Below are positions 1 to 64,000 of a stretch of DNA of 64,000 nucleotides, one piece after another; position 1 is the stretch's first letter; every line of letters starts with the position of its first letter. The stretch covers positions 3,494,501 through 3,558,500 of the forward strand of contig NC_080559.1 in NCBI RefSeq assembly GCF_030253575.1. The letters run 5' to 3'. This DNA comes from Rhododendron vialii. Taxonomy: Eukaryota > Streptophyta > Magnoliopsida > Ericales > Ericaceae. The translations under genes were made by a program, and so were the position numbers. The notes below the pieces were generated by a model that ran no database searches, had not been told where the DNA came from, and worked only from the letters and a program-made list of their open reading frames with translations.

Positions 1-1347
1 AAGACCTCGAAAACATAATCAATAAAGCATAGTTACAATAAATTACACCTGCTCATATAACTCAATTAGTGCGAGAATAGGTGGAGCTTCCACCTTTACT
101 TCTTCAACTAGCAAAAACCAGTGCTATGTATGGCATGATTAGCATATAATTGTGATTTTAAAATCCACGTTTAACAATATAAATTTTGCACAATTGCGTA
201 TTAAAATAAAATTTTAGACATGTATTTATATCTTTTTACGGTGTTTTTGGTTCAGAGTGCAATTACCCCTCCTTTTTTCTTTTATTTTCATGTTAATCTC
301 TCACGTGAGCCTGTATTATGCATGAGACGATTTTTTTAAAAAAAAAGCTATTAGTATTTATCTTTTTTAATTGACTAAAATCAGGGGTAGAGCTATGTTG
401 AGGCCCGGGGGCCCCGGCCCTGATTTTTAATTTTTTTACATACTTGATTTTGAATATTATCAATAATTATTTATTTATTTATGTATAAGTACTTATAATC
501 TTACTAATTTTGGGCAGATTTGATAAAAAAAATCGGTTATTTTACATTTTCATTCCTCAATTTGGTAAGCTATTGCACCTACTCTATTCAAATATGGAAG
601 ATTAATACATGGTGCATTTTGCACTTACAAGAAATTACACACATGATTGATGATACACATCAAGTATCCGCTCAAGGTTGGAGAGCGAAATCAATGACCA
701 AAGGTATTGAAACCCTCCTCCCTATCTATCCAAGCACACTTTGGAAGGAAACGGACGGACGAACTAAAGAATCATCTGCTTCAGCAGAACAATCTAAAAA
801 TGTTTGCACACTTGATTGTCGTCTTCCTTTTTTGGGAGATATACAGACTTGACCAAAAATGGTGAGATCAGAAACACACTAGATTGCCGTCTTGTTAACC
901 ATTAAGTTCATAGAATTACCCCTTGTACATAATGACAATACGGGTCACATATCCAGTTGTTCAAGGTTGGTCATTTTAGCAGAGTTCTGTATAAGTTGCT
1001 TCACTCATCCACCAGAAATAGCAAGTCCGAATGAGATCCTTGGTTGTCTTGACGCCATGAAAAAAGTAGCTGCAATTATCAGCACCATACGTTTGGTGCG
1101 GCAATTGACAGGCCTCTTCATTATTTTGGAGGTTTTTTTTTTTCATTTTCGAGATAAACAAAACTTCTCTGGCGAGCAGTTTTCAGAACCGTTTCCGAAA
1201 ATTTTCAAATTGTGTACAAGAAAACTACTTTTAGGGAACACCAAAACATATTTTAGAATGTTTGAAAACGATGAGTGTTTTCAAACTTTGAAATGTGTTT
1301 GTTTCTGGCAATATGTAAAACAAAAAAGAAAATCAAGACCAAGAACA
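1..1347. other. AT-rich intergenic DNA with one hAT-like terminus
   Basis: No convincing gene. An open frame at 520-852 has no recognisable domain and coding is doubtful. At 382 the sequence CAGGGGTAGAGCTATG followed by a GC-rich stretch is typical of one end of a plant hAT element; the partner end was not found nearby. Confidence 0.4.
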
Positions 1348-1473
1348 GATTGTTGGGAGATGGTGAATAGTAAAGGGCAAAACATCCTTCACATTGCTGC
1401 GGATTTGGAAAGGGATGAGGCAACCAAGTACATCTCTGAACAGCCTTGGGTAGACGGTCTTCTTGTTGGCAAA
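1348..1473 (+). pseudogene. ankyrin-repeat (ACD6/ITN1-type) exon fragment
   Basis: Within a longer open frame (892-1554) only this 42-codon part resembles a known protein: it contains EMVNSKGQNILHIAA and YISEQPWVDGLL. This is the pattern of one ankyrin repeat and linker from plant ankyrin/PGG membrane proteins (GQNxLHxAA, then a KPWLDSLI-like linker). The rest of the frame has no similarity I recognise. No further ankyrin repeats, PGG domain or transmembrane region follow, so it is read as an orphan gene fragment, possibly carried by a transposon. The family assignment rests on one repeat only. Confidence 0.5.
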
Positions 1474-2734
1474 GCCTTGTCCATTATCGACACAAGCGTA
1501 TGTGCAAAATCGACAGGAACATGGCTTATTAGTGATAGGAACATGGCTTATTAGTGACAGAAACATGCTATTATCGATATGAACAATTGGCCATTTGTCC
1601 CCAATCAAAGCCGTACAAATGGCTCTGGAAATTCGATAGGGACACTTGACAAATACAAAAATCTTCATTGTCGAGCAAAGGAATATTTTCACCAGCATTA
1701 CTTGGCATTTGGCAAATAAACAAACACTTTTACTCAACACTGGGCAAATAATGTTGACCAAAAATTCATATTGAACAAATAGTTGTTCATAACTCACAGC
1801 CATAATGTTGTGCGAAGAGGATCGGCAAACCAAACACACACACAAACCGAAACAAACATAGAGAAAGAGTGACACACAATTTTACGTGGTTCCCCAAAAT
1901 CGGGACATCCACGGGGGTAGCAAATTCACTATTTGTAGGGAGGATTTACAATCACACTCAACTTTACACTCAATTACTCTCAATCTCACTGTATACAAGC
2001 CCTGAGTTATTAAGCCCAGACAAACCCAAATTATCCGAGAGGAGTACACCAGTTCTATAGGCAAGAGAGGAGTACCCATTCAATTGCAACTTCAATGCAC
2101 TTGCAGTCTGTTCTGAAACTAATGCAACAGCTGAAAACCTTACCTTCGAGAAGAACAATTTCGGTGCATTAATTGTGAGCCAAACTCCACACATAATTGG
2201 CTTGAACTCATACTTCAAGGTTAAGTTTTCACCATTCTTAACCAGTATAGATAGAGTGGAGGGATTATTTTCTACTTCAATCATCCATGGTCCAAATTAA
2301 AAAACTCTAGTCAAATTATTTTCATGACTCAACTCGCTTTGAGTTTCAAACTTTCAAGCCACTTAAGTTTTACAGTTGGCTCTTCTAACAATGAATTTAG
2401 GGATTCAAAAACCGCTCTCATATATCATATAGATGGACTCCTGTAAAAAATAATCTCAATTGGATATCAACAGGGGTTTTTTCAAAATTCGTAGAGCGAA
2501 ACTAACAGTATTACCCTACACATTTGGAAGAATCCCCTACCGATGTCCAATTAAAATAATTTTTAAGTATCATTCGCCGCTCTAATAGCCTTGTTCACGG
2601 TTGAATCGTGAATAAGTTTTTCTCAACCTAAACACTAGCATGGACCAGTCGACTTCCAACTTGTTTGCCATGTAAACCACACCAGAAGGTAAAATTGGTT
2701 ACAAAGAAGAAGGTAAAGAGAAAGGACATGAAAT
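1474..2734. other. intergenic; degenerate LTR-like stretch
   Basis: At about 1505-1570 a short phrase containing AACATGGCTTATTAGTGA is repeated in tandem. At 1869-1990 the sequence ACACAATTTTACGTGGTTCCCC and what follows resembles sequence often seen in plant LTR retrotransposon termini. No paired LTR, primer-binding site or gag-pol frame is visible. The frames at 1333-1875 (minus) and 1970-2284 (minus) show no domain. Confidence 0.3.
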
Positions 2735-3524
2735 GAGTGATTTGCTTATATATCTCTTCGACGTTGTACAAAAGTTCAACTTAGTCCTTCAAGTTTCAAT
2801 TTCAACCTACTTAACTTTCAATTTGCAAATTGGTTTCAATGTCATCCCTCAGTTGCCTTCTGTTAATTATTTGGACGGAAATTGGACATGTGCCCATCAC
2901 GTGAGCCTTCCCCAAGGGCAAATTTGCCCATTTTCCTCCCTTCCTTATCCCCCATCATTATCAATTCACCACCACCGCCGCCGCCACCACCACCTTCTTT
3001 CTCCACTTTCTCCTCCACCGTCCCAATTCTCACCAAATCCATTCCCCTCCCTTCCTAACCAAACCCATTCCCCCGTCGCCTCCGCCTCAACCGCCCCCAA
3101 TCGTCGTCCAATTAACAGTAAATAAAAGCTAAATCCCCATTGATGAGCTTCTCTCTACTCTGTTTCTCTCTCTGAATCCCGACCAAATCACCATCAAATC
3201 CGCCATTTCACAACCAAATTACGGAGTAGAACAAATTACAGCCACTCATTTCAACCAGAACAATTACTAGCTTTAATTATTAATGTGGAAGTTGAGTTTC
3301 CTAAATCGGGTCATTTGCAAACAATAATATGGTCCTTTCTCTCCTGATTAATGATTCAAAAACAAAAAATATCTCAGAAAAATAGGTCAATTTCCTCACC
3401 CAAGTTCTCATGGTTTAGGGTTTTCTCATTTTTTTGCGTAAAGAACACGGCTTTGGGCACTAACTGAAAAACCCAAAAGAAAACAGATTTGAAAAAGTTA
3501 AACCCAATCGACAAATATTCAATA

Positions 3525-3560
<36 letters not shown>

Positions 3561-4034
3561 TTTAGTTACTAGTTTCTTGTCAGGAATAATAGAAGGCATG
3601 ATCATGCGGTAGAAAGTCGACGACTGGTTCGCCACAAAACTAGGCTGCCAGTGGCCGGGGTCGCCGAGTTCTCTCCGTGGTGGCGCATTGTTTGGTCCGA
3701 GGTGACTGGAGTGGTAATTGGAATGCATTGGTTAGGAAGGGAGTGGAATAAGTTTGGTGAGGATTGGGACGGTGGTGGAGTAGGCAGAGAGAGTAGATGG
3801 TGGTGGTGATGATGATGGGGTGGAGGAAGGGAGGGGAATGGGCAAATTTGCCCTTGGGAAAGGCTACGTGATGGGCACATGCCCAATTTTCATCCAAATA
3901 ATTAATGGAAGCCAACTGAAGAATGACATTGAAATCAATTTGCAAATTGAAGGTTAAGTCAGTTGAAATTGGAACCTGAAGGACTAAGTTGAACTTTTGT
4001 ACAAAGTCGAAAGGATGTATAAGCAGATCACTCT
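2735..4034. mobile_element. long-inverted-repeat DNA element, about 1.3 kb
   Basis: The two ends are inverted copies. 2735 onward (GAGTGATTTGCTTATATATC, then a TTCAACTTAGTCCTTCAAG block) reads as the reverse complement of 3700-4034. The arms extend about 350 bp, to near 3110 on the left, and include matching CCCATCAC-GTGA and GGGCAAATTTGCCC-like blocks. The middle (about 3110-3700) is not palindromic and holds a GA microsatellite. The outward-reading frames (2733-3125 plus, 3640-4287 minus) are the same repeat translated twice and are not taken as genes. No clean target duplication was found, so the superfamily is open; long arms suggest a Mutator-like or foldback element. Confidence 0.65.
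3527..3557. repeat. (GA)n microsatellite
   Basis: About 15 uninterrupted GA units inside the 2735-4034 element. Confidence 0.95.
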
Positions 4035-7000
4035 TAAAAATGGGTTGAATAAGGTTTACGAGATTAAAGTTTTCCTTTCTAAATTCCTTTGGCCAAGCCC
4101 CATTATCTGAAAAAAGGATGCATCTTATTGATGCACCATTTTGTCCGCCTGGTCTCAGAATGCGCCGTGCAAACTCCCAACTCCCAAACGCTGAAACGCG
4201 TCTAAGTTTGCTTTCATTTATCGATGAAAACAGGTTAACTCTTGACATTCGGAAACAACTTCGTGGTAGGTGTTTCCTAGAGAGCATGAGAAAATTTTCC
4301 CAATAACAATTTCCTGAAGTAGTTTGTCAAACAAGTTGAAACAAATAACAAATCAACATCTCGCAAAAATTCAGCGTGGTTTGTTTTGCAGCTAGGGAAA
4401 CCCCATGTGGTTCAAGCTTTGTGAAATAAAAATGCAGAATTTGCGGGTTTTGTTGCCACAGAAACATGAACATAACGTTCCAGTTGTCAACGAAGGTGAT
4501 CAAATTTAGGTAAATGTTAGTTTTAAGAGTCAAATGAACCTTTTCGGATCCCATTTGTAGCTATACTAGCAAGTTTAGATGATAGTTTCAGCTGTTTGCT
4601 CGTGCATAGCTTTCCTTTTGTTTTGAAGAAGGTCGTGTTTGGAAAATTTACTTTCCGCTTAAGAGGCAAAAACATATTAAAATTGGAGGAAAACAAAAAC
4701 CTTGTAAGAAAAACTTCTCGACTTCAGCTTCTCAAAATTCGTTCTTGCCATAATTTTAACCGTATGAAACAAATATCTGCTAAAGATCAGGACCATGGAA
4801 CGGCAAGATGACAAGTGCTATTCGTGCCACAAATTTCACCATGATTCCAAGATCCACACAAATACTTTAGCATGCAAAAGGTAAAATATCAGCAACTAAT
4901 ACATTAATACAATGTCAATCCAGTGCTACCCAGACAACAAAAGATAGCTAGATAAGTTAGGTATCATGTCTCATCAAACCATATAATTACATGATGTTCT
5001 TAGATAAATTCAGAAAAATAAAAGAAAGACAGAAAGGAGGGATCCCGCGTCCCCGCAGTGAGGAAAACTCAAGGAGACTGCCTAATCGATCCAAACTTCA
5101 TTACCACTATTAAGCAAGCTCTCCAACTCGACTCAAACCAGCACTACAAGATTAACTGCGTGCTATATTCCCCAAGACCAACTGGATATTAAGAGAGACT
5201 AGATTGTTTTTTCCTGCAAGCTCAGAAAATTCAAAAGCTCTGACGATAAACATAAAAGTAAATGTCAGCAAAGCTTTAAAAAGTGAAATAACCCGTCAAT
5301 TCATGTTTCACTGCAATTGCCTTGTTCTTGATCTTGCTAAGGGCAACTTTTTGTTGTTGTAAGTAATTGGAACTAAAATGGAAGTGTAATTATCGAAGCA
5401 GCTTTTTCCTTCACAATTCATCCAACCTGTACGAACTCATGGGGAGAGACACAAAAGCCACCAAACTAGAACAGTTTTCACATTGAGGTGCACAATTTTC
5501 TCCATTTCTCATAACCTATTAAAATAGGGCCTCAACTTATTAAAGAGCTGCAGTTTGACACATATTGATCCGTGCTTGATGATGTTCTACAAGAGGAGGA
5601 ACCAGGTAGGAAGACGAGGTGTGTTGTAAATACGTGAACAAGCAACTACATGTGACTGTGCAAACACCAATATTTTCCCGAGTATGTGTAAATTATGTGC
5701 ACATATATATAGTCATTTATATGGCTACACGGATACATACACAATGAGGGCATTAAAACATGGAAACTGCTTAGGACACTTAGAGATATTCAATGATAAG
5801 AGGCATAAAAAACACACAGGCCACAAGCTAATTGCTTTACAAATTACCCTCCAGTTGCAAGTCAGGCAAAGGCTTCTTCCCTCCTTCCACCTGGCTGGCC
5901 GAGGTTGCCCAAATAAACGTCCTTTTGTTAAGTTACTCTATCACTTTCTCCCACATCTAGTAATTTAGTAATGGTTTCGTACAAGCAGTACAAGACAACC
6001 TGCTTCCAACTCATTTTTATCTATGAAAAGGTAACTTCATATACAACCCAAAGGCATCAGCAATTTATTTTTTTAGTCTACCACATGTAGGCAATTGAAT
6101 CTACTGCTCTTTGCCAAATTAGCATCGGGGTGTAAACAATCAAATAGTTGAGAATAGTTAACCAACTACAATTCCATATCATTGGCTGCGGCACTTAGCA
6201 AAAACAGATTGCTGTATAAGATCGTTTCAAACCCCTATAAGACGTATTGGAGTTGGTCCTTTACCAGATTAACCAGACAAATTAGGTCACTTGCTCCACA
6301 ACAAAGAGCATGGACCAGACCCACAAAAACTATAGCATATAGCTTGCCCACTGGTGTTCAAGAAATAAGGGCATCTACTGCAGTATGACCTGTGGAATTC
6401 TGGTTCTTGATCATCGAAAGCAATCTTTACTGACAAGAAAGCAATCTTTACTGACACAAGGATCTCCTTGAAGATAAAAACATAGGACAAAAAATGAAGC
6501 AAAATAAGACCATAGATCTTCATCACATAAAACCCAAACTACATTTTTAAACCTTCGATAGATTCGTTAAGACTGTTTACCACTAAACTCTTTTCCTCAT
6601 GACGTTTGAGAGTACTTGCTGGGAGGATCAGACTCCATAACTACTCATTACGCAACAGATGGTGCTTTTTTCATTGTCATAACGGACACTGTTTATAAGA
6701 CAATAACCAAAATGCTCAATCCCTCAAAATGTCATCCGCAGTTCTGGTTCATATCTAGATATTAATTAAGCAGTATTCTCAAGCATATTCCCTTGTATAG
6801 TGACAACTCGTCATCACTCTAAGATCTACCTCCCGTCAATTCAAACATCAAAGCAGGCAACCTAACTGATAACTGAAAAAGGATAGGATAAATAGTTAAG
6901 GAGTCAAATGGGCTTTTGGGGATATACTCTCGACCAGATACAAGTAAAATTGTAGAAACAGAGGACAAAAACACTCACAATCCATGCTCGGAGGGGCAAA

Positions 7001-7251
7001 AATAAAGGTTAAGGTGAAATTACAAGAATGAAATATGGTTCCAAAGGAAATAGAAAACAAAACCAAAAGAATGACAGAAAATAGAAATGTGATAAAGCAA
7101 TTAATTGAAGCCAAACGAAAGAGAAGGGGTTCGAAGCAACTTACATAATGTAGCAACCAATTGCGGCATAAGTTGTATTGAAGTTTTCGACCTCAGGGGC
7201 AAACAAAGAGCTGCAGAGTCCTTCAGCACCAAATACTCTCCAACAATGCTA
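4035..7251. other. intergenic, no gene seen
   Basis: Short open frames on both strands here lack recognisable domains, plausible start contexts or paired splice sites. I see no RNA gene, no clean inverted repeat and no microsatellite of note. Confidence 0.5.
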
Positions 7252-8564
7252 TCATGTTTTGGACACCCGGCGGGGGCGAGGGCAACGGTTCACCCAGGCA
7301 ATAATTTGTTCGCCAAAAGAGACCTTATCCGTGCGCTTTTTGGCAAGGCAAAAGATGGTAGCAGAAACGTATGCCTTCCCTTCGATAAAGCCCTCCTCAT
7401 CGTCGCCAAATTTGAGAAGACAAACCCAGCCATTCCCTATGTCGAGGAGATGGTAGTAAATGCCATAGGCCAGAGGAGGCGTGTGAGTATAACGGTTCTC
7501 GAGGCCTTCAACACCTCTCCCTACCAATCCAAAATCTAGTCTGAGATCAAAAGTACTAATGGGGGACATAATGCAGGGAGAAGTATCAATGGCAGAGATC
7601 AAAAGTACTAATGGGGGACATACGGCAGGGAGAAGTATCAATGGCAGCCCACACATGGTCAAATAATGGCGTGACTACCTCCCTAAAGGGCAAATGGGTA
7701 TTACACCCGTTGTAGACCTTCAAAGATGTCCAGCGGCGGTAGTTGACATTAAAAGCATACGTTGGGTCCTTCTTGTTGGTGAAGAAAAAAATCCTACTGC
7801 CAAAAACAGCATGCGAGACAATCATGGCTACACGGTTAATATCATCGCTCTCGTGGTAACTAGAGAGGCGATAGAAAGCAGGTCTGGGCAAAGGAGACCA
7901 CTTTCCCTCAACCTCATCACTCTGTGGGTCGAAAACCTCGAATAATGGCTGCTCCTCACGGTAGTAAGTGTGAAGGCTAGGCAGATCTGAAATGACGTAT
8001 ACCATCCCATGCACGTGAATGGCCAGCGGTGACCTCTTCCCACCTTGCATCGGAGGTGCCACTGATAAAGGTGAGGAGGGGGAGGAGGAAACGGAAGCCG
8101 CAGTATCAAAGAAACAGACTTTATTGGAGATGCGTTGAGTACTGCTGCGACCCTGATGAACGAAATCAACTTCATGGTGAAGTCCAACTTCACCCCCGAA
8201 CAGATAGATCCTAGAGCCCAGGGCAAAAGAGCCCATACAGCCGGGATATTTCTCACTAGTCACTAGGCAGTTCGAATACAGTAATCAAATTTAGTATCCT
8301 AGTCGAATCGTTTCCCTCATCATGATCATTACCGATAGCACTAGTATCAAGCTTGTACATCACATAACTAAAAGGACCATCACGGAGATCTTAAAGCAGA
8401 TATACCTCAGAATCGTCGAAATCAAACCTTGTTCTTTTCCATGAGGATGATGATGACGAACCCACGAAATCCCTCTTCATCGACATCGGCGGCAATAAAT
8501 GAATTTTGCGAGCACTGGGTACTGGGGGAAGCAGATTCGGGTCAAGTTCAGCACCGGAGTTCAT
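7252..8564 (-). pseudogene. kelch-repeat (galactose-oxidase-like) protein, broken
   Basis: Read on the minus strand from an ATG at 8564, the frame gives a hydrophilic leader, then stretches typical of plant kelch proteins: YVMYKLDTS, CMGSFALGSRIYLFGGE, SPLAIHVHGMVYVISD, EVEGKWSPLPRPAFY, SRIFFFTNKKDPTYAF, then a C-terminal blade-like part (YHLLDIGNGWVCLLKF, KAYVSATIFCL). Three lesions break it: an in-frame TAA at 8391-8393, a one-base frame change near 8255-8262, and a 52 bp tandem duplication at 7545-7648 that shifts the frame again and repeats TSPCxMSPISTFDL. An intron from 8408 to 8270 could hide the first two lesions but would delete the YKLDTS segment, so a pseudogene is preferred. Intact relatives are cytosolic or nuclear beta-propeller proteins of unclear role; no F-box is visible here. 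Confidence 0.75.
7545..7648. repeat. 52 bp tandem duplication in the kelch pseudogene
   Basis: Units 7545-7596 and 7597-7648 differ at about three positions. The period is not a multiple of three, so the duplication itself destroys the frame. Confidence 0.95.
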
Positions 8565-9105
8565 CGCACCAAAGGGATTCTGGATTATTGGATTATGTTC
8601 ACTCAGATGAAATCTCCTTTTTTTTTTTTTTGATCAAAAAAAGGAGGGAGATTTTTTTTTTGGTACCAAAAGAACGAGAAACCCTAAATACCTGAAAATC
8701 GAGAAACCCTCGTCGAAATTAAAATGGGTTTTTATCCGTATAATGGAAAGTTGCAAAGAAAAACCCTGTCCTTTCTTTGGTCAATGACATCTAGCCACCT
8801 GAACTTTTAACTCCATTAGCAATTAAGCCATCGACGTCAACTAACGCCCGGAATTCGTTGACGGGGATTTGGGTACTGACCAAAGCTTTTTGGAAGAGGA
8901 TCTGGAGAATCAAAGGGTGGCACCGATAGTGTACACTCATCTTGTTGATGGAAGTGTCACCAAACCAGCCACCAATCAAGTGGAGATTTAGATTTGGGGA
9001 CAATGCAATGACATGGTTCTCTCATGAATCATCAACTCTATGATGATAAATATCTTACTGTCATTACTGTTTTTATGCAGACCCTGTCTGTAGTGAATTT
9101 GACAA
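8565..9105. other. intergenic, degenerate repeat
   Basis: Contains T- and A-rich homopolymers (8619-8665) and a stretch at 8780-9000 in the style of a degenerate plant DNA-transposon arm (phrases such as TAACTCCATTAGCAATTAAG). No gene is supported. Confidence 0.35.
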
Positions 9106-9261
9106 GACTTCGAGGAACGTTGCTCGCAAGGTAATAATTCTCACATATTCTAAATTTCTAATTGAGAATAACTGATCCGTTCCCTTTTTTATTTATTTTT
9201 GTTCTTACCTGGGCTAGGTCCATTCAAACCATTGACCCGTTCCCTTAGTTTTAAACATTGA
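9106..9261. repeat. duplicated segment, copy A, left part
   Basis: Matches 16383-16421 plus 16705-16770: CTCGAGGAA-GTT-CTCGC-AGGTAATAAT, then GAGAATAACTGA and a C/T-rich CCGTTCCCT block. The match stops exactly where the Helitron complex begins at 9262 and resumes at 13796. Confidence 0.75.
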
Positions 9262-9950
9262 CTAGGGTCTGGGCACCGATGCGTATGCAAGTCAAATTTT
9301 TTGTCAAAATTTGTAAAAATTCGATCAAATATCAAACGGGAAGTTGTGCAAATTTTGACAAAATCCGACTTGCACACGCATTACGTGTGTCCCGGCCCCA
9401 AATATATTAGAATAGATAACTCAAGACCAGTGCAAGTCAAATTTCGACAAAATTTATAAAAATTCGATAAAACTATACACGGAATGGTTCCCAAACCAAA
9501 CCAATTATTGGTTCCCAATTTATAGAATTCAATTTCCAGTTTCATCAATTTGTAGGGGGTTTTCTACAAAACAACTAATTACATAAACACGCCTCATCGT
9601 AGAGTTTAATTCCTCTTGTTTTGTGGCCAGAAAGATAAATACAGTGTAAACGAAAGTTAAAAAGGAGAAGCCAAGTAAAAAGGGAGAAGTCGGGTAGATC
9701 CCTGTAGGGCAGATCACAGCCATCCAAATATGCTTTCAATGATCTAAATTTAAAATGAAAATTTTCCGTAAAATACTCTTAAACAATTCTTTCATCTACT
9801 GCTCTTGTACTGGCAGCCGACCATGCTCTCTGGTTCAAAAGGGCATCTGTTTGGAATGCCCGGACATCAACCTCGCCTCGCCCACCGCCAACTCTCTTGC
9901 CTTCGATAACTTCTGCGACAACCTCGTTCGTGGTTAAGCCCTACCCCTCG

Positions 9951-10436
9951 TTTATCCTCTGGGACCAACAGGTTGCGCACATCCTCGTCGATGGGGCTTG
10001 GAAAAAAGGAGCTAAGCGAAGTGGTCTTGGTTTTTGTGCTTCCCGGGCGGATGGGACCCCTATCTACCAATGCTCTATCTCGTGTTGTAGTTCGACTCCC
10101 CTGCAAACGGAACTCTTGGCTATTCTAGTCGCTATCACATGGGCCCTACAGTTTAATTTCAATGTCGCTTTCATATATTCTGATTGTTTAAATGCTATTA
10201 TGCAGCTGGCAGGACGGTCTGATTCTCACTATGCGGATAAATTTTTGTTGCACAACCTTGGTCGGGAACTCTCCAAACTAGATTTTTGAAGGTTATCCAA
10301 GGTTGATCGCAAGGACACGCACTCCGCCCACTGTCTAGCTAAGCGGGGTTTGCTGTCTCCCTCCATGTCACCAGTTGCAAGGGGGATTCCGTTTTGGACT
10401 GGAGCTACGGCTGATAGCCATCTTTTGTTCCCGTAG
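9951..10436 (+). pseudogene. LINE-type RNase H (RVT_3) domain remnant
   Basis: Reads HILVDGAWKKG, LQTELLAILVAI and IYSDCLNAIMQLAG: the Asp, Glu and Asp of an RNase H active site with normal spacing. The terminal VDRKDTHSAHCLAKRG (the VxRxxNxxAHxLAK motif of plant LINE RNase H domains) follows in the same frame but after one TGA at 10287-10289, probably a former TGG. No reverse transcriptase precedes it. It lies inside the Helitron complex on the opposite strand, so it may be an insertion or captured sequence. RNase H removes RNA from RNA:DNA hybrids during retrotransposition. Confidence 0.75.
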
Positions 10437-10977
10437 CTTCCTTTTGGTTGTATATAGTGTGCTTTTGTGCTTTCTCTTCCCTTGTATTCTGTAAACCTTA
10501 TTCCCGTCATCAATGCATTTCTATCATTTTGCAAACTGGAATATGCACTACACGTCATGTGTGTATCTATAGGGTTTCCGAAATAGCAAACGAAAACAAA
10601 AAGCAAAGAGAGAAGATGAGATACCTTGCAGTAGGAGACTGTGTGGCAGTATAGCTCTTACTACTTTCTTAGATTTGTCGCTATTTAAAAAATAAAAAAA
10701 AAGCCTGACTACTCCTACTTGTGAAGTATATAGAAAACAAAAGGTACTAAAAAAGCAAATATTAAAGGAGGAGCGAAAAAGGTAACCTTGTAGGAGACAG
10801 ATTCGTTCGATTAGGTTTTCAGAGAAAGAGAGAAGAAAGGTGTCTAGTTCCACTATGAAAGTAAATTCCGACTTAACTGTAAATTTGAGGGGAACGTGGG
10901 AATGGCAGTTGGGTGAGCCTGCTTTTACACAATTACTTGACAGTTAATCCTTCCGGCGGTTAAAAAACAATACGTAA

Positions 10978-11342
10978 GAGTATCTCCAACTCTTGATTTC
11001 AAATTGGGGATGACAATTTTTTTTGAAGGCTGATGTGACATTTTGGTTTCTCCAATTTGACATCAAAGTCTTCTTTTCCAACCTTTATGCCAAATTTTAT
11101 TTATTTGACATCAAGCTATCCATCTCCAACTCTTAATGTCAAAATCCAAACAGTCATCTTTGAAATTTGGCAGGCAAAAGATAGGTAGTCAAAGTTGGCA
11201 TGCTTCCGCCCCCCTTCATCCTTGTCAAATGCCATGTAGGATTTGGCCTAATAGAAGGCATCAGGATTGGAAAGTGAATTGATGCCAAAAGTTACCGTTG
11301 CACTGTCCACGTCATGTTTGACATCTCCCATTGGAGATGCTC
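10978..11342. mobile_element. PIF/Harbinger-like MITE
   Basis: Terminal inverted repeats GAGTATCTCCAACTC and its near complement TTGGAGATGCTC, flanked by TAA on both sides (10975-10977 and 11343-11345). A 3 bp TAA duplication is the mark of PIF/Harbinger insertion. 365 bp, non-coding, nested in the Helitron complex. Confidence 0.8.
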
Positions 11343-11563
11343 TAAAATCCTTTCTTTTGGAGGGCATTTTTGGAAAATAAAAATACATGATAGGACTTCA
11401 AAAAAGGATGGCACCAAAGTGGTGCTTTCCCTTTGTATATTAGAATAGATATAGTAGAATAGAAGTTCAATGTGTATCCTCCTGTTTGAAGTATGCAAGT
11501 TATCAGTAAGATTAAAAGTTTATTTGACATTAAAAATTAAGAAAAATAACTGTAATATTTTAT

Positions 11564-11932
11564 TTACGAACCTGGGTGGTGTCGTTGGTTGTAGTTTGAT
11601 CGTCGTCGTGCCAATTGTTGTTGACGTTGCTCATTGCTTAAAACAGCTCGTCTTTCTCTAGCTCTGTTACACCATCTCAATCTGTGTTGATCATGAGTAG
11701 GTGGAGTGGGTTGTTTTGTATGATTAGTTGACCTTCTCTGTGGTACTTGATCAGCAGTAAAATTTTGCGTAGATGTCTGTCTTTCTTGCTCAACTTGTTG
11801 AGGATTGAGACGTTGTTGACGGCGTCGTTGGCCGTCACAATTTTGTTCTCTTACATGTTGTAGCCATTCTGTAGATATTTGCTTTGATCTATCTTGTGTT
11901 TCCTCCTCCATTGTGGTGTCCCTTATAAGCAT
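11564..11932 (-). pseudogene. Helitron Rep/helicase N-terminal remnant
   Basis: A 122-codon minus-strand frame rich in Arg and Gln, with RERRAVLSNEQRQQQLARRR and QRRRQQRLNPQQVEQERQ. Basic Q/R-rich stretches of this form precede the helitron-helicase-like domain in plant Helitron proteins. The Rep HUH motif and the PIF1 helicase are absent. Orientation agrees with the surrounding Helitron. The call rests on composition and context, not on a catalytic motif. Confidence 0.5.
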
Positions 11933-12478
11933 TGAAAGTGTTACAACAACAATCTATTCTAATAAGCACGAAGCCACAAACTGACTTTAATTTTTCTATG
12001 CATTCAAATTTGCCCATAAAAGCACTGTAGAGATTGGGGCACGCGCGATGCGTGTGCAAGTCGAATTTGGACAGAATTTGTGAAAAATTGATGAAACATT
12101 AAAACGGGAAGCTATTGAAATGCATATTTGCCACTTTTTCTAAATGTTGAGTTACAACAGTCTTTTTTTTTTTTACCCAAATTGCAGAGGCTACACTTAA
12201 AAAATGGAAACCCAAATTTGATGTATATTAATGAAAAGTAACAACAAAAGAGTAAAAGACACATTCAAAATTGAACCATGGCTGACGAACCTGGAGTTTA
12301 TTTGGAGATGTTTTTATTTAAAAAAAAATCAGTTTTTGTTTTTAGAATAGATTATGAGAGCTATTATTTTCTCTTTCTAACAGTAACCCACTTAAATTGA
12401 AAATGCATGTTCCTAAATGCTGAGTAAAAATTCAGTCCCTCTATTTTTAAGCAAATTTAGAGGCTACACTCAAGGAAA

Positions 12479-12702
12479 AAATAGGGAATTTAAAATAGAA
12501 GATGCAAACCCAAATTTTGATTCTAGCCACATTGTGTTAGGGAGGAGTGGTATTCAAAAACTGATGAAAAGTTTAAAAAAAGAAGAGTGGTGCAGAACAG
12601 TACTTGTACTTTCTGTAATAAAAATAGGGAATTTAAACTAGAAAATGCAAACCCAAATTCTAATTTTAGCCACATTTTATTAGGGAGGAGTGGTATGCAA
12701 AA
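12479..12702. repeat. imperfect 142 bp-period direct repeat
   Basis: AATAGGGAATTTAAA through AGGGAGGAGTGGTAT occurs at about 12479-12560 and again at about 12621-12702, roughly 85-90 percent alike. A weaker third echo (AAACCCAAATTTGATGTATA) lies near 12206. Confidence 0.8.
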
Positions 12703-12750
12703 CAAAAGTGCTATGAAAACACCGGTGGTTTACACCATATGTGCACCATC

Positions 12751-13457
12751 TATGTGGCAACAAACATGATGCAGTAATGGGCCCCATCTTTTCTATTTTT
12801 CAATTCAAAATTTCACCATTTTGCCCGAAATTTTAACCCAACTTCACTAACTCAGTTCCAAACCAAACACCCTCTCGAGTTGACTCACTTTTACTCCCAT
12901 CATCGATCCCATTTTCACCTCCCACCGTCGATGCCACCGACCACCATCACCATTGACGCTGGCGACCACTCTCTGTGACTCCCATCTCTCTCAGTCTCTC
13001 TACAAAATTGAATCCGATTGTTGCACTTGTCCAACAAAATTGAATGAAACGTGATCCGAAATGTGCGAAATCACTTATTTTTTCCAACTAATCTTCCCCA
13101 TTTTCTGTTTCTTCCTTAAATTTCTGTATTTTAATACAAAACAATTTGCTATAATTTTCCAAAAACATCATCTGTTATGAAATTAGGGTTACTAAAGTTG
13201 GGGCTTTGAAGACCTGGACCTGGACAAAATTACCATTTCAGAAGGAAATTTGGACGCAAATTTCTCATGGTGATGAAGGAAAAGTTTCCCGTGCTTCATT
13301 GAGAAAAAATGTCAGGTGAAGGCAACGATGCAAGGATGTCAGGTTGAGGCAAGTTTGGGGCAAAATCCGTAGTGTGAGTTTCGACAACTTTTGCTGAAAT
13401 TTTGAATTGAAAATAGAAGAGGTGGGGCCATTGCTGCATCATGTCAGTTGCCACATA
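12751..13457. mobile_element. TIR element, about 0.7 kb, inside the Helitron
   Basis: Left arm 12751-12813 (TATGTGGCAAC, ATGATGCAGTAATGGG, CAATTCAAAATTTC) is the near reverse complement of right arm 13396-13457. The interior has a pyrimidine-rich, gene-like stretch (12850-13010) and no transposase. No convincing target duplication was found. Arms over 60 bp fit a Mutator-like element, possibly carrying captured gene sequence. Confidence 0.6.
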
Positions 13458-13795
13458 ACATTTGACGTACTACTACTTTTTTTTTTTGAGAGAGAGAGAG
13501 AGTATACCTTAATTGGAATAGAGTAGGTTTTGCATTGGAACAGCGGAAAGAGTGCTGAAATGAATGAAAGGGAAACTGCTGAACAACGTCGGTGTAGATG
13601 ATGTTGGACGGAGCAGTTGATGAAAAAAGGGATGGTAACTGTTTTTGTGAGGTTTCTTTGTGTGTTAAAATGTCTAATATATTTCCAAAATTAACTATTT
13701 TGTTTTGTGTGTTTTTTTTAAGGGTATTTTAGGAAAGAAAAATACGTGATAGGGAGATACCAAACTGGTGCTTTCCCTTTATATATTAGAATAGA

Positions 13796-14195
13796 TAACT
13801 CGGTATAACATAAGGCTATTGGATGATGGAAGAGATAGAGAATCCCTAAATATCGATGACGGGCATTAGGAAAACACCCATTTGATTTGTAATTTGATTG
13901 GCATTCATAATTTCCTTTGACAATGAAGATTTGTAGACATCCCCTTTTTTTTATCAGCAAAAATGGTTTCCTTATCATTAATAATAATGATACAAAAAGA
14001 AACTCTAATACATCAGTGAGTGTAAAGACAAATTCAATCAAATGAGAAGCGTCATACAATGATGCATGAGAAGGAACCGAAAAAAAAAAATCTACATTGC
14101 TCGAGCAAAGTTATTGGCTTCAGAGAGGGAAGTTTCAAAACGGCTATAAAGTGAACGTTGCTGCTTGATTTTAACTTGTGTTTGGCTCACGAAAT
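13796..14195. repeat. duplicated segment, copy A, right part
   Basis: Matches 16771-17062: ACATAAGGCTAT, AGAGAATCCCTAAATATCGA, CATTTGxTTTGTAATTTGAT and GTTTCAAAACGGCT are shared. Copy A carries about 115 bp of different sequence near 13942-14060. The minus strand of both copies reads SRFETSLSEANN and, in copy B, QEVYKSSLSKEIMNANQI, so the unit may contain an old exon fragment of a protein I do not recognise. Confidence 0.8.
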
Positions 14196-16382
14196 GTTTG
14201 GATGTTTTTATATTCTTATTTTTATAATTCTTGATTAATAAAAATAAGAATAAAATCTTTCAAAATTTTGTCTTACATCAGTCTCATTTTCTTCAAAACA
14301 AAACTTTTGTTCTCGAGTTCTTGTTGAAAATTTGTCATCATCCATTCCATGCCAAAAGAACAGATACTTAGAATATAACAAATAATTTGAAGCAGAATAT
14401 GCAAAACGAAGAAACACATATACTTGCTGAACTTCGCCTTGGCAAACTTGAGACCTCCTCCACCAACGAAACCCTAGAATGCCAACGAGAAACCCTCGAA
14501 TTTATGGGACGGGAGTAAATACCTCCATTTGGGTATGTCAAGCAGCAATGCCACCAACTCGTCATCAAGGATCACCTTGCCAGCATCAAACATAGCATTA
14601 GTCGAAGGGGTCCCAACAACGCCAACCAACTTGTGCACCTCTTTGTTCTCTTTTCCCAGGAGACTTGTTGCTCTTGGCTCACTCTTTTATATATACTACC
14701 TTTTCTTTTTCTTCTCTCATGTACTCACTAGTCTCTTCCAAAGAGATAAGAAACAATTAGCTTCCAAGAGAAGCTAATATATTGCCACCAACAAACATGT
14801 GCAAGACATGTGCCAAATAAGTGTAAAAACTTCAAAAAAAAAAAAAAAAAACACTAGCACACAATCTTGAGCCAAACACTATTGGGCCTATTTTCATGGA
14901 AAAAAATCCAACAGTGTTTGGCTAGACCAATATTTTTAAATCGGGATACGTATAACCTGAGACCGAAACAAAAATATTATATTTTACACATATAAAAGAA
15001 ACACTAAACAATGTCCATTTAGCTTGAACCCAAACGATAAAGCCAAAAAGAATATAAGCATTTCTTACTAATTAATTCCTTGCACTCTGTTCATTAACAG
15101 AATCACATTGACAGAAATGCTGATATCACCGTTTCATGTGTTCCGGTGGGGAATAGGTTAGTTGAGTCTTCTGAACACCATATTGGTCTTTTTGTTGCTC
15201 AGCGTTTCCTATCACTACTTCAAATATAGTCAGGACATCATTTATCATCTTAAAAAGCCTCATCTTGTAAATGAAAATTCAAACAAAGTTCAGAGGCAAC
15301 TCAAAAGTAGAGTATCACTTCAAATAGAGTTGGAGTTTTTATTGTGTAGTTGGACAATATTTTTGGAGGAGGGAGAATACTAAAGACACGAGAGGAGAAG
15401 GAGAGTATTTGTTTATACTTAAACTCAAACTTTTTTGGCTTGGTACAAAATGGTTTGAACTCATCCCTATTTATACTACTCTATGGAAGACTCTAGTATA
15501 AAGATACTTTTTATACAAGATAAATTTTGAGGTAATTTTAGAATTACACATGAGACTAATTTTCACAAAAAAACTCTAGATATTTCATAAGGATATTCTA
15601 GAGCTTATACTAGATATTTTAGAGTTCATAAAAACTAAATATTTATATTTTTTTCGATAAGGGAAATGATAATGCCAAAACTATTTTTGTGAGTGCAAAA
15701 ACTCTAGTGCATAAAAGGCTTGTACCATGTGCAATGTACAAGACTTTTATGCATTGGAATTTTGGCACCAACAATTGGCATTATCACAACCCCCTCGATA
15801 ATATTTATCATATTTGGATTTTGTCAATTAGAGCTTTAATTGTCATCAAAATACTAAATTTAGTTTATGTTTCAACGACGTTTATCATAATTAAAATATA
15901 ATTAAGAAGTAGATAAATCTAATAACACCAACAAACTAGGCTTACATTTAAAAAAAATTAAGATACAAAATTTCAAGTCTCTCAAGTGGGGCCTATTACA
16001 TTAAGGTTTTATGTTCCCTTTGTTAGGAAAAAAAAAGTAAGACAAAATACAATCGAAGTATGATTCTTTCTTTTATACAAGACCTACTACATTGAGGTTG
16101 AATTTTCTATCAAAGGGTTTGAAAGATGCTATAATTAGATCAAATGGCTTAAATTAATGCAATTGGAGTTCCGTTTCTTGAGATAAGGTCCAACTTTTTT
16201 CGAATAAGTAATCATAGGATACGTACAAAATTAGGAATACGCATATAAATCGTAAGAGACGCGGTCATATTATAAAATTTTTATACAAAAAAGAATACAT
16301 GATGGGATACGTATCGTTCTCTGAAGGAGACGATACAAATCGTAAGATATGTATCGTGTATCATAGGTTTTTAACAACTACG
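14196..16382. other. AT-rich intergenic DNA, no gene seen
   Basis: Frames at 14368-14777 and 15162-15383 have no recognisable domain. 16190-16380 contains a family-like repeat with recurring ACGATACAAATC and GGATACGTA phrases; a similar style recurs at 63580-63760. An A-homopolymer lies at 14835-14852. Confidence 0.4.
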
Positions 16383-17062
16383 GGGTAGACCTCGAGGAAT
16401 GTTTCTCGCGAGGTAATAATCCACTACAAGAAAAAGTGTATTCGGTGATGAAAAAAATGGTGATGAAATTATTTTTACTATAGGTGAAACAAGATTTTTG
16501 TCACCAAAACTTATTATATGTGACGAAAAACAAGATTTTCATCGCTAAAAGTGACTTTCGAAGACAACCTATAGGTGATGAAAGAAGATTGTCTCCGAAA
16601 GTCACTTTTTCGTCACCTATAACATGTTTTTGTCAGCCTATAGTAACTTTTTTTGAAGAAAAATTTATTTTCCATTAGCAAATATACTTTTTTTTGTAGT
16701 GATCCTCGTATCTTTTATTAGTTGAGAATAACTGACTGGCCCATTCCCTCGGTTTAAAAAATTGATAACTTGGTATATAACATAAGGCTATGGGATCATA
16801 AAGGAGATAGAGAATCCCTAAATATCGATGACAGGGCATTAGGAAAACACCCATTTGGTTTGTAATTTGATTGGCATTCATAATTTCCTTTGACAATGAA
16901 GATTTGTAGACTTCTTGTGCTCGGACAGCGCCTGATGACTGGTGCATGAGAAGGAACAAAAAAATCTGCATTCGTTGAGCAAGGTTATTGGCTTCAGAGA
17001 GGGAAGTTTCAAAACGGCTGTAAAGTGAACGTTGCTGCTGTGTTCAACTCACAAAATGTTAG
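16383..17062. repeat. duplicated segment, copy B (Helitron-empty)
   Basis: Second copy of the unit split by the Helitron at 9262-13795. The Helitron target reads straight through here as AAATTGATAACTTGG near 16770. This copy was instead hit by a CACTA MITE at 16422-16701. Confidence 0.8.
16422..16701. mobile_element. CACTA-type MITE
   Basis: Begins CACTACAAGAAAAAG and ends CTTTTTTTTGTAGTG, with 3 bp duplications ATC at 16419-16421 and 16702-16704. CACTA/GTAGTG ends with a 3 bp duplication define the CACTA superfamily. The 280 bp interior is itself an imperfect hairpin (GTCACCTATAG / CTATAGGTGATGA). Confidence 0.9.
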
Positions 17063-17348
17063 GAATTTTTTTTTATTCGATAGTTAAGGGTGTTTAGGCT
17101 AACTTACGCACATTCCAGCTAATTCTTTTCTCGGCCCAGTCAAAGGGAGAGATCATCCACGCCAAGAGTGGATTAAGGAATTTGACAAGATATTTTGCAT
17201 GGCTTTTTGCTGGAATTCCATTCATATTTTGAAATTTATATTGCACGGCTATAACATTAATTAATGGACAAAAGTTATCGGTCGCAGAAGTGACTCATTT
17301 GTATGCTTGGATGATTAATTTTGAGGGGAATAGGAATGTGATGCAATG

Positions 17349-17565
17349 TTTTTTTTTTTTTGTTGTTGTAATACAAGGTGTTTCGAGTCAGCTTGCGCGC
17401 AGCTCAGACTAATCGTTACAGTCCCTCCCACAACCGTTTCACCCACTTACGCGTATGGGTGAGGTGGTCCCAAGAGTTGTTGGCAAAAAGAATTGAACCT
17501 GAAACCTTAGGTTGGAGCTAACACCTAAGTCCCAAGGCAAAACCACTTGGCCAACCCCTTGGGAT
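17349..17565 (-). mobile_element. tRNA-derived SINE
   Basis: On the minus strand it starts CCAAGGGGTTGGCCAAGTGG (box A-like), has GGTTCAATTC about 50 bp later (box B-like), and ends in a poly-A tail (T-run at 17349-17361 on plus). Flanking duplications TGTGATGCAATG (17337-17348) and TGTGATGCCATG (17566-17577) differ at one base. Length 217 bp. The internal RNA polymerase III promoter and A tail fit a plant SINE mobilised by a LINE. Confidence 0.85.
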
Positions 17566-17619
17566 TGTGATGCCATGTTTTCTCGTTTGGCATTGACAAG
17601 AATAAAATGTGATAATTGG

Positions 17620-17832
17620 CAGGGGCGGATCCAATGTAGGCACAGATGGATCACGTGACCTACCTAAAAATATCGGCAATTTTTTTCTGAACACAGAAAC
17701 ACTAACATTCATTTTTTATTCTAGTTATATTTTTCTAAACACATGTTCTCTTTGTATTGGATTGTGAGTTATTTTATTAAATTTATGCTCAAAAAGTGAC
17801 CCATCTGTACGAATATTTTGGATCCGCTACTG
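17620..17832. mobile_element. hAT-type MITE
   Basis: Ends CAGGGGCGGATCCA and TGGATCCGCTACTG are inverted repeats with one mismatch. Flanks ATAATTGG (17612-17619) and ATTATTGG (17833-17840) are an 8 bp duplication with one difference, the hAT signature. 213 bp, non-coding. Confidence 0.85.
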
Positions 17833-17840
17833 ATTATTGG

Positions 17841-21879
<4,039 letters not shown>

Positions 21880-21888
21880 GCTTTTGTG

Positions 21889-22129
21889 GAGAAATTTTTA
21901 GGTGCCGAGCGGATACCACATATATATCTCATGTGGTATCAGCTTGGCACATTCGGACAGTCCAATACACTTTTAAACGGCTCGAATTGAAATTTCCTCT
22001 CTCCTCTCACTCCAACACTTTCTCTCTTCTTTTTCTATCTTCAAATTCGAACCGTTCAAAAACGCAATGAACGATTCGGATGCGCTGAGCAAGCATCACG
22101 TGGTAGCCATCGGCACTGAAAAATTTTCC
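21889..22129. mobile_element. Mutator-like MITE, family A copy 1
   Basis: Termini GAGAAATTTTTAGGTGCCG and (inverted) GGAAAATTTTTCAGTGCCG. Flanking 9 bp GCTTTTGTG (21880-21888) and GCTTTTGAG (22130-22138) match at 8 of 9. The interior has the family's AATACACTTTT-AACGGCTCG and CCGTTCAAAAACGCAATG arms. Other copies lie at 34763, 43190, 45123 and 56945. Confidence 0.8.
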
Positions 22130-22335
22130 GCTTTTGAGGGATGGCAACATAAAACCACCCACGGGAAAATTATTGCCCTAAAATTTTTTAGCCTACGAAT
22201 CAACTGCACGCGGAGCTTTCTATCGTCTCTATCAACAAATTATTGAATTTAGGGAGATTTCTACCGCTTCCGCCAATAAAAGATCCACAACACGCTTTAC
22301 GAGATTTCCATCTTGTCTGTCGGGCAAATTAACTC

Positions 22336-23221
22336 TTTTTTTTTTTTTAAAAACAGACAATTTCATTGCTCATGAAAGAACAAAAAATTGCCCGCGTGAG
22401 GCTACAGACTCCCAAGCACCAGAGCCCGTCGATGGGTACACAGACCTCAACGACCGGGTTATCCAAGGACGAATCCCCAAGGCGAAGGAAAAACACTCAC
22501 AAATGCACATGAAAATAAGCTCCATACAGGGATAATACGCTAAAGGTAACAAGGACGGTAGCGGTAATTTGACCAGCCTCACCATCCTCCCCGTCGCGCA
22601 TCTCACTGAGGGAACAGAAACACCCACAGAGGGTGGAGAAGGTTCCACGCAGGGAACAGACCGCTCCGAAATCGGAGGGAAACCGAAAACAACAGAAAAT
22701 AAAGACAGAAAATAAAAAGACTGCTCCGAAATCGGAGGGAAACCGAAAACAACAGAAAATAAAGACAGAAAATAAAAACTCCGGTCACCAACACTGTCAC
22801 CGAAAACGCCGCCACGGGTCCAACAACTTATTCGCCGGAGGAGCCAAGCCACCACAGCTACTTCACAACACCCCAACCAACCCAGCCCTAACCCACAGCA
22901 GTGAAGAAGGAAGGGCGGAGAGGGGGGGGTTGAGAAGGGGAGACGGACAGGGATCTGAGAGGAGCGGCAGTAGAGGGCGGCAGAGGAGTGGCGGAAAAGG
23001 GCAACGGAGGCGGAGCGGCAGAGGGTTGTGGAGATGGAAAGAGGGGCAGAGGAAAGAGATAGAGGAAGCGGCATGGAGTAGGAGGGAGGCCGGCTGGAGG
23101 AGAGAGGGGGAGGTGGAGATGGGAGGCGGCAGCCCCACCCCCAAGCAGAAACCCTAGAAAGCAAAAAGATAAAGATAGAGAGAGAAAGAAGAGAGAAGGC
23201 AGAGCAAAAAGGAGAGAGCTT
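22336..23221 (-). mobile_element. retroposon with poly-A tail (SINE/LINE-derived or processed transcript)
   Basis: An 886 bp insert flanked by perfect 11 bp duplications CAAATTAACTC (22325-22335 and 23222-23232). The minus strand ends in an A tail (T-run 22336-22348 on plus) preceded by AGCAATGAAATTGTCTG, like an mRNA 3' end. The 5' part is strongly pyrimidine-rich on the minus strand. It contains a 60 bp tandem duplication (about 22668-22787). Long frames on both strands (22370-23224 minus, 22633-23157 plus) are low-complexity and carry no domain. Hallmarks are of LINE-driven target-primed insertion; the source transcript is unknown. Confidence 0.8.
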
Positions 23222-23232
23222 CAAATTAACTC

Positions 23233-24251
23233 ATTGAATCAAGTATATTTCCATCGCCTTAGAAGTTTTTCGTCCTCTAGTATGATGTTCACATGAATAT
23301 ATGGTAGTGAAGCGATTAGTAGTATTTGAGATCGGCTCTTCTTACTAATAGAGTAAAATTGAATACATTTTTGTAATGCGTTAATCGAATCTACCATATT
23401 GATGGGCTGTTTTACTTGTTTCCAAACCCTATCGATTGTGAGCGTCATTTTAGAGTGAGACCTTGTTTCTCTAAAAGCTTTTAGGACTTTTTGAGTTGTC
23501 TTTATTCATTCTAGTTTTTTTTTTTTTTTTTTTACATTTTGTTGATTTTTGTTAGTTTTGTGCTAATTTTTTTTTGTAGTTTATCGACACAAACTAAAAC
23601 ATGCTTGGATGTTTTTTAATAAAGACAAATTTTAAAAAGTCCAAAAACCCTCAAAAGTTTTTGGGCCCATTTGATAAACATCTTGGAGGTTGGGATTAGA
23701 TTGTAATGGTGATGATATTAGTAATATTTTGTTTGGTTTTCAAAATTGTTCTGGATTAGTTGTTTCATGTGATGTACAAGCCAGCCCATAATATCCCTTG
23801 GGAACTTGGTATTTATAGTCTTAATCAAAATCCTTTTTCATTATCAATACTTCTCATTATCAATTTCTTATATCAATCTAATCTCATCTCAAACAAATAT
23901 AATAATATTAATAATCTCATCATTTAACCACATCACATAACATACTCATTATCAACATTTTCTCATTACTAATTACAATTCTTATCCAATCTCCTTATTC
24001 TTTACGAATCACATCCGTCTATTATATTATGAAAAATTCTAAAATCAACTTAATGAGCTGACAATAATAAATGTATGAATATATATTAAAAAGTATATAA
24101 AGTATAAAAAAATATGTATTTTTTTTATCTTTTAATATATTGATTGTCAGCCACAATAGCGAGACGTTATGTTATTGATCGGAGCCCAGAGGCCCAGTGT
24201 TTTTTAGAACGGCAGCAGAAGTCATAGCTGTAGCTACAGAGCGAGAGAGAG
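23233..24251. other. intergenic; upstream region of the Y14-like gene
   Basis: AT-rich, with a T-run at 23517-23533. No gene. The last 100 bp probably hold the 5'UTR of the gene starting at 24252. Confidence 0.4.
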
Positions 24252-24377
24252 ATGGCTTCGTACGTCGAACCATTGGACGTGGAGGTGGAGCTTCTAAACG
24301 ACGACCGAATGGAGGAATACTCTGACCCCTTGCCGCCCAGAATCGTTTACGGAGCCCCCCAACGATGTCAGTTCCTC

Positions 24378-24408
<31 letters not shown>

Positions 24409-27400
24409 AGCTCGAATCATTGTACGCGCAAACGAGAGAGTTATACAGTGACAATGGAGCTATATATACGTATAGATTCATACGTTACTCCATTTGGGTA
24501 TGCAAACTGCTGATGGTTTCAACTCTGTATGGTTGTGACTTATTTGTGGTTCTGTCGATTATTTTTTTGGTTTGGTTGCTTGTTTGAAACAATCTTATGT
24601 TTTCTCTCACTTTTGTTCTTTTGTTCTGCTGCATTGCGTATATAGGGTTTCCACTCAGTTGGGGTTTATGATTGTTTTTTTTTTTTTTTTTGTGTAAAAT
24701 TTGTTTTTGTTGTCTAGGTTTAAAATTTTTTGTCAAGTTTGTTGGATCAAATGGGTATCTGAGATTAAGATCCTATAACGACATAAACATTGTGGAACAA
24801 TACTAAATTCAACAACCAAGGGGTTGGCCTAGTGGTCAAGGCTTGGGACTTGGGGGTTTACTCCCTCCTAAGGTCTCAGGTAAACCACTCAAGTGTTATC
24901 AACTCAACAATACGAAATTCAACTAGTTTTCAAGAAAATACCAATCCCCACCTGAGGCTGTGTGGATGCAGTTGGATTTTCTTATGGTTCTTACTCATTA
25001 AGTAAGCTTTGTTGGAGAACACCTACATGGATAACACCTCGTGATTGAGTGGTTGTTAATTACAAATAATATATTTTTTTAAGTGGCTGAATCAAATGGT
25101 ACCACTTTGACTTGAGATATGTTGTTGAGAAAGTATATTTAAGATGTTGGGAACTTGGGGACTTGACCTCTCACGTAGTTTTTCAATTTAGGAAATGGAA
25201 CAGTGAATGAATAGCTATGCTGAGTATTATTCTTGTTTTAAGATCTATTTGTCGTCTCGATTTTGAGGTAATTAGGACCACAGCCTACCTAGAAACTAAA
25301 AATTCAAGTAGCTTTTGCACTTTGCAGGTTATGATGTGCTTCTACATAATTGCTAGAAGAATCATTCTCCACATATTAACTCTTGCCGTTCTCTTCGCCT
25401 AGTTTCTCCATCTTTGTATGTTAATGATTGACATGAGATACTTTTGCTGATTGTGAAATCTATTAAGCATGTACTTTTCTGTCAACGACTCAACATAGAA
25501 CTCTTCTTTGTATTCGAATTGACTCACTTAACATTTTGATCATGAGGCTTTGCGTGCCACGAATCCACATTGTCTTGGCTTTAGACTTTAGTAATTAATT
25601 ACTTGGCGGCTATTTCTCGAGTGTGTTTTCAGGTACTGTACCTAGGTTACTGGCAACTAGCACCATTAATAAGTTTACAACTTCACTAATCCTTAAAGAA
25701 CACCGTTGAGAATTTGAGACGTTTACAAATGCTTTTCGATGCCTGTTTGTTATTTTTAGTTATTGGTTATCGTCATCGCCACTTAGAGTGTGCTTTGATG
25801 TTAGTTCTCTTGACTTTTTGTTTTTTGGGTATGTATTCTCTTGACTTTGTACAAATTGAAATTGCACATGTCCTTGTTCTCTTAACCTTTTACCAACCAC
25901 AAGTGACGAAATTACAGATATCAACTGCCCTTTTACAATTGGTTTTCAATCTGTAAAGAATGTGTTCTTTAGAGAATGTATTTAGTTGATGCTGTTATAC
26001 TTGGTTGAGGAAATTTTTCTTTGTTACTGTGATTCATAACTGCAGCTATTGATGGTTGGATCATCTTGGTTACTGGAGTTCATGTTGAGGCACAAGAGGA
26101 TGATATCCATAATGCTTTTGCTGATTTTGGAGAGGTCAAAAATTTACATCTCAATCTTGATCGTCGCTCTGGTTTTGCCAAGGCAAGCAATCGTTCAATA
26201 TAGCTTTTTTGTTACTTTTTTTTATCTGCGAATATAGCTTTGTTTTCCTTAGCAGTATGATCCATACATTGTTTCCAACTAGTTCATAAATTCGGTAGTG
26301 GTACTTGCATGGATCCTTGCCTCTAACACAGCACCTCTGAACAAAATGAATGGTGTCATGTGTTGTTGCTGATAGTGCGTCTGATGTGCACGGGTACATG
26401 CCTGCCTAAAGTTCTGAGAAATGCTTAGATGAATCTTGTTCAATGTATATTGTTATTGGCAATTGAAATTTATGCATGCTTGCAGCAGAGAGGTTTTAAT
26501 TTTTTATCCTTATCCAGATTGGTCTTTTATCCTTGTCCGTATGGCCTTTGCATCTGCATCCCTGATTATCATTGGTTATGCACACTGGAGTTTTAATTTG
26601 TATAAAAGTTCTATAGAAGATTCATTATGGTTTCTGACATTTTGTTTTGAGGGAAAAAACACTATTCATTTTGTTTATTATATGGACGGAACCAATGTCT
26701 AAACCTTGGGTAGAATGGTCTCTAGCTGAAGATTTCATCAGTATCATTGGCCCCTGTTATTGGAGGTATAATTATCCAATGTGGAACAAAAGCCCAACCA
26801 CCAGGAATGCAAAATACTGAATTTTGTTAGACTGCCCTGCAGATGATGTCCTTCAACTTCTTTCCTAGTGTACTCCGTAGTGAATATACTACTAGTCTAC
26901 TATTAATTTCTTGTAGTTTTAGTTCTATTTGCCTTTGCACTGTTGTGACATGGATAACAATCATTTGATGCATATCGTTGTAAATTTGAGCTGTCGTTCA
27001 CTGCATTAATGTGCCTGGCATATTCCTCTCCCAATGATGGCAGGGCTATGCACTGATCGAATACGAGGAATTCCAACCAGCTAAGGATGCAATATCCACC
27101 ATGAATGGGGCTGAACTTTTAACCCAAACCATCTTTGTTGATTGGGCCTTCAGCAAGGGCCACAACAAACAGAGAAGTTTTGGAAGGTAGTTCGCATACC
27201 ATCTGATACACGTTAGTCTTGGGCTTGTTTTTCTTATTTATTCGGTATTCTATCTCATAGAGTACTGTTAAGAGGACTTTCACATTTGCCTGAAGGTGTT
27301 TTGTAACTACTTTTTATAGTGTTCAGTTAAATGCATTCACAATTCATTTCGCCAATTGGTTTGTTGTTGAATGTACTTCGCTTCCGAATATACCTTTCAT

Positions 27401-28727
27401 TGCTAACTCTTCCTAGTACTATGCAAACTCCACTCGCATAACCTTTTCTGGTTCGGGGAAATCTAAGTTGGTACATATGTCGCAGTTGAATATTCCATAT
27501 TCGTGCAGGAACTAAATCCTTTAGATATTATCTAGTCCTACAAATTTCAGAGAATCTGCTTGTCGGCCCAAACTTCTAGTCTTGTTGTTGACTATGTCAA
27601 ATAGACTTCTCTAAATGTATAAAATACCAGACCCAGACACTTGGGTAAGGATTTGAGAAATGTGTGACAAGAGTGGTCCCATCGAACATATTTAGTAATA
27701 GTTTGCCTTTAACTATGCTCTATGCATAAAACTTCATGCATAACCGTTTTACCCTGTATACTATGTTACATGGACTCGGGTGCGGGTGTAGGGTGCGGGT
27801 GCAAGTCCAAGCGTCGGACCTTCCTAAACTTAAATTTTAGGATATGTGGATATGTGTCCCCAACTTGGGTACGGGTACGGGGACACGTCCTGAACTCTTG
27901 TTTGTATTATATATTGCATAATTTTCTCACGTAAACTATATTTACAAATGTATTTAAACAAGAAAGGGTTAAGAAAATTACTCTCTCCGTCCCAAATTGG
28001 ATGACAATTTTTGAAATTTGTGCCATTTTTCATTACTTATATCTTTCAATTTATAATGTTTTTCACAAGTTTGAAAACTTTGTATAATAGAACTAATCGA
28101 GAACTATTAAACAAGATCCATATTGCATATTTTTTTAAATTCATATTGAAAGATATAAAGAATTGAAATTGATACAAATATCAAAAATTGTCATTCAACT
28201 TGCACGGAGGGAGTATGTTTTTGCTATTTCCCTATTTCCTGTCTATGTAAAATACTCGAAATATCGCTTTTCTAACTAATTTGATATTTCTTTTCTGTAA
28301 TCATCTTAATAATTAGAGGATCCAAGTGTCCAAAAGGATACGGGTGTCGGACACATCGACACGGGTACTTGAGCCAAAATGAAGGATCCATGTAACATAG
28401 CCTGTATAGTGGAAGCATAGTGTGTATTTTTGGCATGGCGATTAGTCCTTAGACATAGGAATAAAACACTATCATCCGATACCAATAATGAGTTGTGGTA
28501 TTAGATTAACAGCATATATGGAAAATCCTCTGCAGGTCTAGCTACTAGGGAGGGTGATATGGTCAAAACTGTCAAATTGCTAAGCTTACTCGCCTTTGGA
28601 TGAAACTGCTGCTTTTTATTTGCGTTTTTTTATGCTGTCAATGTATTAGTTGTTATGGTTTCTAATTTTCTTCCGTTGTAGGCCACCGCATCCTCGCCGT
28701 TCCAGGAGTCCACGGAGGAGACACTGA
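24252..28727 (+). CDS. Y14: Y14/RBM8A-like RNA-binding protein (exon junction complex)
   Basis: Four exons give 146 aa: 24252-24366, 26046-26182, 27044-27186 and 28682-28727; all junctions keep frame. One RRM spans about residues 39-120: RNP2 IILVTG follows GAPQRSIDGW, matching the GPxRSxEGW linker of Y14; RNP1 is GFAKGYAL. The motifs [10 protein letters not shown] and [17 protein letters not shown] are near-identical to plant Y14, and the C-terminus is an RS-type tail ([10 protein letters not shown]). Y14 pairs with Mago through its RRM and sits in the exon junction complex upstream of splice sites. The protein is short: plant Y14 has about 200 aa with a long acidic N-terminus and a GRGFRE region, while here only 38 residues ([17 protein letters not shown]...) precede the RRM. 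Exon 1 is the least certain part. Intron 2 uses GC-AG; introns 1 and 3 carry transposons. Expression and function are not shown by sequence. Confidence 0.85.
24380..24408. repeat. CT microsatellite at the start of Y14 intron 1
   Basis: TCTCTATCTCTCTCTC-type run 14 bp downstream of the exon 1 donor GTCAGT at 24367. Confidence 0.9.
24814..24905 (+). mobile_element. truncated SINE in Y14 intron 1
   Basis: Starts AACCAAGGGGTTGGCCTAGT, like the 5' end of the SINE at 17349-17565, and ends shortly after a box-B-like TAAGGTCTCAGG. Flanked by an 18 bp duplication with one mismatch (AACAATACTAAATTCAAC at 24796-24813; AACAATACGAAATTCAAC at 24906-24923). The 3' half and A tail are missing although the duplication is well preserved. 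Confidence 0.8.
26183..27043 (+). other. GC-AG intron (Y14 intron 2)
   Basis: Exon 2 ends GCCAAG and the intron begins GCAAGC; no GT near this point keeps the reading frame. The acceptor is CAATGATGGCAG before GGCTATGCA. Apart from the C, the donor fits the extended consensus, as known plant GC donors do. Confidence 0.8.
27761..28400. mobile_element. hAT-type element in Y14 intron 3
   Basis: Ends CTATGTTACATGGACTC and GATCCATGTAACATAG are inverted repeats, flanked by perfect 8 bp duplications CCTGTATA (27753-27760 and 28401-28408). 640 bp including a nested Stowaway MITE; non-coding. Sub-terminal GGGTGCGGGTGC / GGATACGGGTGTCGGACAC repeats are typical of hAT ends. Confidence 0.9.
27981..28213. 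mobile_element. Stowaway-type MITE nested in the hAT element
   Basis: CTCTCTCCGTCCCAAATTGG at the left and CACGGAGGGAG at the right, flanked by TA (27979-27980 and 28214-28215). These ends and a TA duplication define Stowaway (Tc1/mariner) MITEs. The arms pair over about 50 bp (GATGACAATTTTTGA / TCAAAAATTGTCAT). Confidence 0.88.
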
Positions 28728-29589
28728 TCCAGAAGTAAAGTTTTCTCTATTGGATTCGACACCTATAGTAACTGTTCTAGGTGATGTTTGTTTTCCAAAG
28801 TAAATGTTGGGTGATGTTAATGTACTTTAGTTGGCTGCTAGTAGTAGCCTTGATCTCGTTTCGAGTTTGGCAAAACAAGGATGTTCTAAAACCAGGCTGC
28901 TAGTATTGCTTTAGATTTACGATGGTTCAAGTGGGGAATAGAAGCCATCCAAGAAAACCTGACCTGACCTGATGTAGTGATGTGTTTTTTTTCAACCAAG
29001 CTATGGCCACCCACGGCTTGCTCACCGATTGTTCACCGACGGCCACGCAGGGCCCACTTTGGGTCCCGCACGGAAAATCCGATCTGTTCAATATTTTTTT
29101 TTTTTAAAATGAGGGGGCCTACGAAAAATCAAGTCAATCCGACATGTGTAGATGTTCGATCAAATCTTTTCATTCAAATTTCAGGATCGAGCACCTACAC
29201 ATATCGGATAGAGCTGATTCTTCGAGGGGCTGCTCGGTTTCTTTCTTAAAATCATTCAACGGCTTGGATTTCCCTCTCGGAACCTCGAGTGAGTCCTGCA
29301 TGGCCGAGCCGTCTGTGGCTGTAGCAGGTCTGCTTTCCTATAGGAAACCTAAACATATTGCATTAGCATTAGTAAACAATATTCCTACAGTACAATCATA
29401 GCTTTCTCCAATTCATTTTCACACTTAAAAATGAGTATATAACAAAATCGAAACTTTCCTAGAAGTATCCAAATGCACCTACCCTAGAATATTTTAATTG
29501 AAGAACAGCGACCTTAGACCCATCGCAATAAAATGAATCAAACCTCACAATTAACCAATTTTCAACGCCTGGGATTCCCCCAGCATAAC
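28728..29589. other. 3' flank of Y14 and a palindromic DNA element
   Basis: 28990-29330 is an inverted-repeat element: TCCGACATGTGTAGATGTTCGATC pairs with GATCGAGCACCTACACATATCGGA around 29160-29210. The hairpin core matches the element at 47145-47560 (ACACACATCGGATGCCGTT). A TATATAA box at 29434-29440 lies 150 bp upstream of the UGT pseudogene start. Confidence 0.5.
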
Positions 29590-31773
29590 ATGGAAACCAT
29601 CGACCAGCTCAACCCGGTAACCGGCCGCCACGTGGTAGCCATGCCTTTCCCCGGCCGCGGCCATGTCAACCCCATGCTTAACCTCTGCGCCCTCCTCATC
29701 CCCTCTCCCAGAGTCTCCACCATCACCTTAATCCTCACTGAAGAGTGGCTCGGCTTGATCAGCCACCAGCTCCCGCCAGCCGGCTTGCCGCCCAAACTCC
29801 GGCTCCGCTCCATCCCCAACGTCTTGCCCTCCGAGCTGACTTGTGGAGCTGACTTGAGCGGCTTCTACAAAGCCGTCGATACGAAAATGGAAGCCCCACT
29901 TGAAGAGGTGCTCATGAGCCTTGACCGTCAGCGGCTTGAGCCGCCGGTTTCGTGTGTCGTGGCCGATGTTTTCCTGCCGTGGGTGGTGGGGGTGGGGAGG
30001 CGGCGGAATATTCCGGTGGTGGCGTTTTGGACCCAGGCGCCGTCGGTGTTCTCCGTGTTTCACAATTTTGACCTCATTGTTGCTCGCGGACATTCCCCGG
30101 AAGACGCCTTACCGGGTACGTGCAAACTCGTCATAATGAAGAGCAAAAGCTCTTGAAAGAAAAATAAGAACCACAGTACTACTCCCCATAATTTCTTGAT
30201 TTTTACTTTGTGATTCTTGATTCGTTGCAAGGTAATTCAAAAAAATTATTTATACTAGAACTTTATTTTTTTGTAAAAAAATCGCATTACATTTTGGCAC
30301 AAAGGAATTAGGACCTGTTTAACTTAACTTTTAGCACTTTTTGTTCTTATTCAAATTTTTTTTTAATGTTTGTTAGTTTTGCTCCAAGCTTTTGTGACTT
30401 ATTGATTCGAGACGTATTGGAAAATTAATAACCACTTTCTAGCGGAAAAAAAGAGTCAAATAAGTTGGTTTTTTTTTTTTTTTTTGTGCTAAAAAATGGT
30501 TATTTTTCAAAATATTTGGGTAAAAGTAAATTTTTTTTTACTTTCCGATTTCTCTCGTCGAGACAAATCAATAAGTCATAAAAGTTTGACGCAAAGCTAA
30601 TAAACGCGGAAAAAAGTCAAATAAGGACAAGACCAACTTATTTGTCTAAACGTTATGTGAAATGGCCCCTTAATAACAATAAGTCTACCCCACCGCAGCG
30701 CTCAATTTCACTGTCCATCTCGGTAATCAATGATCCAGATTTTAAAAACTCCTTCCTGAAAGAGTTTTTTTAAATCTGGACCGTCCAAGAGTGACGGTGC
30801 GATTGAGAGCGGTGGAGGAGTGGTGAATGAGAGCAATGGGAGTATGACTTTTAATAAAGAGTTAAAAAGCTGATTTGTGATCTATATGAAGCAGGAAAAG
30901 AGGAAGAAATTATTGACTACGTGCCCGGGGTCTCACCAATGCGCTTGACGGACCTGCCAATCACTAAATTCGACAGCACCTCAAAAAATCCTCAAACCAA
31001 CTCTTGAAGCCTTCTCTCTCCTAACCACAGCCCAGTCCATTATCTTCACTTCATTCTATGAACTCCAACCCAGTGCAATAAACGCCCTAAGGTCCAATCT
31101 CCCAATACCCATCTACACCATTGGGCCTTCAATCCCTTTCTTATCACTAAAAACCTCTATCAATGAGGAGGGCTACATGAATTGGCTCAACTCTCAATGT
31201 GAGGCTTCTGTTTTGTATGTGTCACTGGGAAGCTTCTTGTCAACATCAGAGGACCAAATGAAGGAGCTTTCTCTGGGCCTACGAGCCAGTGGAACCCGAT
31301 ACTTGTGGATCGTTCGAGCTGATCAGGAGTCGAGCTTTAGAGTAGGGTGTTGTGAGGAGAACGGTTTCATGGTGCCTTGGTGCGACCAGTTGAGAGTTCT
31401 TTGTCATCGTTCAATCGGTGGATTCTTGACTCATTGCGGGTGGAATTCGACCATGGAAAGTATTTTCGCTGGTGTTCCGATGCTCACTTTCGCGTTGTGT
31501 TTGGATCAGATGCATAACAGCAAGATAATAGTTGAGGACTTGGGAGTTGGAATGACGTTGAAGGGAGTGGTTGGTTTGGAAAATGTTATTGGGAGAGAGG
31601 AAATTGCAGAGACAGTGAAGCGGTTTATGGACTTAGATGGGAAGGAAAGCAAGGAAATGAGAAGAAGAGCTAAAGAACTTCAAGAAATTTGTCACAGGGC
31701 TATTGACACCAGTGGATCAACTGAAGCTAATGTCACTGATTTTGTTGAAAGCTTATGTTGTGTAACAAGTTAA
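29590..31773 (+). pseudogene. UGT87A-like UDP-glycosyltransferase, frameshifted
   Basis: Exon 1 (29590-30115) encodes METIDQLNPVTGRHVVAMPF and the catalytic His in PGRGH. The intron is 30116-30894 (GTACGT...GCAG). Exon 2 (from 30895) starts GKEEEIIDYVPGVSPMRLTD, then loses 11 bp relative to the intact neighbour near 30985-31000, giving a TGA at 31005-31007. Beyond it the original frame resumes to the normal C-terminus, with a nearly complete PSPG donor box (WCDQLRVLCHRS...THCGWNSTMES...DQ). In the PSPG, LALPLRSDQ of the neighbour is LTFALCLDQ here. The gene is a tandem duplicate of the one at 33141-36524, same strand, same intron position and phase. An in-frame upstream ATG at 29533 also exists. 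A product starting inside exon 2 would lack the acceptor domain, so this is called dead. Confidence 0.88.
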
Positions 31774-33140
31774 TCCAAAACCCTAAACTTTTTTGGAAGA
31801 GTGAGTTCGTAGGGCCTCCTCGAGTTTCACATAGATGGTCCGAGCCGTTCATTTCATAGAAAATAATTTTTCAAATTGCCATGTAATAATTCAGCTCAAT
31901 AAATATCACCCAAGTGCTAAGAATTGTAAACTTCAAATTATATGAATCAAACATTAAAAGTATCGATTAAGTTCATATAGATACTAGATTGAACTAATTT
32001 TTACGGGGCATCCCGAAAGCAGAATAGCATATGTTTACCTTTGAATCTGGAATTGTTTATGTTGGGTGGGGTCCACCCCATTTGTTTGTAAGCCTGATGT
32101 CCCATGAGGACTTCTAGAAGCTGTAAGTTTGAGCTGCAGTTGAGTGCTTTGAATAGGGCATAGGTTGGAGTGCCTTGTCACAAAGACGTTAGGAAGCTCC
32201 CTATGTTCCATATGTTTTGAGATTTGATATACATGAAAGTAAAATGGATTGTCTAGATTCACACTAATACGGATTTCGGTCATTCATTTTACTTTCACGG
32301 GCACTTTCATGTATCTGTTTTATATATCATACTCCCTCCGTCCCTTTTTAAGTGTCCTACTTCGTAACTCTAACTTATTAAAAAGACATCATCATTACAC
32401 CTTTCACATCAACTTTTTCCTTCACTTTTCCTACTTACCCATCATCATTACACTTTTACTCACTAACTTTTCAAAATAAAATCTACTTTTAGGGACAAAA
32501 TAGACAATACACCAACTTTTACCCCCCTAACTTTACAAAATGGACACTTATTAAAGGACAGCCCAAAATGGAATACTGGACACAAAAAAAGGGACGGAGG
32601 GAGTATTGTTTTTGTATATTTTTGGACTCCTTTAAATGAGAGGAGGGAAAAATAGAGAGTTGAGAGGTGTAGAAGGGAGGAAGAAAGGCACCTCCTCCGG
32701 GAGGGAGTTGGGTGAGCCGGGGCTCCATTGAGGGTGAGAGCCAGAGAGGTGAGTTGATTAGAGTGAGCCGATTGAGTGTCCCCTCCTCCTCCTTTATATT
32801 TGTATCTACCCTAGATCTTTCTCTCACTCGTTTCCAAACAATTTAATTACTTGCTTTCTTTTAGTTTCTCAAAACAATCAAACCAATCAACTCTCCTTTT
32901 TGTTTTGAATTAATTTAAAAATTGATCGAATTTATAATAACTTAGCTATATTGTCCCCGTAGATCACGAGTAATTATTTAGCGCTCCGAGAATACCACTC
33001 GTCGTTACCTACGTGATAAATGAACCACGTCGAGTATGTGCTGTAGATCACCACTGGCCAACCATACTGAATATATACTGGACCAAAATAAGTCAACTTT
33101 CACCTCCGATTTTCATCGCCTGAGATTCCTCCTACACAAC
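31774..33140. other. spacer between the UGT87A copies
   Basis: Contains a Stowaway MITE (32332-32603), otherwise AT-rich. No gene. The 100 bp before 33141 include an in-frame upstream ATG (33036) and a TATATA stretch near 33071. Confidence 0.5.
32332..32603. mobile_element. Stowaway-type MITE
   Basis: CTCCCTCCGTCCCTTTTTAA at the left and GGGACGGAGGGAG at the right, flanked by TA (32330-32331 and 32604-32605). 272 bp; sub-terminal arms AAGTGTCCTACTT and AATACTGGACAC pair in part. It lies about 540 bp upstream of the intact UGT87A-like start. Confidence 0.9.
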
Positions 33141-36100
33141 ATGGAAACCATCGGCCAGCCCAACCCAATCACCGGCCGCCACGTTGTGGCCATGCCTTTC
33201 CCCGGCCGCGGCCACATCAACCCCATGATCAATCTCTGCACCCTCCTCATCCCCTCTCCCAGAATCTCAACCATCACCTTAATCCTCACCGAAGAGTGGC
33301 TCGGCTTGGTCAGCCACCACCTCCCACCGGCCGCCGCCTCACCCAAGCTTCGCCTCCGCTCCATTCCCAACGTCCTGCCCTCCGAGCGGACTCGCGGAGC
33401 CGACTTCTCGGGATTCTCGTTCTACAGAGCCGTTGACATCGAAATGGAAGCCCCGTTTGAAGAGTTGCTGCTGACTGATGATCTACGGCCGGTTTCGTGC
33501 ATCGTATACGATGTTTTTTTGCGGTGGGTGCCTGGGGTGGGAAGCCGGCGGAATATCCCGGTGGTGGGGTTCTGGACCCAGGCGCCCTCGATGTTTTCTG
33601 TGTATTACCAGTTTGACCTTATTGCTGATCGTGGACATGCCCCGATTAAAGACAACTCACGAGGTGCGTAACAAAACTGAATTTTCTTTTGTCACTTTGC
33701 AAAGAGCAATGCTATAAACAGACATTCAGAACACAGCTTCGGACACAATCGCATCTGTGTCCGGAACTGTTAAGAGTGTCCTATGACAATGCAACGGTCC
33801 GGATGTTATAGCTAAAGACATTTTAAAGTGTGTTCTAGACTTTTTGCTTTTACAAAATGATAATTAAAGTGCCCTATGACAATATAAAATGTAGGATAAT
33901 GGGTCATCGTCGTAATCTAAATTAACTGTGTAGTTTGTGAAGCTAAGTTTATTGAGTAAAGCCATTTAAGAAAGAAAATTAAGTTAATGAGATGTGATTA
34001 CCCACCTTATTGTACACTAAATTTATTTTTTGAAAAAAGATGGTCACTAGTTACGGTTTTAAATATGGATTGAAAACCAATTTATCTGATCATATGCCAT
34101 TATATCAAATTATCAATGCCTATTATGAGTAACTGTACTGTTCAATGAATTTTATAATCTGAAAAGATCGAATCACGATGACAGATCTCCATGAAGTCCG
34201 CCTATACATGTGCATTACACTTTGGTAGTGAAAAATCGCACAAATGAAAATCATTGCGGATCTATTGTTATAATATTTGGAACAAAACAAAAATCATGAT
34301 TAAAAAAATAATCGATATGATTTACCCACATGCAATATTCATGGAGCGACATAGATCTATCTTAATCTTTGAAGCACCACCACCACCACCATTTCCGAGA
34401 TCAATGAAAAATTGATGATGGCGGTGTCGTTCCGGATTCTTCTCCAAGATCAATGAATACGATGACTCATGACGCTATTAATTTAGAACGTCGCCGTCGA
34501 CTTTTTTTTTTAAATAATCCGGATGCGCCGCCGTCTACTTGAAACCCAGATCTGGAGTGGTTTGAACTGGTGGGTCGCTGCGGGTGCGGAGTGGGCTGAA
34601 CGGGGTGGGCCGTGGTCGGACGGGAGTGGGTCGCCGAAACACAAATCCATGGCTTCGATTTGAAACTTGCGTGCACGCGTGGTGGTGGTGATGGGGTCAA
34701 GAGAAGTTGTTTTGTTCGGTGCATTATTGCTTTGATTCATGTTGGAATGTATGGGGATTGAGGAGAAATTTTTCAGCGCCAAGCGGGCACCGGCCACGTG
34801 GTGTCGAGCACGCATCTTGATTGTCCAAACGTGTTTTGGATGGTCCAAATGTGTTTGGGTTTGAAGGGGTGTTTTGGTAATTTTACACTCAAGATTTATC
34901 CAAACAGATCTGGACCGTCCAAAACACGTTTGGACGGTCGAGATGGTGCTCGGCACCACGTGGCCGGTACCCACCCGGCACTGAAAAACTTCCCGGGATT
35001 GAGAGAAAAAAGAGCAGAGAGGAAGAGGGAGTAATGGGGGACCCCTTACCAGATTACGTGTACGTGTTCGAGAGAGGTGAGACTTCTCCGGCTATGTATT
35101 CTCCGAGATTTGAGAGAGAATGTGTTTGGATAGACATTAAATTTGTAGGGAGAGAGAGAGTTAATTAATGAAGAAATTAAATAAAGGCAAAATTGGTCAT
35201 TCAACTAATTTAAGGATGAAAACATAAGTATTTAAATTCATTAGGATGGACGCTTAAAGTAAGTTTTTCATATAGGATTCCTATTTAATTTCTACTTTTA
35301 AGTATTTCATTCACAAAATAAGCAAAAAAGGTGATGGGAAAATATGACCATGACCATTGAATATTAAGGTCACCTTAATACTACATTACTACTCCCCCGT
35401 ACCGATTTGCTCTCTTACTAAAAATCGTGCTATAGTCGGATAAAGAAAATAAAGTACTTCCATACACAATTTTCTTAGATTTTTGCACAAATAAATTATT
35501 TCATGGTTCTTTATTTGATGCAAGGAAATCCAAAAAATTATGACAAAAAAAATGTTTGATTGTTTATCTGGAAATTGCATGTTGACAAAAAATGTTTGAT
35601 TGTTTAACTCAAGAGTGACACTGATCTGAAAATTTATCTGAAGCAGGAAAAGAGCAGGAGATCATAGACTACCTTCCCGGGGTCCCACCCATGCGCTTGA
35701 CGGACCTACCAAGCACCATACTCCACCCCACTCAAACCCTCAACGTAATTCTTGAAGCCTTCTCTCTCCTAACCAAAGCCCAATCCATCATCTTCACTTC
35801 ATACTATGAGCTCCAGCCCAATGTAATAAGTGCCCTAAGGCCCAATCTCCCAATGCCCATCTACACCATTGGGCCTTCCATCCCTTTCTTATCACTAAAA
35901 ACCTCTAATATCAATGAGGCGGGCTACACGAAGTGGCTCGACTCCCAGCCTGAAGCTTCTGTCTTGTATGTATCCTTGGGAAGCTTCTTGTCACCATCAA
36001 CAGACCAGATGAAGGAGCTTTCCTCGGGCTTACGAGCCAGCGGGGCTCGATACCTGTGGATCGTTCGAGCAAATCAGGAGTCGAGCTTTAGAGCAGCATG

Positions 36101-36524
36101 TTGCGAGGAGAAGGGTTTTACGGCGCCTTGGTGCGACCAGTTGAGGGTTCTCTGCCATCGTTCGGTTGGCGGGTTCTTGACTCACTGCGGGTGGAATTCG
36201 ACCATGGAGAGCGTTTTTGCGGGCGTTCCGATGCTTGCCTTGCCGTTGCGTTCGGATCAGGTTCACAACAGCAAGATAATAGCGGAGGACTTGGGAGTTG
36301 GGGTGAGATTGAAGAGGGTGGTTGGTTTGGAAAATGTTATTGGGAGAGAGGAAATTGCAGAGACTGTGAAGAGGTTTATGGATTTGAACGAAGAAGAGAG
36401 TAAGGAAATGAGAAGAAGAGCTAAAGAACTCCAAGAAACTTGTCACAGGGCTGTTGAAGCTGGTGGATCAACTGATGCTAATGTCAATGATTTTCTTGAA
36501 AGCCTAGGCAATATTACAAGTTAG
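33141..36524 (+). CDS. UGT87A: UDP-glycosyltransferase, UGT87A-like, intact
   Basis: Two exons (33141-33663 and 35647-36524) join in phase 1 across a GTGCGT...GCAG intron to give 466 aa. The N-terminal acceptor domain starts RHVVAMPFPGRGHINPM with catalytic His25; TEEWLGLVS and NIPVVGFWT follow. The PSPG donor box is residues 336-379 (WCDQLRVLCHRSVGG, HCGWNS, final DQ). VLYVSLGSFLS and the C-terminal IGREEIAETVKRFM-RRRAKEL match UGT87A of Arabidopsis almost block for block, and length fits (about 455 aa). The family transfers glucose from UDP-glucose to small acceptors in the cytosol; Arabidopsis UGT87A2 is linked to flowering time and stress. The acceptor cannot be told from sequence. The PSPG has LRSDQ where UGT87A usually has FWDQ; a Ser there is also seen in other active UGTs. 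Intron 1 carries a family A MITE. The start chosen is the METI shared with the neighbour; an in-frame ATG at 33036 would add 35 residues. Confidence 0.92.
34763..34994. mobile_element. Mutator-like MITE, family A copy 2, in UGT87A intron
   Basis: Left end GAGAAATTTTTCAGCGCCA; right end CGGCACTGAAAAACTTCCC; perfect 9 bp duplication GGGATTGAG at 34754-34762 and 34995-35003. The interior has inverted copies of CCGTCCAAAACACGTTTGGA. Its 232 bp account for part of the intron's extra length over the sister gene. Confidence 0.9.
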
Positions 36525-37480
36525 TACTGGCCGGTACGACTTTTTAGATTTCGTTTTGTCAGGGTGCAAATGGAGGAAATCGCTGCCGGGCGTGCTTCAA
36601 GAGCGGCTTGCGGTAGTACTTGTGGAGAATTTAGTAATCAATTCTTGCCTTGGATGATATTCGACTCGTTGACCTCTTAGTAGAGAATTTAGTAATCAAT
36701 TCTTGCCTTGGATGATATTCAACTCGTTGACCTCTTAGTAGAGAATGTAAAAGGATGACCAACTACGCTAGTCCTGATTAAACGCCACTTAATCATCACC
36801 AAAAACAAGTTTACTACAAAGATAAAAAAAATGTTTATTTGGCCGCCTCTGGGTATGATTTCATTCGCCTACTTCTCAGGTTGGGGCATCGACTTCACCA
36901 TTCTCTCTGATTGGTAAAAGTAAGAAAAGTTTCTTTCTTAATTAAATTGAACTGATCACTGACTTCAATCAATTGGAGACAACAGAGGAGCGAAGCGCCT
37001 ATATTAGTTTTTTTAACAAAAATGGAGTAGTTTGTCACAATATACTCTCTCAATCTCGCAAAGTTAGTCCATTTATAATTGCCTAGGTGTTTGAGTGTGT
37101 GGAATTACCCTTATGTCTCTTATTAAAAGAAAAGAAAAGAAGTCCATTACATTAACAGGTAATTTTTAGACTAATGTGCTGAACAAAATACCAGACAAGG
37201 GATGCTGCCGAAGAGCGGTGTTGAGCAGCTGATCCGACTGTTCATCTCGACACGGATGACTCGGGTTGAATTTGAGCGCATATATACAAATCTAAACCGT
37301 TCATTGCTCAGTTAAGATCTGAGCCAACGGTTGCCGAGATAAATAACCGAATCGGCCGCTCTGCAGAAATGCTCGGCAACATCCCCCATTCCCGAAATAC
37401 CAAACCAAAAATTTAAGAAAAATGGGGCCGGAGAAAGAGAGACGTGAAAGTGGGATCTGAGGATGTTGCAGGACGCTCCT
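36525..37480. other. intergenic, tandem repeat
   Basis: A 59-60 bp unit (GAGAATTTAGTAATCAATTC...GACCTCTTAGTA) is repeated twice at about 36624-36745, just after the UGT stop. 37190-37400 is inverted-repeat-like transposon DNA with GATCTGAGCCAACGG phrases. No gene. Confidence 0.45.
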
Positions 37481-37635
37481 TGCAGAGCACACAGTAAACA
37501 GATTCGAACCGTCCATCTCGACAATTAATGGTTCAGATATGTTTGTTAATTTTGATCGATCAAAATTAACAAATATATTTGAACTATTGATTGTCGAAAT
37601 GAATTGTCTGAATCTGCCCCGTAGCATACACTGCA
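37481..37635. repeat. loop-less 155 bp hairpin (MITE-like)
   Basis: 37481-37557 and 37558-37635 are inverted copies meeting at GATCGATC. The outer ends are TGCAGAGCACACAGTAAACA and the matching TACACTGCA. Transcribed, it would fold into a single stem. No target duplication is clear. Confidence 0.75.
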
Positions 37636-39068
37636 GAGAGATGCCCAATTCCGTGAAAGGGTGGTTTTGGTGTCATCATGTCGGTGTCCGCGAGGAACCA
37701 AAAAGTTTCGGAAATTCCACAGTGGCCCATGTAATGTTTGTGGCCAACAATTATTGACAGAATCATTGTCGGCCAGAAGGGGCCGTCGCCATGACTTCAA
37801 ACTCCTTTCGTTGTTTAGTTTATCGAGTTCCCTGCACGTGTTTTAAAAAACTACTACCAGGTAGCCAATAAAAAGAACACACCGTCCTCTAAGGCTCTAT
37901 CCTCTTGTCCGATAATTGTTGGGCTGTCATTTCTATCGGAAAAGGGTGAACACCAGTTCAGAGTCTCTCAATTTTTAAGCTTCGATCGGCCGCCACAAAA
38001 GTGATTATCAGTCCATTAAACACGTGGGGGTTGCATTATACATTTTTATTAAAAATATTTTGAAAAAATGACGGTTCATGACGTGTTTGGATAATTAATG
38101 GATAATTAATACCTACCAAGGATATTTTCAGCATTAACAAATATTTTTAACTTGTCCTAAGCGGATATTAATTATCTAAATACGTTATTGACCGTCATTT
38201 TCCCAAATATTTCTCTCTGCTAAGTGTAAAATCCCCATATCTCTCTGCCGCAAAAAGTGATTATCAGCCCCTTTGCCCTCATCACCCAAACAAGAATTAA
38301 TCATACTTAAAAGAGAGGTGATTTAAAGAGATAAACTACTTTCTCACCAAAAACAAAAAAGGAAACTTAAAAAAAAACCACAACTTATCCTTCCTTTGTG
38401 AAGGGGAGTGCAGGTACAAATAAAATATACCCGAAAAGACAAATTAACTGTACAAATACACTTCAAAGTGAATCTGTATCATTGATTTGTCCTTTCGGGA
38501 TCATTTCCGAATACGTTTTCTTTGCACTTAGAATTTCCCTTTTATAAAAGTCTGCCTCATTTTTCCAAAAGGGGTAGTGTTTATCACCTGCCCTTTAAAC
38601 CTTTGAAGTGGTGGACTGAGACGCTGGCTTAGTTGAGGACGGAACTTGAAATAAATTATCAAGGGGCTGGCTTTCTGTTCTCCATCCGTAGGTGGAAAGT
38701 TGATTTAACGCAGTAGGCATGCGGTAGGCTGTAGGAGTATTTAAGCTAAAGAGTTTTTGTTCTTTTGTTCTTTTCTCTTTCGTTCCCTTCCTTATCTTCC
38801 AGGTACTGATGACTGTAAAAGTTGCTTGCCAATGGCAACGGTCACCGTGCAACTAGGGATAGGAAGTTGTCCTTTTTTGCCGGTGCTTGACACGTGGGTG
38901 GGCAATCAATACGTAGACAACACGCAGGGGTTGTTTGTTAAAGGTTTTAATGGAGATTTTTAGAGTGAGGAGTGGAGAAATAGATAGACATGCAGATGGG
39001 TCTCACAGCCCCAAGATCTTCTTTGATCCAAATACAGATGTAGATATCCTCCTATCGTCACTTTATAG

Positions 39069-39116
<48 letters not shown>

Positions 39117-40103
39117 AAGTAAGAGAATATTTCAACCATATTATCATATAGATCAGTTCGATCGAGCATGTATCTGTTTATTGTTTATACTATGTAGAAC
39201 TGCAGAACGACATCTCGATAAAGTTTTGAGAACGTCACGTGGTAGCGCCCAAAAAAAGAATTTAGTGAAATTTTATATTTAATTTAAAAAAACCCCGAAA
39301 ATATGTATTTATGTACACACACAGCTATGTAGTATTGCAAGACAACTTTTTATGCGTTGAATTCTGATAGCGCCACATGACACCATCAAGAAAAGAGTTA
39401 GTCAATTCTTAAATCTATTTAATTTAAAAACCTATACTATATAGTTTGCATGACGACTTTTTGTGAGGAAAGCTCTAAAAGCGCTTCGTAGTGCTACAAA
39501 AGGGAGTAATATACATTAGGAAATACGTCATTTTTATAGCATTAATAAAACATCTTAAAACTTATGGACCAACTTTGGCAATGGATTAAGGTAACAAAAT
39601 CCGTCATTTCTACGAAAAATTTCTCGAATCATACACACATACACAAAATCTTTACACACTCACATGAGTGGTGGACCCGACGCCCTACATGTGAGAAACA
39701 TAGCTAGGTTGTTTAGTAGTACAAGTTTTGAGGGACGATTTTGAGTTAATAAGTGGAGAGAGGTAAGAGTAACAAGTGAAGAGAAAACATATTAGAAACT
39801 ATGCTGAGAGAGTGCGGAAATCTTGTCATTTTGAACCAACTAGAATCTTCTCTCACGAGCATATCCACTGATTTCAGGGGCCAGTTGTTTTCAATCGATC
39901 TCCCAGACTTCTGTGTGAGAGAGACAAAGAGAGTCCATGCTTGCACGAAACCACACAAAAAAAAGGTGTCCCGGTGTGAGGACGAAAAAAGAATAGTTTC
40001 TGTTTTCGGGGGGCAAACTGTCCTCAAACTTCTACGTACTTTCCTGCACTTCTTCGGTACGTGTTTTTCAAAACGTGCTCATCAGAGCTATTGACGAGAA
40101 GGT
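37636..40103. other. intergenic, no gene seen
   Basis: AT-rich, with a GA microsatellite at 39074-39112. Frames at 38595-38852 (minus), 38935-39282 and 39801-40094 have no recognised domain. Confidence 0.45.
39074..39112. repeat. (GA)n microsatellite
   Basis: About 19 GA units. Confidence 0.95.
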
Positions 40104-40112
40104 TTTTTAGAA

Positions 40113-40694
40113 GGAAGTGGATCCTCTCCGGTCCATGTTTTAAACTGGAGAAAACAGTCGCGATCTGATGCAAAAGTGCACACTCTGACACTTGCACGTC
40201 GGCGGGATATGGTAATCTCACCAAATTAACCATTTGGTTAACCAAGATTGAGTTTTGCCTACAACAACAAAGTGCATTTTTGTGTAGGCATGCTAGCTGG
40301 AGTTTTGGTGCACGAAACTTATTTCGTGAAGTTCTCCATGGGACCTAGTATTCCAACCCAATCAGATAATAGACTTTTGATATGTGTGGCTATATTATTT
40401 TCTGTTTCTTTGTTTGTAATTTGGAAGAAACACCATATCAAGATCTTTTAGTGAACCCATCTCTTAAAAAAAAACTTAGTCAACCCATTTGGGACCCAAT
40501 ATGATAATTGACTAACTAACTGTAATCAATGGTTTGAAGCTGTTCATCAAAGACTCTTTTTCGCAGGAAGAATTGAATTATTCACGCAAAGGGTTACTGA
40601 ACAGATCCGAACCATTGAATTTTCCAACGTACAGTCCAATTTTGGACTGTTTCCTCCTTCTATCCAAAACTTGGACCGGAGAGGATCTAATTCC
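40113..40694. mobile_element. Mutator-like element, family C long copy
   Basis: Ends GGAAGTGGATCCTCTCCGGTCC and (inverted) GGACCGGAGAGGATC, with perfect 9 bp duplications TTTTTAGAA at 40104-40112 and 40695-40703. 582 bp, non-coding. A 191 bp relative with its own 9 bp duplication lies at 51535-51725. Confidence 0.88.
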
Positions 40695-40703
40695 TTTTTA
40701 GAA

Positions 40704-42030
40704 TTCGCAATGAGATTATAGAAATGATACCGACCAAGATACTTAGTCCAGAAAACTCAAATCAACGTTTCAAATTTAAAGGAACTCTTCTAGGGAAGAG
40801 CTCTAAACCATTGATTGGGTTTCCTGTTTTCTCTTTCCTAGAGTACTGTACTAGGTATGATGAGATTAACATAGTACTAGTATTTATTTGTTCAAATTTA
40901 TCTCGAAGTAATGGAGCAATTGACTTCGAATTATTCACAAAATTGAACATTTCTAGAGAGGAACCTGGAGCCTGGGGGCTTGCCTGGGGTTTGATATGCC
41001 CTAAAGCACAAAGAAGTCCTGTTGAGACTCCAATATAAGCTATTTCAGGTCTAAAAAAATGTTCTGATTTATTCATTTTGTTTGACTCGCCAAGTTTGTT
41101 GCGTGCATCAAAATTTACCCTCATCGATCGGACATCGTGAGCAACCTAAATATAACACATTTGTATCGAAAGTGGTTAGAATTTTTTTTTCCCTCATTGA
41201 TAAGTAAAAAAACTCCTGAGGATTTATGAGTTCTTCTTTGATCATTTGCATCAACAATGGTGGACGATAATTTGGAGCGATACCAGTTTATAAGTTCAAA
41301 GGTCAATTAACAACAGCCTTTGACCCAATGGCATAAAGAGACGTCTAAAGTGAGGAATCAATTGCGTCTGCTGATGTCCGTCCTTGTAATAAATTACCAA
41401 CACATGCAGGAGTCCTTGAAGGCATGTTGATGTCCTTCCTTGTAATAAATCACCATGTAATAAATCACCAACACATGCAGGAGTCCTTGAAGGCATTGAT
41501 TTACGGGACAAGAATTGACTTGTCACCAATTCCTGCAATGTTGTTGAGCGAGTAGTGCACAACATGATACTGTGCACCATTTGAGCTGTTCGTTCGGCAT
41601 TTCAATAGTCCAAATTGCATCTCCATGGGAGAGATCTCATATCATATAGATAGAGCTACGTTCGAGACCTAGTGGTCCAATTGGAATGCACTTACGTCAC
41701 TGCTTATCTCATGACTAGAAAAAGTACAAAATGAAAGCTCATCTATGAAATTTATTGAAGATCAGTATCACATGGAATCTCAACTTCCAAAAATCGGATA
41801 GATTTAAGAACATTATCTTTTTATAAAAAAAAAAATCTTATTAAAGGCAAATAAGATAAATTTCAAGAAAAGAGCAGATAAAGCCCATCTTTTCAAAACA
41901 AGAAACAATTTGCGTCCATGAAATTTTCTGTTTTGTCAACAAGTGCAAAAAGGGTCGTTGTCCCGATCGTCCATCGAATTTTGACAGGGCAGAATCAGGA
42001 TTGGAACTAGAGATGGACCAAATTATGAGT
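40704..42030. other. unresolved region with overlapping open frames
   Basis: 40724-41038 (plus, 104 codons) and 40762-41124 (minus, 120 codons) are open on both strands; 41296-41580 is open on minus. Phrases such as NNSKSIAPLLRDKFEQINTS (minus) and ISREEPGAWGLAWGLICPKA (plus) look less random than their surroundings, but I recognise neither. 41390-41495 contains a tandem repeat of AACACATGCAGGAGTCCTTG. An organelle-derived insertion or an old gene fragment is possible. No function is claimed. Confidence 0.3.
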
Positions 42031-42190
42031 AATGGGTCTTCCATTACACATGATTATGTGTTAGACAGTTTGTACGGGCTTTACAAAATTAGATGTGCAT
42101 GAGTCCGTGTAATGGGTCTTCCATTACACACGATTATGTTTTAGACAGTTTGTACAGGCTTTACAAAATTAGATGTGTACGAGTGCGTAT
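42031..42190. repeat. 80 bp tandem duplication
   Basis: Units 42031-42110 and 42111-42190, both starting AATGGGTCTTCCATTACACA, differ at a handful of bases. Confidence 0.92.
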
Positions 42191-45122
42191 ATTTGTGTCA
42201 ATAAATATAGAAGTTTTCAATTATGAGAGAGAATCGTTTGTATATTAACAAAAGCAATAGTTTTAATCTACTTACCCAAAAAAAAGCAATAGTTTTAATC
42301 ACCCAAAATTATAATCACCAAAGTGGAGTAAGATAAAAAATTCAACCATCGTCCCATGTACCAAAATAAATCGAACCACATGCAAATGGGAGCTGATATA
42401 GCCTCGCAAGAGACCTATATTACCCTAGTTCACTAGGGAAAACTCATAATTTTTTTATATGTTTCAAGCATATATATATATACCCTAGTAAGAACTTTTC
42501 TTCATTTTGAGCCTTTGAAATTGGATCGTCAAGTTCTGTTGGGTACGTTACCAGAAGAAAAAAAATAGAAGTTATGTGGGTAGGCTAACTCATTCACTCT
42601 TTTTGTTTTGTTGCTAATTCAGTCAATCACGCAGTTATGAGCAAGGAGGACAGGAGACGAACCTAGCTTTTCTGGATTATTATCATTATATATGCAAACA
42701 AATAGTTTGTATTTATCTAAAAATGACATGGCTTTCATTATAAACTATATCAATATGAAATGGAGAGAGAATCAATAAAGTTCATATACAATTCCTTCAA
42801 CAACAAAAAATACAATCTGAACACGTTCTCCGGACATTTCTTCTGGTTGAAAAATTAATAGTCTGTTTGGAACTTAAGGAAAGTGGAAGAAAAGAAGAGA
42901 AGGAAAAATGAGAGAAAAGTTGTACAGCACAATTCTAGATATTTCTATTTTCTCTTTTCTTTTCTCTCCGGACCAAACAATAAGAGAGAGAAGTTTTTTT
43001 AATTTTTCCTTCCTTTCTCTTCTTTTCTACAAGTTCCAAACAGAGCACAAGACCTTCATCTTTCAAAAGTTTCCCTAGCTAGTAGGAGTGAACTAATCTG
43101 GAAAAAGCTTAGCCAATTAACCAATGGCAATCACCATATCTGCAAAATAAGACAAGAAGGTTTCTTTCTGTTGTAACCACTCTGCTTCAGAAATTTTTGG
43201 ATGCCGGGTGGGTACACATGGCGCCCGCTCGATGCATTCGGATAATCTATTTCGGTTTGGATTTGGAGAGAGAATGGTGGGGTGAGAGGAAAGAAGGTCC
43301 AATACACTTTTAGACGGCCCAAATGGGATGCTCAGTTGGCACCACATGGACAAGACCCACGTGCTACCCATCCAAAACCCAAAAATTGCTCCACTACATG
43401 ACATGGTACTCCACATGGAGGCACAGTACTTCTCAAAGTCTCAGACATTTTCCTTCGAGCACGTGTTTGAAAGTGACCGTTACGAACCTACTCCCAAAAT
43501 AGTAAATTGTGATTTGTAGTTTTCCAGTTTTGGACAGAAGAACCCTTCTAAATTAGAAAGTGTGTTTTTTAGCATCATGTGAATCGTTTTTCGATCTTGT
43601 AGAGTCTGTACATTTAAGGGTAAGTGATGGTGGAAGTGAATGGAGCCCCAAGTGGCGGTGAACACCACGTGACAGAATGGCGGTGCTCTGAAAGAAAAGA
43701 TACGGTAGAGTCCAGACCCATCTTCTATGATAAATTTCACATGTATTCAATCAGTACTCACAAGTACAGTAGGAAGTAATTAGTTAGTTAGAATGACGAC
43801 CTATATATATTATACAGGTTGGGGTATGTATGTTGGAAGCTAGTACAGTAGTACGTCTGTTATTATCAGAATCAATCATCAATTTTCTACATGTATAAAT
43901 TTTATTTTCTAACTTAAAGGCTAGGGTATTTTCTAGTTGTCTTAGACATTTTAATGCCTATTGTAGTTATTCTATACATATCCCGTGTGAAATTTGAGGT
44001 AAAAAATATGTTTGCTAACTTATTATTCAACTCAACATTTACGGTACAAATCCCACAAACCATTTATACAAGGCTATATATATATACTAAAATGCAAATT
44101 CATCTGACTTTATTTCAAAGATTCGGAGGCATGCCCGAATATTCAAAATTTTCAAAATAAAACCTTAATTTTCTAACTTAAATAGTATTTGTTTTGGACT
44201 TTTTTATGCATATAATATGGTAGCAGTGCTATGCATTTTGTGCATTATTGATACTCTAAACTTTGAACGAAGAAAGCAAGATAACGAGCAGGGAAATTGA
44301 ATCAAGCCTCTAGATCGATCTGTCTCTCTAATCATGTACCATCATTGAGGTGCGGTCATGATTTCACATCATTACATCTCTTTGTTTTCCTTGATTTAAG
44401 TATAAGAGGGTCGTCATTTCAGTGGTAATTAAAAATTTCGAAAAGCAAACACTTGTGCATAAAATGTCAAAAGTGAGCTCACCCTCCAATCATCGCCCGC
44501 ACATACTGCCTACCAAATGTAATATTAAATGAGAACAAGTTGTTGTATATATAATAGTTGTATGCATGCATACCTCGCCGGAAATTTGAGTTATAAATGC
44601 TGTGTTTGGATGGATTTTTGAGAAATTTTTTGGGGTTATGAGTGGAGAGAGATATGAGAGTAATGATTGAAAATAAATGTAATGAGTGGAGAGAGATAGA
44701 GAGAGAAATGAGAATAATGATTGAAAATAGAAATAATGAGTAGAGAGTAATGATTGGAAGCAGGAATAATAAGTATTTTTTGAGTTGAATTTTTTTTTTC
44801 AAAAAGGAAACCGAGCAAGACAAAAAATATGCTTGCAACGTTTTTATTGTTCAATTAAATATGTCCGACCGACGCAAGCTCCATACTTTTATTCGAGTGC
44901 ATGTCGATGTCCAACAAGTACAAATACTTTAAACATTTTGAAAGATTCATCTAACATAGATATGACGGCCGATAAGAAACCCAAAATCATATACTATATA
45001 TTTCCATCTACACAAATTTTATGGTAAGATACTGTTTGATTATTGATACAAGACCTTGCAGCCGTTGGATCAAAAGTGGGTACGTACCATATCCAACAAT
45101 ACACCTTAATACCCTCAATCAT
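42191..45122. other. intergenic with MITEs, no gene seen
   Basis: 42861-43049 is a small TIR element (AGTCTGTTTGGAACTT / AAGTTCCAAACAGAG). 43190-43393 is a probable decayed family A MITE (AAATTTTTGGATGCCGGGTG ... CCAATACACTTTTAGACGGC ... GCTACCCATCC). 44590-44780 holds loosely repeated GAGTGGAGAGAGATA phrases. Frames here carry no domain. Confidence 0.5.
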
Positions 45123-45357
45123 GAGAAATTTTTCGGTGCCAGATGAATATATCCCACGTGGTATCCGCTCAGCACATTTGAGCCGTCCAATACACTTTTG
45201 GACGGCTCGGATTAAAACACTCTCTCTCCCTCTCACTCCAACATTTTCTCTCCCATTTTTTTCTCTCCAAATCTGAGCCGTCCAAAAACGCAAAGGACGG
45301 CTCGGATGCGCTGAGTAGGCACCACGTCCTACCTACCCGGCATTGAAAATTTTTTCC
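45123..45357. mobile_element. family A MITE in the promoter of the zeatin-UGT-like gene
   Basis: GAGAAATTTTTCGGTGCCAG at the left and CGGCATTGAAAATTTTTTCC at the right, with the family interior CAATACACTTTTGGACGGCTC and its inverted partner GAGCCGTCCAAAAACGCAAA. No clean 9 bp duplication. The right end is about 60 bp upstream of the TATA box at 45420. Confidence 0.8.
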
Positions 45358-45419
45358 TTGAGAAATTTTTTGGTACAGGGTGGGTAATGTGCAAGATATA
45401 TATGGGGTAATTAGCTCCT

Positions 45420-45427
45420 TATAAATA
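45420..45427 (+). promoter_or_regulatory. TATA box of the 45482 UGT gene
   Basis: TATAAATA 55 bp before the ATG at 45482, the only good TATA match in the immediate upstream region. An out-of-frame ATG at 45435 lies so close to the TATA box that it may precede the transcription start. Confidence 0.6.
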
Positions 45428-45481
45428 CATTGCCATGTTTTTCAAAAACTTCACAAGGTTTGGAGTTAACATATCTTTCCA

Positions 45482-46906
45482 ATGTCCCACCAACAAAACC
45501 ATGGCCAAGGAGGCCTTAAGCAAGCCCAAGTGGCTGTGGTCATGGTACCCTTACCGGCTCAAGGCCATCTCAACCAGCTCCTCCACCTCTCCCGCCTCGT
45601 CTCCGCCTACAACATACCGGTCCACTATGTTGCCTCCGCCACCCACAACTGCCAAGCCAAGCTTCGCGTCCACGGTTGGAACCTCCAATCCGCCTCCAAT
45701 ATCCACTTCCACGAATTCCCAACCCCTCATTTTCACTCTCCTCCTCCAAACCCTAACGCCTCCGTCAAGTTCCCCTCACATCTCCAACCCTCGTTCGATG
45801 CCTCATCCCACCTCCGCGATCCCTTTGCCAAACTCCTACACTCTCTCCTCCCGAAATCACAAAGAATCATCGTCATTCACGACTCACTAATGTCTTCTGT
45901 CGTCCAAGATCTAGTTCTGATACCACACGTCGAGTCATACTCTTTCCACAGCGTCTCCGCGTTTGCTATGTTCTTTTACTTTTGGGAAGCCTTAGGAAGA
46001 CCTTTTCCAGTCGAACTCGAACTGCTGAAAGACCTTCCTTCTCTCGAAGGTTGCTTCACGACGGAGTTCAGAAAATTCGTCACCAAACAACACAAGTGCA
46101 CAAATCTCGCCTCGGGTCGCCTTTACAACACATGCAAAGCCATAGAAGGCCCATTCCTTGATCTACTAGCGAAAGAAGAGATCAGTGGAAACAAGAAACA
46201 ATGGGCTCTCGGGCCGGTGAACCCGGTGGAAATACAAGACAACAACTTGAGCTCAAATCATGCCCACAAATGTCTGGAATGGCTTGATAAACAAGCTCCA
46301 AACTCTGTGATCTACGTCTCTTTCGGAACCACAACTTCCTTGAGCGATGCACAAATCAAAGAGCTAGCACTTGGGCTGGAAAAGAGTGAGCAGAAGTTCA
46401 TCTGGGTGTTGAGAGACGCCGATACCGGTAACATATTTTCAGGAGAGGGAAAGAGAGGTGATGATGATCAGCTGCCAAAAGGGTATGAAGAGAGAGTTGA
46501 AGGGAGGGGAATGGTGGTGAGAGGGTGGGCGCCACAACTGGAAATCTTGGGGCACCCGTCCACGGGCGGGTTCATGAGTCACTGCGGGTGGAACTCTTGC
46601 ATGGAAAGCATAACAATGGGGGTGCCCATAGCAGCTTGGCCTATGCACTCGGACCAGCCAAGGAACACTGTGCTGATAACAAAATTGCTGAAGATTGGAT
46701 TAGTCGTGAAGGACTGGGCGAGGAGGGAGGATTTGGTGGAGTCGACGACTGTCGAAAGAGCTATTAGAATGTTGATGGGGTCGAGGGAAGGAGAGGAGAT
46801 GAGGAGGAGGGCGGCGGAGCTGGGTGGTGCCGTTGGAGAGTCCGCGGCGGAAGGTGGTGGTTCTCGATCGGAGTTGGACTCTTTCATTTCTCATATCACA
46901 AGATAG
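45482..46906 (+). CDS. zeatin O-glucosyltransferase-like UGT (UGT93 type)
   Basis: A single exon of 474 aa, the usual length for the family. The N-terminal domain has VVMVPLPAQGHLNQLLHLSR with catalytic His29 and the partner Asp in VIHDSLMSS. The PSPG donor box is complete at residues 349-392: WAPQLEILGHPSTGG, then HCGWNSCMESITMGVPIAAW, and the final HSDQ. The Gln at its end favours UDP-glucose, but members also use UDP-xylose. PSPG plus NTVLITKLLKIGLVVKDW match zeatin O-glucosyl/O-xylosyltransferases almost word for word. These cytosolic enzymes attach a sugar to the side-chain hydroxyl of zeatin, giving storage cytokinins; relatives with other acceptors exist, so zeatin is likely but not proved. 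No intron is needed. The 5' half uses C-rich codons, the 3' half G-rich ones. The promoter carries a MITE (45123-45357) and a TATA box at 45420. Confidence 0.92.
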   Translation: MSHQQNHGQGGLKQAQVAVVMVPLPAQGHLNQLLHLSRLVSAYNIPVHYVASATHNCQAKLRVHGWNLQSASNIHFHEFPTPHFHSPPPNPNASVKFPSHLQPSFDASSHLRDPFAKLLHSLLPKSQRIIVIHDSLMSSVVQDLVLIPHVESYSFHSVSAFAMFFYFWEALGRPFPVELELLKDLPSLEGCFTTEFRKFVTKQHKCTNLASGRLYNTCKAIEGPFLDLLAKEEISGNKKQWALGPVNPVEIQDNNLSSNHAHKCLEWLDKQAPNSVIYVSFGTTTSLSDAQIKELALGLEKSEQKFIWVLRDADTGNIFSGEGKRGDDDQLPKGYEERVEGRGMVVRGWAPQLEILGHPSTGGFMSHCGWNSCMESITMGVPIAAWPMHSDQPRNTVLITKLLKIGLVVKDWARREDLVESTTVERAIRMLMGSREGEEMRRRAAELGGAVGESAAEGGGSRSELDSFISHITR

Positions 46907-47144
46907 TCGAGTGATTTGAGGTTAAAGAAATTATCTTCTAGCATGATTCTATGAAAGTGTGCTGAATTACTAATGCTTTATGAATTTCTTGGATTATTTT
47001 CTCCGTTATTTTTTTGGACCTTTTATAAATGCAGTAGTAGGCAGGGGCGGAGATAGCTATGGCCGGCGGGGCCGGCGCTGCAAATTTGTGTACTTCCCAA
47101 TTTAAATGTTTTTTTATGGAAGATCGTTTAATTTTGAGTGCAGC
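46907..47144. other. 3' flank and hAT-like terminus
   Basis: After the UGT stop, CAGGGGCGGAGATAGCTATG at 47042 is a hAT-type end followed by the usual GC-rich run. A TCCGCCACTG at 50136-50145 could be its far end, but the flanks do not match as an 8 bp duplication. Confidence 0.4.
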
Positions 47145-47560
47145 TATACGTACTGACCGAAACGTTGGGAAATCGTACCGATGGCCGTGCTGGGCCGTCT
47201 CCAGCCACCGGACAGCCGATCCGAGCCGTCCAAAAATTCTATAAAAAAAATGAGGGGCCTTACGTGGGAATCAACGACATCCAATGTGTGTAGGGTGCTT
47301 GATCTAAATACTCTTTTTTCGTGTCAATATGTATAGACATATGTACCCGAAAAAAAGAGTGTTTAAAGACATATATACACGAAAAATGAGTGTTTAGATC
47401 ATGCACCCTACACACATCGGATGCCGTTGGTTCCCGCATTAGGTTCCTCATTTTTTTTTTTATAGAATTTTTGGACGTCTCGGATCGGCCGACCGGTGCT
47501 TGGAGACAGCTCGGGGCGGCCGTCGGTACGATTTTCCTACAGTTTTGGTCGGTACGTATA
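47145..47560. mobile_element. palindromic DNA element, family B
   Basis: Inverted arms of about 180 bp: TATACGTACTGACCGAAAC at the left against GTTTTGGTCGGTACGTATA at the right, then CGTACCGATGGCCG / CGGCCGTCGGTACG and GATCCGAGCCGTCCAAAAAT / ATTTTTGGACGTCTCGGATC. The core ACACACATCGGATGCCGTTG recurs near 57305 and in altered form near 29200. No target duplication beyond the palindrome was seen. Confidence 0.75.
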
Positions 47561-47854
47561 GGATTTTCGTTTAATTTTGACATTAAAAAATTATATTTTT
47601 TGTTATGCTTTTTCGAACTTTTTTGCACCATTTGAAAGTACTCACTGTGATTTTTTGAATGACGTAAAAAATTATAATTTAATTTCAAAATTTCTTTATT
47701 TCTTATGTCTAAGTTACGCGGTCTTTCCATAAGATGTATTTAAATCAAAACGAATGCAGTAGGAGTAACTTTTATGTAACAGGTTTATGTATATTTAAAG
47801 GGGATATTTAAATAGTTATGATCAATATATGAATCTGGTACGTAAAAATTAAAC
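47561..47854. other. AT-rich spacer
   Basis: No feature seen. Confidence 0.4.
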
Positions 47855-48130
47855 GGAATAATTTCGGTGTCTCCGATCATTTTAGGGATACCATAACTTT
47901 TGGCATAACAAAACCATTATAAGTATAACCAAAATTCATTACAAGCATAACAGAACAATAACAAGACATAACTTGTTTGTTATGCCTTAGTTGGATTTGG
48001 TAATGCCTTGATTGGCTTTTTGGATATTCCTTGGTTATGCCTTATTTGGATTCTGTTGTGCTCATAATGGTGAAGTTATGCCAAAAATTACAGTGTCTCC
48101 AAAATGATCAAGGACACCATAGCATCATCC
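47855..48130. mobile_element. MITE family D copy 1
   Basis: Ends with GGACACCATAGCATCATCC; starts GGAATAATTTCGGTGTCTCC. Long complementary arms are built from phrases such as TTACAAGCATAAC and GTTATGCCTT. Same family as the copies at 48207, 48447, 50564 and 51116. Confidence 0.75.
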
Positions 48131-48206
48131 AAAATAAAATTACAAATAAAGTCAACTTAAGTTCCGGGAATTTGGACACCAAAATAAAATGATCAAGGAC
48201 AATATA

Positions 48207-48446
48207 GCACCATAGCCGTTTGGGGACACCTTAATTTTTAGCATAACTGACCATTACAAGCATAACCAAGACCAGTGATGTGTATAACCAAAACCTTACA
48301 AAGGCATAACCCCCAAAATCCCAAAAATTGTGGGGATTTTGAAGATTATGCCTTTGTAAGGCCTTGGTTATACATATCACTGGTTTTTATTATGCTTGTA
48401 ATGGTTGGTCATGCCAAAAATTACGGTGCCCCTAAAATAACCGGAG
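48207..48446. mobile_element. MITE family D copy 2 (CTTACAAAGGCATAAC subtype)
   Basis: CCGTTTGGGGACACCTTAAT to ATTACGGTGCCCCTAAAATA, with strong internal arms (ACCAAAACCTTACAAAGGCA / TGCCTTTGTAAGGCCTTGGT). Same subtype as 51116-51387. Confidence 0.75.
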
Positions 48447-48715
48447 ACGTCTCCGGTCATTTTGGGGATACCGTTATTTTTGGCATAACTTCACCATTAT
48501 AAGTATAACTAAAATTCATTACAAGCATAACAAAACCGAAATAAGGCATAACCAAAGAATATTTAAAAAACCAACCAAGGCATAACCAAATCCAAGAGTT
48601 ATACTTTGTTATGATTTTGTTATGCTTGTAATGGATTTTGGTTATGCTCATAGTGATTTTATTATGCCGAAAATTACGGTGTCCCCAAAATGACCGGGAA
48701 CACCGAATTCATTCA
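48447..48715. mobile_element. MITE family D copy 3
   Basis: Directly abuts copy 2 at the palindrome CCGGAGACGTCTCCGG. Runs from GTCTCCGGTCATTTTGGGGA to CCAAAATGACCGGGAACACC, with ATAAGGCATAACCAAAGAAT inside. Confidence 0.75.
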
Positions 48716-48952
48716 CAGTATAATAACAAGGGTGTATTGTTACTAAATAAGAACTTAATTATTTACGGAGCTAATCACGACCGTCTAAAGTGTTTTGGAC
48801 GGTCCAAATGTTAATGCTTTTCCCCATAAGAGTTTTATTTAAATTCGAACCGCCTAAAACCAAAATAAACGATCGAGATCGCGCGAAGCAGTGAATAACT
48901 TCTTTCACTGGCTTATTATTTGTGGTTCGGCCTCTCTCTCGCATTAAATCTT

Positions 48953-50118
48953 GGGCAAATTTCACTGACCTCCCCTGAGGTTTCTGACACGAACAGAAAC
49001 CTCCCCTGAGGTTTCTGAAATGACATTGCCCTCCCCTCCTTTACCCGACAATACCAAGGGACCCCCCTGCCATTACCTTTCCGTTAGAAAATGGATGGAA
49101 AAGGTGATGTTGTACTATACTTTTTACAATACCTATACTACTCTCATCAGACTCTTTACCATTCTCATTTATAAAATATAAAATACAAACATTTCTACAC
49201 TTTGTGCTCATTTCACTTTGAGATTTTGTCCTTATTTAAAAGGATTCATATTTGTTAATTTTCTGTCAAACTCTTGTGAATTATTGGTTCGTCTTGATAA
49301 GAGGAATTGAAAAAGTAAAAAATTAAGACTTTTACCAAATATTTTGAGAAATTCAATATTTTGGGTAAAAGTAATAAATTTATACTCCTTTGATTCCTCT
49401 CGTTGAGACAAACCAATAATCTATAAAAAATTAACGCAAAACTAGCAAATACGAAAAAAATTCAAATATGAACAAAAATCAAAAAGCCTAAAAATCCCAC
49501 AAACAAGCCTGCATGAAAAAATTGAATATGAACAAAAACTTAAAAGCCTAAAAATCCCACATACAAACCCACAAATTTTTTTTTCGTGCGGGCTTGTTTG
49601 TGGAGTTTTTTAGGCTTTTTGGTTTTTGTTCATATTTGAATTTTTTTCGTATTTGCTAGTTTTGCGTTAAATTTTTGTGGATTATTGGTTTGTCTCAACG
49701 AGAGGAATCAAAATAGTATAAATTTATTACTTTTACCCAAAATATTGAATTTCTCAAAATATTTGGTAAAAGTCTTAATTTTTTACTTTTTTCAATTCCT
49801 CTTATCAAGACGAACTAATAATTCACAAGAGTTTGACAGAAAATTAACAAATATGAATCCTTTTAAATAAGGACAAAATCTCAAAGTGAAATGAGCACAA
49901 AGTATAGAAATGTTTGTATTTTATATTTTATAAATGAGAGGGGTAAAGAGTCTGATGAGAGTAGTATAGGTATTGTAAAAAGTATAGTACAACATCACCT
50001 TTTCCATCCATTTTCTAACGGAAAGGTAACGGCAGGGGGGTCACTTGGTATTGTCGGGTAAAAGAGGGGAGGGCAGTGTCATTTCAGAAACCTCAGGGGA
50101 GGTCAGTGAAATTTGCCC
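48953..50118. mobile_element. giant palindromic Mutator-like element, 1,166 bp
   Basis: Starts GGGCAAATTTCACTGACCTC and ends with its exact reverse complement. The arms, about 48953-49520 and 49576-50118, pair almost throughout with few mismatches, around a spacer of about 55 bp that repeats part of the left arm (AAAGCCTAAAAATCCCACA). Perfect 9 bp duplications TTAAATCTT lie at 48944-48952 and 50119-50127, the Mutator signature. It has no transposase. Small frames on it (such as 49685-49870) are not genes. Transcribed, it would give a hairpin of over 500 bp, a likely source of small RNAs (inference). Confidence 0.93.
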
Positions 50119-50563
50119 TTAAATCTTAGGTCCGCCACTGCGGACAGGCGGCGGGCTAAAAAGTGCAAGAAAAAAGGCAGACAGATAACGTTGAGACAAG
50201 TCAAAAAGATAAGGTTTAATTTGTCTAGTAGTAATTTAATTTCAATAAATAAGATCAAGAGATGGCAAAAGAGAATTGAGAACACACTGAAACTAGCAAA
50301 ATGCCAAAATAGCAGGTTCTGGACAAAAGGCAAGCGCATGCACTTGGCCCATAAGAGCATCTCCAAAAGAATAAGCGAAATTTTATAAGAGCAGTTCAAA
50401 TTATTGCAATATATGATCGGTGGGATTCACAAATGGTGGTGATACGTTAGGTGGATAGAATTTAATCTCTATCTTTTTTAAGGTATAAGTGGTGCCAAAA
50501 ATCAAGATCGGACCAATACATTCTCTTTTATTTATGTACCAGAGATACATGTAAATAAACTAA
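50119..50563. other. spacer, no gene seen
   Basis: Includes TAAGAGCATCTCCAAAAGAA at 50352, a lone end similar to the Harbinger MITE at 10978. Frames on both strands at 50103-50399 have no domain. Confidence 0.4.
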
Positions 50564-51103
50564 GGATAATGCTATGGTGTCCCTCTGTCTTTTTGGGAAC
50601 ACCGTAATTTTTGGCATAATTTCATCATTTTGAGCATAACTAAAATACATTACAAGCATAACAAAACCAAAATAAGGCATAACCAAGGAATATCCAAAAA
50701 ACCAACCAAGGCATAACCAAACCCAACCAAGGCATAACAAACATGCTATGGTTCTGTTATGCTCATGATGGTTTTGGTTATGTTCATAATGGGTTTTGGT
50801 TATACTCATAATGGTTTTATTATGTCAAAAGTTACGGTGTCCCCAAAATGACTGGGGTTTGAGCATAACTAAAATACATTACAAGCATAACAAAACCAAA
50901 ATAAGGCATAACCAAGGAATATCCAAAAAATCAACCAAGGCATAACCAAACACAACCAAGGCATAACAAACATGCTATGGTTCTGTTATGCTCATGATGG
51001 TTTTGGTTATGTTCATAATGGATTTTGGTTATACTCATAATGGTTTTGTTATGTCAAAAGTTACGGTGTCCCCAAAATGACCGGGGACACCGAAATCATT
51101 CCC
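50564..51103. mobile_element. MITE family D copy 4, with internal duplication
   Basis: Starts GGATAATGCTATGGTGTCCC and ends GGGGACACCGAAATCATTCCC. Perfect 9 bp duplications ATAAACTAA at 50555-50563 and 51104-51112. About 235 bp are repeated in direct orientation (50622-50855 and 50859-51090), which makes this copy twice the normal size. Confidence 0.88.
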
Positions 51104-51115
51104 ATAAACTAATAT

Positions 51116-51387
51116 GAGAATGCTATGGTGTCCACCCGCCGTTTGGGGACACCGTAACTTTTGGCATAACCGACCATTAAAAGCATAACAAAAATCAGTG
51201 ATGTGCATAACCAAAACCTTACAGAGGCATAACCCCCAAAATCTCCAGAATTTTTGGTGATTTTGGGGGTTATGCTTCTGTAAGGTTTTGGTTATACACA
51301 TTACTGATTTTTGTTATGCTTTTAATGGTCGGTTATGTCAAAAGTTACAGTGTCCCCAAAATGACCGGGGACACTGTAGCATCATCC
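51116..51387. mobile_element. MITE family D copy 5
   Basis: Starts GAGAATGCTATGGTGTCC; ends GGACACTGTAGCATCATCC. Perfect 9 bp duplications AACTAATAT at 51107-51115 and 51388-51396. The left duplication overlaps the right duplication of copy 4 (51104-51112) by six bases. Confidence 0.9.
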
Positions 51388-51534
51388 AACTAATATTACC
51401 CCACAATCGAATTCAATTGAGGATAACAAAGATAATGAATTCCAAATTAAATACGAAAGTGAAACCTGCCTACCAAGAACAAATACGGTAATTCCAAGGG
51501 TTGGTCCAAATAGCGATTTATCCGATATGAAGTA

Positions 51535-51725
51535 GGAAGTGGATCCTCTCTGGTCCATGTTTTGGACTAGAGAAGACAATCGAAATATGATTCGTCCAAT
51601 ACTACAATCAATCGTTCAGATCTACTCAGAGACTCTTTGCCCGAAAGGTCCCTGAGCAGATCCGAATCATTGATTTTCCTAATATATGATTAGATTTGGT
51701 CCAAGTCTGAAGAGGATCTGATCCC
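51535..51725. mobile_element. Mutator-like MITE, family C short copy
   Basis: Ends GGAAGTGGATCCTCTCTGG and (inverted) GAAGAGGATCTGATCC, with perfect 9 bp duplications TATGAAGTA at 51526-51534 and 51726-51734. 191 bp; shares ends and the CAGATCCGAATCATTGA-type interior with 40113-40694. Confidence 0.9.
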
Positions 51726-51734
51726 TATGAAGTA

Positions 51735-53678
51735 TTGTGCCACGAGTCATGTTCAACTTTGGCCTGCGTTTTGGCCAAGGTGCGGGTTGTAGATGCCCTT
51801 AGTAACAAAAATGCTACTTACACAACCGTTGTGTTAGTTGTGTGTGTAATTCTGACCGTCCAGATGTATTTGGACAGTCTAGATTTTAAAAAAACTCTTC
51901 CATGGATAAGTTTAACTATTATGAGGAAGAGTTTGAACGAATCCTGACCATTCATTACAGTCATGGATGGCTAGAGATTGATTGTGTGTTGTGTTTTACA
52001 CAACCATTATTTGTGTAACACTTTTGCCTTAGTAATTAGATGTCGGTCTCTTCTAGGAATCCGAATTTCAACCCATCACATGGCTTAAAACTGGTATGTT
52101 TTAAGCAAGTACAAAATGTTATGTTATGTTCATGCCAATTCACATAAGCTTGATTGGAACACGCGTCTAATTAACTCAGAAACGTCATAAATTTGTACGA
52201 TTTCAACACACCGGTACAACTAACCTAGACACTTCGTCATAGGTTTTGCCAACAGAAGTTGCCAACAAACTAACTAAACCCTAAAATGTACGTGTAGGGC
52301 ATGGTAGTTTTAAAGCGTGGAAAATAACACGTACTTAGTAATGAAGTCCGTCAACTAGTTCCGCACAAAGGAAACCAGAAAATGCGAAAGTTGTAGGCAA
52401 ATTTATGCTCACTTGTACGCAGCAATATTCTTATTTAATGCGGCGTCAAGTTCTGGTTAGGTTCTTTCACTTTAATTGCATCAAATTAAATCACATGCTC
52501 AACCGCTTGGGCGGCCACCGTTAATTCATTTGAGTTTAAATTAGTTCTTGCGAACCTACTCCATAGGTGGGATGCATATTGAACGTGTTAAGCGACATTA
52601 CCGCATGGGTGGATAAGCACCACACCCTAGCTAGCTCGTATCCATTGTTTACAGATAGGTCTAGTCATCAATGAAAACGAGAAGTTATGCCACATGTACA
52701 ATGTAATATTAGGCATTAGCCGACAAACTCACATAAGCAAGGATTTTGTAGATGAATATATTTCCAGCCTAAATTACATGAAATGGATTGGCGGCTCTAG
52801 GATTTTGTGATAGGATGTTTAGAAACTATCGAAACTTTACTAACTGATCTATTAACCAATAATATTAGTACAAAATATCATATAGTAGTATAAATAGTGC
52901 GGTCGAAAAAATAACATTTTTTCTAAAAAAAATTAGCTACGTGGTGAAATGATAACTTAAAAAATAATATACTTGTCCTATTGCGTAGTAGATAGTGTTT
53001 TGAAAATGGAGGAGGAAATTTGTTTTATAGTTGTCCTAGATGAGATCTCATAATTTGTTTCAACATTTAACTGGCGTATTTTAATCTACTAAAATCATTT
53101 TTAAAGAAATTGTAGCGAGTAGACAAAACTCGAAGAAATATTATTCGAAGAAATATTAACTGATTTCAAAAGGGTTTTAAAACCCTTTTGAATGAGATTT
53201 TCTATCATAGTCTTAAATTCGAAGAAATATTAATTATTCAAGTCAACGAATTTGCAATGTGGTTAAATTTTTGTAAAGCTTTGTTCGTAATTCTATAAGC
53301 TAACTAGACAAAAACAAATAAAGTAGTTATTGTCATGAATGCGAAATTAATATAGTATATATTTCGACTATCGACAATAAAGATGCAGAGAGAACACAGA
53401 GCGTAATATTTACACCAAATTGTTTAGGGGAACCGAAATCTTCAAGCTGTAATTTGAAGCCCAAGTCGTAGAAAGTAGTGTAGGCCAAGTCAGGCTAAAC
53501 GTAATGTTTTCATGATTGACAGAAATTCAAAATTTCATTTGGTTCGTTCATCTATTGCTTGTCTAACAGAAGGCTCCAACAATGTTAGCCCGTCATGGCA
53601 GTGATCAAAAATCTTGTGAGGATTCTATATATATGTAAGAGCCTCCCCCTCCCCGAAGAAAAAAACCGAGAAAATTAC
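51735..53678. other. intergenic, no gene seen
   Basis: 51800-52030 looks like a further small inverted-repeat element (ACACAACCGTTGTGTTAGTTG / ACACAACCATTATTTGTGTAA). A 24 bp palindrome CAAAAGGGTTTTAAAACCCTTTTG lies at 53168-53191. No coding support. Confidence 0.45.
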
Positions 53679-53850
53679 CTTGGAGTCGAGAGAGCAGAAC
53701 TTGAAGGAATCAAGGAGACTTCGGCCACAAATCTTACAAGTGTTGGTGAGTCTCCTTAAAGGCGTTGGTTGCGGCCTTCCATTCAAGAACACAATCCTTG
53801 CGTTGTTAGTAATGTACGTTTGGACACAAGAAACGTCTATTATGTAGCTC
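53679..53850 (-). pseudogene. orphan PLATZ zinc-binding exon
   Basis: The minus strand reads [27 protein letters not shown], then [20 protein letters not shown], closely matching the second half of the plant PLATZ domain (VQTYI-NSAKIVFLNERPQPR..., TNTCEICxRSLLDSFRFCSLGCK). It ends TCCAAG followed by GTAATT, a good splice donor at the place PLATZ genes split. The last motif is CSLDSK instead of CSLGCK, so a conserved zinc-ligand Cys is lost. The exon encoding the N-terminal VPCxxH part, and the C-terminal exon, are not visible within 3 kb on either side. PLATZ proteins are plant-specific zinc-dependent DNA-binding factors in the nucleus. An isolated, altered exon argues for a fragment left by a transposon or a decayed duplicate. 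Confidence 0.75.
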
Positions 53851-55096
53851 TCAGCTCTGTATTTCATTTACCCGCACCACGTTATGATAAGATGATCGTC
53901 TTATCTGTAACCATGAAATACTTAAAAGTCGAAAACAGAATGGTTCACTTGTTGGATATCATATAGAGGAGTCAAAAACAGAATCGTTTACCGATATCCG
54001 TTGAAGCTGACTTTTTACAGGACCCTATAAAATATTGATTTAAAATTTTATGGATACTTTCTGTATCTTTGTGGGATCCGGAGTGGACCCGAATAGGTGT
54101 ACGGTGGCTGTGCGATGCGGTGATCGTAGCATTGTACGTTGGATATGGTAGGAGTGTGTATAGTTTGTACTTTGCTATACCTAGTGCTACTATATTTAGC
54201 TATACTTAGTGCTCTACCTTTCTGTGTTTTATGGTCCATTGTTAGATTATCAACTCCATACCATGAGTTAGGTAATTGGTTTCTAGCTATGACAGACAAT
54301 TGCATTTTAGGAGGCGGCTGTTTCCACTAATAAGTAAATTTTGAAGAAAAGATTATAGCAATCAAGTTATTAGGAGTTTCTGATAGTGACTAAACACATT
54401 ATTTTTAAGTTTGAAAATTGCACGTAATTTTGTAGGAGACCAATGAAGTAATTTTTTATTTTTTTTACCTACTATTTCTTTTCTCAATCTTTCCTCTTGT
54501 TTAGGTGTTCCAAAGCATCCAACACTGGAAAACAGTTATGGGATCTAGAGGTTTCATCTTGGTTGATAAAGAAAAAGTGTAAAGAAAGATTTCATCAAGG
54601 AAAATAAAAGCGGATCGATTTTGCAATTTCTCTTCTTTGTTTGCCCCCTATTTTCGAAAATACAAATTTAGCTTCGGAAATTATATATTATAGCATGCAA
54701 TTCCATAATCAAGAGCTGTTTTCTTCCGGTGTAATATTACCCCTCTTCACTTACGGCCGGACTCAACAGGAATGGAGCCAGGGAGAGGCCAGTAGGGATT
54801 GTCGCCCCTGCAAGAAGAAAAAGAAACACTACTATTATATGTAAAAAAAAAAATCTTGTGAAAGTATATAGGCTCGCCCCTATGTAGAATTTTGAAAAAA
54901 TATATATAATTGTAACCTTTGAACTACAAGGATACCAACATTAATTACTAAAGGCTAAGGACTAAAATATAACAAAAAATAAAACTATAGGGTTAATATT
55001 GTGAATATTCAAGCAATAAACTTCCGCCTTTCGTTAGATAGATTTAGTGTTTTACAATTTTATTTCTTTTTGTCCTAAAATTTCAATGGCACACCA

Positions 55097-55134
<38 letters not shown>

Positions 55135-56944
55135 GCACAAACAACCCCAATTGTTAAGACTTCAAAGACAATTTCAAGAAAATAGAGTCAGATGAGAAGA
55201 GATTTTGGAAACCCTAAGTAATTTTGATGAAATTTAAGTTGTAGGTATGTCTTTCTTCAATTGTTATTCTAGACTTCTCCTAATTCTTTATTTTTTGATT
55301 GGTAAAATCAGGTAACACTAAGGCCCGTTCCAGAACCGGAATAAGAACTTATTTTTTGTCTAATAATAAGGTGTGTTCCACAAAAGGGTGAATAAGTACT
55401 TATTTTTTAAAAAGGTAATTTAAAGCTCAAAAATCATATGCTTACGCAAATAATTTTTCTATCACTATGGATCTTGTTTGATAGATCTCATTGAGATCTT
55501 TAATACGGTGCAAAAAAAATTGAAAAATTATTTTTCATTTACATTATTTTTGAATTTGAAATTGTGAAAATAAGCTGCTTATTTTGATTTTGTGGAACAA
55601 AGCTCCAAAATAAGTACTTATAAAATAAGAAGGTTTCTGGAACGAGCTCAAGCTCATGTACTGAATTCGTCCAGTTGTGATGAATGAAAAAGAAGAAGAT
55701 GAACAATAAAGAAAAACAAGACATATACATCAAGATTGATCTCATTAGTTAAACCGATTTATGTATCTATGTTATTTTGAGTTTTAATATATTTATGTGA
55801 TTTTGCATGTGTATTTATATTTTTTTATCACATGCACGGTTGCCCTTACGTGGTAAAATTCCTAACTTCGTCCCCAGGCGGGAGGTAGTTGAGCCACCAG
55901 AGCCTGCAACTTTTCCCCGTACGTGTCAAACCTAATAAAAATTGAAATAATTAGCCAGAAGTTTGAGAAACTAGGGTTTTACCATCAAAAAATCCTGTAA
56001 AACAATATATAATGAATCAAGAAGTAAGAGATAGGTGCGAAATTGGGAAGATGGATGATTAATAATTACCAGCAGATCGGGCTACTGTTTTCCAAACACC
56101 TTCAGTACCATGCATGATTGGCTAAGTAACTGATCAAGATCAAGTCCTCTTCCTTTGTCCATCGCCCTAATTTCCTGCGTTGGAATCATGGGAGTTGCAT
56201 GGTTTCTTATAAAAAATGGATGAGAGAGAGAGAGAGAGCGAGAGAGCGAGGGGGGGGGGGGGGGGTGTTGGCACTTGCTTTGTATCTGCACACGGGCCGT
56301 TAACTTAATCACCCAATTTTTTTGTTAAGCGTATATGTAATATTTTTAGTTTAATTTTAGTTTATCGATTCCTTTCTTGAACATCCAATCCAAAATTATT
56401 TGAATACCTAATCCAAAAATATTTGAACACCCACCCCAAAAAACAGCCAATAAATCAATCCAATGAATAATTATGCAATCAATGAGGAATCAGTGATGAA
56501 TAATTGCTTGGTTACGTACATTGACAATTGTATTTAATTGATCGTTGGTAATGAGAATATTATGCAATGGTTTCAAAATATGAAATCGTGTCAAGAAAAG
56601 TTGTAATATACTCCTTCGTCCCAAAAAGTTAATCCACTATATACGTGTGTGCAATACGGGCAATTTTCGAATAAAAAATCAAGTACTTTCATGCATAATT
56701 TTTCAAATTTCTATGCATTAAAACAACTTTAATTTGGCACAAAAAATTCAAAAACTTGTAAATGCAATTACTTTCTGTTTGATCCACTGCATGTATTTTC
56801 TTAATGGACTAATTTCTTTCCTATTCTTGAGTGGCATTATAGAGAAATTTTATTTTTATACAGTTGTGATTTTTAAATGTAGTAAAGATTTTGAACACTC
56901 TTCTTAGTTTTTTTTTTGGAGCCGCCACATCTTATCCTTCCTCA
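53851..56944. other. intergenic with microsatellites and a TIR element
   Basis: 54769 CAGGAATGGAGCCAGGGAGA resembles a hAT end. 55101-55132 is (CT)n. 55323-55648 is a TIR element (GGCCCGTTCCAGAACCGGAA / GGTTTCTGGAACGAGCTC, with AATAAGTACTTATTTT arms). 56222-56265 is GA repeat followed by 16 G. No coding region. Confidence 0.5.
56250..56265. repeat. G16 homopolymer after a GA repeat
   Basis: Sixteen consecutive G; capable of stacked-G structure and prone to length error in assembly. Confidence 0.9.
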
Positions 56945-57166
56945 ATGTTCCAGTGCCGAATGGGTATATCCCACATGGTACCCGCTCGGTACATTTGGGC
57001 CGTTCAATACACTTTTGGATGGCTCGGATTGAAACACCTCTCTCTCTCTCCTCTCACCCAATACTTTTTCTCCCTCCAAATCCGAGCCGTCCAAAAACAC
57101 TATGGACGGCTCGAATGCCGCCAAACAGGCACCCCATGATACCAACCCGGCATTGAAAATTTTTCC
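56945..57166. mobile_element. family A MITE upstream of the GT64 gene
   Basis: CAGTGCCGAATGGGTATATC at the left, CCGGCATTGAAAATTTTTCC at the right, and the family interior (TCAATACACTTTTGGATGGC / GAGCCGTCCAAAAACACTAT). The left terminal GAAATTTTTC is lost. Confidence 0.75.
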
Positions 57167-57192
57167 CCATTTGAGACTGAGAGAGACTACAG

Positions 57193-57436
57193 TTCCCGAC
57201 CGAATTCCCAACGCCGCGCCGGGCCCACTCCGGCCACCGGACGACTGATCGGAGCCGACCAAAAATTAATGTAGACAAAAAAATGGAGTGTTTGGATCAG
57301 CCACTTACACACATCAGATGCCGTTGATTCTCGCGTAGACCCACTCGGTGTTTTTTTTTAAAAAATTTGGTCGGCTCCGATCAATCGTCCAGTGACCAGA
57401 GTGGGCCCAGCGCGGCTTCGGAAATTCGGTCGGGAA
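57193..57436. mobile_element. palindromic element, family B, upstream of the GT64 gene
   Basis: TTCCCGACCGAATTCCCAAC at the left against GGAAATTCGGTCGGGAA at the right; inner arms GATCGGAGCCGACCAAAAAT / AAATTTGGTCGGCTCCGATC. The core ACACACATCAGATGCCGTTG is shared with 47145-47560. It lies about 200 bp upstream of the GT64 start. Confidence 0.8.
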
Positions 57437-57641
57437 TCCCCAGTCGGGATGCTCAGACTTTCTGTTTGAGACTCCTATCTGTTCTGATGGCGATGAACTG
57501 TCCCCATGAAGAGTTGTGTCGAGTGAAAAAAATAAAATTAATTCAACTCCGTAATAACCAACTGCTGTTCCTTTTTTGTTGAACTGAGCACAACTGCTGT
57601 TCTAGTCTTTCCGCCGGAATCCGCCACATCCCGCCGGAAAA

Positions 57642-58676
57642 ATGCCGGGCCCTCTCCCCGTCCTCTTCCTCCTCGCAACAATCTTATTCGCCACCCATCC
57701 AGTCAATTCCCTCCGACCCCACCTCCTCTCTTCCCCACCAAACCCCTGCGCCGCCCTCCCCAGCCCCCTCCCCGCCGTCCGATCCGACCAACTCACCGTC
57801 CTCATCAACGGCTACTCCCCCTCCCGCATCCCCCTCCTCCTCTCCCTCGCCGCCTCCTACTCCTCCTCCCCCTCCGTCGCCTCCGTCGTAATCCTCTGGT
57901 CCAACCCCCACACAACTACCCAAACCCTAACCCTACTCCTCCGCAACCTCTCTCTCTCCTCCCCCTCCAAAACCCCCATCTCTCTCCTCCGCCAACCCTC
58001 CCCCAGCCTCAACCTCCGCTTCCTCCCCCTCCCCCCCTCCCTCCTCCGCACCCGCGCCGTGCTCGTCGCGGACGACGACGTCTCGGTCGACCCCAAATCC
58101 CTCGAATTCGCTTTCAAAGTCTGGAAACAAAACCAAAACCGCCTCGTGGGGCTCTTCGCGAGGTCCCACGACATCGATTTGGAATCGAGGTCGTGGATCT
58201 ACACGGTCCATCCGGATAAGTACTCGATTATGCTGACTAAGTTTGTGATATTGAAGAGTGAGTTTTTGTATAGGTATAGTTGTGGAGGGGGGAGGGAGAT
58301 GGAGGAGGCTAGGGGTGTGGTGGATAGAATGAGGAATTGTGAGGATATTTTGATGAATTTCGTGGCGGCAGAGGAGGGGGGTGTGGGGCCGGTTTTGGTT
58401 GGGGTGGAGAAGGTGAGGGATTGGGGGGATGCGCGGAATGAAGGGGCGGTGGTGGGTGGTGGGGAGGATGGGGAGGGAGTGAGGGAGGTGGGGTTGAGTA
58501 GTAGGAGGAGGGATCATAGGAAGAGGAGAGGGGAGTGTATTAGGGAGTTTCATAGGATTTTGGGGAGGATGCCGTTGAGGTATAGTTACGGGAAGGTAGT
58601 TAATTCGGTTGGCGAGCAAGGGCTTTGTGAGAAAGGAGGGAAGTTGGTGTTCTGTGATCAGCAAGTTGCAGAATGA
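57642..58676 (+). CDS. GMT1: GT64 glycosyltransferase, EPC1/GMT1-like (GIPC mannosyltransferase)
   Basis: A single exon of 344 aa. Residues 1-23 are a hydrophobic leader (PLPVLFLLATILFA), consistent with a type II Golgi anchor. The GT64 domain starts near residue 48: RSDQLTVLINGYSPSRIPLL, then VLVADDDVSVD with the metal-binding DDD at 144-146, RLVGLFARSHDIDL, WIYTVHPDKYSIMLTKFVIL, RNCEDILMNFVAA, VRDWGDARNE, GLSSRRRDHRKRRGECIREF and YSYGKVVNSVGEQGLCEKGG, ending KLVFCDQQVAE. These blocks match Arabidopsis EPC1/GMT1, a Golgi enzyme that mannosylates glycosylinositol phosphorylceramides. Three GT64 members exist in Arabidopsis, so assignment to GMT1 rather than its close paralog is likely but not certain. 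The first half is C-rich and the second G-rich on the coding strand. Two MITEs lie just upstream. Confidence 0.9.
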   Translation: MPGPLPVLFLLATILFATHPVNSLRPHLLSSPPNPCAALPSPLPAVRSDQLTVLINGYSPSRIPLLLSLAASYSSSPSVASVVILWSNPHTTTQTLTLLLRNLSLSSPSKTPISLLRQPSPSLNLRFLPLPPSLLRTRAVLVADDDVSVDPKSLEFAFKVWKQNQNRLVGLFARSHDIDLESRSWIYTVHPDKYSIMLTKFVILKSEFLYRYSCGGGREMEEARGVVDRMRNCEDILMNFVAAEEGGVGPVLVGVEKVRDWGDARNEGAVVGGGEDGEGVREVGLSSRRRDHRKRRGECIREFHRILGRMPLRYSYGKVVNSVGEQGLCEKGGKLVFCDQQVAE

Positions 58677-60780
58677 ATGTATGCCTAGTTGAGTACTCGT
58701 TGATGGGTGTCTCGGGTGGGTAGATTGGATATAGACACAATCGGCTATCATCGGGACCGAACCCACGAAAATGTATGCCAAGTCGAGTAATCGTTGGTGT
58801 TTCTAGGTGGGTAGATTGGATAGAGACAACCCTCTGTCATAAGGATCGAACCCTACGAATGATGGTGAATAATGTCTGAGAATTGCTGGTTTCAACCCTC
58901 TGGAAACAATGAGTCAGAGAAAGTAAAGGCGTGGAGAGTTGTTTGTATTGTAGGATAGAATATGCTCGGCTCTTACGTTGTAGCTGCTCATCTAGATTCT
59001 CAATTAGACCTCTTGCATCTCATTTTTCGTGTATAGATATAGACATTCTCTCCTCTTGGGGAGTTGTTTCTGTAGTGCTTACCTAGGTTTTGTCATTTAT
59101 AGCATGGCCTTCAAGTTCTTATTTTTTGTTGTGTATATTTTGGAAATTATGCCTCCTATACGGGTCCATTAACAATATAGTATGCAAAACCCATTATGGA
59201 AAATTGTAATCTCATGTTCAGTGATTGATATGTTCAAAAAGAAAAAAAGCTCTGTGATTGATGTATAGTTTCTCATTGAGCTTTTCAAGTCCTAACTCTT
59301 TCCAAATGTGTACCTGCATTGATCTAGAAAAGTAAACCAGTGTAGGTATGATCAGCTGATCCAGTCATTTCTTCCCCTCTTCTGAGACTCACTGTGACAG
59401 AGTTGCGCAGCTGATCTATTGGACCATCTCGTCAATCTCTCAGTTCATGATCTTTACTAGTTGTTGTCTGCTCACTTCTGTATCTGTTGCTATTTCTTCC
59501 TTACTAGTTAATCCTAGTACCATATTTTCTTCATCCTTCATGTTTGGGAAAAGTCCCCTTATAAATAAGTGAACTTGTAAATGTACTGGAGTATGATCTC
59601 TGTAACTTGACTAAGCAACTTGTGTAAAATTTCTGAACATTGAGGTGAAACTTTCCTCTGGGGATTCGAATCTGCAACCTCTGTTACTTGTTGAGGTGAT
59701 TCGAATCTGGGGAGTTTGATGTCAACCAACTCAAATTAACTTATAAGCACAGCACCTTTTGGCAACAAATTTATCTGAACTATTTCGTGCACCTGCTTCA
59801 TGTTCAATTTGTATTGGCCCCCATAAGTTTTCTTGAATGCAAGTGATATTGTAAATCTATTTTGCGGGACATTGTTGTTTATGTGAGGGATTTGTTTACA
59901 AATGTCGCTATCATACAACATATTGTCATGTTTTCAGTTGTCCTTTCCTTCAACAATGAAGTTAAATCCTTATCAGATCGATTAGCTGATGATGATCCAC
60001 TTTCGACCTTCCCCAATGGAAGGAAGATAATAGATCTAATTATCTTATCTCCTCTTGCAGTTGTTTGTCATTAAATAAAAAGGTCAAATTGGAAATTGGC
60101 CTCGTGTCGTTGAAATTCTTTTTCTTCCACCCTCTTGTATTTCTTGATGATAATGGATAAACGCTGCATTATTGTCTGTATCCTGTACATGGTAGGGAAA
60201 TACTCCTGTTTACAGGAATCCAGTGTCCTTCATCTTCTGTTCAACAGCAGATTTAAGTTTAATGTAAGAATTAAGGGATATCAGTTTCCTTATGTAAGAA
60301 TTAAGGGATATCAGTTTCCTTATGTTATGCTTACTCCCTTTAATCTAGCCCTTTGCCATTCTAGGCAATGAACTCCTAGACGTCGATTTTAAATTTTATT
60401 GAAATTGTTTGGATCATCTTTTTTGTATATGTTTTCCTTGCCGCAATTTGTGCCATGGTTTGTTGTTCAACGAGTAAAACAATACGTTACCTTGTGATTT
60501 TTCATCTATGGCCTTGCGGTGATTGCAGAAGGAGAAGCTTCTTTTCGGATACACTGTTATTGTTGTTGAGATGCTTCTGTCTATGCCTCTTGGTTAGCGT
60601 ATCTGGTTTTTGGATTATAGGGGAGGGCAGCTCTGTGAGTTGGTGTTTTGAAGGTCATAAGATTCATAACTACAAGAAAGCTATACTCCCCTGTTCTTCA
60701 GATTTCATTGCAGCTTCGCGCTTGGATAATGCTCAACCAGCTCAAGCTTCTGTTGTTCCCAGCCTCCAAAAGTCAAATGG
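58677..60780. other. 3' flank of GT64; repeats, no gene seen
   Basis: 58676-58860 contains two imperfect copies (about 92 bp) of a unit with AATGTATGCC-AGT-GAGTA, GGGTAGATTGGATA and GGxxCGAACCC-ACGAA. 60262-60322 contains a tandem pair of TAAGAATTAAGGGATATCAG. 60455-60796 may be the leader of the LINE remnant that follows. Confidence 0.45.
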
Positions 60781-61268
60781 TATGTGTCTTCCTTAGGCTT
60801 GGTGAAAATTAATTTCGATGGAGGCGCTGATCAACACGTTAGCAGAGGGGGTGCTGGCATTGTTACTCGTGATGGGGGACGAAAGTTCATTGCTGCTAAA
60901 AGTGTTCCCATCAATGGCATTACAAACCCTTTGGTTTTGGAAGCTATGGCAGCTCGTGAAAGCCTGAAAATTTGCTTTGGAATTGGGGTTTCAAGATATA
61001 GAGATTGAGGGAGATGCTCAAAAATTAATCGGGATAATCCTTCCTGAAAGTCCGACTCAAACCAATGTTACAGTTGTGGTGACTGATTTATGGGAATTGC
61101 AGGGTGAACTACGGACTTGCAAGCTCAATTTTGTTCGAATAACTGCAGATGGCGTTTGCTCATTGCTTGGCAAAGAGAGCGGTGAGAGGTGTAGGTTCGT
61201 CTAGTTGGGAGGCCTACCCTCCGCTGTGGCTGTTTTCTTCTCTACAAAAGGAGGACTGCTGCGTTTAA
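60781..61268 (+). pseudogene. LINE-type RNase H (RVT_3) domain remnant
   Basis: Reads VKINFDGGADQHVSRGGAG, LVLEAMAARESLK, then after a frame change near 60975 FALELGFQDIEIEGDAQKLI, and after another near 61145 AHCLAKRAVRGVGSSSWEAY and PPLWLFSSLQKEDCCV. The Asp, Glu, Asp and the terminal AHxLAK motif of an RNase H fold are all present, but in three frames. Spacing is that of the RNase H at the end of plant LINE ORF2. No reverse transcriptase is visible upstream. It is a different sequence from the remnant at 9951-10436, so two separate LINE lineages are represented. Confidence 0.78.
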
Positions 61269-61525
61269 TTTCGTTTGTTATTTCCTGTTTCTTTCTTCTA
61301 ACATCAGTGGGGTTTCAGCTATCTATTAGGATTTTTTTTCCCTGCAAAAATGGATGTGCAGAATGGTTGCTCCATATATCCGCCAGCAAGTATGCTCTCA
61401 CATCACATAGGCATCTGCAAGGGCCTCCCCTGCACGGTTGCACCGATGTTTTTGGACCGGAAACTAAGATCTCACCACGCAGAAGAATATATTTAGTCTC
61501 ACAAAGCCACTACGAATACAAATAT

Positions 61526-62173
61526 GAGGAAAGTTTACTTTCACTCCCTGTGGTTATCGTCATGTGAGGATACTCCCTTATGGTTCAAAACTGACCACAT
61601 AACCTACATGTGGTTTTGAAAATGTGCGGATAGACCCCATACCGTCATGTTTTCCATCCATATTAACGGAGGTGTATCTCACACACCACTAGAATGTAAT
61701 CTGAGTCGTTCATAATGTATTAAATAAAGAATAGAGTATTTCTGTAAAAAATCATCTCAATCAGGTATCAATAACCCAGTGATCTAATTTTTAGTAAATT
61801 CAAATTTGAAATTTTGATTTCATAACAAAATCGATTTGACCATGAACTTTTTATTTTTTAATTGACTTGAATTTTGGCATAGACGTAGTACTCGTCAAAA
61901 TTTACAATGTCAACGGTTTAGATTCAATTGTTGGTATACGGGATGGTGTGGTTAGATTTAAAAAAGAAGAAGAATCAAGGGACGTAATGGAGGTATAACG
62001 GTCTTTTAATGTTGTGTCCGTTAATATGGATGAAAAACATGACGGCAGGGGGTCTACCCGCACATTTTCAAAACCACAGGTATGTTATATGGTCAGTTTT
62101 AAACTATAAGGAGGGTATCCATCCACACATGGCGATAATCACAGGGGGTGAAAAGTGAAAGTGGACTTTTCTC
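61526..62173. mobile_element. Mutator-like element, 648 bp, arms about 150 bp
   Basis: Left arm GAGGAAAGTTTACTTTCACT and right arm AGTGAAAGTGGACTTTTCTC; inner arms ATGTTTTCCATCCATATTAA / TTAATATGGATGAAAAACAT. Perfect 9 bp duplications TACAAATAT at 61517-61525 and 62174-62182. Non-coding. The phrase style (CTCCCTGTGGTTATCGTC) resembles the 48953-50118 element, but the termini differ. Confidence 0.9.
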
Positions 62174-62182
62174 TACAAATAT

Positions 62183-62849
62183 GGTTGAACTCGAATCACT
62201 AAGCTAGGAACTGCAAGAAACCACTTGGTGGTTAACCATGTACTATTACTTCCTCGAATTATTTGTTACTACTGTGTCACAAGCCATTGCCGCTTGCCAT
62301 CACTATGGCCTAGTTCACTTGCACTCAGTAACCATTGAAGACTGCCAAGGAAGGGAAAAAAAACAGAGCGACGCGATAGTAGTACTGGACCTCTCAAAAG
62401 AAGTACATTTTCATGAACACTTTTTTACACATTTTTTCACTGATTAAAAAGTCTAATTGAATTTTTTTTAATGGTGCAAAAATATAACTCCATCTCATTA
62501 AGTATTTATTCGTAAAAATTTAAATTTTCTTCATAATTTGAAAGAATTCATTAATATCTATTGATCTGTAAAAAAAGGTTTGAATTTTTTAATTTAAAGG
62601 AAAAATTGCATTTCATAGAGGCTTAAGTTTGCGTTATGAACATTTATTTAAGAACAAAAAAAATATAAAAATTCATTTATATTCGTAGAAGTATTTTTTT
62701 TCTCGAGAAAATGTGTGTTTTTTTTAAATTTGAAAAAAGGGACAAACAAAAGGGTACAGACTAGACCCACAAAGGTTTCATGCACATGAACCCTGGTGTA
62801 ATACCCGCTTGATTTGTTTTCGGAATTGGAACTAAAAAACCCCTCAAAT

Positions 62850-62851
<2 letters not shown>
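62183..62851. other. intergenic, AT-rich
   Basis: The frame at 62238-62447 reads FLELFVTTVSQAIAACHHYGLVHL, faintly like a kinase subdomain (AIAACHxxGxVHxD) but without the catalytic D or following motifs. Nothing else seen. Confidence 0.35.
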
Positions 62852-62895
<44 letters not shown>

Positions 62896-62900
62896 AGGGA
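62852..62900. repeat. (GA)n repeat in the 5' leader of the 62902 gene
   Basis: GA units, then GGGAGA units, ending directly before the ATG at 62902. Confidence 0.95.
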
Positions 62901-62901
62901 A

Positions 62902-63014
62902 ATGCCGAGGATATCGAGTGTGTTGCGGAAGGGTCGCAAAGCTATTCAAGAGTTGGATCTCCTCAAAGTCTTACAGTCCGAAATCAGGCACGAAGACTCC
63001 TCTAATCCTTTCCA

Positions 63015-63015
<1 letters not shown>
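62902..63015 (+). CDS. mitochondrial glycoprotein (MAM33/p32)-like, first exon only
   Basis: 38 codons in phase 0, MPRISSVLRKGRKAIQELDL and LKVLQSEIRHEDSSNPFQ, then donor CAG/GTTTCT at 63016. In plant MAM33-like proteins the mature part starts with LLKVLQSEIxHELSSNPFQ after a basic leader with RKGRKA; the basic, acid-poor start fits a mitochondrial presequence. Family members are acidic doughnut-shaped trimers of the mitochondrial matrix; roles differ among members. No second exon was recognised before 64000, so the gene is cut by the window edge or has a long first intron. Assignment rests on this short exon alone. GA repeats before and CT repeats after it flank the exon. Confidence 0.6.

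Positions 63016-63017
<2 letters not shown>

Positions 63018-63059
<42 letters not shown>
63018..63059. repeat. (TC)n repeat at the start of intron 1
   Basis: About 21 TC units beginning two bases after the donor GT. Confidence 0.95.
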
Positions 63060-63061
<2 letters not shown>

Positions 63062-64000
63062 ATATATACTTTGTGGTACTAGTTGTTCTTTAATCTCTCC
63101 TATTTTTTGTTGTATGTCAAAGAGCGAAAGAATCAGTTTCCATTATAAAATCAGAAGACGAGTTTCAAAAATGAAATGAAATTAACGAAACAAGTTTCAG
63201 AAAACGAAAGGCACAAATGGAAATTTAAAAGAGTAATAACGAAAATAATGATAATCACCAGCAGGGTTTGCATTTCAAAGCATTAGTGTGTATTTGGTTA
63301 TCAAATGAAACTTCATACGAATACATTGAATGGGAAAAGAAATGAATTTGAAAAGCACAGAGGCTTTTTGTATTTTCTGTTGAACTCTTTAGTACGGAGT
63401 AACTTGTAAGGAATTTCTTTGCCCTTGGTTTGTTATTGCATTGATTTATCCGCCCCCCCGCACCCCCAAAAATTATGAATTTCCAAGAAACCTGCTTTAC
63501 AATGAAGTGATGAACCTAGTATTTGAGAATATTGTGCAAATAGCTGAAATGCTGCAGTTTTCACTCTTAGTTTTGGGCATAGTTGTTAGAATCGCATGAT
63601 TCATGATTCGATTCACAATTTACACAAAAACGATACAAATCTAAAGGTGAATCAAGATTTATATAGAATCAGTGGTGAATCGTATTATTCACGATTCTTG
63701 CAAAAAGGATACGAATCTAGGGGTGAATCAAGGTTTATCACAATTGTTGCATACTTGCATTTAACTAATATGAAATCACTTTTGAGTAATTTCACAAATC
63801 GGTCTTTTTAACTCTTGTATCCTCGAAATCGTAGATTGGGAAAGGGCTCAAAGCCTCGGACCATTTCACATATGTTGCCATATAAGCTAGTTTCGTAGCT
63901 ATTAGGCTACTAACTTTTATTGTGTTAAGGCTAAGCTTTCATTTACGGAGATATGTGCAATTAGTTGCAACAACCATATAATGAGTGTAAAAGTTGTTGA
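63060..64000. other. presumed intron 1 of the 62902 gene
   Basis: No exon recognised. 63580-63740 contains repeated GATTCATGATTCGATTCAC-like phrases and CAAAxxGATACxAATCTAxxGGTGAATCAA twice, an unnamed short repeat. Confidence 0.35.

Follow-up and report, generated by a model that had tools for sequence, protein, structure and literature searches.

The locus studied here raises the question of how one block of DNA can begin as one Helitron and end as another, and whether it was formed in a single movement or put together in place. The answer bears on how Helitron transposition ends and how 3' ends are remade, which we judge not to be settled. The block lies in a window of 64,000 nucleotides of Rhododendron vialii (contig NC_080559.1), where it interrupts a host segment with paralogs on the same contig.

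9262..13795, minus strand: whole chimeric Helitron block, 4534 bp, TC...CTAG, between A and T of the host segment
9106..9261, plus strand: left part of the interrupted host segment, from alignments with paralogs
13796..14195, plus strand: right part of the interrupted host segment, from alignments with paralogs
16383..17062, plus strand: Helitron-free sister copy (empty site), in which a separate 280-bp CACTA-like MITE lies at 16422-16701, with ATC on either side

On the minus strand the 5' edge reads ...CCGAGTTA/TCTATTCTAATATATAAAGG, the slash marking the junction and the 5' T being 13795, and the 3' edge reads GACCCTAG/TCAATG, with G at 9262. The flanks 9261 and 13796 when joined give CATTGATAACTCGG, and the sister copy reads AAATTGATAACTTGG across the same point. 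A third paralog about 208 kb upstream (C3:3300400-3300900, L029) is likewise uninterrupted and reads TTTTAAACATTGATAACTTTCG, so the contig holds two empty sites, not one. A sequence-only reading of this DNA had proposed a Helitron complex whose limits at 13795 and 9262 coincide with the host interruption, with a sister copy that reads straight through as an empty site in cis. Both limits are right to the base, the sister places the insertion between A and T, and the outer edges show no target duplication. The break at 9261/13796 is seen in the multiple and global alignments. In BLAST, the right flank matches the sister at 92% over 155 bp, from position 13790, which is 6 bp within the block because AATAGA resembles AATTGA. 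No BLAST match of the left flank to the sister reaches the junction (the only one covers 34 bp at 9105-9138); their match beside the junction is visible in the global and multiple alignments, and the left flank matches the third paralog for 32 bp (87.5%), as far as 9261 and no further. The window copy of the host segment carries extra inserts. The empty sites thus fix the outer edges, as had been claimed, but they do not prove that the 4.5 kb arrived in one step as a unit. No full-length match to the block elsewhere in the genome was found among the 40 scored of 934 candidates.

The ends of the block are those of a family. A genome search with a 20-base 5' pattern gave 144 occurrences, against none for its reversed control, and A precedes 36 of the 41 5' ends fetched from genome copies. 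CTAG is followed by T in 19 of 21 delimited 3' ends, a hand count that includes L015 and L016, which have common flanks and are not independent; one of the others has CTAA and one (L044) has neither. The Helitron complex that had been read from the sequence is therefore upheld by its TC and CTAG ends, its A/T site and terminal features common to most fetched copies, and the family is of the Helitron1 type. The TC 5' end (13795) and CTRR 3' end (CTAG, 9262) of that type are present, as is the A/T insertion site, with the target not duplicated (two empty paralogs; 36/41 after A). The hairpin 10-15 bp before the 3' end is found in family copies as a stem before CTAG in each arm, and in the window copy it is decayed and still recognisable. 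The Rep and PIF1-type helicase of autonomous members are encoded by the C10 relative L055 (Pfam Helitron_like_N, E 4.2e-44; PIF1, E 1.1e-34; the fetched sequence excludes its 5' terminus), and the Rep-helicase coding sequence in the window is the first exon only. A terminal inverted repeat joining the 5' and 3' ends, as in Helitron2/Helentron elements, was not found at a length of at least 16 bp. Nor did the first 12 bases have an inverted copy near the 3' end at up to one mismatch, a search that a shorter or more diverged repeat would escape; at this threshold their sole inverted copy within the block is at 11953-11964.

Inside the block, parts of two Helitrons, here called A and B, precede a third, very short one:

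13525..13795, minus strand: 5' end region of Helitron A, matching 5' ends of genome copies, and C10:24153625 at 73%
12751..13457, no strand assigned: MITE-like insert in A, terminal inverted repeats of about 66 bp (88%), partial genome match at C8:5863805
12028..12703, minus strand: piece of a further Helitron inserted in A; its 3' end is decayed, CTCTA following the hairpin where CTAG is lacking
11464..12027, minus strand: part of the Rep-helicase gene of A, from the 5' UTR through the first coding exon (ORF 11567-11953) and an intron into exon 2, exon limits read by eye
11450..11463, minus strand: 14 bp left over from an older Helitron 5' end (TCTATTCTACTATA), immediately before the B 5' end
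9417..11449, minus strand: Helitron B, truncated at ...CTTGAGTTA, which is internal to the element, and lacking the 3' module of its own
10975..11345, no strand assigned: second MITE-like repeat, within B, about 20 matches at 85-93% among the genome matches listed
9785..10535, plus strand: RNase-H-like fragment inserted in B (Pfam RVT_3, E 2.3e-5)
9262..9416, minus strand: mini-Helitron of 155 bp, a 5' end of about 15 bp fused to a near-palindromic 3' module that gives the outer CTAG

The first exon of A shares 81% identity with the L052 N-terminal exon over 117 aa, and the DNA of 11464-12027 is 91-93% identical to copies on C10 and C13; Pfam found no domain in this exon. Helitron A goes on beyond 11463 in L052 and L053, and the block is without this distal part. 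The Helitron piece at 12028-12703 is in L050 and missing from L009 and L018. Doublets of 5' ends like that of the 14-bp remnant and the start of B were seen in L037 and L038. Helitron B in turn goes on beyond 9417 in relatives on C4 (L049 and L074) and C9 (L073), the former reaching a module that ends in CTAG followed by T. This continuation rules out CTTGAG as B's own 3' end. A GAGTTA target-site duplication was also rejected because the second copy belongs to B, lying between B and the mini-Helitron: both relatives read CTTGAGTTATTCAAT and go on. The RVT_3 fragment has seven other genome matches (83-99%, several partial), and its site is empty in both relatives of B.

The mini-Helitron sits in B after GAGTTA, and its DNA fold has a z of -7.5. 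It is not a multi-copy family, the one exact genome match being the window itself; its 5' junction is single-copy, and the one match to it with two mismatches, on C5, is without the module. Donor copies of the junction between B and the mini-Helitron were sought and rejected (one exact match; six at three mismatches against two in controls), and none was found elsewhere in the GCF_030253575.1 assembly. TC at 13795 and CTAG at 9262 stand as edges, with one addition to the original reading: the 3' boundary comes from the nested mini-Helitron and not from the element that starts at 13795.

We consider it probable that the block is a nested canonical Helitron, composed of the front of A, B inside A's gene and the mini-Helitron inside B. 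Helitron B inserted into the Rep-helicase gene of A, an element of autonomous type; rolling-circle transposition would then have begun at the 5' end of A and stopped at the first working terminator reached, the module of the mini-Helitron, and this early stop would have left the remainder of A and B behind. Two points count against this composite: the B-mini junction is without a donor in the assembly, and the mini-Helitron, with 15 bp of 5' end, may be unable to move by itself. The host site ACCGAGTTA/TCAATG also resembles the mini-Helitron's site in B, CCTTGAGTTA/TTCAAT, the common part being GAGTTA/T(T)CAAT. The window has 10938 A/T sites; GAGTTA stands to the left at 11 of them and T(T)CAAT to the right at 101, and no single site combines the two. 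That two targets were hit at random is therefore unlikely, and homology may have assisted a step in the formation of the block.

The same likeness is what an assembly in place would explain, in which A with B entered the host A/T site first, the distal parts of B and A were lost when a template switch, or a deletion, joined B's GAGTTATTCAAT to the GAGTTATCAAT of an empty site (such as a paralog or the other allele), and the mini-Helitron inserted last at the resulting junction. The presence of AGTTATCAAT in both paralogs and the uniqueness of the B-mini junction agree with such a history, which we hold to be possible if somewhat improbable: it takes more steps than a single bypass event, and the mini-Helitron must strike the A/T of the junction exactly, which by a rough estimate is about as improbable as the match to be explained. 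The single-copy state of the mini-Helitron 5' junction and of the B-mini junction would also suit an ordinary indel or assembly artefact with Helitron-like ends by chance, but this is highly improbable given the 144 exact 5' termini against none in the control, the base-exact A/T edges and the existence of a coding relative.

The 3' end of the family is a near-palindrome of 148 bp, typically with CTAG at both ends and with an asymmetric centre, and this centre lies in one orientation (R) in 12 and in the other (F) in 10 of 22 modules. Both orientations occur behind the same body: in one body (19 sequences) 11 are R, 7 are F and one is without the module, and a second body is F in L030 and L051 (the latter read by eye) and R in L040. 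The sequence counted as lacking the module is L072: the script assigned it to F (scores of 20 against 17), but after about 20 bp its module gives way to other sequence. Some orientations rest on short centre matches (window mini-Helitron 20 bp, E 0.021; L013 26 bp; L015 and L016 23 bp), and folding covered three modules. A comparison of L045 with L020 and L028 was ruled out as evidence of a flip, only 26 bp of body being in common.

The pattern looks like flip/flop inversion. In parvoviruses, a terminal near-palindrome has its centre in both orientations; the present case differs in being an integrated rolling-circle transposon, and the inversion mechanism is putative. The module may invert during hairpin processing or recombination. 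Tentatively, and as a rather unlikely proposal, the 148-bp palindrome would act as a two-headed terminator that can be reversed: each strand would carry a working CTAG stop, and the module would form a hairpin in the single-stranded intermediate and be re-ligated either way during transposition. We find it quite possible that, after one ancient inversion, 3' ends were instead exchanged between elements by recombination in a shared inner arm. Recombination could act on the 46-bp arms, which are near-identical, and modules are no more alike within a body (0.863-0.875) than between bodies (0.876-0.888) in the 27 of 40 modules compared; L058, L063, L071, L013, L015, L016, L024, L030, L034, L040, L044, L051 and the window mini-Helitron, most of them internally deleted or diverged, were omitted. 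The module tree (22 rows; good support for 1 of 19 inner branches) gives seven orientation changes against shuffled means of 7.5-7.6. On the body tree orientation is clustered, with three changes against a shuffled mean of 5.8, which argues against frequent flipping; well-supported branches force only one change, and a single origin of F is not rejected (AU p 0.117). Against end exchange, the best body tree needs three changes, none of 200 bootstrap trees needs only one, and the second body shows both states. A literature search on end structure, in which subscription papers were covered only partly, found no report of Helitron 3' palindromes that switch orientation.

The canonical plant Helitrons (Helitron1; TC...CTRR) have the same ends, a hairpin near CTAG, the A/T target, a Rep-helicase relative and gene fragments. 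Their 3' end is described as having a single hairpin of 16-20 bp (PMC13286980), in contrast to the 148-bp near-palindrome with a hairpin and CTAG on both strands described here. In Helraiser/Helibat, terminator bypass has been described to create new 3' ends and to mobilise downstream DNA (PMC4778049), whereas here we see an apparent early stop at the 3' end of a nested Helitron and not read-through of host DNA. Multiple 5' termini, self-insertions near the termini and inverted repeats at the ends are described for Helitron2/FoHeli (PMC5148889) and have their likeness here; unlike there, the inverted repeat is inside the 3' end, and none was seen joining the 5' and 3' ends (at least 16 bp; 12 bases at up to one mismatch).

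With its two empty sites, a chimera whose start seems to lie in one element and whose stop in another nested within it is a natural record of terminator choice. Both palindrome orientations behind one body offer a trace, open to testing, of how a eukaryotic rolling-circle transposon has its hairpin processed. If the two-headed terminator is true, it would flip and flop like parvovirus ends and stop Helitrons coming from either side. A near-palindromic end piece in both orientations could thus record how a Helitron family copies itself.

The empty sites fix the edges of the block, the chimeric Helitron complex on the minus strand at 9262-13795, but they do not fix the number of insertion steps behind it. 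The block begins with TCTATTCTAATATATAAAGG at 13795 (minus strand), directly preceded by GAGTTA, and ends with GACCCTAG at 9262 (minus strand), followed by TCAATG. Joined without the block, the host flanks give CATTGATAACTCGG, and the sister segment at 16383-17062 reads uninterrupted at the same point as AAATTGATAACTTGG. The sequence-only reading had proposed that the block interrupts a duplicated host segment at exact bases and that the sister is empty, and both the edges and the read-through sequences agree with this. Besides confirming the empty site in the same window, we found one further site, not known to that reading, in a third paralog (C3:3300400-3300900, ~208 kb upstream of the block on the same contig), where it reads TTTTAAACATTGATAACTTTCG. 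The sister matches the right flank at 92% over 155 bp, and the third paralog matches the left flank at 87.5% over 32 bp, the match stopping exactly at 9261. Between the left flank and the sister only 34 bp, away from the junction, were matched by BLAST; the likeness adjoining the junction is visible in alignments. The sister also carries a CACTA-like MITE of 280 bp at 16422-16701 (CACTACAAGAAA...TTTTGTAGTG, with ATC flanking each side), and it lacks a ~110-bp repeat present in the window's right host copy (approx. 13945-14062), whose matches of 50-130 bp elsewhere in the genome make up most of 41 matches listed. Elsewhere in the window, long open frames at 29518-36521 and 45470-46903 resemble UDP-glycosyltransferases by eye and are possibly a tandem cluster of such genes.

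The family of the block is canonical Helitron1-type. In the genome (532.6 Mb, 13 contigs), where the window covers C3:3494501-3558500, the 20-base 5' terminus has 69 forward and 75 reverse exact matches, and the reversed control has 0. From 100 listed places, 39 stretches were sampled, 20 of them 10 kb long and the other 19 of them 2 kb; the base before their 41 termini was A in 36, T in 3, and G and C in 1 each. A 3' module was delimited in 21 of the 39 fetched loci, a count that would miss elements longer than the fetched stretch, and by hand count 19 of these ends are CTAG then T and 1 is CTAA then T, with one (locus L044) without CTAG. The ORFs of a relative at C10:28615700-28622700 (L052, L055), whose fetched stretch stops short of its 5' terminus, matched Helitron_like_N (E 4.2e-44), PIF1 (E 1.1e-34) and Pif1_2B (E 2.4e-21), and its N-terminal exon and the window ORF 11567-11953 share 81% identity over 117 aa.

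Features of the block, derived by comparison with relatives in the genome
13795, minus strand: 5' end of Helitron A, the outer element
12751-13457: MITE-like repeat inside A
12028-12703: fragment bearing a degenerate Helitron 3' end, inside A
12027-11464, minus strand: UTR, exon 1, intron and start of exon 2 of A's Rep-helicase gene (splice limits by eye)
11449, minus strand: start of Helitron B, preceded by 14 bp left over from another 5' end (11450-11463)
10975-11345: second MITE-like repeat, in B
~9785-10535: RVT_3 fragment in B (Pfam E 2.3e-5), absent from both B relatives (contigs C4 and C9)
9417: cut point of B, at CTTGAGTTA
9416-9262, minus strand: mini-Helitron of 155 bp at B's cut, a 5' terminus of ~15 bp fused to a 3' module

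Helitron A is interrupted in the window at 11463, and two relatives (L052 and L053) continue beyond the matching point. The C4 and C9 relatives of B likewise run past the cut point as TTCAATTA..., the C4 copy extending to a full module with a CTAG end followed by T. The outer 3' edge of the block is the CTAG of the mini-Helitron, and the 5' junction of the mini-Helitron and its junction with B are each single-copy in the genome. At L037, L038 and 11450-11463 the 5' terminus is doubled, with an older copy represented by 12 or 14 bp, as if Helitrons insert between A and T within each other's 5' ends. On the plus strand at 11953-11964, an inverted copy of the terminus, TCTATTCTAATA, falls within the Rep-helicase gene's 5' UTR; it is common to the window, L009, L018, L038 and L052.

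The simplest reading of the block is a single rolling-circle event, to which we give about an even chance. Such an event would start at the 5' end of A and halt at the terminator of the nested mini-Helitron, the first effective one it met; terminator function and its bypass are already known from Helraiser (PMC4778049). The targets, however, are alike, being CCGAGTTA then TCAATG in the host and CTTGAGTTA then TTCAATT in B, and among the 10938 sites between A and T in the window the left part was found in 11, the right part in 101 and both in 0. The two targets are too similar for two random sites, which counts against a single step. Their match would be accounted for by a stepwise origin, in which distal parts of B and A were lost via short target homology before or around the insertion of the mini-Helitron. 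This origin requires the mini-Helitron to hit the junction itself; we regard it as a tentative alternative, short of an even chance.

The 3' module is symmetric, occurs in two orientations, and has a predicted fold and genuine ends. In many family copies it consists of a 46-bp arm, a centre of ~48 bp and the inverted 46-bp arm (~148 bp in all) with CTAG at both outer tips; some copies, such as L017 and L019, have just one 3' arm. By hand count, 16 of 21 modules have an A before the inner CTAG, so that both strands carry what looks like a complete Helitron 3' end. Three modules, folded as single-stranded DNA, are predicted to be much more stable than their shuffled versions (z -17.8 in L037, -14.4 in L020 and -7.5 in the window copy). 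At L009:801-2620, an opposite-strand Helitron 5' end lies ~290 bp past the 3' module, and two Helitrons seem to converge there on one two-headed module.

Relative to the body, the element sequence ahead of the module, the centre has orientation F in 10 and R in 12 of 22 modules, and the mini-Helitron in the window is R according to a 20-bp centre match (E 0.021). One body, the tail of the Rep-helicase relative, had 11 R, 7 F and 1 without a module among 19 copies, their places coming from the 40 scored of 327 candidates. Orientation is clustered on the body tree (3 changes versus a shuffled mean of 5.8), and 0 of 200 bootstraps need only one change; the well-supported branches force only one, and the AU test does not reject one F clade (p 0.117). 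Both states are also found with a second body (L030 and L051 F, L040 R), where the last 115 bp of L030 and L040 are 96.5% identical. Because module sequences do not follow the bodies, inversion in place and exchange of ends via the shared arms are indistinguishable.

Helitron read-through chimeras, self-insertions and multiple termini are already known (PMC5148889, PMC4778049). Searches of the literature on Helitrons, including their end structure and with subscription papers mostly outside the coverage, turned up no description of a Helitron terminal palindrome that occurs in both orientations. The two orientations can be likened to the flip and flop of parvovirus ends. We infer that a hairpin may form in the displaced strand during rolling-circle transposition, and that the centre could be inverted by cleavage and ligation at one or other CTAG, or by recombination between the arms. 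If the centre inverts so, the module would work as a terminator in both directions, and such a two-sided terminator would favour the birth of new Helitron chimeras like the block in the window.
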